Source: Planctomycetaceae bacterium (GTDB lineage Bacteria; Planctomycetota; Planctomycetia; Planctomycetales; Planctomycetaceae). From it: 64,000 bases of DNA. Location of the stretch: contig JAQWSQ010000202.1 of NCBI GenBank assembly GCA_029243145.1, positions 1 through 64,000 of the forward strand, read 5' to 3'. The notes below the pieces were generated by a model. It searched no databases, was not told the DNA's origin, and was given only the letters and a program-made list of their open reading frames with translations. The position numbers were made by a program, and so were the translations under genes. Each line of letters begins with the position of its first letter. The first letter of the stretch is position 1. Positions 1-64,000 of the stretch are shown here, piece by piece.

Positions 1-166
1 GTGTGCTCATCATAATTCATAAACAAACACACGTCAAGTGGATGTTGTTTCCAGCCTAGTTCTAGAAGGGTTTATTCAACCTTAGTGAACCATTTCCAAT
101 GCGCATTTACTAGCCCGTATCTGGCTTTCTTGATTCTCACAACTTCATCATCACGGAGAAGTCACA

Positions 167-2125
167 ATGCAGCTCTCGCACAAATTCGCGATTTTCGCAC
201 TGATTCTTGCGGTTTTTGTTTTCACAGGTTGCGGCTCAGACGAGCCTGCTCCCACTGAAGAAGCCCCAACCTCCAACGCTGCAACCTCTGAGACACCCGA
301 GAGCCACGTCACAAAAACGATCACATCGAGTGTGGCATCTTTGGCGACTGCCTCCTCACTCGACTTGTCATACATCACCGACGACTTCGCGAGTGCGGTG
401 ATTATTCATCCGGCTCGAATCTTGTCATCACCTTTATTGAGTGGCTTGGAGAAAGCGGCAATTCCTCTCGAAAAAGGAATGACAGACTTCATTGATCAAT
501 CCGGAATTGATCCTCGAACAATTGCTCATATTATCGTGCTGGGTGATGAAAACTCCGCGTCGGCAGCAGCCATGCAGGCTCCCGGATTATTCGGCTTTGG
601 TGGTGGCCCTCCAGGCCAGTTTGACGATGTGGGGCCTCAATTGGATGGTCCAGGTGGATTCGATGGACCTGCGATTCCAAAAGAGGAAAAGGGACCAGAA
701 CTCCCCGATCAAGGCAAGGTTTCTCCGCAGAATCAAACACTGCAGCCGGTCAATTTTCAACCACCGTTGGATGGTCCGGGCGACATGGGAGCACCTTCTG
801 TCCCCACGGTGATCGTTCGATTCACGGAGAATGTTGATCCGAAGACATTCTTCGATGACAAGCCGATTCCTCCGCTCGAAGATGGGAAGCAGGATGGACT
901 CGCCGTGAAAATCGTTCCCGATCCCTCGATGGACTTGGTGATCCATTTTGCCGACTCAAAAACAATGATTGTGACCAAATCGACTCTTTTGAAAAAAATG
1001 GTCGAGACCAAGTCAGCAAACAGCCCACTGATCTCGGAACTCAAACAGATCGACTCGGCCAACGACTTGATTGTCGTGATCGACATGACCCATCTAAGCC
1101 CGATGCTGGTCGGCTTGGGCCAGATATTCGGCGCAGGGCAGGATCCCAATATGGCGCTGGGACTGAAGCTTGTCTCAGAATTGAAGACATTGACGATCAC
1201 AGGAGGTATTTCTTCAGATTCGCTATTGAGTGTCAGCTTCGTTGGTGCATCGACCGAAACCGTCAGTACGGTGAACGACAAACTGACCGAGTTGGCCAAC
1301 CTGGGGCGTCAGCAATACGAGATGATGAAACCGGCGATGCTCAAACAAGAAGCTCCTGTCGATGAAGCTGGCAAGAAAGTTCTCGAAGCGATGGCCGACC
1401 AGTTGGTGGCAGGAATCACCAACAAAGCCGACGGCACTCGTTTGACGATCTCGATCCCCAAACCGGCTGACCTTAATTCGCTACCAGCGATATTAAAACC
1501 GGTCATCGAGGATGCCAAGAAAGCAGCCGGACGCGCACAGCAAAGCAATCAACTCAAGCAAGTAGGTCTGGCGTTCCACAACTATCACGATGTCTACAAT
1601 AGTCTGCCATCGGCTGGCACAGATTACTCGGGTGAGAAAAAGGGACTGAGTTGGCGAGTCCACATTTTGCCATTCATCGAAGAGGTGGACTTGTACAACC
1701 AGTTTAATCTCGACGAACCCTGGGACAGCGAGCACAACAAAGCATTGATCTCACAGATACCCGAACTGTTCCAGACTCCCGGCGTGAACGAAGAGGGGAA
1801 AACCGTGTTTCAGGTCGTCGTGGGTGAAAACACCTCCTTCAATCTGGAAAAGGGTTTGGGGTTTGGCGAATTCACCGACGGACTATCCAACACGATTATG
1901 GTCGTTGAAGCAGGAGCCGACAAAGCCGACACTTGGACCAAACCGGGAGGATTGACGTTGGATGAAGAAAATCCCATCAAAACTTTCGGGACTATCAAGG
2001 AAGGAACGTTATCGGTCCTCATCTCCGATGGATCGGTCCGGACGGTCGATATCGAGACCATTTCGAACGAAACAATTAAAGCGTTAATTACCAGAAATGG
2101 TGGCGAAATCATCGACGACTTCTAA
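167..2125 (+). CDS. Lipoprotein with C-terminal DUF1559 domain
   Basis: A 652-residue predicted lipoprotein. The N-terminus is a short lipoprotein signal ending in FTGC with the acylated Cys at residue 22, so it should be anchored to a membrane on the periplasmic side. Residues about 40-440 are not recognised and include a Gly/Pro-rich stretch around 140-200. From about residue 465 the protein matches the DUF1559 family (QLKQVGLAFHNYHD, LSNTIMVVEAG, LITRNGGE near the end). Ordinary DUF1559 proteins begin with a type IV pilin-like GFTLxELLVV helix; this one lacks it and uses a lipid anchor instead. The ATG is preceded by CGGAGAAG. A compact gene for a His-rich lipoprotein follows 58 nt downstream. 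DUF1559 function is unknown; it is greatly expanded in planctomycetes. Confidence 0.85.
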   Translation: MQLSHKFAIFALILAVFVFTGCGSDEPAPTEEAPTSNAATSETPESHVTKTITSSVASLATASSLDLSYITDDFASAVIIHPARILSSPLLSGLEKAAIPLEKGMTDFIDQSGIDPRTIAHIIVLGDENSASAAAMQAPGLFGFGGGPPGQFDDVGPQLDGPGGFDGPAIPKEEKGPELPDQGKVSPQNQTLQPVNFQPPLDGPGDMGAPSVPTVIVRFTENVDPKTFFDDKPIPPLEDGKQDGLAVKIVPDPSMDLVIHFADSKTMIVTKSTLLKKMVETKSANSPLISELKQIDSANDLIVVIDMTHLSPMLVGLGQIFGAGQDPNMALGLKLVSELKTLTITGGISSDSLLSVSFVGASTETVSTVNDKLTELANLGRQQYEMMKPAMLKQEAPVDEAGKKVLEAMADQLVAGITNKADGTRLTISIPKPADLNSLPAILKPVIEDAKKAAGRAQQSNQLKQVGLAFHNYHDVYNSLPSAGTDYSGEKKGLSWRVHILPFIEEVDLYNQFNLDEPWDSEHNKALISQIPELFQTPGVNEEGKTVFQVVVGENTSFNLEKGLGFGEFTDGLSNTIMVVEAGADKADTWTKPGGLTLDEENPIKTFGTIKEGTLSVLISDGSVRTVDIETISNETIKALITRNGGEIIDDF

Positions 2126-2183
2126 GCTATCCTCAAAGCGAATACTTTAATATTCTAATTCATTACCCAAAACGGAGTTCAGC

Positions 2184-2780
2184 ATGTTACGCATTACGAT
2201 TCACACGTTTTTATCTGTCTTGGTCTTGGCGTTGTTTACCGGTTGCCCGGAAAAAGAAGCCGAGTATCAGAATTATAGCGACGCCGATCAGAATGATGAT
2301 CATGGACACGATCACGGTCATGAACACCACGAAGGCCCGCATGGCGGACATGTGATTGAATTAACCGAAGATCACTCGGCTCATCTCGAAGTCACGATGG
2401 GCGAAGATCGCACCATCACCATCTATGTTCTTGCTGATGATGTTGAGACGGCCATTCCCGTTGCCGTTGGAGATGTCATTTTTGAATTGGAAGGCGAAGA
2501 CGATTCCGAAATTAAACTGGAATTGACTCCCATGCCGGCCGAAGGCGAACCGGAAGGAACGTCGTCTGTCTTTGTCGTCAAAGGTGAGATCGTTCCCGCA
2601 GAAATCGACAACCTCGAAAAACTGCACGGCCACATTCATATCACCATCGATGGAAAAGAGTACGAAGGTGAACTTGAACACGATCACGATCATGACGACC
2701 ACGAAGGACACGATCATGATGAGGAGGATGACGACCACAAAGATGAAGAGAAAGCCGCAGAAAAACCTGCTGCTGAGTGA
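2184..2780 (+). CDS. Histidine-rich lipoprotein, putative metal binding
   Basis: A 198-residue lipoprotein with lipobox LFTGC (Cys 20). After the anchor comes a His/Asp run (HGHDHGHEHHEGPHGGH), then an acidic beta-rich middle (about residues 55-160), then a second His/Asp/Glu tail from about residue 165. Clustered histidines at both ends suggest binding of Zn, Ni, Cu or Co outside the cytoplasmic membrane; this is inferred from composition only. The segment GPHGGHVIEL followed by THxVTMGED-like strands resembles small secreted planctomycete proteins, but I cannot name a characterised homologue. It is 58 nt after the DUF1559 lipoprotein gene on the same strand and is followed by a strong hairpin terminator, so the two genes probably form a transcription unit. 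Confidence 0.75.
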   Translation: MLRITIHTFLSVLVLALFTGCPEKEAEYQNYSDADQNDDHGHDHGHEHHEGPHGGHVIELTEDHSAHLEVTMGEDRTITIYVLADDVETAIPVAVGDVIFELEGEDDSEIKLELTPMPAEGEPEGTSSVFVVKGEIVPAEIDNLEKLHGHIHITIDGKEYEGELEHDHDHDDHEGHDHDEEDDDHKDEEKAAEKPAAE

Positions 2781-2813
2781 CCTTTACGACAAGTAATTTA
2801 CGACCTGACTGAG

Positions 2814-2850
2814 ACACCACTTCGGCACAATTTACCGAAGTGGTGTTCTT
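2814..2850 (+). terminator. Rho-independent terminator after the His-rich lipoprotein gene
   Basis: A perfect 12-bp stem (ACACCACTTCGG paired with CCGAAGTGGTGT) with a 9-nt loop, followed by TCTTATTT. It lies 33 nt after the stop codon of the His-rich lipoprotein gene. Because it covers the first potential start codon of the next frame (2840), it supports the later ATG at 2894 as the true start of the DUF58 gene. Confidence 0.75.
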
Positions 2851-2893
2851 ATTTCCCGACAACGTCTCAACCTGCAACATAATCCTAACATCC

Positions 2894-3835
2894 ATGCCGA
2901 AACCTAATCCCACTTCCAAAGCTGCACCGTTGCACGATCCCACCGCGCTGGCACGATTCGGAAATCTCGATCTGGTCGCGAAGCTGGTTGTCGAGGGTTA
3001 CGTGATGGGGCAACACAAAAGCCCCTACAAAGGTTCGAGCATCGAATTTGTCGAACACCGCCAGTATTATCCGGGCGACGAAATTCGTCATATCGATTGG
3101 CGCGCTTACGGCAAAACGGGACGATATTACATCAAAGAATACGAAGACGAGACGAACCTGCGCTGCTACTTAATTGTCGATTGCTCGGGCAGCATGGGGT
3201 ACGGCGAAAGCACAATCTCAAAAGCCGATTACGCGCGACAATTGGCCGCTTCGCTCGGATACCTGCTGTTCTCTCAACGAGACGCCGCCGGGCTTTACAC
3301 CTTCGACACAAAGGTCCGCGACCAATTAGAACCTTCCACAAGTCCGCATACCTTTCAACGAATCACAGACGCGCTGGAAAAACGCCAACCGGGAAACGAA
3401 ACCTCGCTGGCGAATGTCTTTGAAACAATCGTCCCTCAGATGAAACGCCGAAGTCTGGTGACGATTTTTTCAGACTGCTTCGACCGCATCGAACCGTTAA
3501 TGACGGCGTTGAAAATGTTCCGGCATCAGAGACACGAAGTGATTCTGTTCCAAATCACGACCCCCGAAGAAGAATCGTTTCCGTTCAGTAAACCGACCCA
3601 GTTTCGGAGTCTGGAAAACCCCAACCACCGTAAACTTGTCGATCCCCACAGACTACGAAAGATTTATCTGGAACAGTATCAAAAGTTTCAAGAAGCAATC
3701 ACCACAGGTTGTGGAGCGATTGGTATCGATTATCACAAAATCGTGACCGATCAACCATATCAGGTCGCGCTGGGTGCTTACCTGGCGGCACGGTCCCGAT
3801 TGGCGTCTCATCGGTCTGTCGGACGTTATCGATAA
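2894..3835 (+). CDS. DUF58 domain protein (von Willebrand A-like)
   Basis: A 313-residue DUF58 protein. The family signature is clear: SSIEFVEHRQYYPGDEIR then HIDWRAYGKTGRYYIKEYEDE (about residues 38-80), followed by a VWA-like beta strand and metal-site motif DCSGSMGYG (DxSxS). DUF58 proteins usually work with MoxR AAA ATPases in envelope or complex maturation. A paralogue sits in a MoxR operon at 14813-15748, but this copy stands alone, with no ATPase beside it. The ATG at 2894 is chosen over upstream in-frame starts because these fall in the preceding terminator hairpin. No signal peptide or transmembrane segment is evident, so it is probably cytoplasmic. Confidence 0.85.
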   Translation: MPKPNPTSKAAPLHDPTALARFGNLDLVAKLVVEGYVMGQHKSPYKGSSIEFVEHRQYYPGDEIRHIDWRAYGKTGRYYIKEYEDETNLRCYLIVDCSGSMGYGESTISKADYARQLAASLGYLLFSQRDAAGLYTFDTKVRDQLEPSTSPHTFQRITDALEKRQPGNETSLANVFETIVPQMKRRSLVTIFSDCFDRIEPLMTALKMFRHQRHEVILFQITTPEEESFPFSKPTQFRSLENPNHRKLVDPHRLRKIYLEQYQKFQEAITTGCGAIGIDYHKIVTDQPYQVALGAYLAARSRLASHRSVGRYR

Positions 3836-4024
3836 GGTTGCCTGCCTTCACAAGTAGTGATAACCGTTACTCTTTGAACAGATCACACAAAATATTCTCA
3901 CTGAAGCAGGACCATTTTGACTCCAGCCGAAGAGAGGTTAGACTGTATACAGAGGAACAACCCTTCTCCAACTCGCGATCTTAACACAGAGTGATTCCCC
4001 TCACTTTGAATGGTTTGAATCTCC

Positions 4025-4543
4025 ATGTCGGACAATCTTGGAAAACTCGATCCCGTTGGTGGCGGTGACCCAATCCCGCTGCTCAAGGAAGAACTGCAAA
4101 TTGGTCGCCGCAGTCATTGTGATATTACATTGCGATTTCCGAATGTCTCGTCGCACCACTGCCTGCTGACGTATCGCAATGGTTACTGGTACATCGAAGA
4201 CACAAATAGCCGCAACGGCATCAAGGTCAACGATGTTAGTTGTCAGCAAAAATATCTGCTGCCAGGAGACATCCTCTCCATCGCCAAGCACGACTATAAA
4301 GTGCTCTACGAACCACAAGGGACAGAGCCTCCGCCAGACATTGAAGAAGATGTGATGTCACTCAGTCTGATGGAAAAAGCAGGTATCGTCTCGCGTAAAC
4401 GCGACCGTGATACTGGCCGGCCCATCACTCCCGAACCCACAAAAATCGATCCGCCAAAAGTGATCGAAACTCCCGACGATGAAGCGCTCGTCTGGCTACT
4501 CGATGAATCCGACGTTGAAAAGAAAGACGACTCTTCCACATGA
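4025..4543 (+). CDS. FHA domain protein
   Basis: A 172-residue protein with an N-terminal forkhead-associated domain (about residues 15-85): IGRRSHCDITL, the VSSHHC core and NSRNG before a final VND strand, all conserved FHA phosphothreonine-binding positions. The C-terminal half is acidic and low complexity (DDEALVWLLDESDVEKKDD). FHA proteins bind pThr peptides made by Ser/Thr kinases; no kinase gene is in the window. Its stop lies 27 nt before the GTG start of rsgA, and rsgA, the PAS/AAA regulator and the Tat protein follow on the same strand with short gaps, so co-transcription is likely. A second FHA protein is encoded at 12389-13006. Confidence 0.85.
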   Translation: MSDNLGKLDPVGGGDPIPLLKEELQIGRRSHCDITLRFPNVSSHHCLLTYRNGYWYIEDTNSRNGIKVNDVSCQQKYLLPGDILSIAKHDYKVLYEPQGTEPPPDIEEDVMSLSLMEKAGIVSRKRDRDTGRPITPEPTKIDPPKVIETPDDEALVWLLDESDVEKKDDSST

Positions 4544-4570
4544 GCACGTCCCGGACGAATCGAGTTTAAC

Positions 4571-5713
4571 GTGGGAAAAAAGAAAAAACAGAAGACCAAT
4601 AAAGTCCGCGTCCAGTTCCGTAAAAATCGCGGAACTCGATCACGGCAAAACCGCATCACAGAAGAGCAGCTCGGCTCTGAACAAATCAGCGATCTGGCTT
4701 CGGAAGAGCGAGTGTCTGGCAAAGGCGATTTGAGCCGTTACCGGACGATCAAATCAGTCAGCGATGACGAGAATGACCCGCAACGTGCCATCGATGAATC
4801 CATCTGCGAATCAGCAAAAATTCTCTCCACCGCGGGTCTCAATTCTCTGGCCCGAACAGAATCCGGTCGCGATTATGAATGCACCATACGTCAAGTTGTG
4901 CGGACAGTATCGCGAGACAACCGGAACGCCGTCGTCACGGGTGATCGAGTTCTCATTCAGCCCATCAATAAGGAACAAGCGGTCATAGAACGGGTCGAGC
5001 CGCGTTACGGAACGCTCTCGCGTCAATCGGGAGGCCGCGAGCATCTGATCGTCACCAATGTCGATCAAGCCTTGATTGTCGTTTCTGCCGACGATCCCCC
5101 ACTCAAACCTAATCTGGTTGATCGTTTTCTGGTCAGTGCCGAGAAGGGAAATGTCGAACCGATCATCTGCATCAACAAGGCAGACTTGGTTGAACCTTCC
5201 GACTTGCAACCGATTATCGGCATGTACTCGCAACTCGGCTATCGAGTGGTCCAATGTAGCGGTGTCGAAGGTTGGGGCATTGACGCTCTGGTGAGGACTC
5301 TGAAAGACAAACAAACCGTTCTGACCGGGCAAAGTGGTGTCGGAAAATCAACGCTCATCAATCGGATTCAACCTGATCTGAACCTGGATACCAGCAATAT
5401 CAGCGAGTGGAGCAGTAAAGGTCGGCACACCACACGCCGAGCCATCATGTATCCTCTGGATATTGGCGGCGCAGTTGTGGATACTCCTGGTATTCGTCAG
5501 TTGGCGTTGTGGGATGTTGTGAAGGAAGAAATTGAAGGCTTGTTTGTCGAGTTTCGTCCTTTTGTGCCGGTCTGTCGATTTCCCGATTGTAGCCATACGC
5601 ACGAAAAAAGTTGTGGCGTGAAACAAGCTGTGGTTGCAGAACTCATTTCCCACCAGCGATATGATAGTTATTTGAAGATTCTCAGCGACGAGCAATTCGA
5701 CCCCGAGTGGTAA
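4571..5713 (+). CDS. rsgA: Ribosome small subunit-dependent GTPase A
   Basis: A 380-residue circularly permuted GTPase that acts in late 30S ribosomal subunit assembly. In order: a basic N-terminal extension, an OB-like domain (about 90-165), the G4 motif INKADL, the P-loop GQSGVGKST after G4 (the hallmark of the permuted family), G3 DTPG, and the zinc-binding end CRFPDCSHTHEKSC. All catalytic motifs are intact. The start is GTG, directly followed by a Lys-rich sequence; the first 80 or so residues are longer and more polar than in typical RsgA. The gene lies between the FHA gene (27-nt gap) and the PAS/AAA regulator (33-nt gap). Confidence 0.95.
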   Translation: MGKKKKQKTNKVRVQFRKNRGTRSRQNRITEEQLGSEQISDLASEERVSGKGDLSRYRTIKSVSDDENDPQRAIDESICESAKILSTAGLNSLARTESGRDYECTIRQVVRTVSRDNRNAVVTGDRVLIQPINKEQAVIERVEPRYGTLSRQSGGREHLIVTNVDQALIVVSADDPPLKPNLVDRFLVSAEKGNVEPIICINKADLVEPSDLQPIIGMYSQLGYRVVQCSGVEGWGIDALVRTLKDKQTVLTGQSGVGKSTLINRIQPDLNLDTSNISEWSSKGRHTTRRAIMYPLDIGGAVVDTPGIRQLALWDVVKEEIEGLFVEFRPFVPVCRFPDCSHTHEKSCGVKQAVVAELISHQRYDSYLKILSDEQFDPEW

Positions 5714-5746
5714 CTTTCCGACAACAGTTCCAGCCCCCCGGCAATT

Positions 5747-7129
5747 ATGAATCAATCACGGCGACGCAAAACGACACTCGACGCGTGGCTGAATTCCGTC
5801 ATCACTCCGATCTATTTTATCGACGCACGCCGACGTGTTCGCTTCTATAACACAGGTTGCTTTCAACTCACAGGATGGATGACCGGCGATGTTTTAGGAC
5901 AGGTGTGCGATTACCACACCGAGGATGAAGGCGTTGATCGATTCCGCGGAGAACTTTGCCCCCCCCCTTCGGTGTTTCAGGGAACCGGCCACACTGTCGC
6001 CGCTTTTTTAACTCACAAGTCGGGGCATCAAATTGCCTGTGTCCAGGAATGTTTTCCACTCACAAATGCCCAAGGTGATGTGGAAGGCGTTTTGGTTGTG
6101 TTATCACCTCTGGAGCAACCGAGGAAAATGCCAAAACCATCGGCGGCACAAAAATGGCACGCGGAACTCGCTTCTGTTCGACAATCGATCCGCAAAAATT
6201 ATCGACGCGCTTCGATTGTCGGAGAATCTCGCAGCATGCAGCGAGTCATTTCCCAATCACAACTCGCCATGAATTCTGATTGTCCTGTGTGGATCACCGG
6301 CGAAACGGGAACCGGTCGAGAACATCTCGCACGCACCATCCACTATGAAAGTGCTTATCAAACCCGAGCCTTCGTTCCTCTCGACTGTCGCAGATCGGCG
6401 GCCATCGAATTGAAAAGAACCTGGCAACGCATGCTCGAAATGATCAATCCTGATGAACCTTTTTCGAGCCTGCAACCGGGAAGCCTGTTTTTGATCGAGG
6501 CGGAAGAGTTTCCTCGCGATCTACAACAAGAGTTGATCGAACTTCTGGATCGGCAACAGCATTTTCCCGCGGATCGTCGCGTGCGTGTCATCGCTTCCTC
6601 CACTCGCAAACCACAGGATCTCGTGGATCACGATCAATTGCTGCCAGAGTACCGACTGCTCCTCAGCACTTTGTTGATTGAACTTCCCCCACTTCGCGAT
6701 CGGTTGGAAGACTTGCCTCTACTCTCACAAGAGATTCTTGAAAATTTGAATCGTGGGGAAGATCATCAACTGGAAGGCTTTGAAGATGCGGTCGTGGAGC
6801 TATTTCAGCGATACCATTGGCCCGAAAATATCAACGAACTGACCGAAGTCATTCAAGCGGCACGATCTCAAGCCACGGGAGTGCATGTCACCGAAGAGAA
6901 TCTCCCGTTTCGATTTCGCGCGGGTTACGATGCACAACGCGAAAATCCTGCTCCGGCAGAATCTTTCACCGATCTCGAATCGTATCTGGAACGGGTCGAA
7001 CGCGAACATATTCTGGCGGCATTAGAACAAAGTCGATTTAATAAGACCAAGGCCGCAGAATTATTGGGTATCCCCCGAGCCAAACTTTATCGCCGTCTCG
7101 AATCGCTCGACATTGAGACTGAAGACTGA
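5747..7129 (+). CDS. PAS-AAA-Fis regulator with decayed sigma-54 activator core
   Basis: A 460-residue protein built like an NtrC-family enhancer-binding protein: PAS sensor (about 12-125), central AAA-like domain (about 155-380), and a C-terminal Fis-type helix-turn-helix (about 425-455, KTKAAELLGIPRAKLYRRL). The central domain has lost key parts. The Walker A is GETGTGRE (185-192), with Arg in place of the ATP-binding Lys; the Walker B region is GSLFLIEAEE (245-254), where the family has LFLDE; the GAFTGA loop that contacts sigma-54 is absent, and the interval that should hold it is short. It therefore probably does not hydrolyse ATP or activate sigma-54 in the usual way and may act as a PAS-controlled DNA-binding protein. 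A run of nine C lies in the PAS coding region (5959-5967). The Tat protein gene starts 10 nt downstream. Confidence 0.85.
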   Translation: MNQSRRRKTTLDAWLNSVITPIYFIDARRRVRFYNTGCFQLTGWMTGDVLGQVCDYHTEDEGVDRFRGELCPPPSVFQGTGHTVAAFLTHKSGHQIACVQECFPLTNAQGDVEGVLVVLSPLEQPRKMPKPSAAQKWHAELASVRQSIRKNYRRASIVGESRSMQRVISQSQLAMNSDCPVWITGETGTGREHLARTIHYESAYQTRAFVPLDCRRSAAIELKRTWQRMLEMINPDEPFSSLQPGSLFLIEAEEFPRDLQQELIELLDRQQHFPADRRVRVIASSTRKPQDLVDHDQLLPEYRLLLSTLLIELPPLRDRLEDLPLLSQEILENLNRGEDHQLEGFEDAVVELFQRYHWPENINELTEVIQAARSQATGVHVTEENLPFRFRAGYDAQRENPAPAESFTDLESYLERVEREHILAALEQSRFNKTKAAELLGIPRAKLYRRLESLDIETED

Positions 7130-7139
7130 AAGCATTTTT

Positions 7140-8483
7140 ATGAGCGTCAACCTAACCCGCCGAAACTTTCTCAAATCAACACTTGCGGCGGGGCCTCTCT
7201 CTGCCGGTTTGCTTTTCCCTCAGCAACGGCTCTGCGCCGATTCCTGCACCTCGATAGAACGCCCCAGAGTGGCCGTCATTCTCACTTGGATGACCCATCT
7301 TTCCCACGCGCATGTGCTGATGGAGAATTTTCTGAACCCCGTTCTGTTCAACGGCCAATTGGTCGATCCGGGAGTCGACATCGTCTCGATGTACGTCGAT
7401 CAATTTCCCGCAGAGCGTGACATGGCACGAGGTGTTGCCAAAGATCACAACATCCCCATTTACGATTCCATTCGTCAGGCATTAACACAAGGTGGGAAAA
7501 CGCTCGATGTCGATGCCATTCTCTGTATCGGCGAGCACGGTGATTATCCCGACACCAAGTACGGCATCGACAAATACCCGCGCAAAGAATGGTTCGACGA
7601 ATGTGTTTCTGTGATGAAGGAAGCCGGGAAAGTCGTCCCCTATTTCAACGATAAGCATTTCTCGTATCGCTGGGATTGGTCAAAGGAGATGTACGATACG
7701 GCGCAGGAGATTGGTCTGCCGTTTCTGGCGGGAAGTTCAGTCCCGTTGGCTCAAAGAAAACCAGATATCAGTATCAAACCGGGAACCGAACTTGTCGAAG
7801 CCATTTCCATTCACGGCGGACCCATTGAACGATACGACTTTCACGGTGCGGAAGTCTTGCAATCGATGATCGAGTTTCGCAAAGGAGGAGAGACCGGCAT
7901 CTCGAAACTCGAAGTTTTGAAAGACGAAGAACTCCTCAAAGCGGGTAAGGCAGGACGTTTTTCGTGGGATCTCTACGAAGCCGCCATGAAAGCCGAACTC
8001 GATGAAGTCCCCAAAACATTCGGGACCATTCCCGGTGAAGGAAAGCATCCGACGCACGGTATCTTTTTGGAATACAAAGACGGCTTGAAAGCGACCATTT
8101 TACGAATCGGAGCCTCGGGAATTCGCTGGAATTTTGCCTGGCGTGAAAAGAAAGACCCAACCCCGAAGGCGACTTACTTCTATCCCGGTCCCTGGAATAA
8201 TCGCAATCTCTTCAAAGCACTCGCCCATTCGATCCAAACCCATTTTCGACAAAAACAAGCCCCTTATCCCGCCGAACGAACACTCCTCACGACCGGCATC
8301 ACCGAAGCCGCCGTGCGGTCGTATTATGAAGACGTGGCGTTAGACACACCTCATTTAGAAATCGCCTATCAACCGCGAGATTTCACCGCGATGAGAGAAC
8401 GCGGAGCAAGCTGGGATCTTCTGACCGAAGAGCTGAAATCCGAAAAGGGCTTGTATGATCCGAGAGTGTTGTTTAAAGAGTGA
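7140..8483 (+). CDS. Tat-exported protein of unknown function
   Basis: A 447-residue protein with a twin-arginine signal (NLTRRNFLKSTLAAGPLSAG). The mature part starts with a Rossmann-like strand-helix (RPRVAVILTWMTHLSH) and later contains DAILCIGEHGDYP and GLPFLAGSSVPLAQR, a pattern that recalls the nucleotide-fold half of secreted planctomycete Gfo/Idh/MocA-like proteins, although no GxGxxG loop is seen. I do not recognise an enzyme family with certainty. The ATG at 7140 starts the Tat signal; in-frame upstream codons overlap the regulator gene and are rejected. It is the last gene of the FHA-rsgA-regulator run and converges on truA with a 7-nt gap. Confidence 0.7.
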   Translation: MSVNLTRRNFLKSTLAAGPLSAGLLFPQQRLCADSCTSIERPRVAVILTWMTHLSHAHVLMENFLNPVLFNGQLVDPGVDIVSMYVDQFPAERDMARGVAKDHNIPIYDSIRQALTQGGKTLDVDAILCIGEHGDYPDTKYGIDKYPRKEWFDECVSVMKEAGKVVPYFNDKHFSYRWDWSKEMYDTAQEIGLPFLAGSSVPLAQRKPDISIKPGTELVEAISIHGGPIERYDFHGAEVLQSMIEFRKGGETGISKLEVLKDEELLKAGKAGRFSWDLYEAAMKAELDEVPKTFGTIPGEGKHPTHGIFLEYKDGLKATILRIGASGIRWNFAWREKKDPTPKATYFYPGPWNNRNLFKALAHSIQTHFRQKQAPYPAERTLLTTGITEAAVRSYYEDVALDTPHLEIAYQPRDFTAMRERGASWDLLTEELKSEKGLYDPRVLFKE

Positions 8484-8490
8484 TTCTGTT

Positions 8491-9327
8491 TCAATCCTTC
8501 GGTCTCAGGTTATTCATGTCGTAATCGACCGAGACCAAATAGAGTCCGTGAGCGGGAGCCGTGGGACCAGCCAGCGAGCGGTTCCCTTCTGCGATCATCC
8601 GCTCGACATCATCGGATTGATAACGGCCACGTCCCACATCGACCAATGTGCCGGTGATGGCACGGACCATGTTGTACAAAAATCCGTCTGCTGAAATCTC
8701 AAGGCAAAGAACCTCGTCAGTATCGGCAACCGTCGATTGTTGAGATTCGAAATCAAAAGCCGACCAGACATCCCACATCGATTGGCATTCAATAGTGAGA
8801 TGTTCGACAGTCCTCACGCTGGTCGCTTTGTTGGGATATTGTGTTTCAAAACAACGAAAGTCGTGTGTGCCGACGATGTGCTTGGCGGCTTCACGCATTT
8901 TGTGCAGATCCAACTCATTACCGAAACGCCAGGTGTAATTACGTAAAAATGGTAATCCAATGTCGCGATGATGAATCAGATAGCGGTAGCACTTACGCAC
9001 GGCAGAATAGGTGGCGTGAAAACGCTCGGGCACTTCTAGCGAGTCACGAGCAATGATGTCTTCTGGGAGTCGGCTTTGGAGAGCCGAGGCGAACTTCTCC
9101 GCAGGAATTGTGGAACTTGTCTGAAAGTTGGCGACCTGGCCGAGTGCATGTACGCCGGAATCGGTTCGTCCGGCGGCGATTAACTTGATCTCCTCCCCCG
9201 TCAGGTCAGAGATCGCTTTCTGCACGAGTTCCTGAACCGTCACGCCGTTCGGTTGAATCTGCCAACCGACATAATTCGACCCGTCGTAAGCGAGGGTGAG
9301 TCGGATGTTACGAGTTGGAAGCGGCAT
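8491..9327 (-). CDS. truA: tRNA pseudouridine synthase A
   Basis: A 278-residue TruA, which converts uridines 38-40 of the tRNA anticodon stem to pseudouridine in the cytoplasm. It starts with the family's opening strand (RNIRLTLAYDGSNYVGWQ) and contains the catalytic motif AAGRTDSGVHALGQVANF with its invariant Asp, a central SVRKCYRYLIH strand, and a C-terminal FLYNMVRAITGTLVDVGRG segment. Length and motif order are normal. ATG at 9327 is preferred over an in-frame TTG 12 nt upstream because it fits the usual N-terminus. It lies downstream of argH on the same strand, 64 nt away, so the two could be co-transcribed. Confidence 0.95.
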   Translation of the reverse strand: MPLPTRNIRLTLAYDGSNYVGWQIQPNGVTVQELVQKAISDLTGEEIKLIAAGRTDSGVHALGQVANFQTSSTIPAEKFASALQSRLPEDIIARDSLEVPERFHATYSAVRKCYRYLIHHRDIGLPFLRNYTWRFGNELDLHKMREAAKHIVGTHDFRCFETQYPNKATSVRTVEHLTIECQSMWDVWSAFDFESQQSTVADTDEVLCLEISADGFLYNMVRAITGTLVDVGRGRYQSDDVERMIAEGNRSLAGPTAPAHGLYLVSVDYDMNNLRPKD

Positions 9328-9391
9328 AATATTTACCAAGAACGATGTGCCTCTACTGGCTTAACCAGCAGTGTGTCTCTACAACCAACCT

Positions 9392-10774
9392 CTACTCAAT
9401 TTCCAGCCGTCCCCGCCACTGCGACAATTGATGTTCGACCGGTTTGAGACCTCCCGACCCATAACTTTGCAGAGACGCCACGGCATTCCGTGTTCCCAAC
9501 ACTTGGCTGACATCTTCGTGTATCAAGTCACAGACTCCTTGCATCTCGGCAAGATCGAGATCGGACAATCGACACTTTTTCTCTTCACACAAAGCCACCA
9601 ACGATCCCACCGTACCATGAGCGGTCCGCATCGGAACCCCCTGCTTAATCAGATATTCCATGAGTGCGGTGGCATCGAGAAAACCATCTTCCAAACGAGA
9701 TTCGATGACATCCTGTTGAATTTCGGCCCCGCGAACGATGGCCGCCGCCAATTCGAGAGAGGCTGCCGTCGTATCGAAGGCATCGAACATCGCCAATTTG
9801 TCCTCTTGAAGATCGCGGTTGTAGGCCATCGGTAGACCTTTGAGGAGAATCAGAATTTGAGTCACATCGGCAATGACCCGAGCAGACTTCCCACGAATGA
9901 GTTCCAGAACATCGGGGTTCCGTTTTTGCGGCATGATCGATGAACCGGTCGTATAGGCGTCGGGAAGTTTTAAGAACCCAAACTCGGTGGAGAACCAGAG
10001 GATCCATTCTTCCGCCAAACTCGACAGGTGAGTTGCCACCAAAGAAAGCGAAAACACAAACTCGGCCAGGTAATCTCGATCACTGGACACATCGAGACTA
10101 TTTGCCGCCGGCTGGTCAAATTCGAGCAGTTCGGTCGTCATGTCTCGATCAATGGGTAACGATGTCCCCGCCATCGCTGCGCAACCGAGAGGATTGATAT
10201 TCACACGCTTTCGACAATCGGCGAGTCGTTCGCGATCTCGTTGAAATTTCTCGCAATACGCCAACCAATAATGTACTAATTGCACGGGCATCGCTCGTTG
10301 AAGATGGGTATAGCCGGGAACGATGATATCGAGATCGGCTGCGGAACGTTCGACGAACGCTTTTTGGATCTCTATGAGTAACCCATCGACTTGATCAATA
10401 GCATCGCGGACAAATAATTTCAGATCGGTGGAAACTTGATCGTTTCGTGATCGCCCGGTGTGTAACTTACGTCCGACATCGCCCAACTTCTCAATGAGTG
10501 CCGACTCGATGTGCATGTGGATGTCTTCGAGGCTAATCTGAAACTCCATCTTGCCCGCCTCAATGTCGGCAAGAATGTTGTCCAGCTCGACAATGATCGC
10601 ATCGCGTTCTGCTGAGGAGATCAGTTCGGTCGCTGCCAACATGCGCGCGTGAGCTTGCGAACCACGTACATCGCATTGCGCGAGTCGATGATCGAAACTG
10701 ATCGATTCGGTAAAAAGTTCGACGCGGGAGTCGGTTTGTTGCTGAAACCGTCCGCCCCAGGCTTTGGCGGCCAT
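9392..10774 (-). CDS. argH: Argininosuccinate lyase
   Basis: A 460-residue argininosuccinate lyase, the last enzyme of arginine synthesis (argininosuccinate to arginine and fumarate). It begins with [13 protein letters not shown], typical of the family, and carries [17 protein letters not shown], the [10 protein letters not shown] region and the superfamily signature [12 protein letters not shown] with its catalytic Ser. Full length and intact. No other arg gene is adjacent, but a GNAT protein resembling short N-acetylglutamate synthases is encoded at 18117-18569. Confidence 0.96.
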
Positions 10775-11080
10775 GGACCGAGTCCTTTTATTTTAAGGGA
10801 GTTTAATGTGTTGATTGCGGTGTCATCTTCAACGGGAGGTTCTTATTGCTGACACAACAAGTGGTCCACACGTTACGCGGAATTTCCGAAATTTTCCATG
10901 CGGACTACTAATCGGTGGATATCATTCCTTCCGAGATACCAGATGAAGATTGCTTCATTGTTGCCGCTATATCTTAACAGTATGTGCGATTTGATGAAGA
11001 TATGAAGGAGCTGAAATAGTCTTTGTATGAAAAAATCCCGAATCAATGAATCGTCCCTTTTCTCTCTGAAGACAGGATGT
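10775..11080. other. Intergenic region between argH and the small lipoprotein gene
   Basis: About 306 nt between the divergent argH and lipoprotein genes; it should carry both promoters. I find no convincing gene, RNA or repeat. An in-frame minus-strand stretch (10873-11106) has no recognisable domain or ribosome binding site and is not called. Confidence 0.5.
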
Positions 11081-11320
11081 ATGATCCCGAATCTGACGAC
11101 ATTCATTTTCCCTTTTTCATCGATTCAAGGAACTCTCCCGATCAATACATCACCGCCACTTCGACTCTTAGCTTGTCTTGCCATTCTAATTGCCAACATG
11201 TTGCTGGGCTGTGGAGACAGCCGCTCCACGGAAACAACCAATGCAGACGATATCCCCAAATCGGAAGTGATCGTACCCGAAAAAGGTGGAGAACCGGTAT
11301 TAGCCGAAGAGGGGCCGTAG
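11081..11320 (+). CDS. Small lipoprotein upstream of a DUF1559 gene
   Basis: A short predicted lipoprotein of about 79 residues. A hydrophobic segment ([18 protein letters not shown]) ends in a good lipobox LLGC, and the mature part is only about 36 acidic/polar residues ending in EEGP. Small lipoproteins of this kind often sit next to DUF1559 genes in planctomycetes. The start is uncertain: ATG 11081 gives a long n-region, and an upstream in-frame ATG at 11027 gives a longer one. It lies 67 nt before the DUF1559 gene on the same strand. No function can be assigned. Confidence 0.5.
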
Positions 11321-11387
11321 TCCGAGTTTTATATTTCCATTGACACTAATCTCTTTAAAACATTCTGAATTTACCAAGGAAAAGACC

Positions 11388-12350
11388 ATGAAGTCATTTC
11401 GAAAGAAGAGCGTCTGCTCTAAGTCAGCAGCACGAAAGCGAGCAGGTTTCACCCTGATTGAACTGCTGGTTGTGATTGCCATTATTGCCGTGCTGGTCGC
11501 ATTATTATTACCGGCGGTGCAACAAGCGAGAGAAGCCGCCCGACGTAGCTCGTGCAAAAATAATCTCAAACAACTCGGATTGGCCTTCCACAACTTCAAT
11601 GACACGTACCGTGAACTTCCACCGGGAGTCCGCTCAGCTTGGGGAATGTCTTGGACGTGGGACATCCTCCCCTATCTTGAACAGCCTGCAGTTTACGAAC
11701 TAATGCCCGATGATCCTTTGAGCGATAGTGGGCATTGGGGTGGTACAGATGCGAGAAGCCTCGGATTGATCCAGATCACTCGAACTAACGTCCCCGTGTT
11801 CCATTGCCCCTCCCAGCCGGGGAATCAGAGTGAGGAGAATGATGTGAATGGCTTGACGGGATGCGTCAAGAATAACTATTTGGCCAATGCAGGGAACGCC
11901 TAAACCGATGACAATGGTGCCACCGGAATGGATAACTCCGACGGCATGTTTACTGCGGATCGCTGGAGCGGCACACCAGTGAAACCCAAGCGGCTGGCTG
12001 ATGTCATCGACGGACTTTCCAATACACTGATGGCGGCAGAATCCGTCTACCTACTTGATGCGGGACAAGGCTGCAACATCTGTGATCGTTTCCTGTTCTA
12101 TCATATGAATGCTGACAGCGGCACCGGCTCCGATTTTTCGGAAGCGTTGGGATCAACTTATTACCCCATCAATTCCAAAGAGGTCAACACGACAGAAAGA
12201 GAACTCTCTTATTCGAGTTACCATACCGGCGGCATTAATGCATTGCTGGGAGATGGTTCGGTCCGTTTTGTTTCCGAGAACATTGATCTCGTCAATGTGT
12301 GGCGAGCCCTTGGTTCGATACACGGCAATGAGGTGATTGGTGAGTTCTGA
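11388..12350 (+). pseudogene. DUF1559 pilin-like gene interrupted by one in-frame stop
   Basis: A DUF1559 gene of normal total length (about 320 codons) broken by a single TAA at 11901-11903. The first part (171 codons) has the pilin-like methylation and membrane segment [20 protein letters not shown] preceded by basic residues, then [19 protein letters not shown]. After the stop the same frame continues with LADVIDGLSNTLMAAES and ends with GDGSVRFV and EVIGEF, the usual DUF1559 finish. Because both halves are in the same frame with no length change, this is a nonsense substitution (or a sequencing error), not a frameshift. The start ATG 11388 follows AAGGA. A truncated pilin-like protein could still be made. 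Confidence 0.8.
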
Positions 12351-12388
12351 GCAATTCATGCTTCACAAAGACAATTTGGTGACGCCAG

Positions 12389-13006
12389 TCACTCATCGTC
12401 TTCGTCGAGAAACTGCTGACTCTCGTCGAGCATGATGATGTCGGCATTACTGTCTTCATCAAACCCCGAACCGACAGAGTTCACAGAGTCAGAACTAAGC
12501 CCCTCCTTACGAGGAATCTTCGACATCGAGATCGGTTCGTCGTCATCAATCACGACAGGAAACTCTTGGCTCAATTCAATGGATCGATCCGATTGATCGG
12601 GCTTAAATTTCACACTCTCCGCACCGGCAACGATGGCTTGCACATCTTCATCTGGCATGACATCATCGTCATCTGCCTTCAGGCTTTTTTGAGATGCGAG
12701 CTTAGCATTCTTGGGTGCGGTTCCCGAGAGGAGTTGGTATTCCACATCTCCGAACATCACTTCATCACCAATTTCGATTTTTGCTTCTTTCTCAACGCGT
12801 TTTCCGTTGATGGTAATTCCATTGGTGCTGCCCAGATCGCGAACTTGATAACCATTGTTGATTTGTGCCAGACAGCAGTGCTTCCGAGAAACCTTGCGGC
12901 TGTTCAACAAAACAATATCACACTCGGAATGCCGACCGACGAAGAGAATCGGCTTATCGAGCAGAACGGGTCGTCCTTTTCCGAGTGGTTTGAGATATTC
13001 CGTCAT
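12389..13006 (-). CDS. FHA domain protein
   Basis: A 205-residue protein. An FHA domain occupies about residues 18-90 (FVGRHSECDIVL, SRKVSRKHC, DLGSTNGITINGKRV), with all the phosphothreonine-binding positions present. The rest is acidic and Ser/Asp-rich (DDDDVMPDEDVQAIV; final ESQQFLDEDDE), a probable disordered tail. No membrane segment is seen. It converges on the broken DUF1559 gene (38-nt gap). It is related to the FHA protein at 4025-4543 in the domain only; the tails differ. Confidence 0.85.
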   Translation of the reverse strand: MTEYLKPLGKGRPVLLDKPILFVGRHSECDIVLLNSRKVSRKHCCLAQINNGYQVRDLGSTNGITINGKRVEKEAKIEIGDEVMFGDVEYQLLSGTAPKNAKLASQKSLKADDDDVMPDEDVQAIVAGAESVKFKPDQSDRSIELSQEFPVVIDDDEPISMSKIPRKEGLSSDSVNSVGSGFDEDSNADIIMLDESQQFLDEDDE

Positions 13007-13213
13007 ATGAACATTCCGAGATCGGAAGTGAGATAAAACTGCCGTGAATGATAATCCAACTCTCTAATATCTTAACGCCCCGATAAGCGAGTTCGGCTAA
13101 TTATTAGTGAGAAATTGTGAATCTGAGCAATTCTTTAACTTCCCGACCCTCATTTTTTCCCGGCAGATGTCCGGTTTTGACGACCACATCAATCGTAGGG
13201 ACAGTCTGCACAT

Positions 13214-13573
13214 TCATTCCTGCGGTATTTGATCGATCTTCGCAGCGAGAATGAAATCGTTTTCAGACAGTCCACCAATCGCATGAGTCCAGATTTCGAT
13301 GGTGACATTGCGATATCCCACGATATGTAAATCGGGATGATGGCCTTCGTCTTCAGCAATCGCAGCCACCTGATTGAAGAACGTCAATCCGGACATAAAA
13401 TTTTTCACCGTCCAGTTTCGAGCAATCCGTTCACCATCATGAGTCACTTCCCAACCGGGATGCTCTTTGATCTGTTCGGCTACTTCTTCTGCCGTCATTT
13501 TGGGAACACCACCTTCGCAGGGCTGGCATTTCTTTTGAGTGAGGACATCACAACTTTGGGCATGGGATGACAT
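13214..13573 (-). CDS. 4a-hydroxytetrahydrobiopterin dehydratase
   Basis: A 119-residue pterin-4a-carbinolamine dehydratase, which regenerates dihydrobiopterin after aromatic amino acid hydroxylation. The family core is complete: GHHPDLHIVGYRNVTIEIWT with the His pair, then THAIGGLSENDFILAAKID. The N-terminus QKKCQPCEGGVPKMTAEE is typical of the bacterial group. ATG 13573 is preferred over upstream codons to 13633 because it follows AGGA by 9 nt and matches the usual family start. No aromatic amino acid hydroxylase gene is nearby. Confidence 0.92.
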   Translation of the reverse strand: MSSHAQSCDVLTQKKCQPCEGGVPKMTAEEVAEQIKEHPGWEVTHDGERIARNWTVKNFMSGLTFFNQVAAIAEDEGHHPDLHIVGYRNVTIEIWTHAIGGLSENDFILAAKIDQIPQE

Positions 13574-13773
13574 ATCTTGAGTTCCTGATGGATAAAAATT
13601 TCGTGACTCGATTTCACTCGACATTCTAGACAATTCTTCAAAATATCGAAGGACCGATCAGTATTCGAGCACCGATTCGAGACAGTTTACGGTTTCATGC
13701 GGACTGGTGTTTGACAATTGACCCGATTCCGGCGAATGATGGTAACAGTATTACTAACCGGGAGTTATCCAAC

Positions 13774-14841
13774 TTGAGCGATCCAACACAGCAGGAGCCC
13801 GTCTCTCTCGAAGACAGCGATCTGCAACGACTCGAACAATTGACAAAAGCTTATGAGGAAATGACTTCGCAAATTGGCCGAGTCATCGTCGGCCAGGATC
13901 TGGTCATTGAAGAATTGTTGATCTCTGTGCTTGCGGGGGGACACGCGCTGCTTGTTGGTGTTCCCGGCTTGGCAAAGACCTTGATGGTTCGCACCTTAGC
14001 ACAATCCATGAGCCTTTCGTTTAATCGGGTCCAATTCACTCCTGACCTGATGCCTGCCGACATCACCGGGACAGAAGTTCTTCAGCAGAACCAAACCACC
14101 GGCGAACGCGACCTCAAGTTTTTACCGGGCCCCGTTTTTGCGAATGTGATACTGGCTGACGAAATCAATCGGACTCCTCCCAAGACGCAAGCCGCGTTGC
14201 TCGAAGCAATGCAGGAACGGCAAGTGACCGCGGGTGGACATCGTCACGAGTTACCCAATCCATTTTTTGTGTTGGCGACTCAAAATCCCATCGAGCAGGA
14301 AGGAACCTATCCACTCCCCGAGGCTCAACTTGACCGTTTTATGTTTCAAGTGTTGGTCGATTACCCCACCGCCGACGAAGAGTTTGCCATCGTTCGTCAG
14401 ACGACGGCCGGCAAACAGAGTGAAGTTGAACCCGTTCTGGGCAGCAAAGAACTGGTGGAACTGCAAGAGTTCATCCGTCGTATCCCGGTCGCCGATTCTT
14501 TGATTCGTTATGCGATGCAGTACGCCCGCTTAACCCGGTTGAATCGTCCCGAAACGCCAGACTTTATTAAACAATACGTCAGTTGGGGAGCCGGCCCCCG
14601 AGCAAGCCAGTTTCTGGTATTAGGAGCCAAGGCGAGAGCCGTGCTTCATGGAAAAACTGCTGTTGGCACCGACGACATTCAGGCAGTCGCCAAACCCGTG
14701 TTACGACATCGTATTTTAACGAATTTCAATGCCGAAGCAGAGGGGATCACAGCCGATCATATTGTTGAGCGACTGATTCAGATGATCCCGCTCGATCAAT
14801 CAGGAGAGACCAATGCCGGCCCCCTCTCCGAACTCATTTGA
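13774..14841 (+). CDS. MoxR family AAA ATPase
   Basis: A 355-residue MoxR ATPase. Motifs in order: [17 protein letters not shown], Walker A GVPGLAKT, the [18 protein letters not shown] segment, Walker [22 protein letters not shown], sensor 1 [20 protein letters not shown] and LDRFMF. MoxR ATPases act with DUF58 and VWA proteins as chaperone-like machines. The start is uncertain: TTG 13774 is preceded by GGGAG at 9 nt, while the frame is open to a TTG at 13711. The gene overlaps the next (DUF58) by 29 nt, so the two are translationally coupled; a BatA-like gene follows. Confidence 0.93.
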
Positions 14842-15748
14842 TCCTGCCAGTCTCGCCCAACTCTCTCACCTGCGATTGCAGGCACGAGTGATTGTGGAAG
14901 GCTATCTCTCGGGACTCCATCGCAGCCCCCATCAGGGATATTCTGTCGAGTTTGCCGAACATCGAGAGTACGCACCGGGAGACGATTTGCGCTACGTCGA
15001 TTGGAAAGTGTTCGGTCGCAGTGATCGCTATTATCTCAAACAATTCGAAGAAGAGACCAACTTCGCCTGCATGCTGGCGGTTGATGCGTCCGAGTCGATG
15101 CAATACGGCAGCTCCCCCGCATCGCTCAACAAATTCGAATATGCCCGCTTACTGGCCGCAGTCCTCGCATCATTGACCATTCAACAACAGGATGCCGCGG
15201 GACTGGTCCTCTTTTCGGAACAACTTCAGCATTATGTGCGTGCCGCGGGAAACCCTCAGCAACAAACTCGAATCTGGGAATTGCTTGAACAATCGAAAGC
15301 CTCTGGTCCCACGGCTCTCGGGCCGATGCTGCATGAAATTTCAGACCGCTTCCGAAAGCGGGGAATGATTATTCTTTTTTCAGACTTATTCGACGACCTG
15401 GACGCCATCAAAATCGGACTGCAACGTCTAAAACACAGACGACACGACATCCGTGTGATTCATATTCTCGATCCTGCCGAACTGGAATTCCCATTCGAAG
15501 AACCGACTTTGTTCCATGGATTGGAAATCGCTCAAGAGCAAATGGTCGACCCCCGCGGACTCCGCACCGCCTATCTGAAAGAGTTTCATAGTTTCCTTGT
15601 GGAAAGCCGGCGTACTTGTCGCGATCTGGGTGTCGAACATGACATCGTTCGCACCGATGAACCGTTTGATCGAGTGTTACGACGAATTTTGTCAAATCGC
15701 CCCCCCCTCCCTATTCCCAACATCACCGAGATGCAGGGGAGGCGTTGA
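14813..15748 (+). CDS. DUF58 domain protein of the MoxR operon
   Basis: A 311-residue DUF58 protein with the same signature as the lone copy at 2894 ([38 protein letters not shown]) and a VWA-type metal site DASESMQYG. It starts inside the end of the moxR gene and its TGA overlaps the ATG of the BatA-like gene by one base, so the three genes form a tightly coupled operon. Known role of the family is unclear; MoxR-DUF58-BatA sets are linked to envelope stress and aerotolerance in other bacteria. The C8 run at 15710-15717 codes for Pro residues. Confidence 0.92.
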
Positions 15749-18102
15749 TGACTTTCGAAACACTCACTCTTCTCGCCTTGGAATTCGGCAGCCCCTCGAT
15801 GTTATTTGGGCTGGGGGCGGCATCGATTCCCATCATCATCCATTTGTTGCACAAAAGACGTTACAAAAAAACATCGTGGGCCGCGATGAAATTTCTGATG
15901 GAAGCAGCTCGCCAGCAATCTCGACGATTGCGTTGGGAGCAACTGATTGTTCTTTTGGTCCGCTGCCTAGCCGTCATGTTACTCGCGATGGCATTTTCTC
16001 GGCCATTTTTTGAAAACGCTTTTTCATCGGTGAGTGGTCGTGCCCCGCGACACATCATCGTCGTTCTCGATGACAGTTTCAGCATGGGGCATCTTATCGG
16101 TAACGAAACTCGATTAGAACAAGGCAAAGAAGCCGTTCGCCAACTGCTACAGACAAGTGTCTCGGGAGATGGATACAGCCTGCTATGTCTCTCCGACGAG
16201 CGACAATCAAACCTGTTGGCTCCCACATTTCGACAAGATTCCTTTTTAGCCGAGCTGGAGAAAATCGGCTTAACAGAGCAGCCTATAGATCTTCACGGCG
16301 CGCTGGCGCGTCTCGAATCTCTGTTGATCGACTCACCGCAACCGAGAGAAAAAGAACTCCTGATTGTGAGTGATTTCCAACAAAAGGATTGGTCACCGAC
16401 AGGAACAAAGAAGCAACTTCTCGAATCGCGTCTCGCACGACTGGCCAGTGAGAATGTGCATTTTACTTTTTTGAATGTTGGCGGAGGAGACATTGGAAAT
16501 GTTGCCATCACAGATCTAAACGTCGAGCCACAACCAGTCTTAATTGGTCAACCCTCCTCGATCACCGTCACCCTGCAAAGTTTCGCAGGACAACCACTGG
16601 AAAATCTTGCTGTGGAATTGCTGATAGATGATCGCTCCGTTGCCTCGCAATCAATCAACGAACCTAGGAAACAATCAACCGATATCACATTCCTTCATAA
16701 TTGGCAGTCTGCCGGACCCAAAAAAATCGTTGTCAAAATGGTCGGTGATAGGCTTGAAGCCGACAACCAACGCTTTCAGGTTGTGGTCGTCCGCGATGCA
16801 ATTTCGGTCCTCTTGGTTGAAGGACAACCTGCCGGCTCGCCTCGGGAGCAATCGTCCCACTATCTCAGAACCGCACTCGAAACAGTGATGCATCCGACAA
16901 CGAGCGCCCCCTTGTTCGACATCACCGTGACCGATTTGCCCGGAATGACCGAACTGCCGCTCCAAAACTATGAAGTGCTTGCGTTGTGCAATCTTCCCGG
17001 AATCAGCAGTCATCAATCGGCCATGGTTCGACGCCATCTTTCTTCGGGCGGAGGTTTGTTACTGATCCAGGGAGACCAAACCGATGCTCAGTCCTGGAAC
17101 GCTCAATTAAATTTGTTCAACGACCAAGCCTGGCCCCTCACTCTCAATCGCTCCGATCCCTCAACCGAATCGGTTTGGGGATTCCTGACCTCAGAATTGA
17201 ATCACCCCGTCGTGAAGCTATTTGCAGGGAATCCGGGTACAGGATTAGATGCGGCTGTCATTTGGCAAAGAGTTGCTTGGACGGTCGATGACGCCGACCG
17301 AATCGAAACGATTCTTTCGTTTGATGATGGCACGCCGGCCATCGTGGAAGTCGATCTGCCTGTCGGACGTTGCCTGCAAATGGCCCTGTCTTGCGACGCG
17401 ACCAGTGGAAGCTGGGCTCCTCTGAATGGCAGCTTCCCGCCGATTGCCATAGAAATGATTCGCTATCTGGCCGTTCATAACGGTGACAACTCAAAATATC
17501 TCGTCGGCCAAACACTCGAGGGGCTACTTCCCGCCGATCAATTTATTCCAGAGATCACGGTGACCGATCCTGCGGGAAAATCGATCTCTCTTGAACCAAC
17601 CGCAATGAGTTCTGAAAATCCGTTGCGAGGTTGGTTGTTCGACGAAAACTCGAAAAGCGGATTTTATCAAATCGGGTTTGGACAACCCTCTTTGCCAACA
17701 CAATATATTGCCGTGAATGTGGATGCCCAAGAAGGGAACCTGACTGCCGCCGATCCAAAACAACTCGAAAAAGAACTTTTTAAAAACCCACAACTCAATT
17801 TGAGAATCGCGCCCACGGTCAGCGAAATCACGAAATTCCAAGAGTCGCCCCTTTCACTGGAACTGCTCTGGTTGGGGCTCGCATTTTTGGCGGTAGAAGT
17901 CGCACTCGTCTGGAACTTTTCGACAGGCTTGGTCGCAATGCTGGCCGTCGTGATTGTTGCCGGCGTGCTCCACTTGGCCCCCTGGATTGGCCCTGCTCCC
18001 GCGATTGCTGGTGGGGTGCTGATTGTTTGTCTGTTGTTCTTGATGATTCTTCAGCGGTTTCTCACTCGACACCCGAAAAAAACGTCTCGTTCACTTTTTT
18101 AA
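15748..18102 (+). CDS. BatA-like membrane protein with VWA domain
   Basis: A 784-residue protein. The first 80 residues match the aerotolerance-regulator N-terminal (BatA) domain: a membrane segment followed by HLLHKRRYKKTSWAAMKFL and a second hydrophobic helix. A VWA-like domain follows with metal-site motif DDSFSMGH (DxSxS). The middle is predicted periplasmic and includes a glutamine amidotransferase-like region with GGGLLLIQGDQ. The C-terminus has two or three membrane helices (about 710-780) and a basic tail. The start ATG overlaps the preceding stop and follows GGGGAGG. It is the last gene of the MoxR-DUF58 operon and probably its membrane partner. Confidence 0.88.
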   Translation: MTFETLTLLALEFGSPSMLFGLGAASIPIIIHLLHKRRYKKTSWAAMKFLMEAARQQSRRLRWEQLIVLLVRCLAVMLLAMAFSRPFFENAFSSVSGRAPRHIIVVLDDSFSMGHLIGNETRLEQGKEAVRQLLQTSVSGDGYSLLCLSDERQSNLLAPTFRQDSFLAELEKIGLTEQPIDLHGALARLESLLIDSPQPREKELLIVSDFQQKDWSPTGTKKQLLESRLARLASENVHFTFLNVGGGDIGNVAITDLNVEPQPVLIGQPSSITVTLQSFAGQPLENLAVELLIDDRSVASQSINEPRKQSTDITFLHNWQSAGPKKIVVKMVGDRLEADNQRFQVVVVRDAISVLLVEGQPAGSPREQSSHYLRTALETVMHPTTSAPLFDITVTDLPGMTELPLQNYEVLALCNLPGISSHQSAMVRRHLSSGGGLLLIQGDQTDAQSWNAQLNLFNDQAWPLTLNRSDPSTESVWGFLTSELNHPVVKLFAGNPGTGLDAAVIWQRVAWTVDDADRIETILSFDDGTPAIVEVDLPVGRCLQMALSCDATSGSWAPLNGSFPPIAIEMIRYLAVHNGDNSKYLVGQTLEGLLPADQFIPEITVTDPAGKSISLEPTAMSSENPLRGWLFDENSKSGFYQIGFGQPSLPTQYIAVNVDAQEGNLTAADPKQLEKELFKNPQLNLRIAPTVSEITKFQESPLSLELLWLGLAFLAVEVALVWNFSTGLVAMLAVVIVAGVLHLAPWIGPAPAIAGGVLIVCLLFLMILQRFLTRHPKKTSRSLF

Positions 18103-18116
18103 GAAAACCCGTTCCC

Positions 18117-18569
18117 TCATAACTCGCGTGTCTGGATGAAGAGCGCTTTCTTTTCTCCCGGCAACGTAAAATCAAAACCGCAAGTTTTGAAGAACTGCTC
18201 CGACGAAGTAATCGCCATCACTTCGAGCACATTCCGCTCGTGGGCACGTTCGATGCAAACTTCGACCAGTTTTTGCCCGATGCCCATACCCTGAAACTCG
18301 TTCTGGACGGCTAGGCTGCGAATCTCTCCCAGCTTGGACGAATAGACTTCCAACGCCGCAAAACCGACAATCTGCGATTCATATTCGGCTACAAACCCAT
18401 GCTGGATAAGTTCCGTCAGTTCATCGAATGTTCGTGGGATCAGAATTTTCTGCGCGACGAACGGTTTGATAAATTCATCCAGCGCCTTGAGATCTTTGAT
18501 CTCGGCAGGGCGAATGACCACTTTTTCGATTTGAATCTCAGTCATAATGAAAGCTTGGCTAATCGTCAT
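18117..18569 (-). CDS. GNAT N-acetyltransferase, ArgA-like
   Basis: A 150-residue GNAT domain protein. Acetyl-CoA-binding motif A is clear (IRSLAVQNEFQGMGIGQKLV, with the QGxGxG/A loop), and the C-terminus has FFKTCGFDFTLPGEKKALF. The pattern IRPAEIKDLKALDEFI followed by GFAALEVY resembles short stand-alone N-acetylglutamate synthases of the arginine pathway more than ribosomal-protein acetyltransferases, but substrate cannot be fixed from sequence. The start ATG 18569 follows GAAGGA at 9 nt; a second in-frame ATG lies at 18545. It converges on the BatA-like gene. Confidence 0.82.
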   Translation of the reverse strand: MTISQAFIMTEIQIEKVVIRPAEIKDLKALDEFIKPFVAQKILIPRTFDELTELIQHGFVAEYESQIVGFAALEVYSSKLGEIRSLAVQNEFQGMGIGQKLVEVCIERAHERNVLEVMAITSSEQFFKTCGFDFTLPGEKKALFIQTREL

Positions 18570-18715
18570 AAGGTACGTTCCTTCAAAATCGTACTCATGA
18601 CTGTTACTGAGTGGAACCAGAGAACGGGCAAATTCCTCGTGTGATTGAGATCCCTAGACGATATCATCGGGACTGAAATCATCTCATCACATCCAATCAT
18701 CAATTTGAGAGTCCG

Positions 18716-19801
18716 ATGAACGTCGATAAACTGCGGAAAAAACTGGCGGAATGGACGGCTCTCGAAGCTCCCACCGGGTTTGAGGAACCCGTCCTCGCTG
18801 CGGCCCAACAAGCACTCACACCGCTGTGTGACAGCGTCTCGCTCGACGTTCGTGGCAACCTTTACGGTGAATTGAAAGGGACGGACCCCAATGCCCCCCG
18901 CGTGATGATCACCGCACATGCTGATGAGATTGGCTTCATGGTCACTTCTCTGACAACCGCTGGCTTCTTGCGGTTCACGCGTCTCGGCGGCCCTACAATC
19001 TCTGTGCTTCCCGGCCAGAGAGTTCGCCTGCTCCCCGAAAATCATCCACCCGTCGAAGCGGTTGTGGGAGTGAAACCGGGACATATCCTCAAGGGGCCAG
19101 AAGCACAACATGTCCCCCCCGTCGAACAGATGTATCTCGATGCAGGGGCAGAATCAGAGGAGCAGCTCAGGAAATGGGGCATCGAAGCAGGAACACCGGC
19201 CGTCTTCGTGGGCGAGTTGATTTCCACTTCGCACCCCACGCGAGTCTTCGGCAAGTCAATTGATAATCGTGCCGGCTGGCTGGCGGTCCTGGAAGTGGCC
19301 GAGCGATTGTCCAAAAAACGACCTCCCGCAGATTGTGTCTTCGTGCTGACTGTCGAAGAAGAAATTGGACTGCGCGGTGCGGAGGTCGCCACGAGAACTG
19401 CCGACCCCGATGTTGTCATCGCGATTGATACAGTCCCGGCTGGAGGGACTCCCGATCTCGCTTCGGAAACTCTCCCCTGGACGATTGGAGCAGGTCCACT
19501 TCTCAAAGTCCGCGAGACCAGCGGACTCTCGACTCACGGCCCCTTACGTGCTCTTTTTCGGGAAGTGGCCGACGAACATCAATTGCCGTATCAGTTAATT
19601 GTCGACACCGCAGGAATTACCGACGCCACATCGGCCCAACAAGCCTCGGGAAAAATTGCCGCATTGACACTTGGTCTGGCTCGACGATATTCGCATTCCG
19701 CCGTCGAAATGCTTGATCTTTCCGATCTGGAAACACTCATTGAATGGACCGAGCACGGAACACGTAAACTCAACACTCACGAACAGTTACAAAGACTTTG
19801 A
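18716..19801 (+). CDS. M42 family metallopeptidase
   Basis: A 361-residue M42 (TET-type) aminopeptidase/endoglucanase-annotated family member, a cytoplasmic dimetal peptidase. Metal and catalytic motifs are in place: ITAHADEIGFMV (first His ligand), SIDNRAGWLAVLEV (bridging Asp), TVEEEIGLRGAEVA (catalytic Glu and ligand), AIDTVPAGGTPD (Asp ligand) and the late YSHSAVEMLDLSDLE (His ligand). Length is normal and no signal peptide is present. It stands alone between divergent neighbours. Confidence 0.93.
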   Translation: MNVDKLRKKLAEWTALEAPTGFEEPVLAAAQQALTPLCDSVSLDVRGNLYGELKGTDPNAPRVMITAHADEIGFMVTSLTTAGFLRFTRLGGPTISVLPGQRVRLLPENHPPVEAVVGVKPGHILKGPEAQHVPPVEQMYLDAGAESEEQLRKWGIEAGTPAVFVGELISTSHPTRVFGKSIDNRAGWLAVLEVAERLSKKRPPADCVFVLTVEEEIGLRGAEVATRTADPDVVIAIDTVPAGGTPDLASETLPWTIGAGPLLKVRETSGLSTHGPLRALFREVADEHQLPYQLIVDTAGITDATSAQQASGKIAALTLGLARRYSHSAVEMLDLSDLETLIEWTEHGTRKLNTHEQLQRL

Positions 19802-19950
19802 AACGTCTGTTTTTGAGGATTCTCTCTTCCAGAGGGAATTGCATTCCCGTTCTGGTCGGGATAGGATAAATCAACGAATTCCCTGTTGGGAGAAAGCAAT
19901 CGCAGCTTCCCCCCTCACCAAGCAAACGCTCGGACAATCTGGAGAGCTTT

Positions 19951-20949
19951 ATGTTGAGACGCCAATCTGAATCACACGCTGCCCGCCGAGGATTCACACT
20001 CGTAGAACTCTTGGTCGTGATGGCAATTATCGCCGTACTTGTCTCTCTGTTGATGCCCGCCATTCAACAGGCCCGAGAACGAGCGAGGATGACAGGTTGC
20101 TTGAACAACCTGCACAACATGGTCATTGCCATGCATAACTATGCAGATTCGCACAAGAGCTTTCCTTCAGGCTTGTTAATCAACGAAAATTCGACATTAG
20201 AAACAGCCGTCGATCAGGCATTGATCCTGTCAGAACCTGCCGTCTTCTCCAACGCCGTGAATGCCACAGGCATCAGCGCTCCTACTTCAAATCCTCAACG
20301 CGGACAACTCTCGTTGTCGCAATGGACCTTGAAAGGTTATTGGAGTTGGCCCGCGTTACTTCTTCCACAAATGGATCAACAGACCATCAACCCCAGTTTT
20401 ATCGAACCCAAAAGCACTGCTAACAACATTGGCGCGATGAGCGTTGAAATTCCCTCCTATGTCTGCCCCTCGGCTTCCCTCCCCTCTCGACGGCCCTCCA
20501 TCGCGGGAACGGGTGGAAACTTTGCCTACATCAGCTATCGTGGAAACTTCGGAGCAACCGCGACACAGGTTCCCTCTCCCACCGATCCCAACGTCCTTCT
20601 GCTGACCGGTGACGGCGTCTTTTATGACAATAGCTCGGTCGATTTTCGTGATATCTCTGATGGCACCACGACAACACTGATGCTGGGAGAAACCCTGTAC
20701 GGCCTTTGGGGCGATGGCAACAGTTGCTGTGCCCGTGTTCGTCAGGATCACATGTTCTTCGAAAATTACTTCCTGATCGGTTCTGGAGCTGGCGACCATT
20801 ACTTCGGCTTTGGCTCTCATCATGCAGATGTCGTCAATTTTGCCATGGTCGATAACTCGGCTCGTCCCATCAGTAAAAACGTGGATTGGACGATCTTGCG
20901 AGCACTCGCCACCCGCAACGGCGGAGAACGAATCACAGGCGAATACTGA
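19951..20949 (+). CDS. DUF1559 pilin-like protein
   Basis: A 332-residue intact DUF1559 protein. The N-terminus is pilin-like: basic residues, [20 protein letters not shown], then [18 protein letters not shown]. This is a type IV pilin/pseudopilin-type prepilin motif, so it is presumably processed and exported. The middle has the [13 protein letters not shown] pattern and the end has [11 protein letters not shown] and [13 protein letters not shown]. An ATG following GGAGAG is used. A strong bidirectional terminator separates it from the convergent aspS. Confidence 0.92.
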
Positions 20950-20973
20950 TTCACAGTAAAACTTACAAGCACC

Positions 20974-21015
20974 AAAAAACTCCCGCAAACTGATTTCGCT
21001 TGTGGGAGTTTTTTT
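20974..21015. terminator. Bidirectional terminator between DUF1559 and aspS
   Basis: AAAAAACTCCCGCAA pairs with TTGTGGGAGTTTTTT across a short loop, with A-runs on one side and T-runs on the other, so it can stop transcription from both convergent genes. Confidence 0.85.
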
Positions 21016-21045
21016 CTGCGCGTTTTACTGACAAGTCATCTACTT

Positions 21046-22815
21046 CTACTTCTTCAGATCGAGCTTGATGTTCAGGTCGCGAAGCTGTTTGGGATCGACT
21101 GCTGCCGGTGCTCCACTGAGTAAGTCGCTCGCTCTTTGCGTTTTCGGGAACGCGATGACGTCGCGAATGTTGTCGTACATCGCGAACAACATCACCCACC
21201 GGTCGAGACCCAAAGCCACGCCGCCGTGAGGAGGGGCTCCGTAACGGAGTGCTTCCAACAGAAAGCCAAATCGTTCCTCGGCTTCTTCAGGAGTAATCGC
21301 CAACAGATCAAAGACTTGCTGTTGAATTTTCGTATCGTGAATACGAATACTGCCTGAAGCCCCTTCGTACCCATTACAGACCAGGTCGTAGGATCGGGCA
21401 CGAACTTTCCCCGGATCGGATTCAAGCATCTCGATGTCTTCTTCAAACGGATTGCAGAACATGTGATGCTCGGCATTCCAACGATTTTCGTCTTCGTTCC
21501 AGGTGACGAGCGGGAATTCCAACACCCAGGCGATAGCCATATCTTCGGGGTTGTAGAGTTCGAGGTCGCGTCCCAAATGATTTCTTAAGGCTGCCAACGC
21601 CGCCGATGTCACCGAGGGTTGATCGGCCACATAGAGCAACAAGTCGCCATCTTCTCCCTGCATCCGTTCGATGATTGCCTGCTGTTGTTCATCGTTAAAG
21701 AACTTGGCGATGGAGGATTCCAGTTTTCCACCGACCACTTTGAAGTAGGCCAGCCCTTTGGCTCCATATTCTCCAACCAATCCCTTCATGTCGTTATCGA
21801 GTACCCGGCGTGAATAACGGTCGCCGACTCCTTTGACATTCAAACCGCGAACTCGACCTCCCGAGCCGACAACATTCTTAAAGACACCAAATTCACAATC
21901 GGTCACAAGATCACTGATCTCGATCAGCTCCATGCCGAATCGCAAGTCGGGTTTGTCGGTGCCGAACCGCTCCATTGCGTCCGCGTAGGTTAAACGTGGC
22001 AAAGGAAGTTGTAATTCGGTGCCGCGAACTTCTTTCGTCCAGAGTGCCAGCAAGCCTTCGATCATCGAGAGGACATCATCCTGTTCGACGAACGACATTT
22101 CGACATCGATTTGAGTGAACTCAGGTTGACGGTCGGCTCGCAAATCTTCATCACGAAAGCACTTCGCGATTTGAATGTAGCGGTCGAATCCCGACACCAT
22201 CAAAATCTGTTTGAATAACTGCGGTGATTGTGGCAATGCGTAAAACGCACCCTCATGAACGCGGCTGGGAACCAGATAATCGCGAGCACCTTCCGGCGTG
22301 CTGCGTCCCAAAATGGGTGTTTCAATATCGAGGAAGCCCTGCTCGTCAAAATAGTCGCGAGCCAACTTGGTCAGTTTGTGACGCAAGAACATCGCCTTTT
22401 GCAGCTCTTCACGACGAAGATCGACAAAGCGGTATTTCAAGCGGAGTTCTTCGTTCGGCAGATCTTGAGTCCTCGGCTCGAACGGCGGTGTTTTCGATTT
22501 ACTGAAAACCTTTAACTCCTGAACACGAATATCAATTTCGCCGGTCACCATCTTGGGGTTGATGTCTTTATCGGTCCGGGGGACGACATCTCCTATGACC
22601 TGAATCACGTCTTCACTGCGTAATTGACGACCTTCCACATGCACTTCTGATCCTTCTTCCGGTCGAAAGACGACTTGAGTTTTTCCGTAGCGGTCGCGTA
22701 AATCGATGAAAACCACGCCACCATGATCGCGGTAGGAATCGACCCAACCACAGAGTTGAACGGCTTGGCCAACATCAGATTTGCGGAGTTCTCCGCAGTT
22801 GTGTGAACGTAACAA
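21046..22815 (-). CDS. aspS: Aspartyl-tRNA synthetase
   Basis: A 589-residue bacterial-type class II AspRS. The N-terminal anticodon-binding OB fold ([30 protein letters not shown]) is followed by the catalytic core with [20 protein letters not shown] and [18 protein letters not shown] (motif 2), the GAD insertion (about 280-420) and motif 3 [14 protein letters not shown]. The family normally begins MLRSHxCGEL; the matching start here is TTG at 22815, preceded by AAGGT at 8 nt. Another in-frame TTG at 22842 gives a nine-residue extension and is less likely. It is monocistronic in appearance. Confidence 0.95.
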
Positions 22816-23115
22816 TTGACAGTACCTTGATTTGCGACTCAAAACGCGACCATGTTTTCAAACACACGGCGTGCAGCCGGTGTGATTGTTGATGAAATAT
22901 CAATCAGACTGCAATGCGCGGGAAGTTGACATTATAGAAACCCGCCAGAGGGTCGCAATGGAGGCAGAGATATCGAGAAATTCGGGACAGTCGCTGCAAA
23001 AATCTCAGTAATTTTGGGCAAATTGATGGCTGGGAAAGATTTTGAACTCAGTGCTTGAATGAGCCATTGGATTCGCAGTATGGTTTGAGTTCTGACAACT
23101 TCTTCGGAGTCCACC
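22816..23115. other. Divergent intergenic region aspS / esterase
   Basis: About 300 nt holding the promoters of aspS (minus) and the esterase (plus). An imperfect hairpin (CACACGGC with GCCGGTGTG, near 22865-22886) is the only structure I see. No gene, tRNA or riboswitch-like fold is recognised. Confidence 0.4.
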
Positions 23116-23982
23116 ATGCGATTACTCATGTCTGTCTGTTTTCTGCTTGTTCCCCTCACACTGTTTGCCGCCGATGATTACAAACTGGGCCCCGATTCGA
23201 TGCCCCAAGACGGAGTCCCTCAAGGCAAAGTGGAGCAGGGACAGTTGACCAGCAAAACCGTCTTTCCGGGGACAGTTCGCGATTACTGGATTTACGTGCC
23301 ACAACAATACGATTCCTCCAAACCGGCTTGCCTGATGGTTTTTCAAGATGGAGGCGGCTATGTCAATTTGAAAGGACACTCGCGCGTCCCGACTGTCTTC
23401 GACAATTTGATTCACAAACGCGAGATGCCGGTGACGATTGGTGTCTTTATCAATCCGGGCGTCATTCCTGCTGCCGTCGAAGGAGGCAAGCCCCGGAAGA
23501 ATCGATCGTTCGAATACGATACGTTGTCTGATCAATATTCACGTTTTCTGTTGGAAGAACTGCTGCCGGGGATCGAAGCGAAATACAACATTTCCAAGAA
23601 TCCCGATCACCGTGCCACCTGCGGCATCAGTTCGGGCGGGATTTGTGCGTTCACTGTCGCGTGGGAGCGTCCCGATCAATTCCACAAAGTCCTCAGCTAT
23701 GTCGGCAGCTTCACCAACATTCGCGGAGGACACGCCTATCCATCGATGATTCGTAAGATTGAGAAGAAACCACTCAAAGTCTTTCTGCAAGATGGCGAGA
23801 ACGATCTCGACAATTTGCACGGGAGCTGGCCAATCGCCAATCAACGAATGGCGTCTGCACTCGAATTTTCTGGTTATGACTACAAGTTTGTGTTCGGAGA
23901 TGGGGGACATAATGGCCGTCATGGTGGGGCAGTTCTTCCCGATGCGCTACGGTGGCTGTGGAGCGATGTCCCGGCGAAATGA
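23116..23982 (+). CDS. Secreted alpha/beta-hydrolase esterase
   Basis: A 288-residue protein with a Sec signal peptide ([19 protein letters not shown]). The mature part matches the putative esterase / enterochelin esterase-like family: [29 protein letters not shown]-type strand, nucleophile elbow [11 protein letters not shown] (GxSxG), [13 protein letters not shown], and a late [11 protein letters not shown] His motif. Such proteins are common in planctomycetes, often with sugar-ester targets; the substrate is unknown here. The next gene is 204 nt downstream on the same strand. Confidence 0.88.
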
Positions 23983-24186
23983 CCTTTCTTCACAACCGTT
24001 ATGACCGGTGCAATCGGTTCCAGAAGTGACCGCAAGCGGTGCAACCGTCGAACTTTGTGAGACAGCATCGACACGAGAGTCGAAATTCGCTTGTCACTCA
24101 GAGGTCAGTGTGGCAGACTGGTCACAGATTTGTATCGCAAATTGTCGCCCTTCCTTGAGTTTCGTCGATTGTTGGGAGCTGCCCTC

Positions 24187-24984
24187 ATGTTTCGCATTAT
24201 CGTGGCTGGACTGATCTGTTCATTATCTTGTCTGAGTGTTTCGGCTCAGGGATTGATCTGGTCACTTCCCGAAGATGGCAAATTTGCCACTTACTCGGGG
24301 ATGTACACTCTGGATGATGTTCAAACCGGAACCAAGAACGAAGACATCACCACATCGTGGAAACGTCAATTGACCATCAAATCGGTCGGAAAGTCTGATG
24401 CCGAGTATCAAGGAGCCTCCACACCGTGTCGGTGGGTAGAGTTCAAATTGATCGACGCGAAGACCGAGGACACAAAATTGGTGGCTGGTCCTGTGGGAGA
24501 GGTCATTTATAAAGTGCTGATTCCCGAATCGGGAGTCGTGGGTAAAGTCCTCGATGATAAGAACCTGTTCGTCAACCATCTTCCCATTATTCGTGGATAC
24601 CGCAAAGTGGGTGCCGGAGAAACAGAAACTCTTCCCGCCGGAGCACTACAAGTCTATCCGGTCCTCACACTACTGATGCACTATCGCGAAATCACATCCG
24701 ATGGTGATGAAAATGTGCAAGACGGTGGCGTTCAGACTGCCGAAAAACTGAACGGCAAAGAAACGCTCGAAAGCAAAGAATTACGAATCATCAATAGTGC
24801 CATGCTCTGGAAAAATACCGATGTCCCCTTCGGACTCGTGAAGTGGGAAGTGACCCAGGTTCGTGAAAAGAAAGCAGCCACCGAACCTCGCTCAACTTTC
24901 GTCAAAGCCAGTGAAGTCAAAACGACTATGACGCTGGACGAAATGGGCGATGGGGCTCAATCAGATCTACCCGACAATAACTGA
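24187..24984 (+). CDS. Secreted protein of unknown function
   Basis: A 265-residue exported protein. ATG 24187 begins a good signal peptide (FRIIVAGLICSLSCLSVSA, cleavage before QG); the frame is open upstream to 24091 but that extension is basic and unlike a start. The mature chain is beta-rich (WSLPEDGKFATYSGMY, CRWVEFKLIDAKTEDTK, VPFGLVKWEV) with no catalytic motif I recognise. It resembles lipocalin- or DUF-type secreted planctomycete proteins only in general character. It converges on mcsB with a 6-nt gap. Confidence 0.7.
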   Translation: MFRIIVAGLICSLSCLSVSAQGLIWSLPEDGKFATYSGMYTLDDVQTGTKNEDITTSWKRQLTIKSVGKSDAEYQGASTPCRWVEFKLIDAKTEDTKLVAGPVGEVIYKVLIPESGVVGKVLDDKNLFVNHLPIIRGYRKVGAGETETLPAGALQVYPVLTLLMHYREITSDGDENVQDGGVQTAEKLNGKETLESKELRIINSAMLWKNTDVPFGLVKWEVTQVREKKAATEPRSTFVKASEVKTTMTLDEMGDGAQSDLPDNN

Positions 24985-24990
24985 AGCGAT

Positions 24991-26043
24991 TCAAGCTTCG
25001 GCAAGTCGTGATCTCAGATAAGCAGCGCGAGCCGCGTTGCGTTCTCCCGAGTCGAGTGTCTCTCCACGAATCTTCTGCAAATGGGCCGGTTGCGTGTGAA
25101 TGAAGAGTTCATTCACCGAGAGAAGATCGAGGTCATCGAGCATTCCGAGACTCACACCAAGCCGAACGCTGGAAAGCAGATCCATCGTCTCTTCAGAACT
25201 AATCGTCTGCGCTTTCTGGAGAATGCCGGTCGCTCGGGAAATTTGATCATGCAACTTGGCACGATTGTCTTTGAGTAACGCTTCACGGACTCGACGCTCG
25301 TAGCTGATGATGTTCGGAACGACTTCGTGCAATTTATCAATAATTTGCTGCTCGCTCTGCCCGAGCGTAATCTGGTTTGACACTTGGAAAAATTGGCCCG
25401 AGGCAGAGCTTCCCTCACCATATAACCCACGCACCGCCAAGCTGATTTTCTGGAGTGCTCCCAGAACCTTCTGGATCTCTTTGGTCATATGCAGTGCGGG
25501 CAAATGCAACATCACGCTGACTCGAATGCCTGTTCCCACATTCGTTGGACAAGCCGTAAGATAACCCAAGTCTTCACCGAACGCATAAGTCACATCTTCC
25601 TCGATGTCATCGTCGAGTTGATCGATGTCTTTCCAGCACTCATCCAAAGAGAATCCGCTACGGACAACCTGCATGCGTAGATGATCCTCTTCATTGATCA
25701 TCACACTGACCGACTGTCCCTGATCGACGGCCACTCCACGTGCTCCCTCACCATCGGCCAGTTCCTTGGAAATCAATTGACGTTCCATCAAGAATTGGCG
25801 ATCAAGATCGGACAAATTGCGGACATCGAAATAGCTCAGTCGTGGTCCTGCTGATAAATTCTGTAACTTTTCGTACAACAATTTTTCGAGATCGTTGCGC
25901 GTCGGTTCGTCGGCACGAGAAATGAATGGGAACTGAGCCAAGTTGCGAGCCAGGCGGATGCGACTCGAAACGACAATCTCCGCATCGGGACCGGTGCCGC
26001 GAAGCCATTCGCATCCGGTTTGCATGAGTGTCTCGATATCCAC
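24991..26043 (-). CDS. mcsB: Protein arginine kinase McsB
   Basis: A 350-residue phosphagen-kinase-fold protein arginine kinase, which tags proteins with phosphoarginine for ClpCP degradation in Firmicutes. Motifs include VVSSRIRLARNLAQFPF at the N-terminus, EDHLRMQVV, and the signature CPTNVGTGIRVSVMLHLPAL with its active-site Cys. The order and length fit McsB, which lacks the N-terminal domain of creatine kinases. mcsA lies upstream (67-nt gap), as in Firmicutes, but ctsR and clpC are not in the neighbourhood. Confidence 0.95.
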   Translation of the reverse strand: MDIETLMQTGCEWLRGTGPDAEIVVSSRIRLARNLAQFPFISRADEPTRNDLEKLLYEKLQNLSAGPRLSYFDVRNLSDLDRQFLMERQLISKELADGEGARGVAVDQGQSVSVMINEEDHLRMQVVRSGFSLDECWKDIDQLDDDIEEDVTYAFGEDLGYLTACPTNVGTGIRVSVMLHLPALHMTKEIQKVLGALQKISLAVRGLYGEGSSASGQFFQVSNQITLGQSEQQIIDKLHEVVPNIISYERRVREALLKDNRAKLHDQISRATGILQKAQTISSEETMDLLSSVRLGVSLGMLDDLDLLSVNELFIHTQPAHLQKIRGETLDSGERNAARAAYLRSRLAEA

Positions 26044-26110
26044 CGTGGAGGTTCCCGTCGTAAATTCTGAGTGAGTCGATTGTTGAGTGCCTTAGCATCT
26101 CATCGCGAGG

Positions 26111-26605
26111 CTATTCGGATTGCTGCTCTTCCAACTGTCTGATGTCGTCCCGCAATTTGGCGGCGGCTTCGTAGTCTTCCTTCTCGACAGCAATTCTCAA
26201 GTCGTTTCGCATCTTGATGAGTTCATACTGCTTGTGACTGGCATCGGGAGCCCGTTTGGGAAATTTCCCCGCGTGATGAGTGCTCTCATGAATGTTTTCC
26301 AGGAGCGGAATTAATCGCTCTTTGAAAACCACGTAATCGTGAGGACAACCAAGACGGCCCTGTTTGCGGAACTCGCGATAGGTAATTCCACAGTTCGGAC
26401 ATGTTAACTCGTCTTGTTCGTCTCCCAAGTCGCCGAGCCCGGCTTCTTCCAGCAAGGCTTCCATTTCGTCCTCATCGGGCGGAGCGGAAGTTTCCAGATA
26501 TTCACTGGCACAGTTCTCGCAGAGATGAATCTTCTGCACGGTACTGTCGTGAATTTCCGTAATATGCAGCGTTGCCGGCTTGGAACAGCGACGACACTTT
26601 TTCAT
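26111..26605 (-). CDS. mcsA: McsA, zinc-binding activator of McsB
   Basis: A 164-residue McsA. Two Cys-pair zinc sites are visible: CRRC with CENC (about residues 4-35) and CPNC with a later CPHD. The C-terminus is a UVR motif (LRIAVEKEDYEAAAKLRDD), the UvrB-UvrC interaction type also found in ClpC. McsA activates McsB in Gram-positive bacteria. The gene is immediately upstream of mcsB, so the pair likely forms an operon here. The presence of a phosphoarginine system in a planctomycete is supported by both genes being intact. Confidence 0.93.
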   Translation of the reverse strand: MKKCRRCSKPATLHITEIHDSTVQKIHLCENCASEYLETSAPPDEDEMEALLEEAGLGDLGDEQDELTCPNCGITYREFRKQGRLGCPHDYVVFKERLIPLLENIHESTHHAGKFPKRAPDASHKQYELIKMRNDLRIAVEKEDYEAAAKLRDDIRQLEEQQSE

Positions 26606-26802
26606 AACACCCCTCGATTGAACCCGCAGTGAAGACTCATTGTCATGATGACAGATCAGCCCGGCTCATTCTATCCCCGTCAGAATCACTGTCAAGCGAT
26701 TGCATTTGAGCCTTCTCGCCGTAACAGTTTGAAGTTATTATAGATGCGAACGCAGGCGATTCTCCGCGATGCGATCAAAACATCATTCCCAACACCAAAA
26801 TC

Positions 26803-28317
26803 ATGAATTACTCACCCGACTTCGCCACCTATTGCCGACTCGCCGAAGAAGGCAAGCTGGTTCCCATTTCGCGTCAATTGCTGTCAGACACTCTGACACC
26901 TTTGACGGCGTGGTGCAAAATTCGGGAAGAAGGACACTCCTTCCTGTTTGAATCGGTCGTGGGTGGTGAACAGATCGGTCGCTACAGTTTTGTCGGTACG
27001 AGACCTTTTCTGTATCTCTCCGCAAAAGGAACTGAAGTCACTCTTCGTAGCGGTGAGACCGTTAAGACAGAAACTGCGGAAGACCCGCTTCGTGACCTTG
27101 AAGGTCTACTTTCACAATATCAGGCCGTTGATGTTCCCGGCTTGCCCCGCTTTTGCGGTGGTGCCGTCGGATACGCGGGCTACGATATCATCCGCTATGC
27201 CGAACATCTCCCCAATGTCCCCGAAGATGATCGCGACCTCCCCGACCTGTCCTTCGCCTTTTATGACAGCATGGTGATGTTCGATCAGATCAATAAAACC
27301 ATTCGCGTGATCGCGTTGGCTGATGGCAAAGTCGAAGACAAACGCGCCGAGTATGAAGCAGCGTGTACCCGCATCGACGAATTGTGTGACCAATTGGCAT
27401 CACCCACCGAAGAACTGCAACTCACCGATATCGATTTGTCACAAACTCCCGACATGAAGTGGGAATCAAACTTCACTCAACAGGGCTTCGAGAATGCCGT
27501 CGAGAAGTGCAAAGAGTACATTCAGGCGGGAGACATTTTTCAAGTGGTCCTCAGCCAACGGCTGGAACTGGAAACCTCTGCCACTCCTCTCGATGTTTAC
27601 CGGGCTTTGCGAGTCGTCAATCCCAGTCCCTTCATGTTTCTGCTGGAAACTCCCGACGGCACACTGGTCGGCAGCTCCCCCGAAATCATGGTGCGAGTCG
27701 AAGATGGTGAAACAACCATCAGGCCACTCGCGGGAACTCGTCCTCGGGGACAGAACAAAGAAGAAGACGATGCACTCGCCGCCGATTTGCTCGCCGACCC
27801 GAAAGAACGAGCCGAGCATGTCATGCTGATCGATCTCGCCCGCAATGATGTCGGTCGTGTCAGTCAATTTGGCAGCGTGGAACTGTCCGACGTGATGGTG
27901 GTTGAAAAATATTCCCACGTCATGCACATCACCTCAAACGTGACCGGTCAATTACTGCCGGGACAATCGGCTCTCGACGCTTTGCGTGCCGGTCTTCCCG
28001 CCGGAACGGTATCAGGAGCGCCCAAAGTTCGCGCAATGGAAATCATCGACGAATTTGAACCGCACAAACGTGGTCCGTATGCGGGAGCTGTCGGCTATCT
28101 CGACTTCACCGGCAATATGGACACATGCATCGCTTTACGGACTCTCGTGATGCAGGGCAATAAAGCATACGTGCAAGCAGGAGCAGGACTCGTTGCCGAT
28201 AGTGTCCCTCGTACCGAATACGAGGAAACTCTCAGTAAGGCCCGCGGGTTACTCAAGGCCATCGATATCGCAGAAAAACAAATGCGCCCGGCCCGCGAAT
28301 CGGCTTCGAAGTCCTGA
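26803..28317 (+). CDS. trpE: Anthranilate synthase component I
   Basis: A 504-residue TrpE, converting chorismate to anthranilate with a glutamine amidotransferase partner. The N-terminal regulatory domain has [20 protein letters not shown], which includes the tryptophan-binding region of TrpE. The catalytic domain has [44 protein letters not shown]-type strands, [29 protein letters not shown] and [13 protein letters not shown]. Intact. No trpG or other trp gene follows; the SMP-30 gene converges on it 7 nt downstream. Confidence 0.95.
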
Positions 28318-28324
28318 TTGCCAC

Positions 28325-29278
28325 TCACCCCAACCGTACCAGTGTCGTTGCAGGTGCGACTTCGAAGGGTGTCCCGGCAATGAACAACGCCCCCGCATTG
28401 GTCGCTTCAGCTTGGCGATCTGCCGACATATGCTCGACCGCCGTCGTGATCACCAATTGAATCTTGCCATCACGTTCCATCAATAAGGGGCATGTATTCT
28501 GTGGAGACTTTGGGGTCTCCCAAACGATCTCGCACGCTTGCGATTCGAGTGAGTAATACCGTGTCTCGCCCGCCTCGACGGGTTCCGGGTTATAGAACGA
28601 AATGATGACCCCTTTGCCGTCTGGTGTACCGACCATTCCGTCCGGGAACGCATCAACATCATGCAAGTCGAGCACGACTTCGGGTGCCGAGAGAGTTCCC
28701 TGCTTGGGATCAAGGGTGTACTTCACTACGGTTTTTGTCGGCGTGTCGATATCAAGGAAGGTCACTCGTTCTGCGGAGTCTTCAAGAATGACTTTGCCGT
28801 TGGAACAAATCTGTCCACCACACAAGGGAAACAATTTCTGATCACTGGATCGTAGAAAATATAAGCCGGCAATTTTTTGAGAAAACTCCAGATGCTTCGT
28901 TCCAAAGATCACTCCCTGAGAACAGGCAACACCATCGTTAATCGTCGTGTTTTCAACGTCCGCATCGACGCCGTCACAAATGACCTGCGGCTCGCCTCCG
29001 CGAATATCAAATAACTCGATACGACGTTCGAGACCCACGACGAATTGCCCCGGTTGTTCGGTCGGTAACGCAAATCCCGGGCGACCATCGAGAGGAAAAC
29101 AACCGTTTGTGCCGGTGTTCAGATCGTAGACATTGAGCGAGCCAACTACAGAATCAGGGCCATGAGCAATGGCCACCCAACTGAATTTTCCCGCTCCCAA
29201 ATCAATCGGTCCCTCCGGCAGAAACTTGAGTTTTTCGGATTCAGGAGCAAACAGCACCTCGGCAGTAATCGTCTTCAC
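28325..29278 (-). CDS. SMP-30/gluconolactonase-like beta-propeller protein
   Basis: A 317-residue protein of the SMP-30/gluconolactonase/LRE family. Family patterns include EGPIDLGAGKFSWVAI near the N-terminus, FVVGLERRIELFD, NTTINDGVACSQGVIFGT (metal-site Asn/Asp), and DLHDVDAFPDGMVGTPDGKG (Asp-rich late blade). These lactonases or sugar-binding propellers bind Ca or Zn and are cytoplasmic. The GTG at 29278 is preferred as start: it follows AAGGA and gives the usual KTITAEVLF N-terminus. The frame is open to 29395 upstream, but that part overlaps the promoter of the divergent Gfo gene. Confidence 0.82.
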   Translation of the reverse strand: MKTITAEVLFAPESEKLKFLPEGPIDLGAGKFSWVAIAHGPDSVVGSLNVYDLNTGTNGCFPLDGRPGFALPTEQPGQFVVGLERRIELFDIRGGEPQVICDGVDADVENTTINDGVACSQGVIFGTKHLEFSQKIAGLYFLRSSDQKLFPLCGGQICSNGKVILEDSAERVTFLDIDTPTKTVVKYTLDPKQGTLSAPEVVLDLHDVDAFPDGMVGTPDGKGVIISFYNPEPVEAGETRYYSLESQACEIVWETPKSPQNTCPLLMERDGKIQLVITTAVEHMSADRQAEATNAGALFIAGTPFEVAPATTLVRLG

Positions 29279-29437
29279 AGGAAGTCCTTCGGGAAAATAT
29301 TTGTGATCGTCGATAAGTCGTAGTATAAAGGATAATAGCAAATGCGGGAAAATCTTGCATTTGCACCACAAACTTCCCTCCGTCAAATATTTCAAACGCC
29401 GACTCGCCTGTCATCCTCATTTTTCAGGAAGCCCATC

Positions 29438-30742
29438 ATGACCAACCACCAAACACGCCGCGATTTCCTGTCTACGTCTGCCGCGATCGGGGCAGCCACC
29501 CTGTTCGTCAATCCGGGCGCAGTCAAAGCCAGTCGCTCGGCGAATGAAAAGCTGAATATCGCCGCTGTCGGAACCAAGAATCGAGCTCTCGCCAACATCA
29601 ATGGCTGTAAGACCGAAAACATTGTCGCATTGTGCGATATCGATTCCGACTTCCTCGACATCACCGGCAAAGATTATCCCAACGCCCGGAAGTATCGCGA
29701 CTTCCGCGTCATGCTGGAAAAGGAAGAAGGCAAGATCGACGCTGTGCTCGTCGGCACACCCGATCATTGTCACGCCCCGGCTGCCGCAATGGCATTACGA
29801 ATGAAGAAGCACGTCTATTGTGAGAAGCCGTTAACTCACACCGTCTTCGAAGCGCGTACGCTCGCCAATCTCGCCAAAGAAAACAATCTTGTCACTCAGA
29901 TGGGAACACAGATTCACGCGGGCAACAATTACCGCCGCGTCGTCGAACTCGTCCAGTCTGGAGCAATCGGTGATGTGAAGCGTGTCCACGTGTGGGTACC
30001 CGCCGTCTACAATCAAGGTGTCTTCAAGACCGCCGAGAAACCTGCCAATGTCGATTGGGATTTGTGGCTCGGCCCGGCTCCCGAACGATCTTACTCGTCC
30101 GACGTCCATCCGTTCAAATGGCGCAACTTCTGGGACTTCGGTACCGGCGGCCTGGGAGACTTCGGTTGTCACTATATGGATCTCGTCCACTGGGCGCTCG
30201 ACTTACGCGGACCCGAAAAGATTGCCGCATCGGGTTCTCCCGTCGATCCGATCAGTTGTCCCGACTATGTCGTCGCCGACTATCACTATCCCGCACGAGG
30301 GAAGAAACCGCCCGTCCACTTAACCTGGTATGACGGCGGCAAAAAGCCCGAAATGTTGAAAACGCTCAAAGACAAAAACGGCAAACCGATTAATCCGAGT
30401 TCGGGTCAGCTCTTCATCGGCGACAAGGGGATGATCCTCTCGAATTATAGCAATTACACGTTATTTCCGGCGGACAAATTTGTCGATTTCACTCCACCCG
30501 AAGAGTCGATCCCGAATTCGATCGGCCATCATCAGGAATGGATCAACGCGATCAAAACCGACGGAACGACCACCTGCAACTTCGATTACTCAGGAGCATT
30601 GACCGAAGCGGTGTTGCTCGGAACGGTCGCCTATCGCAGCGGTGAAACATTGGATTGGGACGCCGCCCATCTGAAAGTGAAGAACTCTCCCGCCGCTCAA
30701 TCACTGATTCATAAAGAGTATCGCAAAGGCTGGACGTTGTAG
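29438..30742 (+). CDS. Tat-exported Gfo/Idh/MocA family oxidoreductase
   Basis: A 434-residue secreted-type Gfo/Idh/MocA protein. The Tat signal is QTRRDFLSTSAAIGAAT. The Rossmann half has LNIAAVGTKNRALANI, where the usual GxGxxG is altered, then VALCDIDSDF, VLVGTPDHCHAP and the family motif KHVYCEKPLTH. The C-terminal half has the Asp/His pair region GCHYMDLVHWALDL. It probably acts on a sugar derivative in the periplasm with a bound nucleotide. ATG 29438 starts the Tat signal and follows CAGGAAG. It is divergent from the SMP-30 gene (159 nt between starts), a plausible sugar-catabolism pair. Confidence 0.88.
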   Translation: MTNHQTRRDFLSTSAAIGAATLFVNPGAVKASRSANEKLNIAAVGTKNRALANINGCKTENIVALCDIDSDFLDITGKDYPNARKYRDFRVMLEKEEGKIDAVLVGTPDHCHAPAAAMALRMKKHVYCEKPLTHTVFEARTLANLAKENNLVTQMGTQIHAGNNYRRVVELVQSGAIGDVKRVHVWVPAVYNQGVFKTAEKPANVDWDLWLGPAPERSYSSDVHPFKWRNFWDFGTGGLGDFGCHYMDLVHWALDLRGPEKIAASGSPVDPISCPDYVVADYHYPARGKKPPVHLTWYDGGKKPEMLKTLKDKNGKPINPSSGQLFIGDKGMILSNYSNYTLFPADKFVDFTPPEESIPNSIGHHQEWINAIKTDGTTTCNFDYSGALTEAVLLGTVAYRSGETLDWDAAHLKVKNSPAAQSLIHKEYRKGWTL

Positions 30743-30770
30743 GGAGATTGAACCTTAGTAGATCATCTTT

Positions 30771-30852
30771 CTTCAAATGTCAGACATCTCTCCAATTTCT
30801 TCCCCCCCTTACTAAGGGGGGGGGATCGAGGGGGCTTACCTGTCATTTGAAG
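30771..30852. repeat. Nested palindromic intergenic element
   Basis: An outer inverted repeat CTTCAAATGTCAG (30771-30783) and CTGTCATTTGAAG (30840-30852), 12 of 13 matching, encloses an inner C-run/G-run hairpin (CCCCCC TTACTAA GGGGGG) and a further G5. The inner hairpin belongs to a type of dispersed intergenic palindrome seen in many bacteria. It follows the Gfo gene by 28 nt and might end its transcript. Confidence 0.6.
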
Positions 30853-30869
30853 ATGGATTAACCAGTAGA

Positions 30870-30884
30870 GTCCGCAGTGCGGAC
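30870..30884. repeat. Short perfect palindrome upstream of PSD1 gene
   Basis: GTCCGC-AGT-GCGGAC, a 6-bp perfect inverted repeat with 3-nt centre, about 100 nt before the PSD1 start. It could be an operator or the end of the repeat element beside it. Confidence 0.35.
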
Positions 30885-30987
30885 CGTTCCCGAAACGCTC
30901 ACAATTTGTCACACTTCTTGATCCAATGGAAGAGAAACATTGAAGAGACGCGCTCACAATTTTCTTCAACAGTTTCACGATGAAACA

Positions 30988-33900
30988 ATGGTCCGCACAG
31001 CGAATCCCACTCCATTGCGCAAAAGAGTTTCCCAGCAATTTTGCGTCTACATGTTGTTTCTTTCGATGATATCTTCGCTTTCCGCAGCCGAGATCAATTT
31101 CGATAAACAGGTCGCACCGCTGTTTGCGTCGAAATGTCTCGATTGTCATAACTCGCGCGAGGCGAAAGGTAACCTCGATCTCTCGACAAAAAAGAATGCG
31201 TTTGCAGGAGGTGATTCGGGAGTGGTTTTGACAGCCGGGAATATCAAAGAAAGTTATCTTTGGGATCGCATTGCCGACGATGAGATGCCGCCCAAGCACC
31301 CGTTGTCTGCCGACGAAAAACAGATTCTCAAACAGTGGATCTCTGAGGGAGCGAGATGGGGCGCTGATCCGATTGATCCCTTCGCTTTCACGACCGATTC
31401 CCGAGCTGGCTACGATTGGTGGGCGCTGCAACCATTACGTGTGAAACAATCTTCCCCCGCCGCAGGTCATCCCGTTGATACGTTTGTCCGTGAGAAAATG
31501 GACCCTCAAGGTGTGAAACAATCACCGCCCGTCAACAAACGTACGCTCATTCGTCGGCTTTCGTTCGATCTCATCGGCTTACCACCCACGCCTGCTGAAG
31601 TCGAATCGTTCATGAACGACAACTCCCCCGAGGCTTACAAAACACTGGTCAACCGCTTGCTTGCTTCTTCCCATTATGGAGAGCGCTGGGCGCGACACTG
31701 GCTCGATCTGGCCCGCTTCGGTGAAAGTCAAGGATTTGAACGCGATAAACTCCGCAATAATGCGTGGCCATATCGAGACTGGGTGATCAACGCTTTCAAC
31801 GACGATATGCCTTACGACCAATTTGCCCGTCTACAACTCGCCGGCGACGTCCTCCATCCGGGTGACGCCGACGCACTCACTGCCACCGGCTTCCTTGTCG
31901 CGGGAGCTTATGACGAAGTCGGCCAGAGCCAGCAATCGCTCGCGATGCGAGCCGTTGTAAGGCAGGATGAACTGGAAGATTACATTGGTACGGTGGGGCA
32001 GACGTTCCTCGGGCTCACCATCAATTGTGCCCGCTGCCACGATCACAAGTTTGATCCGATCACGCAGGTCGAATATTACCGATTAGCATCAGCACTTTCA
32101 GGAATTCGTCACGGAGAACGGCCGCTCAAAACCAAAGAGATGCAGCAACAAATACAATTGGCCCAACAAGAACTCAAACAAATCCGCAGTTCCATCAGTG
32201 GATTGCTTGATCCTGTCCGCGAACAGATTCTGGCAGAACGTAAATCGGCTGTAAAACTGAAGAACCTCCCGCAACCGATCTCCCGCTGGACATTTGAAAA
32301 CGATTTGCGTGACGAAATCGGAACTCTTCACGGCACGGCTCATGGTGGTGCGAAACTCGATAATGGCAAGCTCATCGTAAATGGAACCGATGCCTACGTC
32401 TCTACGGCAACCTTACCGGTTTCATTGACGGCAAAAACTCTCGAAGCCTGGGTCCAACTGGACAACCTCACCCAACGTGGCGGTGGAGTCATCAGCCTGC
32501 AAGACAGTGCCGGCAATCTGTTCGATGCGATTGTGTTTGGGGAGAAAACACCCGGTCATTGGATGGCTGGAAGTAATAGTTTCGCGAGAACAAAATCGTT
32601 CAACGGCCGCCCCGACGAAGAGGCCGATAAACAACTGCTCCACGTCGCCATTGTCTACGACAACGAAGGAAATATTCAGGGCTACCGCAACGGCGTTCCT
32701 TACGGAAAACCGTATCAGAGCGATGGCCCTGTGATGTTTTCAGCAGGACAAGCACAACTCGTTTTCGGATTACGACACGGCATATCGGCTGGCGGTAATC
32801 GTACGTTGGCCGGAAAGATTGAACAGGCACAACTTTATGACCGGGCACTCTCAACTGAAGAAATCGCCCAGACGGCAGGCTTATTCAACATTCTCACACG
32901 CCCTCAACTCCTGGCCAAGCTGTCCGAGACACAAAAACAACAATTGACGGAGTGGGAAACAGCCGCCATTCATTTGACCGAAGAGATCAAGAGTCTCAGC
33001 AGTCGTCGAGTCTATGCTGTCACGCCGCGACAACCAGAAGTCTCGCATCTGTTGTTACGCGGTAACACCGGCACACCGGCAGAAGTCGTCACTCCCGGAG
33101 GCATCGCCTCCTTACAAACAGTCTCTGCCGAGTTTGAGCTTTCTGCCGATGCTTCCGAAGCCGAACGTCGTAAAGAACTCGCCGAGTGGATCACGTCTGA
33201 CAGAAACCCTCTATTCGCGAGGGTTATCGTCAATCGTCTTTGGCATTATCATTTCGGTCGCGGTCTGGTCGCTTCGCCCAACGACTTCGGCTTCAACGGT
33301 GCCCGACCGACTCATCCTCAACTGCTCGACTTTCTGGCTCAGTACCTCATCGATCAAAACTGGAGCCTCAAAGCGGTTCACAAATTGATTGTCACTTCCG
33401 ACACGTATCGACAATCTTCCAAGCCTCGCCCCGACATGATGAAGATTGATGCCGGCAATCAATGGCTCTGGCGATACTCTCCCCAGCGACTGGAAGCAGA
33501 AGTCGTTCGCGATGCCATGTTGCGAGTAACGGGAACGCTCAACCCTCAAATGGGCGGCCCGTCCTATCGCAACTTTGAAACTTTTAATCACAATTCGCAG
33601 TTCTATGTGATGAAAGACAAGATCGGGCCAGAATACCATCGCCGCACCATTTACCGCATGTGGGTCCGTTCGGGACGCAACCAATTACTCGATGCCCTTG
33701 ATTGTCCCGATCCTTCGACGACCACTCCCAATCGGGCCGTCACGACGACGCCGACGCAATCTCTCAGTCTGTTGAATAATTCGTTCGTCCTTCGTATGGC
33801 GGATGAATTAGCGACCCGGATCGTCAACGAACAACACACCACCACCGCATCCAAAGTCACTGCCGCGTATCAATGGGCCTTGCAGCGAGAACCGAATCCC

Positions 33901-33999
33901 AAAGAACTCACTCTGGCCGTCCCCTTTGTCGAAGAACATGGCTTACCGGCGTTAGGCCGAATTTTATTCAACACCAACGAATTTCTGTTCGCGGAATAA
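30988..33999 (+). CDS. PSD1-type cytochrome protein (PSCyt1-DUF1549-LamG-DUF1553)
   Basis: A 1003-residue secreted protein. ATG 30988 leads into a signal peptide (FCVYMLFLSMISSLSAA). A PSCyt1 cytochrome-like domain follows with CLDCH (about residue 50) and the Met-containing DDEMPPKHPLS. Next is DUF1549 (NKRTLIRRLSFDLIGLPPTP, SHYGERWARHWLDLARF), which contains a second haem-type motif CARCH with DHKFDPI. A LamG/concanavalin-like domain is inserted around residues 415-640. DUF1553 (FARVIVNRLWHYHFGRGLV, DALDCPDPS) completes the protein. The DUF1501 gene starts 5 nt after the stop, so the two are an operon. The family is a planctomycete hallmark of uncertain function, often found with sulfatases. 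Confidence 0.92.
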   Translation: MVRTANPTPLRKRVSQQFCVYMLFLSMISSLSAAEINFDKQVAPLFASKCLDCHNSREAKGNLDLSTKKNAFAGGDSGVVLTAGNIKESYLWDRIADDEMPPKHPLSADEKQILKQWISEGARWGADPIDPFAFTTDSRAGYDWWALQPLRVKQSSPAAGHPVDTFVREKMDPQGVKQSPPVNKRTLIRRLSFDLIGLPPTPAEVESFMNDNSPEAYKTLVNRLLASSHYGERWARHWLDLARFGESQGFERDKLRNNAWPYRDWVINAFNDDMPYDQFARLQLAGDVLHPGDADALTATGFLVAGAYDEVGQSQQSLAMRAVVRQDELEDYIGTVGQTFLGLTINCARCHDHKFDPITQVEYYRLASALSGIRHGERPLKTKEMQQQIQLAQQELKQIRSSISGLLDPVREQILAERKSAVKLKNLPQPISRWTFENDLRDEIGTLHGTAHGGAKLDNGKLIVNGTDAYVSTATLPVSLTAKTLEAWVQLDNLTQRGGGVISLQDSAGNLFDAIVFGEKTPGHWMAGSNSFARTKSFNGRPDEEADKQLLHVAIVYDNEGNIQGYRNGVPYGKPYQSDGPVMFSAGQAQLVFGLRHGISAGGNRTLAGKIEQAQLYDRALSTEEIAQTAGLFNILTRPQLLAKLSETQKQQLTEWETAAIHLTEEIKSLSSRRVYAVTPRQPEVSHLLLRGNTGTPAEVVTPGGIASLQTVSAEFELSADASEAERRKELAEWITSDRNPLFARVIVNRLWHYHFGRGLVASPNDFGFNGARPTHPQLLDFLAQYLIDQNWSLKAVHKLIVTSDTYRQSSKPRPDMMKIDAGNQWLWRYSPQRLEAEVVRDAMLRVTGTLNPQMGGPSYRNFETFNHNSQFYVMKDKIGPEYHRRTIYRMWVRSGRNQLLDALDCPDPSTTTPNRAVTTTPTQSLSLLNNSFVLRMADELATRIVNEQHTTTASKVTAAYQWALQREPNPKELTLAVPFVEEHGLPALGRILFNTNEFLFAE

Positions 34000-34004
34000 T
34001 ATCG

Positions 34005-35459
34005 ATGTTCGACACTGCAAACACATCACATCTGCACCGACGCGACTTCATGTCGTGGACCGGACAAGGTCTCGGTTCCGCAGCGCTCGCGTCGTTGATG
34101 CTCACGGACGGAACGGCGGCACAAGCGGAAGTTTCTCCCCCGCAGGCGGCCGATCCCTGGCCCCATCATACCGCACCTGCGAAACGAGTCATCCATATCT
34201 GTTTGTGTGGGGGATTGAGCCAGGTCGATTCATTCGATCACAAACCGACTCTCGAAAAATATCACGGCAAGAAGTACGGCAACATCGATGGTGCCGATGT
34301 CTTCTTTGGTCAAATCGGACTACTGCGTAAGAGCGATTGGGAGTTTCACCAGCGCGGTGAAAGCGGATTATGGATTAGTGAACTGTTTCCACATCTCGCC
34401 GAGGTCGCCGACGAGTTGACCGTTATCAAGTCGATGTTCGCCGAGACTTCAAATCACACACCGGCCACATTTCAAGAGAACTCCGGCTTTCGACTGAACG
34501 GTTTCCCCGTTGCAGGATCGTGGATGTCATACGGCATGGGGGCAGAGACCGATTCGCTGCCCGCGTTTGTCGTCATTCCCGATCAACGAGGAATTCCCGC
34601 CGGTGGATCGATCAACTGGAGCAACGGCTTCCTACCAGCCCAACACCAGGGAGTCGTGATCCGCTCGCAAGGGACCGCCATCGACGATTTGTTCCCGGAA
34701 CGTGAGATCGCCGCCAACACTGAAAAGGCAAGCCGAACATTACTGAATCAACTTAATCAACAGCATCTCGAACAACGAGGCGCAGAAGACGCTCTCTCTG
34801 CCCGCATCAAAAGTTATGAACTGGCCGCCCGGATGCAACTGGCGGTTCCCGAAGTGACCAATCTCGATAGCGAAACCGCAGCCACTCACGAACAATACGG
34901 CACCAACGGTGAAGAGACCCGAGATTTCGGACGCAGTTGTCTGCTCGCACGTCGTCTCCTCGAACAAGGTGTCCGCTTTGTGCAATTATTCTCAGGAGGC
35001 GCGTTCGGTTCTCCCCGCATCAATTGGGACGGCCACGAAGATGTCGTGAAGAATCACGGCCGCGAAGCGGGACGCATCGACAAGCCGGTCGCCGGGCTTC
35101 TCAAAGACCTACGACAAAGAGGCATGCTCGACGACACGCTGGTTCTCTTCACCAGTGAATTCGGACGCACGCCCTTTACACAATCAGGTTCCAACGTTCT
35201 CGGTACGGGCCGCGATCATAATCAGAACGGCTTCAGTGTCTGGATGGCGGGAGCCGGTTTGAAGCCGGGCATGTCGTACGGCGAGAGCGACGAGATTGGT
35301 TGGAAGGCCGTCGAAAATCGCGTCCATTGGCACGACTTCCACGCCACCGTTCTACATCTATTGGGGATCGACCACCAACGGCTGACGTATTATCACAACG
35401 GCATTGAACGCCGACTGACGAACGTCCACGGCGAACTGATCCACGACATCATGGCGTGA
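34005..35459 (+). CDS. DUF1501 protein, Tat-exported
   Basis: A 484-residue DUF1501 protein with Tat signal HLHRRDFMSWTGQGLGSAAL. The alkaline-phosphatase/sulfatase-like fold of the family shows in KRVIHICLCGGLSQVDSFDH, LFPHLAEVADELTVIKSM, ARRLLEQGVRFVQLFSGGAF, TLVLFTSEFGRTPF, and the late WHDFHATVLHLLGIDH. Its partner PSD1 gene ends 5 nt upstream. ATG 34005 is chosen since it starts the Tat signal just after the preceding stop. A related DUF1501 is encoded on the other strand at 37327-38721. Confidence 0.93.
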   Translation: MFDTANTSHLHRRDFMSWTGQGLGSAALASLMLTDGTAAQAEVSPPQAADPWPHHTAPAKRVIHICLCGGLSQVDSFDHKPTLEKYHGKKYGNIDGADVFFGQIGLLRKSDWEFHQRGESGLWISELFPHLAEVADELTVIKSMFAETSNHTPATFQENSGFRLNGFPVAGSWMSYGMGAETDSLPAFVVIPDQRGIPAGGSINWSNGFLPAQHQGVVIRSQGTAIDDLFPEREIAANTEKASRTLLNQLNQQHLEQRGAEDALSARIKSYELAARMQLAVPEVTNLDSETAATHEQYGTNGEETRDFGRSCLLARRLLEQGVRFVQLFSGGAFGSPRINWDGHEDVVKNHGREAGRIDKPVAGLLKDLRQRGMLDDTLVLFTSEFGRTPFTQSGSNVLGTGRDHNQNGFSVWMAGAGLKPGMSYGESDEIGWKAVENRVHWHDFHATVLHLLGIDHQRLTYYHNGIERRLTNVHGELIHDIMA

Positions 35460-35527
35460 TGAGAACGCAGTCAGAAAAAAGTGTGGCTGGGGCCGTACCT
35501 GCGAATCAAAAACCAAGTATTTTCCTG

Positions 35528-35600
35528 GTAGCTGGATTCGCAAGAATTCAGAGGGAGGCGGGCGATGTCGATTGTTCTGAACTCTTGCGAGTTCAGCTAC
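35528..35600. repeat. Pair of 25-bp inverted repeats, each a GCAA/TTGC-loop hairpin
   Basis: 35528-35552 and 35576-35600 are reverse complements with 3 mismatches in 25, separated by 23 nt. Each copy is itself a hairpin: CTGGATTC-GCAA-GAATTCAG and CTGAACTC-TTGC-GAGTTCAG (8-bp stems, the first with one mismatch). The right copy abuts the transposase remnant that starts at 35601. Confidence 0.8.
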
Positions 35601-35740
35601 GGGGGGAAGTTCGAGCAGCCGATCACAACGGGACCGCTGGAAGGGAGTAACAACAAGATCAAGACATTGAAGCGAACGGCCTATGGATATGTAACCGAAT
35701 CTTCTATCGCTTCATCAGACTGAATACGCATTCGTCGGAT
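35601..35740 (+). mobile_element. ISL3-type transposase C-terminal remnant, frameshifted
   Basis: The plus-strand frame reads KFEQPITTGPLEG then SNNKIKTLKRTAYGY, which matches the GPLEGxNNKIKxLKRxAYG block of ISL3-family DDE transposases, including the catalytic Glu. After TAT at 35688-35690 one base is missing; moving to the next frame continues NRIFYRFIRLN, the expected follow-on. Only the last 40 or so codons survive, with no upstream transposase and no terminal repeats found. In the uncorrected frame the fragment is fused to an ATG at 35565, giving a 52-codon open frame that crosses the repeat; I do not call it a gene. Confidence 0.75.
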
Positions 35741-35862
35741 GAACTCGACTTCTTTTCACGCAGATTCGTAACGAAGATTCCTTCTGATCGTAATTCTCCT
35801 TGCATGGGGCAGATCACTGCGCCAAAGTGTGAAGAGACACGAACATTTTGGAGCAAACACCG

Positions 35863-37281
35863 ATGCGTTTTCTACTCGCCACTCTCGTAATACTCACCGC
35901 CACGATCACCCTCTCGGCGGCCGATAAACCCAACATGATCCTCTGCATGGCCGACGATCAGGGTTATGGTGATGTTGGGTACAACGGTAACGAATTGATC
36001 AAGACGCCGGTTCTCGATGCGATGTCCAAAAGTGGTCTGCGATTCGATCGTTTTTACGCGGCGGCTCCCGTCTGTTCTCCCACACGAGGAAGCGTGATGA
36101 CCGGTCGGCATCCGAATCGCTTCGGCTGTTTCAAGTGGGGCAATACCTTACGTCCACAGGAAATTACGATTGCAGAGGCGGTCAAGAAAGCCGGCTATTC
36201 GACCGGTCACTTCGGCAAATGGCATTTGGGAGCCTGCCGCGCAGAAAGCCCGGCCTCTCCCGGCAAGAGCGGGTTTGATGAGTGGGCGTCGGCTCCGAAT
36301 TTTTATGAGAACGATCCTCTGCTGAGCCACAACGGCATCGTCGAACAGTACACCGGCGAAAGTTCGATGGTCACCGTCAACGCGGCTCTCGACTTCATCG
36401 GCACACAAGTCAAAGACGACAAACCGTTCCTCGCGGTCATCTGGTTCGGCTCACCGCACTCACCCCATATCGCCAGTGAGCAAAATCGGGCACTCTACCC
36501 GAACGAGACCAAGCAACGTGCCAACTATCTTGGCGAAGTGACCGGCATCGATACGGCGATGGGAAAACTCCGTAAAGAACTCGGACATCTCGGCATCGCC
36601 GACTCCACTTTGTTGTGGTACACCAGCGACAACGGCGCTCAAGGACCGGAAGGAGTCCGCGGGTCATCCGGCGGATTACGGGGCAAGAAAGGGACATTGT
36701 GGGAAGGTGGAGTACGTGTGCCGACCATCATCGAATGGCCCAGCGTGATTTCCAAAAACCGCATCACGAATGTCCCTTGTAATACGGTCGATATCTATCC
36801 CACAGTCCTCGATCTTCTCGGTCTGAAAATGAACAACCAACCCGTTCTCGACGGCGTCTCGATCTTGCCTCTCATTGAAGGCAAACCGTTTGCACGAAGC
36901 AAACAAATGGGATTTTGGGATTACACAGCCGGGGGGACACCTCGCAAAGCGAACGACTTGCTCGCCGTTTTGAAAAAGGAGCAGGAAACCGGTGCCAAGC
37001 CGGGCGTTGATGTCACGCAAGAGGGCACGATCACGAAACAGTATGCTCTCGATGACTATGCGGGTTCTTCGGCATGGATGGACGGACCTTGGAAATTACT
37101 GCGAATGCCGAACAAGAAATCCGCAGTGCCATTCGACTATTATCTATTCAATCTGGAACAAGATCGCAACGAAGAGACCAATCTCGCCGACGATCATCTC
37201 GAACGAGTCAAGGCGATGACCGAGTCTCTCGAAGCGTGGCAGACGTCAGTCATCCGCAGCTTGAATGGGGAAGACTATTAG
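35863..37281 (+). CDS. Secreted sulfatase (arylsulfatase family)
   Basis: A 472-residue formylglycine-type sulfatase with a signal peptide (RFLLATLVILTATITLSA). KPNMILCMADDQGYGDVGYNG provides the metal-site Asp pair; the activation motif CSPTRGS (CxPxR, the Cys converted to formylglycine) sits in AAAPVCSPTRGSVMTGRHP; later HFGKWHLG and WYTSDNG supply the Lys/His and Asp/Asn metal ligands. All catalytic residues are present. It lies between the two PSD1/DUF1501 modules, next to the IS remnant, and probably removes sulfate esters from polysaccharides outside the cytoplasm. No sulfatase-maturing enzyme gene is in the window. Confidence 0.94.
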   Translation: MRFLLATLVILTATITLSAADKPNMILCMADDQGYGDVGYNGNELIKTPVLDAMSKSGLRFDRFYAAAPVCSPTRGSVMTGRHPNRFGCFKWGNTLRPQEITIAEAVKKAGYSTGHFGKWHLGACRAESPASPGKSGFDEWASAPNFYENDPLLSHNGIVEQYTGESSMVTVNAALDFIGTQVKDDKPFLAVIWFGSPHSPHIASEQNRALYPNETKQRANYLGEVTGIDTAMGKLRKELGHLGIADSTLLWYTSDNGAQGPEGVRGSSGGLRGKKGTLWEGGVRVPTIIEWPSVISKNRITNVPCNTVDIYPTVLDLLGLKMNNQPVLDGVSILPLIEGKPFARSKQMGFWDYTAGGTPRKANDLLAVLKKEQETGAKPGVDVTQEGTITKQYALDDYAGSSAWMDGPWKLLRMPNKKSAVPFDYYLFNLEQDRNEETNLADDHLERVKAMTESLEAWQTSVIRSLNGEDY

Positions 37282-37326
37282 GTCGCACGCAGAACTAAGA
37301 CAAGTCAAACAGATGCGGCTCGACCA

Positions 37327-38721
37327 TCACGCGATAATATCGTGAACGACATGACCGGCGACATCGGTCAATCTGAAGTCGCGACCGGCATGGCGATACG
37401 TGAGTCGCTCGTGTTCCAAGCCCAGTAAATGTAAAATCGTCGCGTGGACATCGTGAATGTGGACCTTATCGACCGCGGCGTAATAGCCGTAGTCATCGGT
37501 CGCTCCGTATTTGATGCCGGTCTTCACGCCGCCACCCGCCATCCACATTGTGAAACCTTCCGGGTTGTGATCACGACCGTCGTGTCCCTTCCCTTGGCAG
37601 GTTGGCGTGCGTCCGAATTCTCCCCCCCAAACAACGAGCGTATCTTTGAGGAGTCCGCGTTGCTTGAGATCTTTGAGCAGCCCGGCAATGGGTTTATCAA
37701 CTTCTTTCGAGTTTTGTTCGTGACCTTTGATCAGGTTACCATGCTGATCCCATTGCACTTCGGTGTTGCTATGCGTCACCTGCACAAAACGAACACCTCG
37801 CTCGGCGAATCGACGGGCCATCAAGCATTGGCGACCAAAGTCAGCCGTCTTCTCTTCGTCGATCCCATACAGTTTGTGAGTGACGTCGGATTCCGATTCA
37901 AGTTCGAGTGCTTCGGGCATTTCGGTCTGCATGCGGAAGGCGAGTTCAAACGATTGAATGCGGGCTTCGAGTTCTGCGTCTGGTCCCGTTAAAGTTTGCA
38001 GATTGCGATTGAGCATCTGTGTCAGATCGAGTTGTAGCCGCTGTTCTTTCTGGTTGAGCTGCGTGTTCTGAATGTATTTGACGCGGGCCATTTCCGAAGA
38101 TTGGCTGGCGACTCCCAACGGCGTCCCTGTGTGTTCGGCGGGAAGAAATGCGGAACTCCAATTCTTGGTGCCACCATGTGCCAATGTGGGGCAGATGGTA
38201 AGGAAGCCGGGCAGATTATTGTTCTCTGTCCCCAAACCATAGGTCACCCAAGAACCCAAACTCGGACGAACAAAGGTATCGCTACCGGTGTGTAACTTGA
38301 GGCTGGCACCACCATGAGCGGGATTCGTGCCGTGACACGAATTGATGAAGCACATATCGTCAACGCATTCGGCCACATGCGGAAATAGATCGCTGACTTC
38401 GATCCCACTCTCGCCATACTTTTTGAACTTCCAGGGGGAAGCCAATAATTCACCGGTCGGTGCAAATTGCACACGTGGCTTTTCGAACGGAAAATCTTTA
38501 TTGTCGTCACGTTGTAGCAGCGGCTTATAATCGAACGTATCGACTTGCGAAGGGCCACCCTTCATGAACAGAAAAATCACTCGTTTCGCTTTGGGAGCAT
38601 GATGAGATTGAAAACTCGTCTCACCCCCCTGCCCGGTTTCAGCCAGTAACGATGCCAGTGCCAAGCTGCCGAAACCGGCACTCGAACGCTGTAACATTTC
38701 TCGTCGGGTCAGATTCCACAT
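37327..38721 (-). CDS. DUF1501 protein, Tat-exported
   Basis: A 464-residue DUF1501 protein; Tat signal NLTRREMLQRSSAGFGSLAL. Family blocks: KRVIFLFMKGGPSQVDTFDY, LFPHVAECVDDMCFINSCHG, ARRFAERGVRFVQVTHSN, TLVVWGGEFGRTPT, and IHDVHATILHLLGLEH with the metal-type His/Asp residues. The PSD1 gene ends 31 nt upstream, giving the same PSD1-then-DUF1501 order as the plus-strand module at 30988-35459. It converges on the sulfatase gene (45-nt gap). Confidence 0.93.
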   Translation of the reverse strand: MWNLTRREMLQRSSAGFGSLALASLLAETGQGGETSFQSHHAPKAKRVIFLFMKGGPSQVDTFDYKPLLQRDDNKDFPFEKPRVQFAPTGELLASPWKFKKYGESGIEVSDLFPHVAECVDDMCFINSCHGTNPAHGGASLKLHTGSDTFVRPSLGSWVTYGLGTENNNLPGFLTICPTLAHGGTKNWSSAFLPAEHTGTPLGVASQSSEMARVKYIQNTQLNQKEQRLQLDLTQMLNRNLQTLTGPDAELEARIQSFELAFRMQTEMPEALELESESDVTHKLYGIDEEKTADFGRQCLMARRFAERGVRFVQVTHSNTEVQWDQHGNLIKGHEQNSKEVDKPIAGLLKDLKQRGLLKDTLVVWGGEFGRTPTCQGKGHDGRDHNPEGFTMWMAGGGVKTGIKYGATDDYGYYAAVDKVHIHDVHATILHLLGLEHERLTYRHAGRDFRLTDVAGHVVHDIIA

Positions 38722-38752
38722 AGGTCACCGAATCTCTTCAAGGATCAATCTC

Positions 38753-41239
38753 TTATCGCACATACAGAAACTCGCTCGACGAAAGCACCGATTGGCAAAT
38801 CATCTGCCACGCTTTGTGAGTCGGTTCTGTGTCGGTCTCATCGCGAGCAGCGAGAACTTCCAATTGTCTCAAATAGTTGACGATTTGATCTGATTCTGCC
38901 ATTAAAGCTGGCCGGCTGTATGCCAGTTCAAACAGCTGATTGATGCGTTCGGCACTTGATCGTTCCGTTTCAAGGAGACGGTCGGCTGTGGCCGATGACA
39001 GCTTTGTCATCAAATCGGAATTCAACAGCATGAGAGCCTGCGGAGCAATCGTGCTACTTTCCCGATTTCCGTTAAGGACACTCGCATCGGTGTAATCAAA
39101 GAGTTTAAACACGTCGTATAAGTGATTACGGACGACGGGAACATAAATGGAACGTCGGTCAATGTTTTCGTAGCTCGCTTTGTCTTCTGAGGTGTGATTA
39201 AAGAAGAATTCACGGTTTTTCACCGGAACCAAACTTCCTCCCATCGTCGTGTCGAGTGTCCCGCTGACCGCCAACAATGCATCGCGAATGGATTCGGCAT
39301 CCAGACGATGCAAATCATAACGCCAATAGAATTTGTTACCTGGATCAATCGAGGCGGCCCGCTCATCAAGTCCGCTTTGCCGTTGATACGCGGCAGAGAG
39401 CATGATCGTGCGATGGAGAGTTTTGAGTGACCAGCCCTGCTCCACAAATTGAATGGCCAGCCAATCGAGTAATTCAGGATGAGTGGGTGGTTGCCCACGC
39501 AGACCGAAGTTATCGACTGTCGGCACGAGACCTTTACCAAAATGCCAACGCCACACACGATTGACGATGACCCGCGAAGTGAGCGGATGATCGTCGGCTG
39601 TCAGCCATTTGGCAAATTGCAAACGGCCACTTTCGCCCTCGGGAATTGGAGCCTGCTCTGTGCCGGCCAGCACCAGTGGAAATCGTCGAGGAACATTGTC
39701 TCCCAAAGTCAGATGACTGCCGCGGACGTGAACTTGCGTGTTGGCGATGTCGCCTTCTTTCACACCCATGGCGGTCGGAAGTTCGGGAAGAGTCTCTTCG
39801 AGTTGTTTCAGTTCCTCACGCAGTTTTTTGAGTTCTGTTTGTGTCTTTTCGGGAAAACGCTTTTCCACGTCTTTCGGAACAGTTTCGCCAGTCGGTGCGG
39901 GAAGTTCTTTTTTCGCCGTCGCAATCAGATTTTCGATTGTCGCTTTCTGCTCTTTGATTTTCTGATCGTGTTTGTCTTTGTGCTGGGTTTCTTCAGCAGT
40001 GGCAATGAGATTCTCATTCCATTTGGCAATCGTGACGAACGACTCCATAGTCCGTGTGCTTTTGAAGATACCCGCTAATGCGTAATAATCTTTTTGTGCG
40101 ATAGGATCGAATTTATGATCGTGGCAGCGAGCACAGCCCATCGTCAACCCGATCAATCCACGCCCGATGGTGTCGAGTTGTTCGTCGATGATATCCATCT
40201 CCATTTTGGATTTATCGGGTTCTGCAAGAACTTTCGGGCCAAGCACCAAATAGCCGGTCGCGATCAGATTTTCGCGTCGCGCTGATAAATCTTCTCCTGC
40301 GTCAATCAAATCTCCCGCAAGTTGTTCCGTCAGAAACTGGTTGTACGGTTTGTCGGCATTCAAAGAATTGACCACGTAATCTCGGTAACGCCAAGCATTG
40401 CCGTGAGCAACATTTTCATCGAGACCGTTCGAGTCGGCATAGCGGACCACATCGAGCCAATGTCGTCCCCAGCGTTCGCCGTAATGCGGAGAAGCCAGCA
40501 AGCGATCAATCACCTTCTGAAAAGCATCCGCAGAACTATCAGCCAGAAAGACATCCACTTCATGTGGAGTGGGTGGCAAACCAATCAGATCGAACGTCGC
40601 GCGTCTGATAAGAGTTCGTTTGTCGGCGGGCGGAACCGGTGTGATGTTTTTCTCGTCAAGCTGTGCTAACAGAAACGCATCAATGGGATTGTTGACCTGA
40701 GCAGAATTCGACACTGCAGGATTCGAGACTGCGGGGACTTCATGTTTGACCAATGGCTGAAAGGACCAATGTTGGCGTCCTTTTTCGAGATCGATGCTAC
40801 TCGCATGTTGAATTTTGACTTTGCCCGTATCGGGATGCGGTGCCCCCATTTCGACCCATTTGGTGAGATCGGCGATTTGGGCGTCACTCAACTTCTCTTC
40901 GGGAGGCATCTTCAGATCATTATCGCGGTAAGTGACCGCCGTGACGATCAAGCTGCCTTTCGAATTGCCCGGCAGCAACGCAGGCCCGGCTTTTCCTCCC
41001 GTCAGCATCCCGGCGAGCGTATCGAGACGCAAGTCGGACTCCTGCAAATCCTCGTTGTGGCAGTCGTAGCAAGAGTTGGCCAGCAATGGACGGATCTTGT
41101 TTTCAAAGAAGCGAATCTGCTCAGCACTTGGTTCGGCATTTTTTGACTCCGCAGTCTCAGCCGCGGAGATCACGCCCGCCGAGCAAAAAGTCAGCAGAAC
41201 AGTCAACAGAGTTCTAAGAGTATGCAATAAATGATTCAT
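38753..41239 (-). CDS. PSD1-type cytochrome protein (PSCyt1-DUF1549-DUF1553)
   Basis: An 828-residue secreted protein. ATG 41239 opens a signal peptide (TLRTLLTVLLTFCSAGVISA); upstream in-frame codons to 41290 are unlike a start. PSCyt1 carries CYDCH and DLKMPPEEKLS; DUF1549 carries KRTLIRRATFDLIGLPPTP, SPHYGERWGRHWLDVVRY and CARCH; a Lys/Glu-rich coiled coil (about 450-510) stands where the plus-strand paralogue has a LamG domain; DUF1553 has SRVIVNRVWRWHFGKGLV. It is the first gene of a PSD1-DUF1501 operon. Confidence 0.92.
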   Translation of the reverse strand: MNHLLHTLRTLLTVLLTFCSAGVISAAETAESKNAEPSAEQIRFFENKIRPLLANSCYDCHNEDLQESDLRLDTLAGMLTGGKAGPALLPGNSKGSLIVTAVTYRDNDLKMPPEEKLSDAQIADLTKWVEMGAPHPDTGKVKIQHASSIDLEKGRQHWSFQPLVKHEVPAVSNPAVSNSAQVNNPIDAFLLAQLDEKNITPVPPADKRTLIRRATFDLIGLPPTPHEVDVFLADSSADAFQKVIDRLLASPHYGERWGRHWLDVVRYADSNGLDENVAHGNAWRYRDYVVNSLNADKPYNQFLTEQLAGDLIDAGEDLSARRENLIATGYLVLGPKVLAEPDKSKMEMDIIDEQLDTIGRGLIGLTMGCARCHDHKFDPIAQKDYYALAGIFKSTRTMESFVTIAKWNENLIATAEETQHKDKHDQKIKEQKATIENLIATAKKELPAPTGETVPKDVEKRFPEKTQTELKKLREELKQLEETLPELPTAMGVKEGDIANTQVHVRGSHLTLGDNVPRRFPLVLAGTEQAPIPEGESGRLQFAKWLTADDHPLTSRVIVNRVWRWHFGKGLVPTVDNFGLRGQPPTHPELLDWLAIQFVEQGWSLKTLHRTIMLSAAYQRQSGLDERAASIDPGNKFYWRYDLHRLDAESIRDALLAVSGTLDTTMGGSLVPVKNREFFFNHTSEDKASYENIDRRSIYVPVVRNHLYDVFKLFDYTDASVLNGNRESSTIAPQALMLLNSDLMTKLSSATADRLLETERSSAERINQLFELAYSRPALMAESDQIVNYLRQLEVLAARDETDTEPTHKAWQMICQSVLSSSEFLYVR

Positions 41240-41476
41240 GAGACCGACGTCGTAATTGAGGAATCCACAAAGGTGGTGAGCGAGCGTCATATAAAAGGTG
41301 GGAAATCGAACTAATTCCGATCAATTATACTGTAACCGTGAATTGGAGAATATCATAAGACATTTTTCTGACTGAGTGATATTTCCGGATCTTCAAAGAC
41401 TTCTCGCATTGTCAATCTTCTCATCACATAATGTCATTGTAACCGACACACTCATTACTTTCGCGGATTGATCATC

Positions 41477-42808
41477 ATGGACCGCCGTCATTTTCTGCAA
41501 ACAACCGCCGCATTATCCCTGGCATCAGCCACCAGTTCTACGGCTCAGGCTCAGTCCAAAAATGAAGAATTGACGGGCAAAGCCGCCCTCACCGAGCAAC
41601 TCAACCCCACGATTCAAGATGCCCGCAACGTGGCTCTCTCGATCTTGAAACCGAGCGAGAAAGAGTTGCAACGTGGCCTCGAATTGCACGCCGCTTCAAT
41701 GGTCTTCGACACTTATGGCTTCTCTCCCCGCGCGGCCATTGATGGCGACCGAATGAAGACACTCGTTGAGGCCGGCGCATCTGACATCGAAGTCAAAGAT
41801 CTGAGCGAACAGATGACGATGACGCGCTATGTGACCGACCCCATCGAACAAGCCGAATATCTCTCCGCTTGGCGATCTTCGGGAGTCACGTGCATTTTTC
41901 AGAACGCAGGCGAAGAAGGACAAGACCCTCTCCGTCTCCTCAAACGGTTATCGAATTTCACTTACGCCACCGACATGCTGAAGGACTATGTGGCCAAAGC
42001 CGCCGTTCCTGATGACATTACCGCCGCCAAAGAAGAAGGGCGACATTGCCTCTACTTCACCGGAAATGGAGTCCCCCTGACTCAACAATGGGTCTCGGTC
42101 GAAGATGAACTACGATATCTGCAAGTTTATTTTAAGCTCGGCATCCGCATGATGCACTTGACCTATCAGCGACGCAACATGATTGGTGATGGGTGCGGTG
42201 AACCGGCAAACGCGGGACTGAGCGATTTTGGTCGTGCGGTCATCCGCGAGATGAATCGTGTTGGCGTCATTCCCGATTGCGCGCATTCCGGTTGGCAAAC
42301 TTCTCTTGAAGCCGCACAACTCTCCGAAAAACCACTCGTCGCATCACACTCAATATGTGGCGGCATCTATCCGCACATTCGCAGCAAACCGGATGAAGTC
42401 ATCAAAGCCATTGCCGATACTGGCGGTATGATCGGAATCTGCTGCATCCCACGATATTTACGAGGAAAAGGTGATATCACCGCGTTACTCGATCACATCG
42501 ATTATGCGGTCAAGTTAGTCGGCGTGGACCATGTCGGCATCGGGACTGATGTCTCGTATAATTCACAGCAATCGTCGGCTGAGAGAAAGAAAGTCCCATC
42601 ACGCGGGAAAAAACGTGCCGACTTCCGCTCGCTCTGGCCAAACGATAATTACAAAACGACCTCCGAAATGACCCGCAGCATCGCGTGGACAAACTGGCCA
42701 CTCTTTACCGTCGGCTTGGTCCAACGAGGCTACTCGGATAGCGATATCCGTCAAATCATCGGCGGAAACATGTTGCGAGTTTGCGAAGCCTCATTGTCAG
42801 AGGGTTGA
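41477..42808 (+). CDS. Membrane dipeptidase family (M19), Tat-exported
   Basis: A 443-residue M19 (renal dipeptidase-like) protein with Tat signal MDRRHFLQTTAALSLASA. The family blocks are RMMHLTYQRRNMIGDGCGE, IPDCAHSGW, KPLVASHSICGGIYPHIR, TGGMIGICCIP and VDHVGIGTDVS. The usual N-terminal metal motif HxD is replaced by a more distant ELHAASMVFDTYG, so metal binding there is less certain. Members hydrolyse dipeptides or act as lactonases or in secondary metabolism; substrate unknown. ATG 41477 begins the Tat signal; TTG 41468 is an alternative. Confidence 0.87.
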   Translation: MDRRHFLQTTAALSLASATSSTAQAQSKNEELTGKAALTEQLNPTIQDARNVALSILKPSEKELQRGLELHAASMVFDTYGFSPRAAIDGDRMKTLVEAGASDIEVKDLSEQMTMTRYVTDPIEQAEYLSAWRSSGVTCIFQNAGEEGQDPLRLLKRLSNFTYATDMLKDYVAKAAVPDDITAAKEEGRHCLYFTGNGVPLTQQWVSVEDELRYLQVYFKLGIRMMHLTYQRRNMIGDGCGEPANAGLSDFGRAVIREMNRVGVIPDCAHSGWQTSLEAAQLSEKPLVASHSICGGIYPHIRSKPDEVIKAIADTGGMIGICCIPRYLRGKGDITALLDHIDYAVKLVGVDHVGIGTDVSYNSQQSSAERKKVPSRGKKRADFRSLWPNDNYKTTSEMTRSIAWTNWPLFTVGLVQRGYSDSDIRQIIGGNMLRVCEASLSEG

Positions 42809-42934
42809 TTTAGAACGATCAGCTTCAGCGGTCGATTGAGGTGTCACTCGGCCCACGGCAATGATGGATCGTTTTCGAAAGTAGTAGAGAATTCCAACAA
42901 CGAAATAGTACGACACTTAAATGACCATCCCTCA

Positions 42935-44143
42935 TCACTTGCTCACTGAAAATTGATGGACGGTCGTGTGTTTATAGACTTGTCCCGGTTCGAGAACCGA
43001 ACTGGGGAAGTCGGGCTGATTGGGAGAATCGGGGAACAATTGTGTTTCCAGGCAGAAGCCTTCGTTCTTGTTGAACCCGCCGTTATTCTCTTCGCCGTTC
43101 AGAAAGTTCCCGGTGTAGAACTGGATGCCGGGCTGATCGGTGCTGACCGTCATGACGCGACCAGTTTCGGGGTCCACGACCGACGCGGCAGGTCGTAGAG
43201 TTCCCTGTTCTCCATTCACCACCCAACAATGATCGTAGCCACCTTCGACTTGATCGATACGCTCGCCGATGGTGTGTACGGCGGTGAAGTCCATCGGAGT
43301 GTCGGCGACGGGTGAAAGTTCGCCGGTGGGAATGGCGGCTTCACCGACGGGCAAGTATTGATCGCACTCCAGAGTCAGTTGATGATCGAGAATCTTTCCC
43401 GAACTGGCACCACCCAAGTTCCAGTAACAGTGGTTGGTCAAGTTGACGACGGTTTTTTGATCGGAGGTCGCCGAGTATTCCATGCGGAGTTCATTATCGG
43501 CAGTCAAAATGTAACGCGATTCCACTTTTAGAGTGCCGGGATACCCTTCTTCTCCATCGACACTGGTGTAATTCAAAACGATGCCGACCTGATCGTCCTT
43601 CGGCACCATCAATGCCGCCTGCCAGACAACTTTATCGAACCCTTGTTCTCCCCCGTGCAGATGGCTGGGGGCGTTGTTGGTGGCGAGAGTGTATTCTTTG
43701 TCATCGAGAGTAAATTTGCCGTTGGCGATTCGGTTGGCGTAGCGTCCCACAACCGCACCGAAGTAGGGGCCGTTATTGAGCCAGCCCGCCAAATCTGGCT
43801 GAGTGAGCGTCACGTTCTCGGCATTGCCATTCTTATCGGGGACAATCACCGATGTGACAATGGCTCCATAGTTGATCACACTCACCGTCATGCCGTTGTC
43901 ATTGGTCAAGTGGTATTGGGTGATCGGCGTGCCATCGGGCATCTCGCCGTAAGGTTCGGACTCTGAACGCATCGCAGGTTCCTCGCTGGGTGTATGTTCT
44001 GAATGATGGTCGTGATCGTGTTCGCCGACCGGTGGTGTGTTGGTCTCTTCGCCGTTGGGTTGGCCCGTCGGTTGGCAACTGACGGAAGCGGTCAGCAGAC
44101 AAGCGGCGGAAAACAAAGAGAAGACGCGAAGAGTCGGCAACAT
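42935..44143 (-). CDS. Lipoprotein aldose 1-epimerase
   Basis: A 402-residue aldose epimerase (galactose mutarotase family), here a predicted lipoprotein: FSLFSAACLLTASVSC with the lipobox Cys, then a His/Glu/Pro-rich linker (GEHDHDHHSEHTPSEEP) before the enzyme domain. Catalytic-domain motifs include GRYANRIANGKF, NAPSHLHGGEQGFDKVVW (active-site His), VVNLTNHCYWNLGG (second His), and the C-terminal GFCLETQLFPDSPNQPDFPS (Glu base region). It should interconvert sugar anomers on the outer side of a membrane. ATG 44143 opens the signal; upstream codons to 44215 lack one. Confidence 0.92.
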   Translation of the reverse strand: MLPTLRVFSLFSAACLLTASVSCQPTGQPNGEETNTPPVGEHDHDHHSEHTPSEEPAMRSESEPYGEMPDGTPITQYHLTNDNGMTVSVINYGAIVTSVIVPDKNGNAENVTLTQPDLAGWLNNGPYFGAVVGRYANRIANGKFTLDDKEYTLATNNAPSHLHGGEQGFDKVVWQAALMVPKDDQVGIVLNYTSVDGEEGYPGTLKVESRYILTADNELRMEYSATSDQKTVVNLTNHCYWNLGGASSGKILDHQLTLECDQYLPVGEAAIPTGELSPVADTPMDFTAVHTIGERIDQVEGGYDHCWVVNGEQGTLRPAASVVDPETGRVMTVSTDQPGIQFYTGNFLNGEENNGGFNKNEGFCLETQLFPDSPNQPDFPSSVLEPGQVYKHTTVHQFSVSK

Positions 44144-44476
44144 GTCTGACCTCGACGATGTGTGTATGGAATGGATATGTTTTCTAATCTTCACCAGATC
44201 GACCGACATCTGCAAGGATTTCTCGTCTGAAAAGAGAATCTTACTTTGAGATCGAGAAGCGGCGATGACCTGGCCTTCGTTTTCATCTCGCCCCGTTTGG
44301 CCACGCCGACGTGTTTGACGAGCAAACGATGCATTTCAGTGCTTTCATAATCTGCAAAGAAGCCTCTCCCACCATTATTTGAAAACCTCCAAGGGAGAGA
44401 TTAGGAGGGACCATTACGACAAAACTTCCGCTGCCTGCGGCACACCGATAGAGATGCGATCGGTGCTACCCAGATT

Positions 44477-44513
44477 GTCGGGTTACGGCTCGCTTCGCTC
44501 GGACTAACCCGAC
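44477..44513. repeat. Inverted repeat GTCGGGTTA / TAACCCGAC
   Basis: Two perfect 9-bp arms flank a 19-nt GC-rich centre that has its own CTCGCTTCGCTCGG symmetry. It is of the type repeated between genes in planctomycetes. Confidence 0.65.
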
Positions 44514-44562
44514 CTACTTTTTTTTCACTGCGCCTCAGCGCCTCTGCGTGAGTCTCTTTTCA

Positions 44563-44586
44563 CACTGGCGGACAAGCCGTCCAGTG
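44563..44586. repeat. Hairpin CACTGGCGG with one bulge
   Basis: CACTGG pairs with CCAGTG and the inner CGG with CCG around a bulged T, leaving a 5-nt loop. A related GCCAGC/GCTGGC hairpin lies at 47713-47728. Confidence 0.5.
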
Positions 44587-44745
44587 CCACGCAATAACAG
44601 TATGAAGCTCTTTGCGTTTCTTCGCGTCTCGGCGGCTTTGGTGCGTCAAATAATGATCATGCCGTACCAGAGTTAGCGTTCGTGGTTCGCCGACAGGCGA
44701 CTCGATCTTTGACAATTTGAACGTCATTACAACTCGCAGACCCCC

Positions 44746-44759
44746 GCGGCTTGCGCCGC
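44746..44759. repeat. Hairpin GCGGC-TTGC-GCCGC
   Basis: A perfect 5-bp stem with a TTGC loop (GCAA on the other strand). Confidence 0.55.
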
Positions 44760-44800
44760 AGGGCTATCAGAAAACGCGTCTCTAACAACATAGCCCATAG

Positions 44801-44823
44801 CCCCACTGCGCAAGCAGTTGGGG
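44801..44823. repeat. Hairpin CCCCACTGC-GCAA-GCAGTTGGGG
   Basis: A 9-bp stem with one bulged T and the GCAA loop on the plus strand. A preceding ATAGCCC is repeated at 44790-44796 and 44797-44803 and is inverted as GGGCTAT at 44761-44767, linking this hairpin to the previous one. Confidence 0.55.
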
Positions 44824-45001
44824 TCGGTTCAAATGTCATAGATTGTTCAACAATGACGACCGCTGCAACGTGAGAAAGGAGGCGATCTCGCGTGGCGTGG
44901 AAAATGCGTTTTCACAAAAAAGCGACAACTCACCAACGCGAGGCAATCAACGCAAGCCGATGAGAGCCAACAACTTGCTCAAGAGTACACAAGATTTGGA
45001 A

Positions 45002-45077
45002 TCAAGATTCGGCAACATTTGCGTCAAGATTCGGTCAACATTCGGTCAAGGTGTGTCCCCGAATTTCCGAATCTTGA
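45002..45077. repeat. 22-bp direct repeat with an inverted copy of its core
   Basis: TCAAGATTCGGCAACATTTGCG (45002-45023) is followed directly by a variant unit (45024-45045), then a partial third start TCAAGG. The core TCAAGATTCGG recurs inverted as CCGAATCTTGA at 45067-45077. It lies about 200 nt before the YfhO-like gene. Confidence 0.65.
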
Positions 45078-45275
45078 CATCTTGAAACGGGTGTTGAGTG
45101 TTCAGGAAACGCGGCGAGTTGATCGCTATCATGTGACCTCACTGACAAGCTTGGAGGTTTTTGCGTGCGGAGAAGTGGCACAATGAGAGAAAGTCTAATG
45201 AAGTTCGCTACTTGCGTAGATGGTTGAATTCTGACAACATCGTGAGACCTGACATTCACCGGATATCGTTGCAGT

Positions 45276-47396
45276 ATGAGATTCAAACCCGCCTCAATCC
45301 TGATAGTCCTTGCCGTCGCGACCGGCTTGACCTATCTCTTTTGGGAACTGCTTTGGTTGGGTGGAGGATGGATCGGCGGTGACATGTATTCCTATTTCAT
45401 GCCACAGAAGCTGGTCTACCAGGAAGCCCTCCAACGTGGTGACTGGGCTTTGTGGAACGACGTGGTCTCGCTCGGCTATCCTCAACATGCAGAGAGTCAA
45501 ACGGGCGTCTTCTATCCATTTCATCTACTGTTTTATTCGACTCTCTCGCTCAATGATGCCTATCACATCAACCAGTTGGTCCATTACATTATTGCCTTTG
45601 CCGGGATGGCTTTGCTCGCTCAATCGTTCGGGTTGTCATTGCGGGCTGCGTTACTGGCGAGTCTGGTGTATGTGTATGGCTGGTTTCCACCAAGAAATTG
45701 CCTGGAGTGGGCCATCATCGGCGGCGCTTGGATGCCTTGGGCGATCTGGTCTGTGAATCAGTTTTTGACGACACGCCACTGGCGGTATCTGATCGGCCTG
45801 TCGGTCTTCGTCTGCTTGCAACTTCTGCCCGGCCATTTTGTCATCGGGTTTTTGACCATCCTGACTTCCCTCGCCTTCACGCTGGCGCGTCTGTGGTGGA
45901 TCCCTAAGTTCGATGCCAAACAAGAGGCTCCATCAACCTCACCGTTACGCAGAGTCCCCGTGTTTCTCGCCGTGATGGGAGCGGTCGGCTGCGGGTTTTT
46001 GCTCGCGGGAATTCAACTTCTCCCCACCTGGCATCTCAAACAAGGCAGTCAGCGAGACAACGCCGTCCATGATGTTGCGTACGGACACTTGCCGCCCGGC
46101 TATTTGTCTCAAGTGGTGATGCCTTGGAAGTGGTACGGATTGGCTCCTGCGGAACGTGATAACGCACTCAATCAGATGAAAGTCCTGACGGCACACTCAG
46201 CCACCAATCAAGCAGAAGCTCATCTCTACTTTGGATTGATCCCGTTACTGCTCGCCTTGCTGGGACTTATTCCGACAAAAGAACAGAGACCTTTCACCGG
46301 TCGGCAACGACTGTTTTTGTGGTCGCTGGCGATTCTGGCTCTGACGTATGCCTTTGGTTGGTGGCTGCCCATCACTCGGCATCTGCCGGGGTTTTCGTTC
46401 TTCATTGGTCCGGGACGTTACGGATTGATCACAACATTGGCAATCGCGTTACTCGCGGCAGAATCGGCCGACTGTTGGTTTGGAAAGATTCATCTCGGTA
46501 CTCGGACACTTGTCTGGGGAATCGTCTTGGCATTGACGATGGCTGATCTGTATATCCTCCCGGGCAATGTCCGCTATGCCTACACCGTTTCGAATCCTCC
46601 CATCAACTATCGAGATCAAAGCCCCGTCAAAGAGTTTCTTACCGATGTTCAAGGGCAAACGGGGCAACCAGTGAGACTTTATGCTCCGGGTGCGAATCTG
46701 CCCTCACTGCTTGGGTTTTCGACAGTTCCCGAATACCTGGGTCTCGGACCTGCCGAGTATTACGAAGACAATTTGCGTATTCCTCCACCACCTGAATTGG
46801 CTGAAGGGGAGAGTATACTGCCGGTTGATGATGCATTCATTCACTGGATACAAAACGCCGGCGTGACTCACCTCTTGACCGAACAGCCACTTTCGCGAGA
46901 TTGGCCGGCTGAACTGGTTCTGAAAGTGAACGATCCCTTTTTGAATGCCTGTTGGGGACGCGGCCCGAATGCCGTCCATTATCTCTCCCGGCTTGAAGAG
47001 ACGCGCGGACGCTGGTTTTGGGAGAAAGATTCACCCGAGAACAATGTGGCATTAGTGGAAAGCGTACCCCATCGCAAAGAATATTTGGTCAATAACGAGT
47101 CCTCAAATCGATTGACGGTCACAGAATTAATGTCTCCCGGTTGGAAGGTGACGATTGATGGACGGCCTGCAAAAGCGACCAAGCAGGAAGAACTTTTTCG
47201 CGGCGTAGAAATTCCTGCTGGCGAGCATCGGATTGTCTGGAGCTACGAACCGGTCTCATTTAAGATCGGGATTTGGATCAGCGCCTTCACGTTATTGTTT
47301 CTCGCCGGTGTTGCCCATATTCGTTTTTGGCATCCGGGCAAATTGACGTGGTTTGATTCAAACTATGATCGCTCTCAGCAAAAGGAGAGCACTTAA
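45276..47396 (+). CDS. YfhO-like multi-pass membrane protein
   Basis: A 706-residue integral membrane protein. The N-terminal two-thirds is a series of about 11-12 hydrophobic helices starting with ILIVLAVATGLTYLFWELLW; the first loop has GGDMYSYFMPQKLVYQEAL and then GYPQHAESQTGVFYPFHLL, a pattern of the YfhO / GT-C-like glycosyltransferase superfamily (acidic residue in the first outer loop). The C-terminal part (about 430-680) is extracytoplasmic and beta-rich (SPGWKVTIDGRPAKATKQ), then a last helix. In Firmicutes YfhO family members glycosylate teichoic acids; the substrate here is unknown. A short unknown gene follows after one base. Confidence 0.82.
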   Translation: MRFKPASILIVLAVATGLTYLFWELLWLGGGWIGGDMYSYFMPQKLVYQEALQRGDWALWNDVVSLGYPQHAESQTGVFYPFHLLFYSTLSLNDAYHINQLVHYIIAFAGMALLAQSFGLSLRAALLASLVYVYGWFPPRNCLEWAIIGGAWMPWAIWSVNQFLTTRHWRYLIGLSVFVCLQLLPGHFVIGFLTILTSLAFTLARLWWIPKFDAKQEAPSTSPLRRVPVFLAVMGAVGCGFLLAGIQLLPTWHLKQGSQRDNAVHDVAYGHLPPGYLSQVVMPWKWYGLAPAERDNALNQMKVLTAHSATNQAEAHLYFGLIPLLLALLGLIPTKEQRPFTGRQRLFLWSLAILALTYAFGWWLPITRHLPGFSFFIGPGRYGLITTLAIALLAAESADCWFGKIHLGTRTLVWGIVLALTMADLYILPGNVRYAYTVSNPPINYRDQSPVKEFLTDVQGQTGQPVRLYAPGANLPSLLGFSTVPEYLGLGPAEYYEDNLRIPPPPELAEGESILPVDDAFIHWIQNAGVTHLLTEQPLSRDWPAELVLKVNDPFLNACWGRGPNAVHYLSRLEETRGRWFWEKDSPENNVALVESVPHRKEYLVNNESSNRLTVTELMSPGWKVTIDGRPAKATKQEELFRGVEIPAGEHRIVWSYEPVSFKIGIWISAFTLLFLAGVAHIRFWHPGKLTWFDSNYDRSQQKEST

Positions 47397-47397
47397 A

Positions 47398-47700
47398 ATG
47401 GGATTACTCCTCAGATTTCCTAACGTCACTTGTCAAACTGGCGGTGAAGAGCATTCAGGCTGGCTGCCTCCCAATGCTTCGAAGCCAAGTCCGACACCAA
47501 TAATCATTTATCAAGCGGACGTGAGTCTCGAATTTGATGGATCTGGATATCTTGTCATCTGCGCCGCACACCTACCCGAACATCAGTGTGCGCCGTACAC
47601 TTTTGATGAATGGCATGCATCCAAAGAAGTTGCGATGCAAAGCATAAATGAGCAATTCAAACTCGATATCTCCGATCATATAGGAGAAGTGGAAGAGTAA
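47398..47700 (+). CDS. Small protein of unknown function, coupled to YfhO-like gene
   Basis: A 100-residue protein I do not recognise. ATG 47398 lies one base after the YfhO-like stop, and its ribosome-binding sequence AAAGGAGAG is within the last codons of that gene, so it is probably translationally coupled. It has no signal peptide or membrane helix. Visible features: LLLRFPNVTCQTGGEEHSGW, a strand YQADVSLEFDGSGYLVICA, and an acidic end. Its size and fold pattern (alternating strands and one helix) resemble small immunity or DUF-type proteins, but nothing supports a specific call. Confidence 0.6.
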   Translation: MGLLLRFPNVTCQTGGEEHSGWLPPNASKPSPTPIIIYQADVSLEFDGSGYLVICAAHLPEHQCAPYTFDEWHASKEVAMQSINEQFKLDISDHIGEVEE

Positions 47701-47712
47701 TCAACGTCCCCT

Positions 47713-47728
47713 GCCAGCTTGCGCTGGC
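47713..47728. repeat. Hairpin GCCAGC-TTGC-GCTGGC
   Basis: A perfect 6-bp stem with a TTGC loop, 12 nt after the small gene and before the quinone reductase gene. It may also act as a weak terminator, although no T-run follows. Confidence 0.55.
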
Positions 47729-47794
47729 GGCTCAAATCGACACCAAGCACAAAATACAAAGCACAAAACACCAACCCACAAAGCACAACCGACC

Positions 47795-48793
47795 ATGAAA
47801 GCTGCCTACATCAACGAAACCGGAGAACCGAGTGTCATCCAGTACGGCGACTTGCCAGATCCCACTCCAACGGCAGGACAGGTTCTCGTTCAAGTCGGAG
47901 CCGTTTCGGTCAATCCCATCGACACATACATTCGCTCGGGAGCCGTCCCGCTGGAACTCACATTCCCGTACATCATTGGTTGCGATCTGGCCGGGACAGT
48001 TTCAGCCGTCGGTGAGGGAGTGACTAGATTTCAGGTTGGTGATCGTGTTTGGGGCAGTAACCAATCATTGATGGGGCGACCGGGAAGTTTTGCGGAACTC
48101 GCGGCTATCGACGAACAGTGGCTCTATCCGACGCCTGACGGGATGCATGATAATCAAGCAGCAGCGGGAGCACTTGTCGGCATCACGTCTCATTTGGGAC
48201 TGTTTTTGCACGGTCGTCTTCAGCCGGGCGAAGTGGTCTTCGTCAATGGCGGGACGGGTGGAGTTGGCTCGGCGGTCATTCAATTGGCGAAATCCGCAGG
48301 AGCCAAAGTTATCACCACGGCTGGCAGCGAAGAGAAATTAGCACACTGTCGAAAATTGGGAGCTGACTTGGCGGTCAATTACCAATCAGAGACTCTCGAT
48401 GCAGAGATCAAATCGTTCACGACTGAGCACGGTGGCATCAATCTGTGGTATGAAACTCAACGTGAGCCGACCACCGAACGAACCATCGGCATGATGCAAA
48501 AACGGGGTCGTGTGATTTTGATGGCGGGTCGCGAGGCGCGTCCTGAATTTCCATTGGGACAGTTTTATACCAATGATCTCAGTCTCATCGGGTTTGCCAT
48601 GTTCAACGCGAGCCACGACGAACAACGTGCTTGTGCGGAGCAAATGAACGATTGGTTCACGGCGGGAACATGGTCTCCCCAAATTGGCAAGACGATGCCC
48701 TTGTCGGACGCCGCGGATGCTCATCAACTCCAGCAGGATAACACGCTCGGCAAAGAGGGGACTCTGTCGGGAAAGATTGTACTCACCGTGTGA
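47795..48793 (+). CDS. NADPH:quinone reductase-like zinc-independent MDR protein
   Basis: A 332-residue medium-chain dehydrogenase/reductase of the quinone oxidoreductase type. Motifs: GAVSVNPIDTYIRSG, the entry VIGCDLAGTVSAVGEGVTRF region (IIGCDLAGTVSAVG), and the nucleotide-binding NGGTGGVGSAVIQLAKSAG. Catalytic-zinc Cys/His positions of alcohol dehydrogenases are absent. It probably reduces quinones or enones with NADPH in the cytoplasm. ATG 47795; the upstream 90 nt carry a hairpin and a repeated CAAAGCACAA motif. It converges on the serine acetyltransferase gene (7-nt gap). Confidence 0.92.
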   Translation: MKAAYINETGEPSVIQYGDLPDPTPTAGQVLVQVGAVSVNPIDTYIRSGAVPLELTFPYIIGCDLAGTVSAVGEGVTRFQVGDRVWGSNQSLMGRPGSFAELAAIDEQWLYPTPDGMHDNQAAAGALVGITSHLGLFLHGRLQPGEVVFVNGGTGGVGSAVIQLAKSAGAKVITTAGSEEKLAHCRKLGADLAVNYQSETLDAEIKSFTTEHGGINLWYETQREPTTERTIGMMQKRGRVILMAGREARPEFPLGQFYTNDLSLIGFAMFNASHDEQRACAEQMNDWFTAGTWSPQIGKTMPLSDAADAHQLQQDNTLGKEGTLSGKIVLTV

Positions 48794-48800
48794 ATGCGAT

Positions 48801-49736
48801 TCAGGACGCATCCCGAAAGCGCAGTTGCGGTTTTTCAATGGTGACCATGGTGTCGGGGGGAACACTCTTCATCAAAGAGACACTGGCGCCCACGACCGAG
48901 TTTTTACCGATGATCGTGTTTCCTCCGAGAATCGTGGCATTCGCATAGATGACCACATTCTCTTCGATGGTGGGATGCCGTTTCTGTCCACGAATTATGT
49001 TCCCCGAATCGTCTTTCGGAAAACTCAACGCCCCCAATGTCACGCCTTGATAGACTTTCACATTGGCGGCGATTTCGCAGGTTTCGCCGACAACAACACC
49101 GGTTCCGTGATCAATAAAAAAGGAAGGACCGATGCGGGCTCCCGGATGAATATCGATCCCCGTGAGTGAATGCGACCATTCGGAGATCATTCGTGGAATT
49201 AAGGGCACATCAAGTAGATACAACTCGTGAGCCAAACGATGCATCGTGATCGCTTCCAGGCCGGGATAGCAGAAGATGATTTCATCGAGTCCACTAGCGG
49301 CGGGATCACCGACATAAGCGGCATCGACATCGGACGAAATAAGCTCACGCAGGTGGGGGATCTTTTCCAGAAAACGGATCGTCTTTTCCTGTCCGACGGC
49401 TTCGAAATCAGTCTCACGATTGTCTCCGCAATTGAGGTGATGTTCGATTTGGAAGGTATGCCTCAACGCACGGGCGACCTGCTGCGTGAGCCGGTCGTGC
49501 AGGCTGTCGATCATGTCGCCCACGTAGAAAGTGACATTGCCGAGATGTAGGTTCTGCCGTTTTCGATAACCGGGAAAGATGATCTCTTTCAGATCTTCGG
49601 CAATCTGAATGATGGCTTCGCGATTCGGAAGTGGACAGTGCCCAAGTTGGTTGATGTTTCCGATCTCATGGTAGGTAGCCACGATCCGGTCAGTCAAATC
49701 GGGAAGTTGTTCTTTCAGTCGTAAATCAGTGGCCAT
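48801..49736 (-). CDS. cysE: Serine O-acetyltransferase, EpsC type
   Basis: A 311-residue serine acetyltransferase, which makes O-acetylserine for cysteine synthesis. The N-terminal helical part is long (about 170 residues), as in the EpsC form, with [13 protein letters not shown]. The catalytic left-handed beta-helix has [25 protein letters not shown] (active-site His/Asp) and [14 protein letters not shown], and ends in hexapeptides [20 protein letters not shown]-like repeats ([15 protein letters not shown]). ATG 49736 follows GAGGAAG; a TTG 24 nt upstream is less likely. No cysK is adjacent. Confidence 0.92.
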
Positions 49737-50105
49737 GGCCGCTTCCTCGGTAAAACGCAATTTCCGCTGAACGCTGCTTAATCCAGAGGATATCTGGTTT
49801 TCACAGAGTTTGTGGACTGTCTGCCTATCTCAAGATCGACGAAAACCGACTGGGGATTCAGTGTGAGTTTGGTCCCGAACGAGTCATTCGACCGTTTTTT
49901 CCGCTATTGCCCTTATATCTTGACACACCCGGCGAAGAAAAGTCCCATTTATAGTCCATATTTCTGTAACTGATTTTCTGGTAACGACTTTCACCATGCA
50001 AAATAGGCTCGATCTGATTCACGATTTGAGTTCGACACGCCGATAACAGGGAAGTAATGACATGACGGAAATTCCTGCGCTCACGTTGCGCCGCCCTCCA
50101 CAATT
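49737..50105. other. Divergent intergenic region cysE / CPBP protease
   Basis: About 370 nt carrying both promoters. TTGACA (49920-49925) and TATAGT (49950-49955) occur but are spaced 24 nt, too far for a standard sigma-70 promoter. No gene, repeat or structured RNA is recognised. Confidence 0.4.
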
Positions 50106-50885
50106 ATGGTTGCTGAAAATCCTTCTTGCCTACCAGCGAAATCCGACTCTGTTGCTCTCGATTACTGGGAGTTAACCCGGCAGCCGCTGCCTTCTGCCAT
50201 ATTTCTATTGCCTCTTTTGTTGATCTACGAGTTCGGTATTTTGATGCTCTCTCAAGCGGGAGAGCTCACAGCCCGCAACGGGGCCGATCACTGGATTCGC
50301 GAAGGTCTACTATCAGTCGGTTTTCAACAGACACACTTACTGCCCTCGCTGATACTGATCGCGTTGGCAGTCTGGCATTTTGCAGGAAAATTCCCTCACA
50401 AAATTTCTGGCGAATTACTGTCTGGCATGCTGGCGGAAAGCCTGCTATTTGCGGTGGTTCTTGTCGTCATTGGCCAAACTCAGGATCTGCTCTTTCAGCA
50501 ATGGTCGGCTCACGAATTACTGGCAATTTTCCCCGACAATGCAGCGAGCACTGCCATCAGTTACATCGGTGCCGGCATCTACGAAGAAGTTTTATTCCGG
50601 GGAATTCTTTGCACGCTGTTATACGCGGGAGGCCGGAGCTTAAAGATCCCCATGATGGCGAGCTTGATTTGTGCAATGATTGTATCGAGCCTGCTATTTT
50701 CAGGGGCTCACTACATCGGGCCTGCCGCCGATCAATACTCGCACTTCAGCTTTCTGTTTCGCGTTTGTGCGGGAATGTATTTCGCGGGCCTGTTTTTCTG
50801 CCGTGGACTGGGCATTGCCATCGGTGCGCATACCGCGTACGACTTACTCGTCGGATTACTGCTACCGGCAATGATGGCAAATTGA
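50106..50885 (+). CDS. CPBP family intramembrane metalloprotease
   Basis: A 259-residue membrane protein with about six to seven helices. The CPBP (Abi/Rce1-like) motifs are complete: YEEVLFRGIL (EExxxR), LLFSGAHYIG (FxxxH) and IGAHTAYDL (HxxxD). These proteases cleave prenylated or other membrane proteins; in bacteria roles include processing and bacteriocin immunity. ATG 50106. It converges on the next membrane protein gene (17-nt gap). Confidence 0.9.
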   Translation: MVAENPSCLPAKSDSVALDYWELTRQPLPSAIFLLPLLLIYEFGILMLSQAGELTARNGADHWIREGLLSVGFQQTHLLPSLILIALAVWHFAGKFPHKISGELLSGMLAESLLFAVVLVVIGQTQDLLFQQWSAHELLAIFPDNAASTAISYIGAGIYEEVLFRGILCTLLYAGGRSLKIPMMASLICAMIVSSLLFSGAHYIGPAADQYSHFSFLFRVCAGMYFAGLFFCRGLGIAIGAHTAYDLLVGLLLPAMMAN

Positions 50886-50902
50886 GTCGAGCTGATTGGT
50901 AT

Positions 50903-51712
50903 TTATTCTTCGCCAGAATCAACCGCGATGTCGTTCTCCGATTCCGGTACGTTTTCTTTCTCTGGTTGTCGTGTCCAGCGCCAAGCGAAAGCGATTAAAC
51001 AGGCAATCATCAACAGCGCCAGCAGATAGGTACCGACGGAGAGATCAAGTTTCAAACGTACCCAAGCGGTCCAAAGCAGGAACCCGAACGAAATCCGCAC
51101 CATCGTATGAAAAGACTGGTAACGAAGTTGTTCCAAAAACGCGGAGCGAATCCATTGCATCGTGTCGGCAACTCTCGTCTCGACCATTTGATGTGGGTCG
51201 ACACGATTAAAAGTCAATCGTCGGACCCATTTGGAGACATTCGAATTCAAAGCGATCTCACCGTGACGCAGATTGGTTTCCAGATCTTTAAAATTGACCG
51301 GCGTGACCTGAAACAATCCTTTGAAATCAAAATAGAACATCGCCGCCATCAATGCGATGACCGGCAGAAAGACTTCAGCCGAGGCCCACAAGTCGGGAGG
51401 AGCAATTTCGGCATCATCCCAAATGAGCCGATAGCTGACCATATGGATGAGATAAATCGCCAGCATGATTCCAACCGGAATCGTCATCGTCCAGTTTAAC
51501 AGCGAGCGCGAATGTTTTTTAACCAAGTCGTACATAGCGGGCCACTTTTCTGGCATCGACCAGAACAACGCCACATAGGATCGGTATAGTTGATAACGTA
51601 TTGCGAGACTGAAAAAAAATGTCGCCAGCAAATACCATTCAAACAAAGTAATCAGGTTCAAGGCAGCGAGCGTTGTTTCTTGCCCGCAGACCGGACAACT
51701 CCATAGCAACAT
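50903..51712 (-). CDS. Membrane protein of unknown function with N-terminal CPVC motif
   Basis: A 269-residue protein with about four or five membrane segments: ALNLITLFEWYLLATFFF, WTMTIPVGIMLAIYLIHMV, VFLPVIALMAAMFYFDF, and two near the C-terminus (TMVRISFGFLLWTAWVRL, TYLLALLMIACLIAFAW). The N-terminus MLLWSCPVCGQET has a CxxC pair that could bind metal. ATG 51712 follows AGGAGAG. No homologue is recognised. It follows the small coiled-coil gene on the same strand (42-nt gap), which suggests an operon. Confidence 0.75.
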   Translation of the reverse strand: MLLWSCPVCGQETTLAALNLITLFEWYLLATFFFSLAIRYQLYRSYVALFWSMPEKWPAMYDLVKKHSRSLLNWTMTIPVGIMLAIYLIHMVSYRLIWDDAEIAPPDLWASAEVFLPVIALMAAMFYFDFKGLFQVTPVNFKDLETNLRHGEIALNSNVSKWVRRLTFNRVDPHQMVETRVADTMQWIRSAFLEQLRYQSFHTMVRISFGFLLWTAWVRLKLDLSVGTYLLALLMIACLIAFAWRWTRQPEKENVPESENDIAVDSGEE

Positions 51713-51754
51713 GAATCTCTCCTGATGCAATCAGGCTTGTTGTTCGACAGATAA

Positions 51755-51934
51755 TTAAGCGTCGGCTTTGGCTTTTTCGATGGCCGACTCTTGTTCGGAG
51801 ATCGCATTTTCCAGTTTGCGGACTTCTTCCGGGTCATCCATTTGTTGCCTGCAACCCGCCAATTTCTGTTGCAGATCCTGGATTTTCTTACGCGCCACTT
51901 CGATCTGCTTTTTCTGCTTCTTGTTCAAACCCAT
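51755..51934 (-). CDS. Small coiled-coil protein
   Basis: A 59-residue protein, almost entirely one charged helix: KKQKKQIEVARKKIQDLQQK, then a short break at DDPEE and a second helix ENAISEQESAIEKAK. ATG 51934 follows AGGAGAG. It has the look of a small planctomycete coiled-coil protein; function is unknown. It sits divergent from the methyltransferase gene and upstream of the CPVC membrane protein. Confidence 0.7.
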   Translation of the reverse strand: MGLNKKQKKQIEVARKKIQDLQQKLAGCRQQMDDPEEVRKLENAISEQESAIEKAKADA

Positions 51935-52039
51935 CAAATGCTCTCCTGTCAATTGTATGTCTCTTGGAAGATTGTAACCGTTTCCCGTGGTAAGATGCGA
52001 CTCTCCCATACTTCAACCGTTTTGCCGGTAATCGCCTCC

Positions 52040-53218
52040 ATGTCGGATATTCAATATCTCATCCCTGCCGAAGCACTCGAAGAACTCCGCCAGGGGACTC
52101 TATTTCGTTGGACGTTATCGCGAAAATCAGGCAACGCTGACAAATCTTTGCCGGACAAAATCGTCGGGCGATTGATTGAAAGCTCCGAAGGAGCCGTCTA
52201 TCAAACTGCCAGTTCTGATGGAAAACGGGAAGTTCACGAAAACCGATCTGCCCATGAAACGGTGGAGTATATCGAGTCTCTCTTCGGCCAACATTACCGA
52301 CAGATCAATTTGCACGGCACGAACGCTGATTTTGAACTCAAAGCCAAATCTGGCGGTCGTGTCAAACTCAAAACGATGAAACCGTCCATCAAGAACTATC
52401 AAGCGTCTCATGATCGCTCGAAAAATTATCTGCTCCCCGAAGACCGGCCGATTCCGTTCTTGGTTGAAGCAGGCCTGATCTCGAACGAAGGGAAACTCAA
52501 GTCTTCTGGTCGGGCTAAATTCCGACAGATCAATCGGTATTTGGAATTTCTGAAAGACATATTGCCCGAACTCCCCCAAGACAGGCCACTCCAAATCATC
52601 GACTTCGGCTGTGGCAAGAGCTACCTGACCTTTGCTCTACATCATTGGCTCACTCAAATCGAGAACCGCGAGGCACAGATCGTCGGGCTGGACCGGGAAT
52701 TGACGGTCATCGAACATTGTCGTGAAGTCGTCCACAAACTCTCTCTGGAAGATCTCTCTTTCGAACAAGGTGAGATTGCCGGCTATTCTCCTACGGCACC
52801 GGTTGACTTGGTGATTTCTTTACATGCTTGCGATACCGCCACCGATGATGCCCTCATTCAAGCGGTCGAATGGAATGCGAAAGTGATTCTTGCCGTCCCC
52901 TGTTGCCAGCATGAGTTATTCCCTCAGTTAAAGCATGAATCGCTGCAACCGTTGCTCACTCACGGGATTCTTAAAGAACGTTTCGCGGCCATGGCGACTG
53001 ATTCGTTGCGAGCGCTTGCTTTGGAAGCCTGCGGCTATCGTACTCAGTTGGTCGAATTTATTGACATGGAACACACACCCAAGAATGTCATGCTGAGAGC
53101 GGTGAAGTCAGAGAACACGAACACTCCTGCCGCGAATGAATTTGAAGCGTTTCGGAAGTCATTGGGCGAACCGATTCTGCAAATCCAGAAATTGTGTCTA
53201 TCATCTTCTCAAGACTGA
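52040..53218 (+). CDS. SAM-dependent methyltransferase
   Basis: A 392-residue protein with a class I methyltransferase domain of the PF13679-like type: motif I QIIDFGCGKSYLTFALHHWL, then IVGLDRELTVIEHC, VDLVISLHACDTATDDALIQ and AVPCCQHELFPQ. The last two blocks are typical of this group and of METTL25-like proteins. The N-terminal 180 residues are a separate domain with no clear match. The acceptor is unknown. ATG 52040 is the most family-like; an in-frame ATG at 51995 is possible. Its 3' end overlaps that of the convergent decaheme gene by 18 nt. Confidence 0.85.
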   Translation: MSDIQYLIPAEALEELRQGTLFRWTLSRKSGNADKSLPDKIVGRLIESSEGAVYQTASSDGKREVHENRSAHETVEYIESLFGQHYRQINLHGTNADFELKAKSGGRVKLKTMKPSIKNYQASHDRSKNYLLPEDRPIPFLVEAGLISNEGKLKSSGRAKFRQINRYLEFLKDILPELPQDRPLQIIDFGCGKSYLTFALHHWLTQIENREAQIVGLDRELTVIEHCREVVHKLSLEDLSFEQGEIAGYSPTAPVDLVISLHACDTATDDALIQAVEWNAKVILAVPCCQHELFPQLKHESLQPLLTHGILKERFAAMATDSLRALALEACGYRTQLVEFIDMEHTPKNVMLRAVKSENTNTPAANEFEAFRKSLGEPILQIQKLCLSSSQD

Positions 53219-55288
53219 AGATCCATGGATATGATAATTGTGACACTGAAGACAATTATCACCGGCCATTTTCAGTTGATGACATTGAACGCAATCGCGT
53301 CTTTGGATGGGAAGGTAACCTGTTGAGTTCGCGTGATGAAAGTCCGTAACGGGCATGCCATCAGGTAAAATAAATGCGGAACGACTCAAGAACGCTTTCT
53401 CCGGCTGGTGGCACTTCAAACAGACTTCCTCTTCAACGGCTTGCGAAAGAATAGAAGTGGAACGATCTTGCATCAGAGTGAGATGAGGACGATGGACGAA
53501 TTCCGAAAACTGACGCCGGAATTGATCTGCGGGCAATGCTCCCCAGTTGATTTTGAGGGATCCATCTAACAATCGATCGACTGTATGACATTTGGTACAA
53601 CGCCCGGTCGCTTCAGGAGAAACGGCGGTCCGAAAAAAGTCATCAAAACGATTGTGATCGGGAGATTCGGTCTCTTCGTAATGTGAACTCGCTTGATTCG
53701 CCATTAAATCCAGCCAGGATTTAGAAAGAGGGTCGGCGTGTTGTTGAGGCCGATAGACTACGGTCGATTGATCACTCAACATCGTCCAAGAACCGATGGT
53801 CACTTCACGATCATTCATGGAGTTCTCAGAATTTTTTGCCTTCATATTCTTGTTGTTTTTGGAAAGCATCTCAAAAAATCGAGATTGAACCAAAGCTTCG
53901 GTTAAGGATGTCACCAGTCTGTTTGCTTTCGGGCCTCGTGTGATTCGACTCAATCGGTGAGCCACTCCTTGCGCACCTTGCTGCTTCAACTCAATCAGTA
54001 AGCTGCGAGTCGCCTCTTTAATCAAAGCGACATTTTGGGCCTGTGACTCATCACCAGATGTTTCTGATCTTTGGAGCGAATCAATGGCGTCGGCGATTTC
54101 CTCATCGGCACGCAACATCAACTCCATAAACGGAGGTAATTCCAGAGACTTCGCAGAGGGAGTTTCTAAAATGGGTTGAGACTTCAGAAACTCGAACTGA
54201 TCCAACCGTAGTGCCGTCGGCATCTGGAAGTCGAGGATTTGTGATTCGTGGCACGACGAGCACATCGCTTCAAATCCTGCCAGTTGATAGGACGCTCCGT
54301 CGGAAGAAAGCAGATGACACTCGTTACAGCTTTGCTTCGGGATGCCGCTGGGCATTAAGAAGGGATAGTTATTGTAGTGCTGTCCGAAATGACTGCTGTG
54401 ATCAAAGCGAATCCGTACTCGTAATGTCTCGAATTCAGGATGTCCATCGCTGAAACTGTGGAAGGTATTTTCGTGACAACTTTGACATTGCTTATTTGTC
54501 AGGTGTGTTAAATCAAAGTCGGCCCCCTGGTGTTCTTGGTGACAGGTGGCACAACTCAGTTTTTCTGCATTGGAAACTCGATCTCCAATCAGAGCGCGAG
54601 CCCAGAGCTGATCAGAGGTGAGTTGAGCCTTTTCTGGATCTCGTGTTTTGAATTTTGTTAACTGAACCGGGTCGGCATTGTGCGCGTTCATCGCATGTTC
54701 GCCAAAATCTCGATGACAGTTTAAGCAAAGTTCACTTTGATGTTTGTTATCGTGCGAATCCCACACTTCTCCGATCATGGAAACTGGTGAAAAATGGATT
54801 GACGAATGACACGCTTGGCACCCTTCCTGAATCGCGGAATGTGGTGAAGAGAGTGGTCCTGGAGAAATGATTGCCGTCGTCTCGAAGAAAGTCGTTGAAG
54901 CAGTCTCTGAACTGCCCCCTAAGATGAGCAGGCAAAAGCCCAGCGAAGCGGCGAAAACCAGTCCCGTGACCATCTTTCGGCGGCTTCTCAAGCTGCGAGC
55001 AGGTTGGCAAGTCGCTTGCCTATGGGGACATATAGCCTTTTCTTCGGGGGAATCCGCATCAGGTATTGGGCCTTCGTGGCATTGCCCTCCCCAAGCATTA
55101 GGACGTGTGCAATGCCACCGATTTCCATCGAACTGAGGTTGGCAAATATTTTCTGCCAGACAACTCCCTTTTGTACTGGGGCCGATTGAACAAGGGCCAC
55201 CATCAGCCAGATGACCGCATACCCAATCCTGTTGTGGGAGCTGATAATTTTTGGCGTCGAACCCAGAGGGAGAGTCTGAATTGCTCAT
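53201..55288 (-). CDS. Membrane-anchored decaheme cytochrome c with cytoplasmic Cys repeat
   Basis: A 695-residue protein with three parts. Residues 22-95 hold a duplicated Cys motif: WVCG...GGPCSIGP...GSC...IC (Cys 24, 33, 43, 49) and WHCTR...GGQCHEGP...IC...TC (Cys 60, 70, 87, 94). A basic RSLRSRRK stretch then precedes one helix (about 106-125). By the positive-inside rule the Cys repeat is cytoplasmic and the rest periplasmic. The rest contains ten CXXCH haem sites (CQACH, CLNCH, CATCH, CQSCH, CNECH, CSSCH, CTKCH, CLKCH, CVQCH, CLQCH), the first six and the last four separated by a helical spacer. ATG 55288 overlaps the cytochrome b stop (ATGA) and follows GGGAGGGG. It is the last gene of the redox operon. 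Confidence 0.88.
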   Translation of the reverse strand: MSNSDSPSGFDAKNYQLPQQDWVCGHLADGGPCSIGPSTKGSCLAENICQPQFDGNRWHCTRPNAWGGQCHEGPIPDADSPEEKAICPHRQATCQPARSLRSRRKMVTGLVFAASLGFCLLILGGSSETASTTFFETTAIISPGPLSSPHSAIQEGCQACHSSIHFSPVSMIGEVWDSHDNKHQSELCLNCHRDFGEHAMNAHNADPVQLTKFKTRDPEKAQLTSDQLWARALIGDRVSNAEKLSCATCHQEHQGADFDLTHLTNKQCQSCHENTFHSFSDGHPEFETLRVRIRFDHSSHFGQHYNNYPFLMPSGIPKQSCNECHLLSSDGASYQLAGFEAMCSSCHESQILDFQMPTALRLDQFEFLKSQPILETPSAKSLELPPFMELMLRADEEIADAIDSLQRSETSGDESQAQNVALIKEATRSLLIELKQQGAQGVAHRLSRITRGPKANRLVTSLTEALVQSRFFEMLSKNNKNMKAKNSENSMNDREVTIGSWTMLSDQSTVVYRPQQHADPLSKSWLDLMANQASSHYEETESPDHNRFDDFFRTAVSPEATGRCTKCHTVDRLLDGSLKINWGALPADQFRRQFSEFVHRPHLTLMQDRSTSILSQAVEEEVCLKCHQPEKAFLSRSAFILPDGMPVTDFHHANSTGYLPIQRRDCVQCHQLKMAGDNCLQCHNYHIHGSSVLRR

Positions 55289-56130
55289 AGCGCCCCTCCC
55301 GACCACGCTTGGACAAGAACCACATGCAACGCGGTGAATGTGAGTAAAGAATAAGTGGCCGGGATATGAATGAACAACCAAAATTTCAAAGCGGATTGCA
55401 GAGTCTCTTGGGTATCGAGTTGGTGCTTTCGATGCAATTGGATCTCAACATTCGCCAACGCTTTCAGTTCTTCCTCATCAAACAATCGTTTCGCATCAGA
55501 CAATCGTTTCGCATCAGACAACTTTTTCTGTAGATGCCTCCAATACCGACTATGCCCGTAAACGAGATGCGACCATCGGTCCGGCTTCCGCATAATAAAC
55601 GGATAAAGCTCGTTGCGATAAAACATGGGAAGTTCCGAACCGTGGATCTCCTGCGCACATTCAAGAATCGAATGTTCAACCTCGGTTTGTATTTTTTTTC
55701 GGATGACGGGTATCTGCTCGAAAATGACTTCATCACCGAGTTCTATAAGCCGCTTGGGAAACGTCCGACTCATGTATAATCCCACAAGTCCGCTCCCGAA
55801 AACCAGCAGATAAACCGATGCCAACAATAATTCCAAGAAACCGTTTGGCAATGAATAATCAACATGAATCAGAAACAAAACGAATGACAACAAACCCGCA
55901 TAAATATGGGATTGCAACCACAGCGCCGAAGTTCCCAGTGGAAGGAAAGGGAACGCCTTGCGGAGATTATAGGCTGCGAGAAACACGATCGTGACCAAGA
56001 GAACCCAGCCTGTCAGAAAGTGCGTTTCAACCAACGTATGGCTGACAATCCAAGACCCACCGATCAGCAGGAGAGCGACCAGGAGGGTCATAATAATATT
56101 GATTGTTCGGCGGCGGGTGAAAGCTCTCAT
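55285..56130 (-). CDS. Diheme-type b cytochrome membrane protein
   Basis: A 281-residue membrane protein with about five helices (12-30, 38-56, 72-90, 98-120, 250-275). Two helices each carry a His pair spaced H-x13-H: H75/H89 (HIYAGLLSFVLFLIH) and H255/H269 (HIPATYSLLTFTALH). This is the spacing that binds two stacked b haems in ferric reductase and cytochrome b561-like proteins, so two haems across the membrane are likely. A soluble loop (about 125-245) holds a tandem duplication SDAKRL-SDAKRL encoded by an exact 18-bp repeat (55482-55517). It overlaps the upstream ferredoxin gene (ATGA) and the downstream decaheme gene, so the three are translationally coupled. Confidence 0.83.
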   Translation of the reverse strand: MRAFTRRRTINIIMTLLVALLLIGGSWIVSHTLVETHFLTGWVLLVTIVFLAAYNLRKAFPFLPLGTSALWLQSHIYAGLLSFVLFLIHVDYSLPNGFLELLLASVYLLVFGSGLVGLYMSRTFPKRLIELGDEVIFEQIPVIRKKIQTEVEHSILECAQEIHGSELPMFYRNELYPFIMRKPDRWSHLVYGHSRYWRHLQKKLSDAKRLSDAKRLFDEEELKALANVEIQLHRKHQLDTQETLQSALKFWLFIHIPATYSLLTFTALHVVLVQAWSGGAL

Positions 56131-57911
56131 CGATTAAACCACTCTGCTGCTGTCTCCGAAGTTCCAAGATTCAATCGGACTAATGCATCGTGAGGACACG
56201 CTTGTTGACATGCTGGTCCGGTGATCTGTTCCGCACAAAGGTCACACTTGGTGGCTTTGGTAATAGGTGTGAGCGAAAGGGGTGCCGACACATCAGATTC
56301 TGACGCCGTCGGAAAGATGAGATCTCCCTGTTCATCACGGATATGTACCATGCGGATGGCATCGTAGGGGCAATTGTTTGCACATGCACTGCATCCGATA
56401 CAGGTTGTGTCGTTAATGACCACTTCCCCACCGTGCAGATTCCGATGAATGGCCCCCGTGGGGCATTGAATCATACAAACGGGGTCTGCACAGTGCATGC
56501 AGGCATTCGCAACCATGTATTTGTCATAGATTGGTCCATGCCTCAAAAAACGTGGATTATTATCGTGAGTTGTCGCACAAGCTTTGACGCAGTCATCACA
56601 CCGCGTACAACGATCGAGATCGATCACCATGGTCGCCGTGCCATTGACGAATCGACGTTCGACAAGAAACTCGAGCAAACCGGAATCGATTTGTCCGATT
56701 TCATCATCTGGTTTTGAAGCCAGATGATCTGGCAACGTCGAAAGGGATTGGTCTCTTACCATTAACTCATTCAAGACCGCTTGTTCAAAATTTTGAATGG
56801 GAATAAAGATCACGTTGACATAACCAACCGCACGTAACGAATACTTCAAGTCGGCATCTTGACCTGTCTTCCAGCCTTCAATCATCTCATTCACTCCAAA
56901 AGCCTGTCCCGGAGTCAGATAGCTGACCGTGCGATGCTTGTGACCGGCTTGATGAGAAACTCGCGCGACACCGCTGCGTATCAGATAGACCCCTTCCAGG
57001 TACTCGCCTTCTTTGGCAATGAGAGGTTCATGCACTAAGTTAGATGCGGTCCCCGATTCCACAAGTTCCGTAAATCGTTCGACTTTGTCATAAGAACCAT
57101 AGGAACGAAACTCGGCATCATCGAGGACGTTCTGAAAGAGAGAATTACGTCGCTCAATTTCTTCCGGCTCCCGATCCTCGTTTGGCAGCAAGTGTTCAAA
57201 ATAGGGTGAAGCTTGCAAAAAACGCTGTAAACCGTACATGCGAAATCGTGATTCGATTTGCAATTTTAACCAGGGCGCTTTGGACATCATATCTCGAATT
57301 CCTTGCCAGCGGATTTCGAGTAATTCGCAGTCCCCAGCCGCAATTACGGTTGCCGTCCGTTCGATCCGTCCCAATGCTGATTGCTCACCAAAAAAATCAA
57401 CCGCGTTGATGGTTGCTGTTTTTTCGAGATCCAAAGCGATGGAGAAATCTTGCAGATAAACTCGTGTCCCCTGCTCGGTTGAACGGGATGAGGGAGACTC
57501 TGAGGAGTATTTTTCAAGATTACGAGATTCGACCTGACGATGACCGTTCCAAACTTGCCTGATAATATCGAGGAAGCTTTTCTGACGGACATTGGATCGG
57601 CCCAGAATTTCTGCCGGCAACGAATCATCCCCATGTTGCGCGACGACGTTGACACTGCCAGAAAGTAGAAAGAAAGCCGAGTTCCCCCACTCCCCTTTTC
57701 TGATAATGATTTCGCCTTCTTGACATTTCAAAAGGCTTGCATCATTTTTCAAAATCCCAGCGAGTGAAATGCGTTGCCCAAATTGATCAGGGTCAATCAT
57801 GCCCTCAGAAAATAAGGACATCTGCAAGACATGCTCGACATCTTCATCGGTCATCGATTCCGAAAAAGGAACCGACCAGCGTTCCGGCCGCTTGATTTGA
57901 ACATTGCTCAT
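56127..57911 (-). CDS. Double cyclic-nucleotide-binding, four-[4Fe-4S] ferredoxin protein
   Basis: A 594-residue soluble protein. A first cNMP-binding domain spans about 55-215; it has an insertion at about 95-155 and a well-formed phosphate cassette FFGEQSALGRIERTATV with the binding Arg. A second spans about 285-385 with cassette AFGVNEMIEGWKTG, where the conserved Glu/Arg pattern is degenerate. The C-terminus (about 430-580) is a DmsB/NrfC-like ferredoxin with 16 Cys in four clusters: 435-445, 471-483, 504-514 and 556-572. No signal peptide or DNA-binding helix-turn-helix is present, so it is a cytoplasmic electron carrier, not a CRP-type regulator. Its gene overlaps the cytochrome b gene. 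The fusion suggests electron transfer under cAMP or c-di-GMP-type control; which ligand is unknown. Confidence 0.87.
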   Translation of the reverse strand: MSNVQIKRPERWSVPFSESMTDEDVEHVLQMSLFSEGMIDPDQFGQRISLAGILKNDASLLKCQEGEIIIRKGEWGNSAFFLLSGSVNVVAQHGDDSLPAEILGRSNVRQKSFLDIIRQVWNGHRQVESRNLEKYSSESPSSRSTEQGTRVYLQDFSIALDLEKTATINAVDFFGEQSALGRIERTATVIAAGDCELLEIRWQGIRDMMSKAPWLKLQIESRFRMYGLQRFLQASPYFEHLLPNEDREPEEIERRNSLFQNVLDDAEFRSYGSYDKVERFTELVESGTASNLVHEPLIAKEGEYLEGVYLIRSGVARVSHQAGHKHRTVSYLTPGQAFGVNEMIEGWKTGQDADLKYSLRAVGYVNVIFIPIQNFEQAVLNELMVRDQSLSTLPDHLASKPDDEIGQIDSGLLEFLVERRFVNGTATMVIDLDRCTRCDDCVKACATTHDNNPRFLRHGPIYDKYMVANACMHCADPVCMIQCPTGAIHRNLHGGEVVINDTTCIGCSACANNCPYDAIRMVHIRDEQGDLIFPTASESDVSAPLSLTPITKATKCDLCAEQITGPACQQACPHDALVRLNLGTSETAAEWFNR

Positions 57912-57947
57912 CCCGCGTGTGTTCCTTTTCTGGCTGAGCTGTTCAAA

Positions 57948-59141
57948 TTAGGGTTGCAGCGGTTTACTGGGAGCATCGTCGAGTTCTTCAAGAACGACAT
58001 CTAATGCAGCCAGACGTTTTCCATCACCGAATTCTTTGAGAAATCCATCAGCAATTTTGGCAATCTCGCTTGCCGTCTCTCGGGCGGCTGCACGGGTTTG
58101 TTCTTCGAGATCGTCGAAGTCTTCAAACAGTTCAATGACTTTCAACAACGACTCGACAGCATCTTCTTCCAACGCTTTGATTTCGTCATCTTCAGGATCG
58201 AGTAAGAGTTCGACATAATAATCAATTTCATCAGCCCCCTCCTCAAACGCATCGATCAACTTACCCGCATAGCGTTCTTCGAGAGACTCATCGCTCGGAA
58301 AGTCTACCAAATAACGCAGTGCCACTTCAATTTTGGCCAGTTGTCCCAGCACCAAATAGACACGCTGCCGCTCCAGAGACGACAGCCCTCGTCGAAGAGT
58401 GTCAAGAGTGGGGGCATCGGCATTGGCTCTTTGATTCAAATGAAAGTTGTGCTGAATATCACTGTTCAAATAGGGAATCAAACTGAATTTCTCATGAATC
58501 ACAGGATGGCCGACTTCATCGCTCACCAGTGTGGCATCACCAATCATGTGACATCGAAAACAATTTTTGGCGACTTCGTATTGATGACTGGGACGTATCA
58601 TCCCGGCTTGATCGCAGTAATCGATCCGTTCTCGATAATGTTTTGGTGTCTCTTGTGCCAGCGTGGTGACATTGGGACCGTACACGGCATGCCGATTTAA
58701 CCAACCAGAGTCGCCTCCGGCTGCACCATGACACGACTCGCAAGAAGTCCCGCTTTCCACCGAGAGTCGTCCAAAATTCTTCTCATCGGGAGCAGAGTGA
58801 CACGAGTAACAGCGATCAAGAGTCCCTCCTTGATCGAGATACTTTTTCGCTACACTCACGTCGCTGATTTCGTACCGGTTGATCGGGTTTTTGTAATGCT
58901 CGGTTCCCAGCCAAGCCACGTATTCCGAACGATGACAATCGAGACACGCGCGAGCCCCCATAAAATGAGTGCGGTCTGGATGAATGGGCACAGGAATTTT
59001 GGCATTTACGGGAAGAGTGGTCGCTTGAGGAATAGCGTTCTCTTCACCCGGAAGCCACGCGACCAAAAAGGAGAAAGTGACCGCGCAACCGAGAAGCCAG
59101 TTGACGGTATGACTTCGAAGAGGCCTCCACTTTTTGAGCAT
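57948..59141 (-). CDS. Tetraheme cytochrome c554-like protein (second of pair)
   Basis: A 397-residue secreted protein. ATG 59141 opens a signal/anchor (WLLGCAVTFSFLVAWL). Four CXXCH sites: CLDCH 66-70, CYSCH 111-115, CESCH 134-138, CFRCH 194-198, in the arrangement of tetraheme cytochrome c-554. The C-terminal 180 residues are helical and acidic with no haem site and end in EELDDAPSKPLQP. The whole protein is a paralogue of the one encoded just upstream (59193-60350), including GAAGGDSGW, the AKNC haem block and the C-terminal tail. It follows that gene by 51 nt. Confidence 0.88.
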   Translation of the reverse strand: MLKKWRPLRSHTVNWLLGCAVTFSFLVAWLPGEENAIPQATTLPVNAKIPVPIHPDRTHFMGARACLDCHRSEYVAWLGTEHYKNPINRYEISDVSVAKKYLDQGGTLDRCYSCHSAPDEKNFGRLSVESGTSCESCHGAAGGDSGWLNRHAVYGPNVTTLAQETPKHYRERIDYCDQAGMIRPSHQYEVAKNCFRCHMIGDATLVSDEVGHPVIHEKFSLIPYLNSDIQHNFHLNQRANADAPTLDTLRRGLSSLERQRVYLVLGQLAKIEVALRYLVDFPSDESLEERYAGKLIDAFEEGADEIDYYVELLLDPEDDEIKALEEDAVESLLKVIELFEDFDDLEEQTRAAARETASEIAKIADGFLKEFGDGKRLAALDVVLEELDDAPSKPLQP

Positions 59142-59192
59142 AACTTTAATTCCTGAATCTCTGATTCCTGCACTAGGGTGACATGCCGGCAT

Positions 59193-60350
59193 TTAAGGCA
59201 AATACGGCTTCCCGACCGGCTTATCAAGTTCCTCGATTAATGGATCGAGCCCACCGAGATCTGCTTCGCCTGCTGACTTCAGGAACGCTTGAGCAATTTC
59301 AGCGAGCTGATCGGCGGCATCGATTGCGGCGGCCTGATCTTCAAATTTGCGACCGAGTTCGATCTCTTTGACCGCATCAACGGCAGCTTTGACATGTTCA
59401 TTGTCAATTGCCTTCCCAATTTCTTCATCGAGATATTCATAGACATCTTCCGCTCGACCGGCCCAACCACGACGGCCCGCGTAGCTCTCACCGAGATTTT
59501 CTTCGCTGATTAAACCCAGATTTCGCAGCAAGGTTTCTAATTCGACCATTCTGCTCACAACCAACAAAACCCGTTTACGTTGCTCCGTCGTAATACCGTC
59601 ACGCGCTTTCAATAAGGAAGGTGACTCAGCATTCACCGTTTGATCGACTTGGAAGTTATGTCGAACTTCACCTTGCATCCAAGGAATAAGATCAAAATCG
59701 CTATGACCCGGTTTGTGGCCAGCGGCCAGCAACTTCTCATCGGCGACCACATGACATGAATAGCAATTTTTCGCTAAAGCATAAACATTGCTGGCTCGGA
59801 TCATGCCGCTCGCATCACATGCCGCGAGCCGTTCTTTTCGATGTGCTTCCGTTTCGTCACCCCGTTTGACGCCCTCACCCCCATAATTGGAATGAAGCTT
59901 GAACCAACCCTCTGACCCACCGGCTGCAGAGTGACATGATTCGCACGAAACGCCCACCTGTGGGGAATCAAATTTCGCAGTCGGGGCGTGTGGAGTGGAA
60001 TGGCATTTTAGACAAGCGTCGGTATTGCCGAACGCGGCGGAAATTTTCTGCCCGGACGGCGACCCAATCCTCGCGAAGTTTTTAGAATGAACGGTTGCTG
60101 TCCAAGTTGCATGCTCGGCTTTGTGGCACTCTTTGCAGGAGGCCGCACCGACGATGTGTTCGGGTGAGTTGAAAACGGCCATTGTAGATGTGTGGTAAGT
60201 AGCCACCGAATCATTCTTGCTCGCATCGGAAGAAGCTGCCTGTTCGGGATTACCGGAAAACGCTGACGAGAGACCTGTCCCGATCAACGCCAGTAAACCC
60301 GCAAGCAGCAGACAATTATTTTTTGCGAGACGATTTTGCGAAAACGTCAT
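59193..60350 (-). CDS. Tetraheme cytochrome c554-like protein (first of pair)
   Basis: A 385-residue secreted tetraheme cytochrome. ATG 60350 follows GGAG and starts a signal peptide (NNCLLLAGLLALIGTGLSSA). Haem sites: CKECH 72-76, CLKCH 113-117, CESCH 136-140, CYSCH 196-200, with SAAGGSEGW and AKNCYSCH matching the paralogue at 57948. The C-terminal half is helical and ends in IEELDKPVGKPYLP. It follows the flavin/iron-sulfur reductase gene by 36 nt. Likely a periplasmic electron carrier. Confidence 0.89.
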   Translation of the reverse strand: MTFSQNRLAKNNCLLLAGLLALIGTGLSSAFSGNPEQAASSDASKNDSVATYHTSTMAVFNSPEHIVGAASCKECHKAEHATWTATVHSKNFARIGSPSGQKISAAFGNTDACLKCHSTPHAPTAKFDSPQVGVSCESCHSAAGGSEGWFKLHSNYGGEGVKRGDETEAHRKERLAACDASGMIRASNVYALAKNCYSCHVVADEKLLAAGHKPGHSDFDLIPWMQGEVRHNFQVDQTVNAESPSLLKARDGITTEQRKRVLLVVSRMVELETLLRNLGLISEENLGESYAGRRGWAGRAEDVYEYLDEEIGKAIDNEHVKAAVDAVKEIELGRKFEDQAAAIDAADQLAEIAQAFLKSAGEADLGGLDPLIEELDKPVGKPYLP

Positions 60351-60386
60351 AATCCACTCCCTCAATATTCTCAAATGATAAATTCT

Positions 60387-61661
60387 TCAGGCCTCAATCA
60401 CCAAGTTTGTTTTCGGACAGGCAATACATGCCAAACACGACCCCCTGCCGACTTCCACACTTGGCTCAACAGTGTATTCGATTTCCCCTTGCTTCACTGC
60501 AACTTCACACGAACCGCAACTTCCGGCACGACAACCGGAGTCGATTTCAATCCCTTGATCGAGAGCAAAATCGAGTAAGCTTGACTGATTGTGGTCCCAG
60601 GTCACACAAGTTTCTGATCGACTAAATTGTACCGTAATTTCGGGCTTGTTCTCACTGTCAGCCTGACTTTTTTGAGGAGTTGATGACTTCTTCGCACGAT
60701 TGACTGTCGCAGGTCCAAACGCTTCGGTATGGATTTTCTCCTTTGGTACTCCCCAGTCTTTGAGGGCTGGGACTAATGTTTCCATCATGGGAGGAGGCCC
60801 ACAAATATAAAAGTCATAATTGCAGACTTTGACCGTTTCGCTGATGACTGCCAGATCCACATGCCCTTTATGATGAAAAATTTTCTCACTCTCGTCGCAA
60901 CCTTCAGGACAGCTATAACAAACCATGAGATGAAAATGATCGTATTGCTCGTCCAATTGTTGGAGATGCTCCCGCATCGGATGTTCTCGGCCACAACGGA
61001 CTCCGAGAAAAAACCAGACATCTCTTTGGATGTCAGTTTCCAAGATCGTGTTCGCCATACTCAACACCGGAGTGACACCGACCCCACCCCCAATCAGCAC
61101 AACGGGGCTTCTCTCTGTAGGCTCCAGGAAAAAATCACCACGCGGAGACTGCACATCCAGGATATCTCCCTCGATCACATGATCGTGAAAATAGTTGGAA
61201 ACGCGACCTTCGGGAGCATCAACACCAGGAGGAGGCGGAACTCGCTTAACCGTCACACGGTAATAACCGGGTCGAGGAGCCTCTGAGAGCGAATAGCACC
61301 GGACGACCGATTTTGATTTCTTCGTGTTCAAGTCCGGTAATTGAAATCGAAAGGTCAAAAACTGGCCCGGACGATACTTGGGTAACGGTTTCCCATCATG
61401 GGGCACCAGATAGAACGAGCAAATATTATCCGCTTCGAGAACTTTACGGTCCACTCGAAACTTCCGGTATCCGTTCCAGTGTGTCTGCTGTGTCTCTCTC
61501 TGTTTTCTCAACGCACGAATCGAGGCGATTCGCTCATCCAGAAGTTCGAGCGATTTGCGACGTTGATTCGCTGAGTGTCGTTGCGTACGGATCACGTCCA
61601 ACAGCGATAAAACCAAACGTAATCCGATCAACGAAATCAGAATGCTGCCGAGGATTTGCAT
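60387..61661 (-). CDS. Membrane-anchored FAD/NAD oxidoreductase with [2Fe-2S] domain
   Basis: A 424-residue protein. ATG 61661 starts one membrane helix (MQILGSILISLIGLRLVLSL) followed by a basic segment. A ferredoxin-reductase module follows: FAD motif RCYSLSEAP (121-129), pyridine-nucleotide motifs GGGVGVTPVLSM (191-202) and CGPPPMM (287-293). A plant-type [2Fe-2S] domain ends the protein, with Cys 377, 382, 385 and 415 (C-x4-C-x2-C-x29-C). The order FAD-NAD-2Fe2S is that of HMP-like and dioxygenase reductases, not NqrF. It is the first gene of the redox operon and is the likely electron entry from NAD(P)H, on the cytoplasmic face. Confidence 0.9.
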   Translation of the reverse strand: MQILGSILISLIGLRLVLSLLDVIRTQRHSANQRRKSLELLDERIASIRALRKQRETQQTHWNGYRKFRVDRKVLEADNICSFYLVPHDGKPLPKYRPGQFLTFRFQLPDLNTKKSKSVVRCYSLSEAPRPGYYRVTVKRVPPPPGVDAPEGRVSNYFHDHVIEGDILDVQSPRGDFFLEPTERSPVVLIGGGVGVTPVLSMANTILETDIQRDVWFFLGVRCGREHPMREHLQQLDEQYDHFHLMVCYSCPEGCDESEKIFHHKGHVDLAVISETVKVCNYDFYICGPPPMMETLVPALKDWGVPKEKIHTEAFGPATVNRAKKSSTPQKSQADSENKPEITVQFSRSETCVTWDHNQSSLLDFALDQGIEIDSGCRAGSCGSCEVAVKQGEIEYTVEPSVEVGRGSCLACIACPKTNLVIEA

Positions 61662-62108
61662 TGGAAAAATGGAGTTCGAGGAAAATGAAGAACATCGCGC
61701 TGAGAACCAACTCACCAAGAAATAATTTTAGTTGGCAGGACAGGCAAAAGGAAGGAGCACTTAGCCAGATTACTCTCTGAAAAAGAAACCCTGAAACACG
61801 TAACTCATTTTCAGCCCATCGTTTGGGGCCTGACAAACTCTAAAAAACGGACCTTACACATCAGATTTTAGTGATCAATCAGTCCAGAATGTCGATTCAA
61901 GTGAAAGACGTGATCACTCACGAACAGAATCAATGCCGACTTGGTAAAATAGAGGAATTATCACGATTTCGCAGGACGTATTCTCGCAATTATTGATTTC
62001 GGGGAAATCTGCCCACAGAGCCTGCCGCCAGAACACCGATTTCAATCAATAAGGCTCGTGGAGACGGGTCTGCGCTGATTGTACATATTCCGTCAAGTTA
62101 GGGATGAG
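61662..62108. promoter_or_regulatory. Divergent regulatory region of the redox cluster
   Basis: About 450 nt between the minus-strand redox operon and the plus-strand multiheme cytochrome gene; it must hold both promoters. Two inverted repeats stand out: CGTGA-N4-TCACG at 61909-61922, which overlaps GTGATCAC, and GATTTC-GGG-GAAATC at 61995-62009. Either could be an operator; the first recalls a CRP/FNR half-site pair but with the wrong spacing (4 instead of 6). No gene is seen. Confidence 0.45.
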
Positions 62109-64000
62109 ATGACGGCTGCTAGACGCCTGGAAATTGTTTTGAATTCACACAGAATGGTGAAGACCATTGTTGTGCTGGTGATACTGCCCTTATGGCTTTG
62201 CCCCATTGATGTGATGGCTCAGGGAAAACAACCAGTCGCAACAGTCTCTATTAGCGTTACAGATTCCCACCAAGAAATTGTCGGCGACCGTGAAGTCGTC
62301 TTACAACAGGCCATCGATCAGGCTCACGCAGAGTGTTTTGAAGACAATTGCTTCCCATCGGCAAAACAATGTGCAACTTGTCACCCACAACATTATCGGG
62401 AATGGTCGGTTTCTCCACATTCCTATGCGCAGTTAAGCCCCGTCTTCAATGCGATGTCCAACAAACTCAATAAACTCAATTCGGGAACGCTGGGAGATTT
62501 CTGCATTCGGTGCCACACACCGACCGGGATGGCACTCAACGAACCCTTGAACACCAGCAACCTGAATCGTCATCCCACTTCCCGTGAAGGTGTTACTTGC
62601 ATCACTTGCCACCGAATCAATCAAGCTTGGGGAAAAGGTGCCGGACGGCAAGCGTTGGTTCCCGGTGATGTTCATCAAGCAGTCTACGGACCGATTGGCA
62701 GCAATGTTTTAAATCAGGTCTTGTCCAATCCTGACAAGTTCGGCGTTTTGAAAACCAAGAAAGCCGACGACGTTCGCGGACGAGATATTCACAAAGTGTC
62801 GCATCGCTTTTTTCAAATCACCACTTCGGGATTTTGCGGTTCGTGTCATGATGTCTTTGCACCCAACGGATTTCGGCTCGAAGATGCGTTTTCTGAATTC
62901 AAACAATCACCATCAGCTAGAATTCATGGACACAACTGCCAGGACTGTCATATGGGTGCGGTTCCCGGAGAGGCCAAAGGTTATACAGATGGTCCAGCGG
63001 CTGTTGTTGGAAACGTCAGCACTGCGTCTCGGAAACATACCAACCATATGATGATCGGCCCCGATTACCCGGTGATCCATCGAGGTTTGTTCCCCCACCA
63101 TCCCGAAGCAATTCGCGAAGAGGGTGCTGTCGATTTGATCGATCAAGCAACCAGCGGTGCCATCACAGAATCAGGACTCGCCACAATGCGAGAGTGGCTT
63201 TGTTTCGACGATGCTGCAGGCTGGGGAACGGAATCCTTCGAAAAAACCGTCACCGATAATTCATACTTCCCGCACCCTTGGGACAACAAACAGAAACGCT
63301 TAAAAGCTCGTCAAATCTTGAACGAGCAATACCAATTGCTGGCCGAAGCGACAATCGCCCGATTACAACTCTTGCGAGCCGGATATCACCTCGGACAAAT
63401 CGAATTTCATCGATCCGATTGTGAGCAGGTAGAGTTTGGTATCGATCTCCGTAATGGCACTCCAGGACATGGAGTTCCCACCGGTTTCGATGCCGAGCGA
63501 ATGGTGTTCCTCAGAGTTCATGTGTGGGATCCGACGGGTCGCATGGTGTTTCAATCGGGTGATCTCGATCCGAACGGTGACGTTCGAGACAGTCACTCCC
63601 TCTATGTTCACAACGGCGAAATCCCACTCGACCGCAATCTGGTCTCTCTACAATCGCGTTTTGTGACCAGAAACATTCGCGGTGGAGAGCGAGAGCAAAT
63701 CCTTAACGTGCCGTATTCGCTTGATCCTTTACCTTACACTCGACCCGCGACACGGGCCTTCACTGTTTTGGGGCGTCCCATCGGAGCTCGTAAACATAAA
63801 CAGAATATTGAAGTTGATGGCGGGATCGATGCTCGCTACGAACTCAAAGGTAAGCAGATCACCGGCGCGGGAACTTACACGGTTCGTGTGCAACTGATCG
63901 CCGGCATGGTTCCCGTAAATCTGGTTCACGAAATCTCCGATGTCGGTTTCGATTACGGCATGAGTGCCAAACAACTGGCCCGAGCCATTGTTGACGGGCA
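62109..64000 (+). CDS. Secreted multiheme cytochrome c (3' end outside window)
   Basis: An open frame running off the window end, at least 630 codons. ATG 62109 gives MTAARRLEIVLNSHRMVKTI and then a signal peptide helix (VVLVILPLWLCPIDVMAQ); ATG 62154 is an alternative. Five CXXCH haem sites lie in the first half: CATCH 88-92, CIRCH 132-136, CITCH 164-168, CGSCH 243-247, CQDCH 277-281. After about residue 400 the sequence has a beta-rich, haem-free domain (TPGHGVPTGFDAERM, GGIDARYELKGKQI). It is not cytochrome c554-like; closest in style to the multiheme family in respiratory and extracellular electron clusters. It is transcribed divergently from the redox operon and probably belongs to the same system. 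Confidence 0.85.
   Translation, partial: MTAARRLEIVLNSHRMVKTIVVLVILPLWLCPIDVMAQGKQPVATVSISVTDSHQEIVGDREVVLQQAIDQAHAECFEDNCFPSAKQCATCHPQHYREWSVSPHSYAQLSPVFNAMSNKLNKLNSGTLGDFCIRCHTPTGMALNEPLNTSNLNRHPTSREGVTCITCHRINQAWGKGAGRQALVPGDVHQAVYGPIGSNVLNQVLSNPDKFGVLKTKKADDVRGRDIHKVSHRFFQITTSGFCGSCHDVFAPNGFRLEDAFSEFKQSPSARIHGHNCQDCHMGAVPGEAKGYTDGPAAVVGNVSTASRKHTNHMMIGPDYPVIHRGLFPHHPEAIREEGAVDLIDQATSGAITESGLATMREWLCFDDAAGWGTESFEKTVTDNSYFPHPWDNKQKRLKARQILNEQYQLLAEATIARLQLLRAGYHLGQIEFHRSDCEQVEFGIDLRNGTPGHGVPTGFDAERMVFLRVHVWDPTGRMVFQSGDLDPNGDVRDSHSLYVHNGEIPLDRNLVSLQSRFVTRNIRGGEREQILNVPYSLDPLPYTRPATRAFTVLGRPIGARKHKQNIEVDGGIDARYELKGKQITGAGTYTVRVQLIAGMVPVNLVHEISDVGFDYGMSAKQLARAIVDG

Follow-up and report, generated by a model that had tools for sequence, protein, structure and literature searches.

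Do the consecutive redox genes on contig JAQWSQ010000202.1 of a Planctomycetaceae bacterium (assembly GCA_029243145.1, a 5.2 Mb draft genome) together encode a path for electrons across the inner membrane and, if so, between which partners would the electrons pass? An original prediction, made from the window alone (the whole 64,000-nucleotide stretch of DNA analyzed here, positions 1–64000 of the 80,706-base contig), proposed a trans-membrane redox conduit between a cytoplasmic donor such as NAD(P)H and periplasmic haems, operating in one direction or the other. Our preferred reading, to which we assign a probability of roughly 0.55, is that the cluster encodes a modular, cyclic-nucleotide-gated conduit in which electrons would leave NAD(P)H for periplasmic haems and probably continue to the cell surface. 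The features on which this reading draws are as follows.

60387..61718, minus strand: membrane-anchored FNR-type reductase with an FAD/NAD(P) module and a plant-type [2Fe-2S] module (Pfam NAD_binding_1, Fer2)
59193..60374, minus strand: exported tetraheme cytochrome of the C554 type, four CXXCH (motif count, Pfam)
57948..59192, minus strand: second exported tetraheme cytochrome of the C554 type, four CXXCH (motif count, Pfam)
56127..57911, minus strand: CNB-ferredoxin, two cyclic-nucleotide-binding (CNB) domains and a 4x[4Fe-4S] domain (Pfam PF00027 and Fer4 families; alignment A1)
57339..57398, minus strand: phosphate-binding cassette of the first CNB domain, G175 E176 ... R185 (81-sequence conservation)
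55285..56130, minus strand: diheme b cytochrome, five predicted TM helices (62-sequence alignment, AlphaFold model)
53201..55288, minus strand: decaheme c3-type cytochrome with an N-terminal 8-Cys domain and one TM helix (ten CXXCH, Pfam, conservation)
55007..55219, minus strand: unrecognized tandem 4-Cys domain, predicted to be cytoplasmic (eight Cys invariant, 69 sequences)
54917..54973, minus strand: single TM helix of the decaheme protein, residues 106–124 (TM prediction)
62079..64000, continuing to contig position 64043, plus strand: divergent pentaheme cytochrome, a five-CXXCH domain and a C-terminal domain
contig 64066–65871, plus strand, beyond the window: predicted 18-strand outer-membrane barrel (modelled via the L084 homologue)
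contig 65882–67762, minus strand, beyond the window: class III cyclase (Pfam cyclase domain)

Gene content and distribution of the cluster

ORF analysis of the window gives the minus-strand order reductase, tetraheme cytochrome, tetraheme cytochrome, CNB-ferredoxin, b cytochrome, decaheme cytochrome. All seven genes, their strands and coordinates, and their haem and Fe–S motifs are present where the original prediction had put them, and the divergent gene, said to have at least five haem sites, contains five CXXCH motifs. The overlaps claimed for the last three genes of the operon both read ATGA, at the junction of the CNB-ferredoxin and b cytochrome genes (...TCGATGAGAG...) and at that of the b cytochrome and decaheme genes (...GCTATGAGC...). 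The predicted gene content stands, but three of the start codons probably do not: internal ATGs are the likelier starts for the reductase gene, the gene of the first tetraheme protein, and the divergent gene. The reductase likely begins with the ATG at 61661 (60387–61661), and the export start of the divergent cytochrome is likely at 62154. A scan for promoters and terminators returned the same counts as in shuffled sequences.

With the CNB-ferredoxin (two CNB domains and the 4x[4Fe-4S] domain) as bait, strong relatives (best E below 1e-67) were detected in about 28 of 294 sampled genomes of the phylum, the source genome included. Because the sole other genome of the same genus in this sample (G257) has no relative, the trait is patchy. 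Alignment A1, run against GTDB genomes, recovered at least 539 relatives, and the best 80 loci, many of them in metagenome bins, were retained for counts. Within these 80, the CNB-ferredoxin, b cytochrome, and decaheme genes occur together in all 70 loci with enough downstream sequence, and the reductase is present in 44 of the 48 loci with enough upstream sequence. Rare co-occurrence of the six genes had been named as grounds for abandoning the prediction, and the counts for the core and the reductase point the other way.

As named in their records, the 80 loci belong to Planctomycetota, Verrucomicrobiota, Alphaproteobacteria, SAR324, Nitrospinota, Myxococcota, Zixibacteria, Latescibacterota, and Poribacteria, and the core in these best 80 of at least 539 relatives is spread over at least eight phylum-level groups. 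OFTM bins of a marine tunnel study (PMC10732223) occur among the loci. The cluster is also found on two complete chromosomes, those of Candidatus Uabimicrobium amorphum (NZ_AP019860) and Planctomycetales bacterium ZRK34 (CP050848), so experimental tests may be feasible. Phyla are intermixed in the tree, in which long branches, together with binning errors, bar a firm claim of inter-phylum transfer.

Since the haem ligands, the four b-haem histidines, and all 16 Fe–S cysteines are conserved in 62–81 homologues, the gene set is not a product of chance. For some cores (e.g., L052, L061), no tetraheme genes or no outer-membrane pair turned up in the neighborhood, and the exit may therefore differ or lie elsewhere. 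The cluster is a conserved, modular set and not a local accident.

The proposed route across the inner membrane

The reductase has one N-terminal TM helix, then a positively charged stretch, and then the FAD/NAD(P) and plant-type [2Fe-2S] modules; its relatives are of the flavohaemoglobin, NqrF, and BenC types. What stands in its place elsewhere bears on the identity of the electron donor. In a distant set of 27 planctomycete loci (28–44 per cent identity to the CNB-ferredoxin bait), the CNB-ferredoxin has both a b cytochrome and a multiheme c protein in its vicinity in 21, and the ends of the cluster vary. No b cytochrome was found in the stretch read around the CNB-ferredoxin in the other six, where this protein may serve something else. 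In nine distant loci (L122, L134–L137, L141, L143, L147, L149), a NuoE/NuoF-type NADH dehydrogenase adjoins the CNB-ferredoxin, which there bears a NuoG-like [2Fe-2S]/Nqo3 N-terminus (detected by Pfam in L135 and L136 and by phmmer in most others). This exchange of the NADH module for an unrelated NuoEF-type one, in our view the best evidence on the point, supports NAD(P)H as the putative cytoplasmic partner of the conduit. The membrane-anchored FAD/[2Fe-2S] reductase would accept electrons from NAD(P)H and pass them to the CNB-ferredoxin, at its 4x[4Fe-4S] domain. Relatives of this Fe–S part are of the HycB3/HydN/DmsB type, and its 16 cysteines, sufficient for the four clusters, are invariant in 81 sequences.

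From the Fe–S domain, electrons would continue to the b cytochrome, which is encoded by a single-copy gene in this genome. The protein has exactly two H-x13-H pairs (H75/H89 and H255/H269), and all four histidines are invariant in 62 sequences; with two conserved His pairs on TM helices, it is a diheme b cytochrome in the general sense. The AlphaFold model (mean pLDDT 93.9, pTM 0.86) places each pair on one long helix (H75/H89 on helix 68–89, H255/H269 on helix 219–276) and has a helical insert at about 132–244. From our reading of the charge distribution, we infer a cytoplasmic insert and a periplasmic C terminus. In that orientation, H75/H255 would hold the cytoplasmic b haem and H89/H269 the periplasmic one, which would hand electrons to the decaheme protein.

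The family of this cytochrome is less readily named. The window's protein matches no Pfam family at the cut-off, and its homologues give weak Pfam signals to the diheme families DUF4405, Ni_hydr_CYTB, and Ferric_reduct. As to the NOX/ferric reductase (FRD) family, Ferric_reduct gave no match over the cut-off: the window's sequence has none, and 8 of 62 homologues match at E up to 1 (best 0.0015). The b cytochrome profile had no match among PDB sequences, and Foldseek returned nothing at E < 0.001 with the model. The VIA rows are helical bundles, among them cytochrome b561 (4o6y; Z 7.8, rmsd 3.4 Å, 140 aligned), within the noise range for helical models; NOX/FRD structures are not among these rows, an absence that excludes nothing.

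As no Foldseek match is significant, a quinone site in the b cytochrome is still conceivable. The weak signals to the three diheme families would suit an arrangement in which electron exchange takes place between this protein and the quinone pool, with the Fe–S/CNB protein and the reductase as side inputs or regulators. We give such an arrangement a small chance, however, because the CNB-ferredoxin adjoins the b cytochrome in every one of the 70 testable loci and most loci either retain or exchange the NADH module.

The decaheme protein, the presumed next carrier, had been described with ten haems and a TM anchor, both of which we find, but an 8-Cys domain ahead of the anchor had been overlooked. 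This domain occupies about 100 residues N-terminal to the TM helix, and its cysteines (24, 33, 43, 49 and 60, 70, 87, 94), invariant in 69 of 69 aligned sequences, belong to a tandem repeat of the type W-x-C-G...G-x-x-C-x-x-G-P-x-x-x-G-x-C...C-x-P. It has no relative in Pfam or PDB and is apparently a new, previously unrecognized domain. An Arg-rich stretch ahead of the TM helix suggests that the domain lies on the cytoplasmic side of the anchor. The obvious guess from the cysteine pattern is two 4-Cys sites for Fe–S clusters or another metal, which may serve in docking or relay. The most distant cores found retain the haem part of the decaheme protein, but not always the 8-Cys domain. The products of the cluster may form a complex, and their predicted topology agrees with a path from cytoplasm to periplasm, in support of the earlier interpretation as a trans-membrane redox conduit.

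Proposed cyclic-nucleotide link, predicted outer-membrane module, and direction of flow

The CNB domains have relatives of the PKG/PKA type. In the first, all 81 of 81 sequences share G175, E176, R182, and R185, and the PKA/PKG-type phosphate-binding cassette (G-E...R) is intact; no such cassette was seen in the second domain in the 81-sequence alignment. Of the two class III cyclase genes in this genome, one lies about 8–9 kb from the CNB-ferredoxin gene. Across 17 operon-bearing genomes, a class III cyclase lies within about 10 kb of the cluster in eight, compared with 0.28 expected at random (Poisson p about 1e-9, a value that overstates independence, as the eight genomes represent about four lineages), and one was seen in 24 of the best 80 of at least 539 loci. 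The cyclases look FHA-like in planctomycetes and CHASE2-like in verrucomicrobia; this build, including the FHA and GAF parts, was recognized by eye, and Pfam detects solely the cyclase domain.

The intact cassette and the nearby cyclases support regulation by a cyclic nucleotide, which would bind at the predicted site in the first CNB domain and act as a switch of the Fe–S relay. The same observations would be expected if the CNB-ferredoxin read cyclic nucleotide and redox state in order to control other processes, with no bulk electron flow. At least 23 c haems, two b haems, and four Fe–S clusters are far too many for such a sensor, however, and it has no output domain, which makes this function highly improbable.

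The original prediction covered the six-gene set and the divergent cytochrome but left out this probable regulatory layer and an outer-membrane module. The divergent cytochrome, compared via its 90 per cent identical L084 homologue, matches cytochrome c552 5ze8 in the haem domain and weakly in the C-terminal domain (42 bits). The product of the neighboring gene (contig 64066–65871) has no Pfam family, and a BBP7-like identity, considered at first, was dropped for this reason. For its homologue in L084, also 90 per cent identical, the model shows a barrel with about 18 strands (pLDDT 75 for the whole model and above 80 for most of the barrel). This barrel resembles OprD-family porins and also AlgE (Foldseek E 1e-10; VIA Z 28.4, rmsd 2.9 Å, 328 aligned). 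Barrels of the MtrB type are large, with 26 or more strands; with about 18 long strands and best matches to OprD/AlgE-type porins, the predicted barrel is not of that type and may be too narrow to hold the pentaheme protein.

A predicted outer-membrane barrel is nonetheless encoded with a multiheme c cytochrome, as in porin–cytochrome systems of the Mtr/Omb type. The pentaheme gene occurs in 27, the barrel gene in 26, and both in 25 of the best 80 of at least 539 loci, frequently as part of a single gene run that includes the core (e.g., L042, L044, L055, L083, L117, L126). In the distant set, a 9–10-haem LVIVD-repeat cytochrome of about 1260 amino acids (1256–1263) is the partner in L119, L133, L144, and L151, with a related probable barrel beside it in the last three, and in L153 a pentaheme/barrel pair of this cluster's type adjoins a core that has 17- and 15-haem proteins. 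We propose that the tetraheme C554-type proteins would act as periplasmic carriers to the pentaheme cytochrome and the 18-strand barrel, from which electrons would probably reach an acceptor at or beyond the outer membrane.

Several of these likenesses would also fit a periplasmic respiratory reductase, in which a small soluble compound (e.g., an oxide of nitrogen or sulfur) would be reduced by the tetraheme and pentaheme proteins, with the barrel as its substrate porin: the C554-type domains, the match to cytochrome c552 5ze8, and the resemblance of the barrel to the substrate-specific OprD/AlgE porins. Distant branches, however, have other outer partners, namely LVIVD-repeat cytochromes of large size and barrels of different kinds. 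A generic exit would account for this better than a single enzyme would, and we consider a dedicated reductase improbable.

The direction of flow is a separate matter, as identical parts could serve an inward conduit, in which electrons from a periplasmic or extracellular donor enter via the c and b haems, and ferredoxin or NAD(P)+ is reduced in the cytoplasm with the aid of the membrane potential. Transfer against the redox gradient is conceivable for a 4x[4Fe-4S] relay combined with a diheme path through the membrane, and inner-membrane cytochromes such as CbcL/MtoC have been proposed to be bidirectional (PMC6295460). Against inward flow, the outer-membrane module recurs beside two unrelated kinds of NAD(P)H-oxidizing module, and a non-systematic look at the loci noticed no linked carbon-fixation genes. 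We regard it as unlikely, although it is the strongest of the alternatives. Outward flow from NAD(P)H is favored because NAD(P)H-oxidizing modules are kept or replaced and the outer-membrane module recurs. The genome also encodes a COX1-type oxidase, and the conduit would therefore be an additional route, not the sole one.

More tentatively, and with some doubt, we suggest that the CNB-ferredoxin, the diheme b cytochrome, and the 8-Cys multiheme c protein may represent a widespread quinone-free inner-membrane family that would feed extracellular electron transfer straight from NAD(P)H, with a cyclic nucleotide as allosteric switch, varied NADH modules and outer-membrane porin-cytochromes at its ends, and the 8-Cys domain as a new Fe–S- or metal-binding domain.

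Relation to known systems

Within the open-access literature (subscription papers were outside the scope), we found no description of the core and no characterized complex with this gene set; prior assignment of homologous operons to a characterized respiratory complex, which would have spoken against the original prediction, was not encountered there. The gene set is apparently undescribed, and its novelty is provisional. New here are the 8-Cys domain, the tie to the pentaheme–barrel pair, the intact first-CNB site with a nearby cyclase, and the NuoEF-type swap.

The single modules match known proteins, namely the flavohaemoglobin/NqrF/BenC reductases, the HycB3/HydN Fe–S proteins, and the PKA/PKG CNB domains, but none of these has the whole set together in one operon. 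NrfD-based complexes (Qrc, ACIII, Dsr, Psr) were considered, and Pfam found no NrfD match in any operon protein. The marine tunnel study discusses NrfD complexes and porin-cytochrome genes and mentions neither ferredoxin nor cyclic nucleotide (PMC10732223).

Among porin-cytochrome clusters, the 'Group 1' clusters of a 2026 karst study have a large decaheme gene (4–5 kb), a porin of about 20 strands, and a ferredoxin-NADP reductase in 7 of 11 (PMC13264449). Judged by description, they may overlap our LVIVD branch, in which the LVIVD cytochrome (1256–1263 amino acids) and the barrel lie beside the core; the section consulted does not mention a CNB-ferredoxin, diheme b, or 8-Cys decaheme core. 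The clusters of freshwater Verrucomicrobia, a phylum common to many of our loci, have an octaheme cytochrome and a porin of at least 20 strands, and extracellular electron transfer has been proposed for them (PMC5615132, PMC6344600). The cluster does not belong to this verrucomicrobial porin-MHC type (He 2017), as its core-linked cytochromes have 4, 4, 10, and 5 haems and its predicted barrel about 18 strands.

CbcL/MtoC/MtrH, ImcH, and CymA are, like the core, inner-membrane entries to multiheme chains, but they have been proposed to act as quinol oxidases or quinone reductases, and no cytoplasmic NAD(P)H/Fe–S/CNB partner is described for them in the same source (PMC6295460). The known routes of extracellular electron transfer considered here start at the quinone pool. 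If the proposed conduit from NAD(P)H exists, tapping NAD(P)H through Fe–S clusters with their own cyclic-nucleotide site would be a different entry and a fast switch. It would also be a new way of respiring for many poorly known bacteria, in phyla rarely regarded as electroactive (Planctomycetota, Verrucomicrobiota, and others). As in MtrCAB and OmbB-OmaB-OmcB, an outer-membrane barrel gene is linked to multiheme c cytochromes as the probable electron exit; here, in contrast, the predicted barrel is of the OprD/AlgE type with about 18 strands and a pentaheme partner, and the inner side is an NAD(P)H/Fe–S/diheme b module instead of a recognized quinol oxidase.

Cyclases and regulatory domains

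Only two class III cyclases are found in the genome itself:

contig positions 65882-67762 (4383-6263 of L006, a stretch of the same contig), class III cyclase
C126:14840-15358, on another contig, second class III cyclase

By eye, the N-terminal parts of the former are FHA-like and GAF-like. Another CNB gene (C126:16845) lies approximately 1.5 kb from the latter. In two sampled genomes (G107 and G071; loci L010 and L008), the CNB-ferredoxin ORF carries an extra N-terminal stretch, which on visual inspection looks like an FHA domain and would constitute a further regulatory fusion.

Variation in and around the core

The b cytochrome gene (window positions 55285-56130, minus strand) contains a short in-frame repeat, RLSDAKRLSDAKRLF. 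The relative of its product at locus L084, with 83 per cent identity, is shorter by 6 residues.

Four related loci (L150, L153, L154 and L156) have variant cores, in which 17-haem and 15-haem c proteins flank the b cytochrome and CNB-ferredoxin. At four of the more distant planctomycete loci (L133, L119, L144 and L151), the core is adjoined by LVIVD-repeat multiheme cytochromes of approximately 1260 amino acids, three of which are themselves adjoined by probable barrels.
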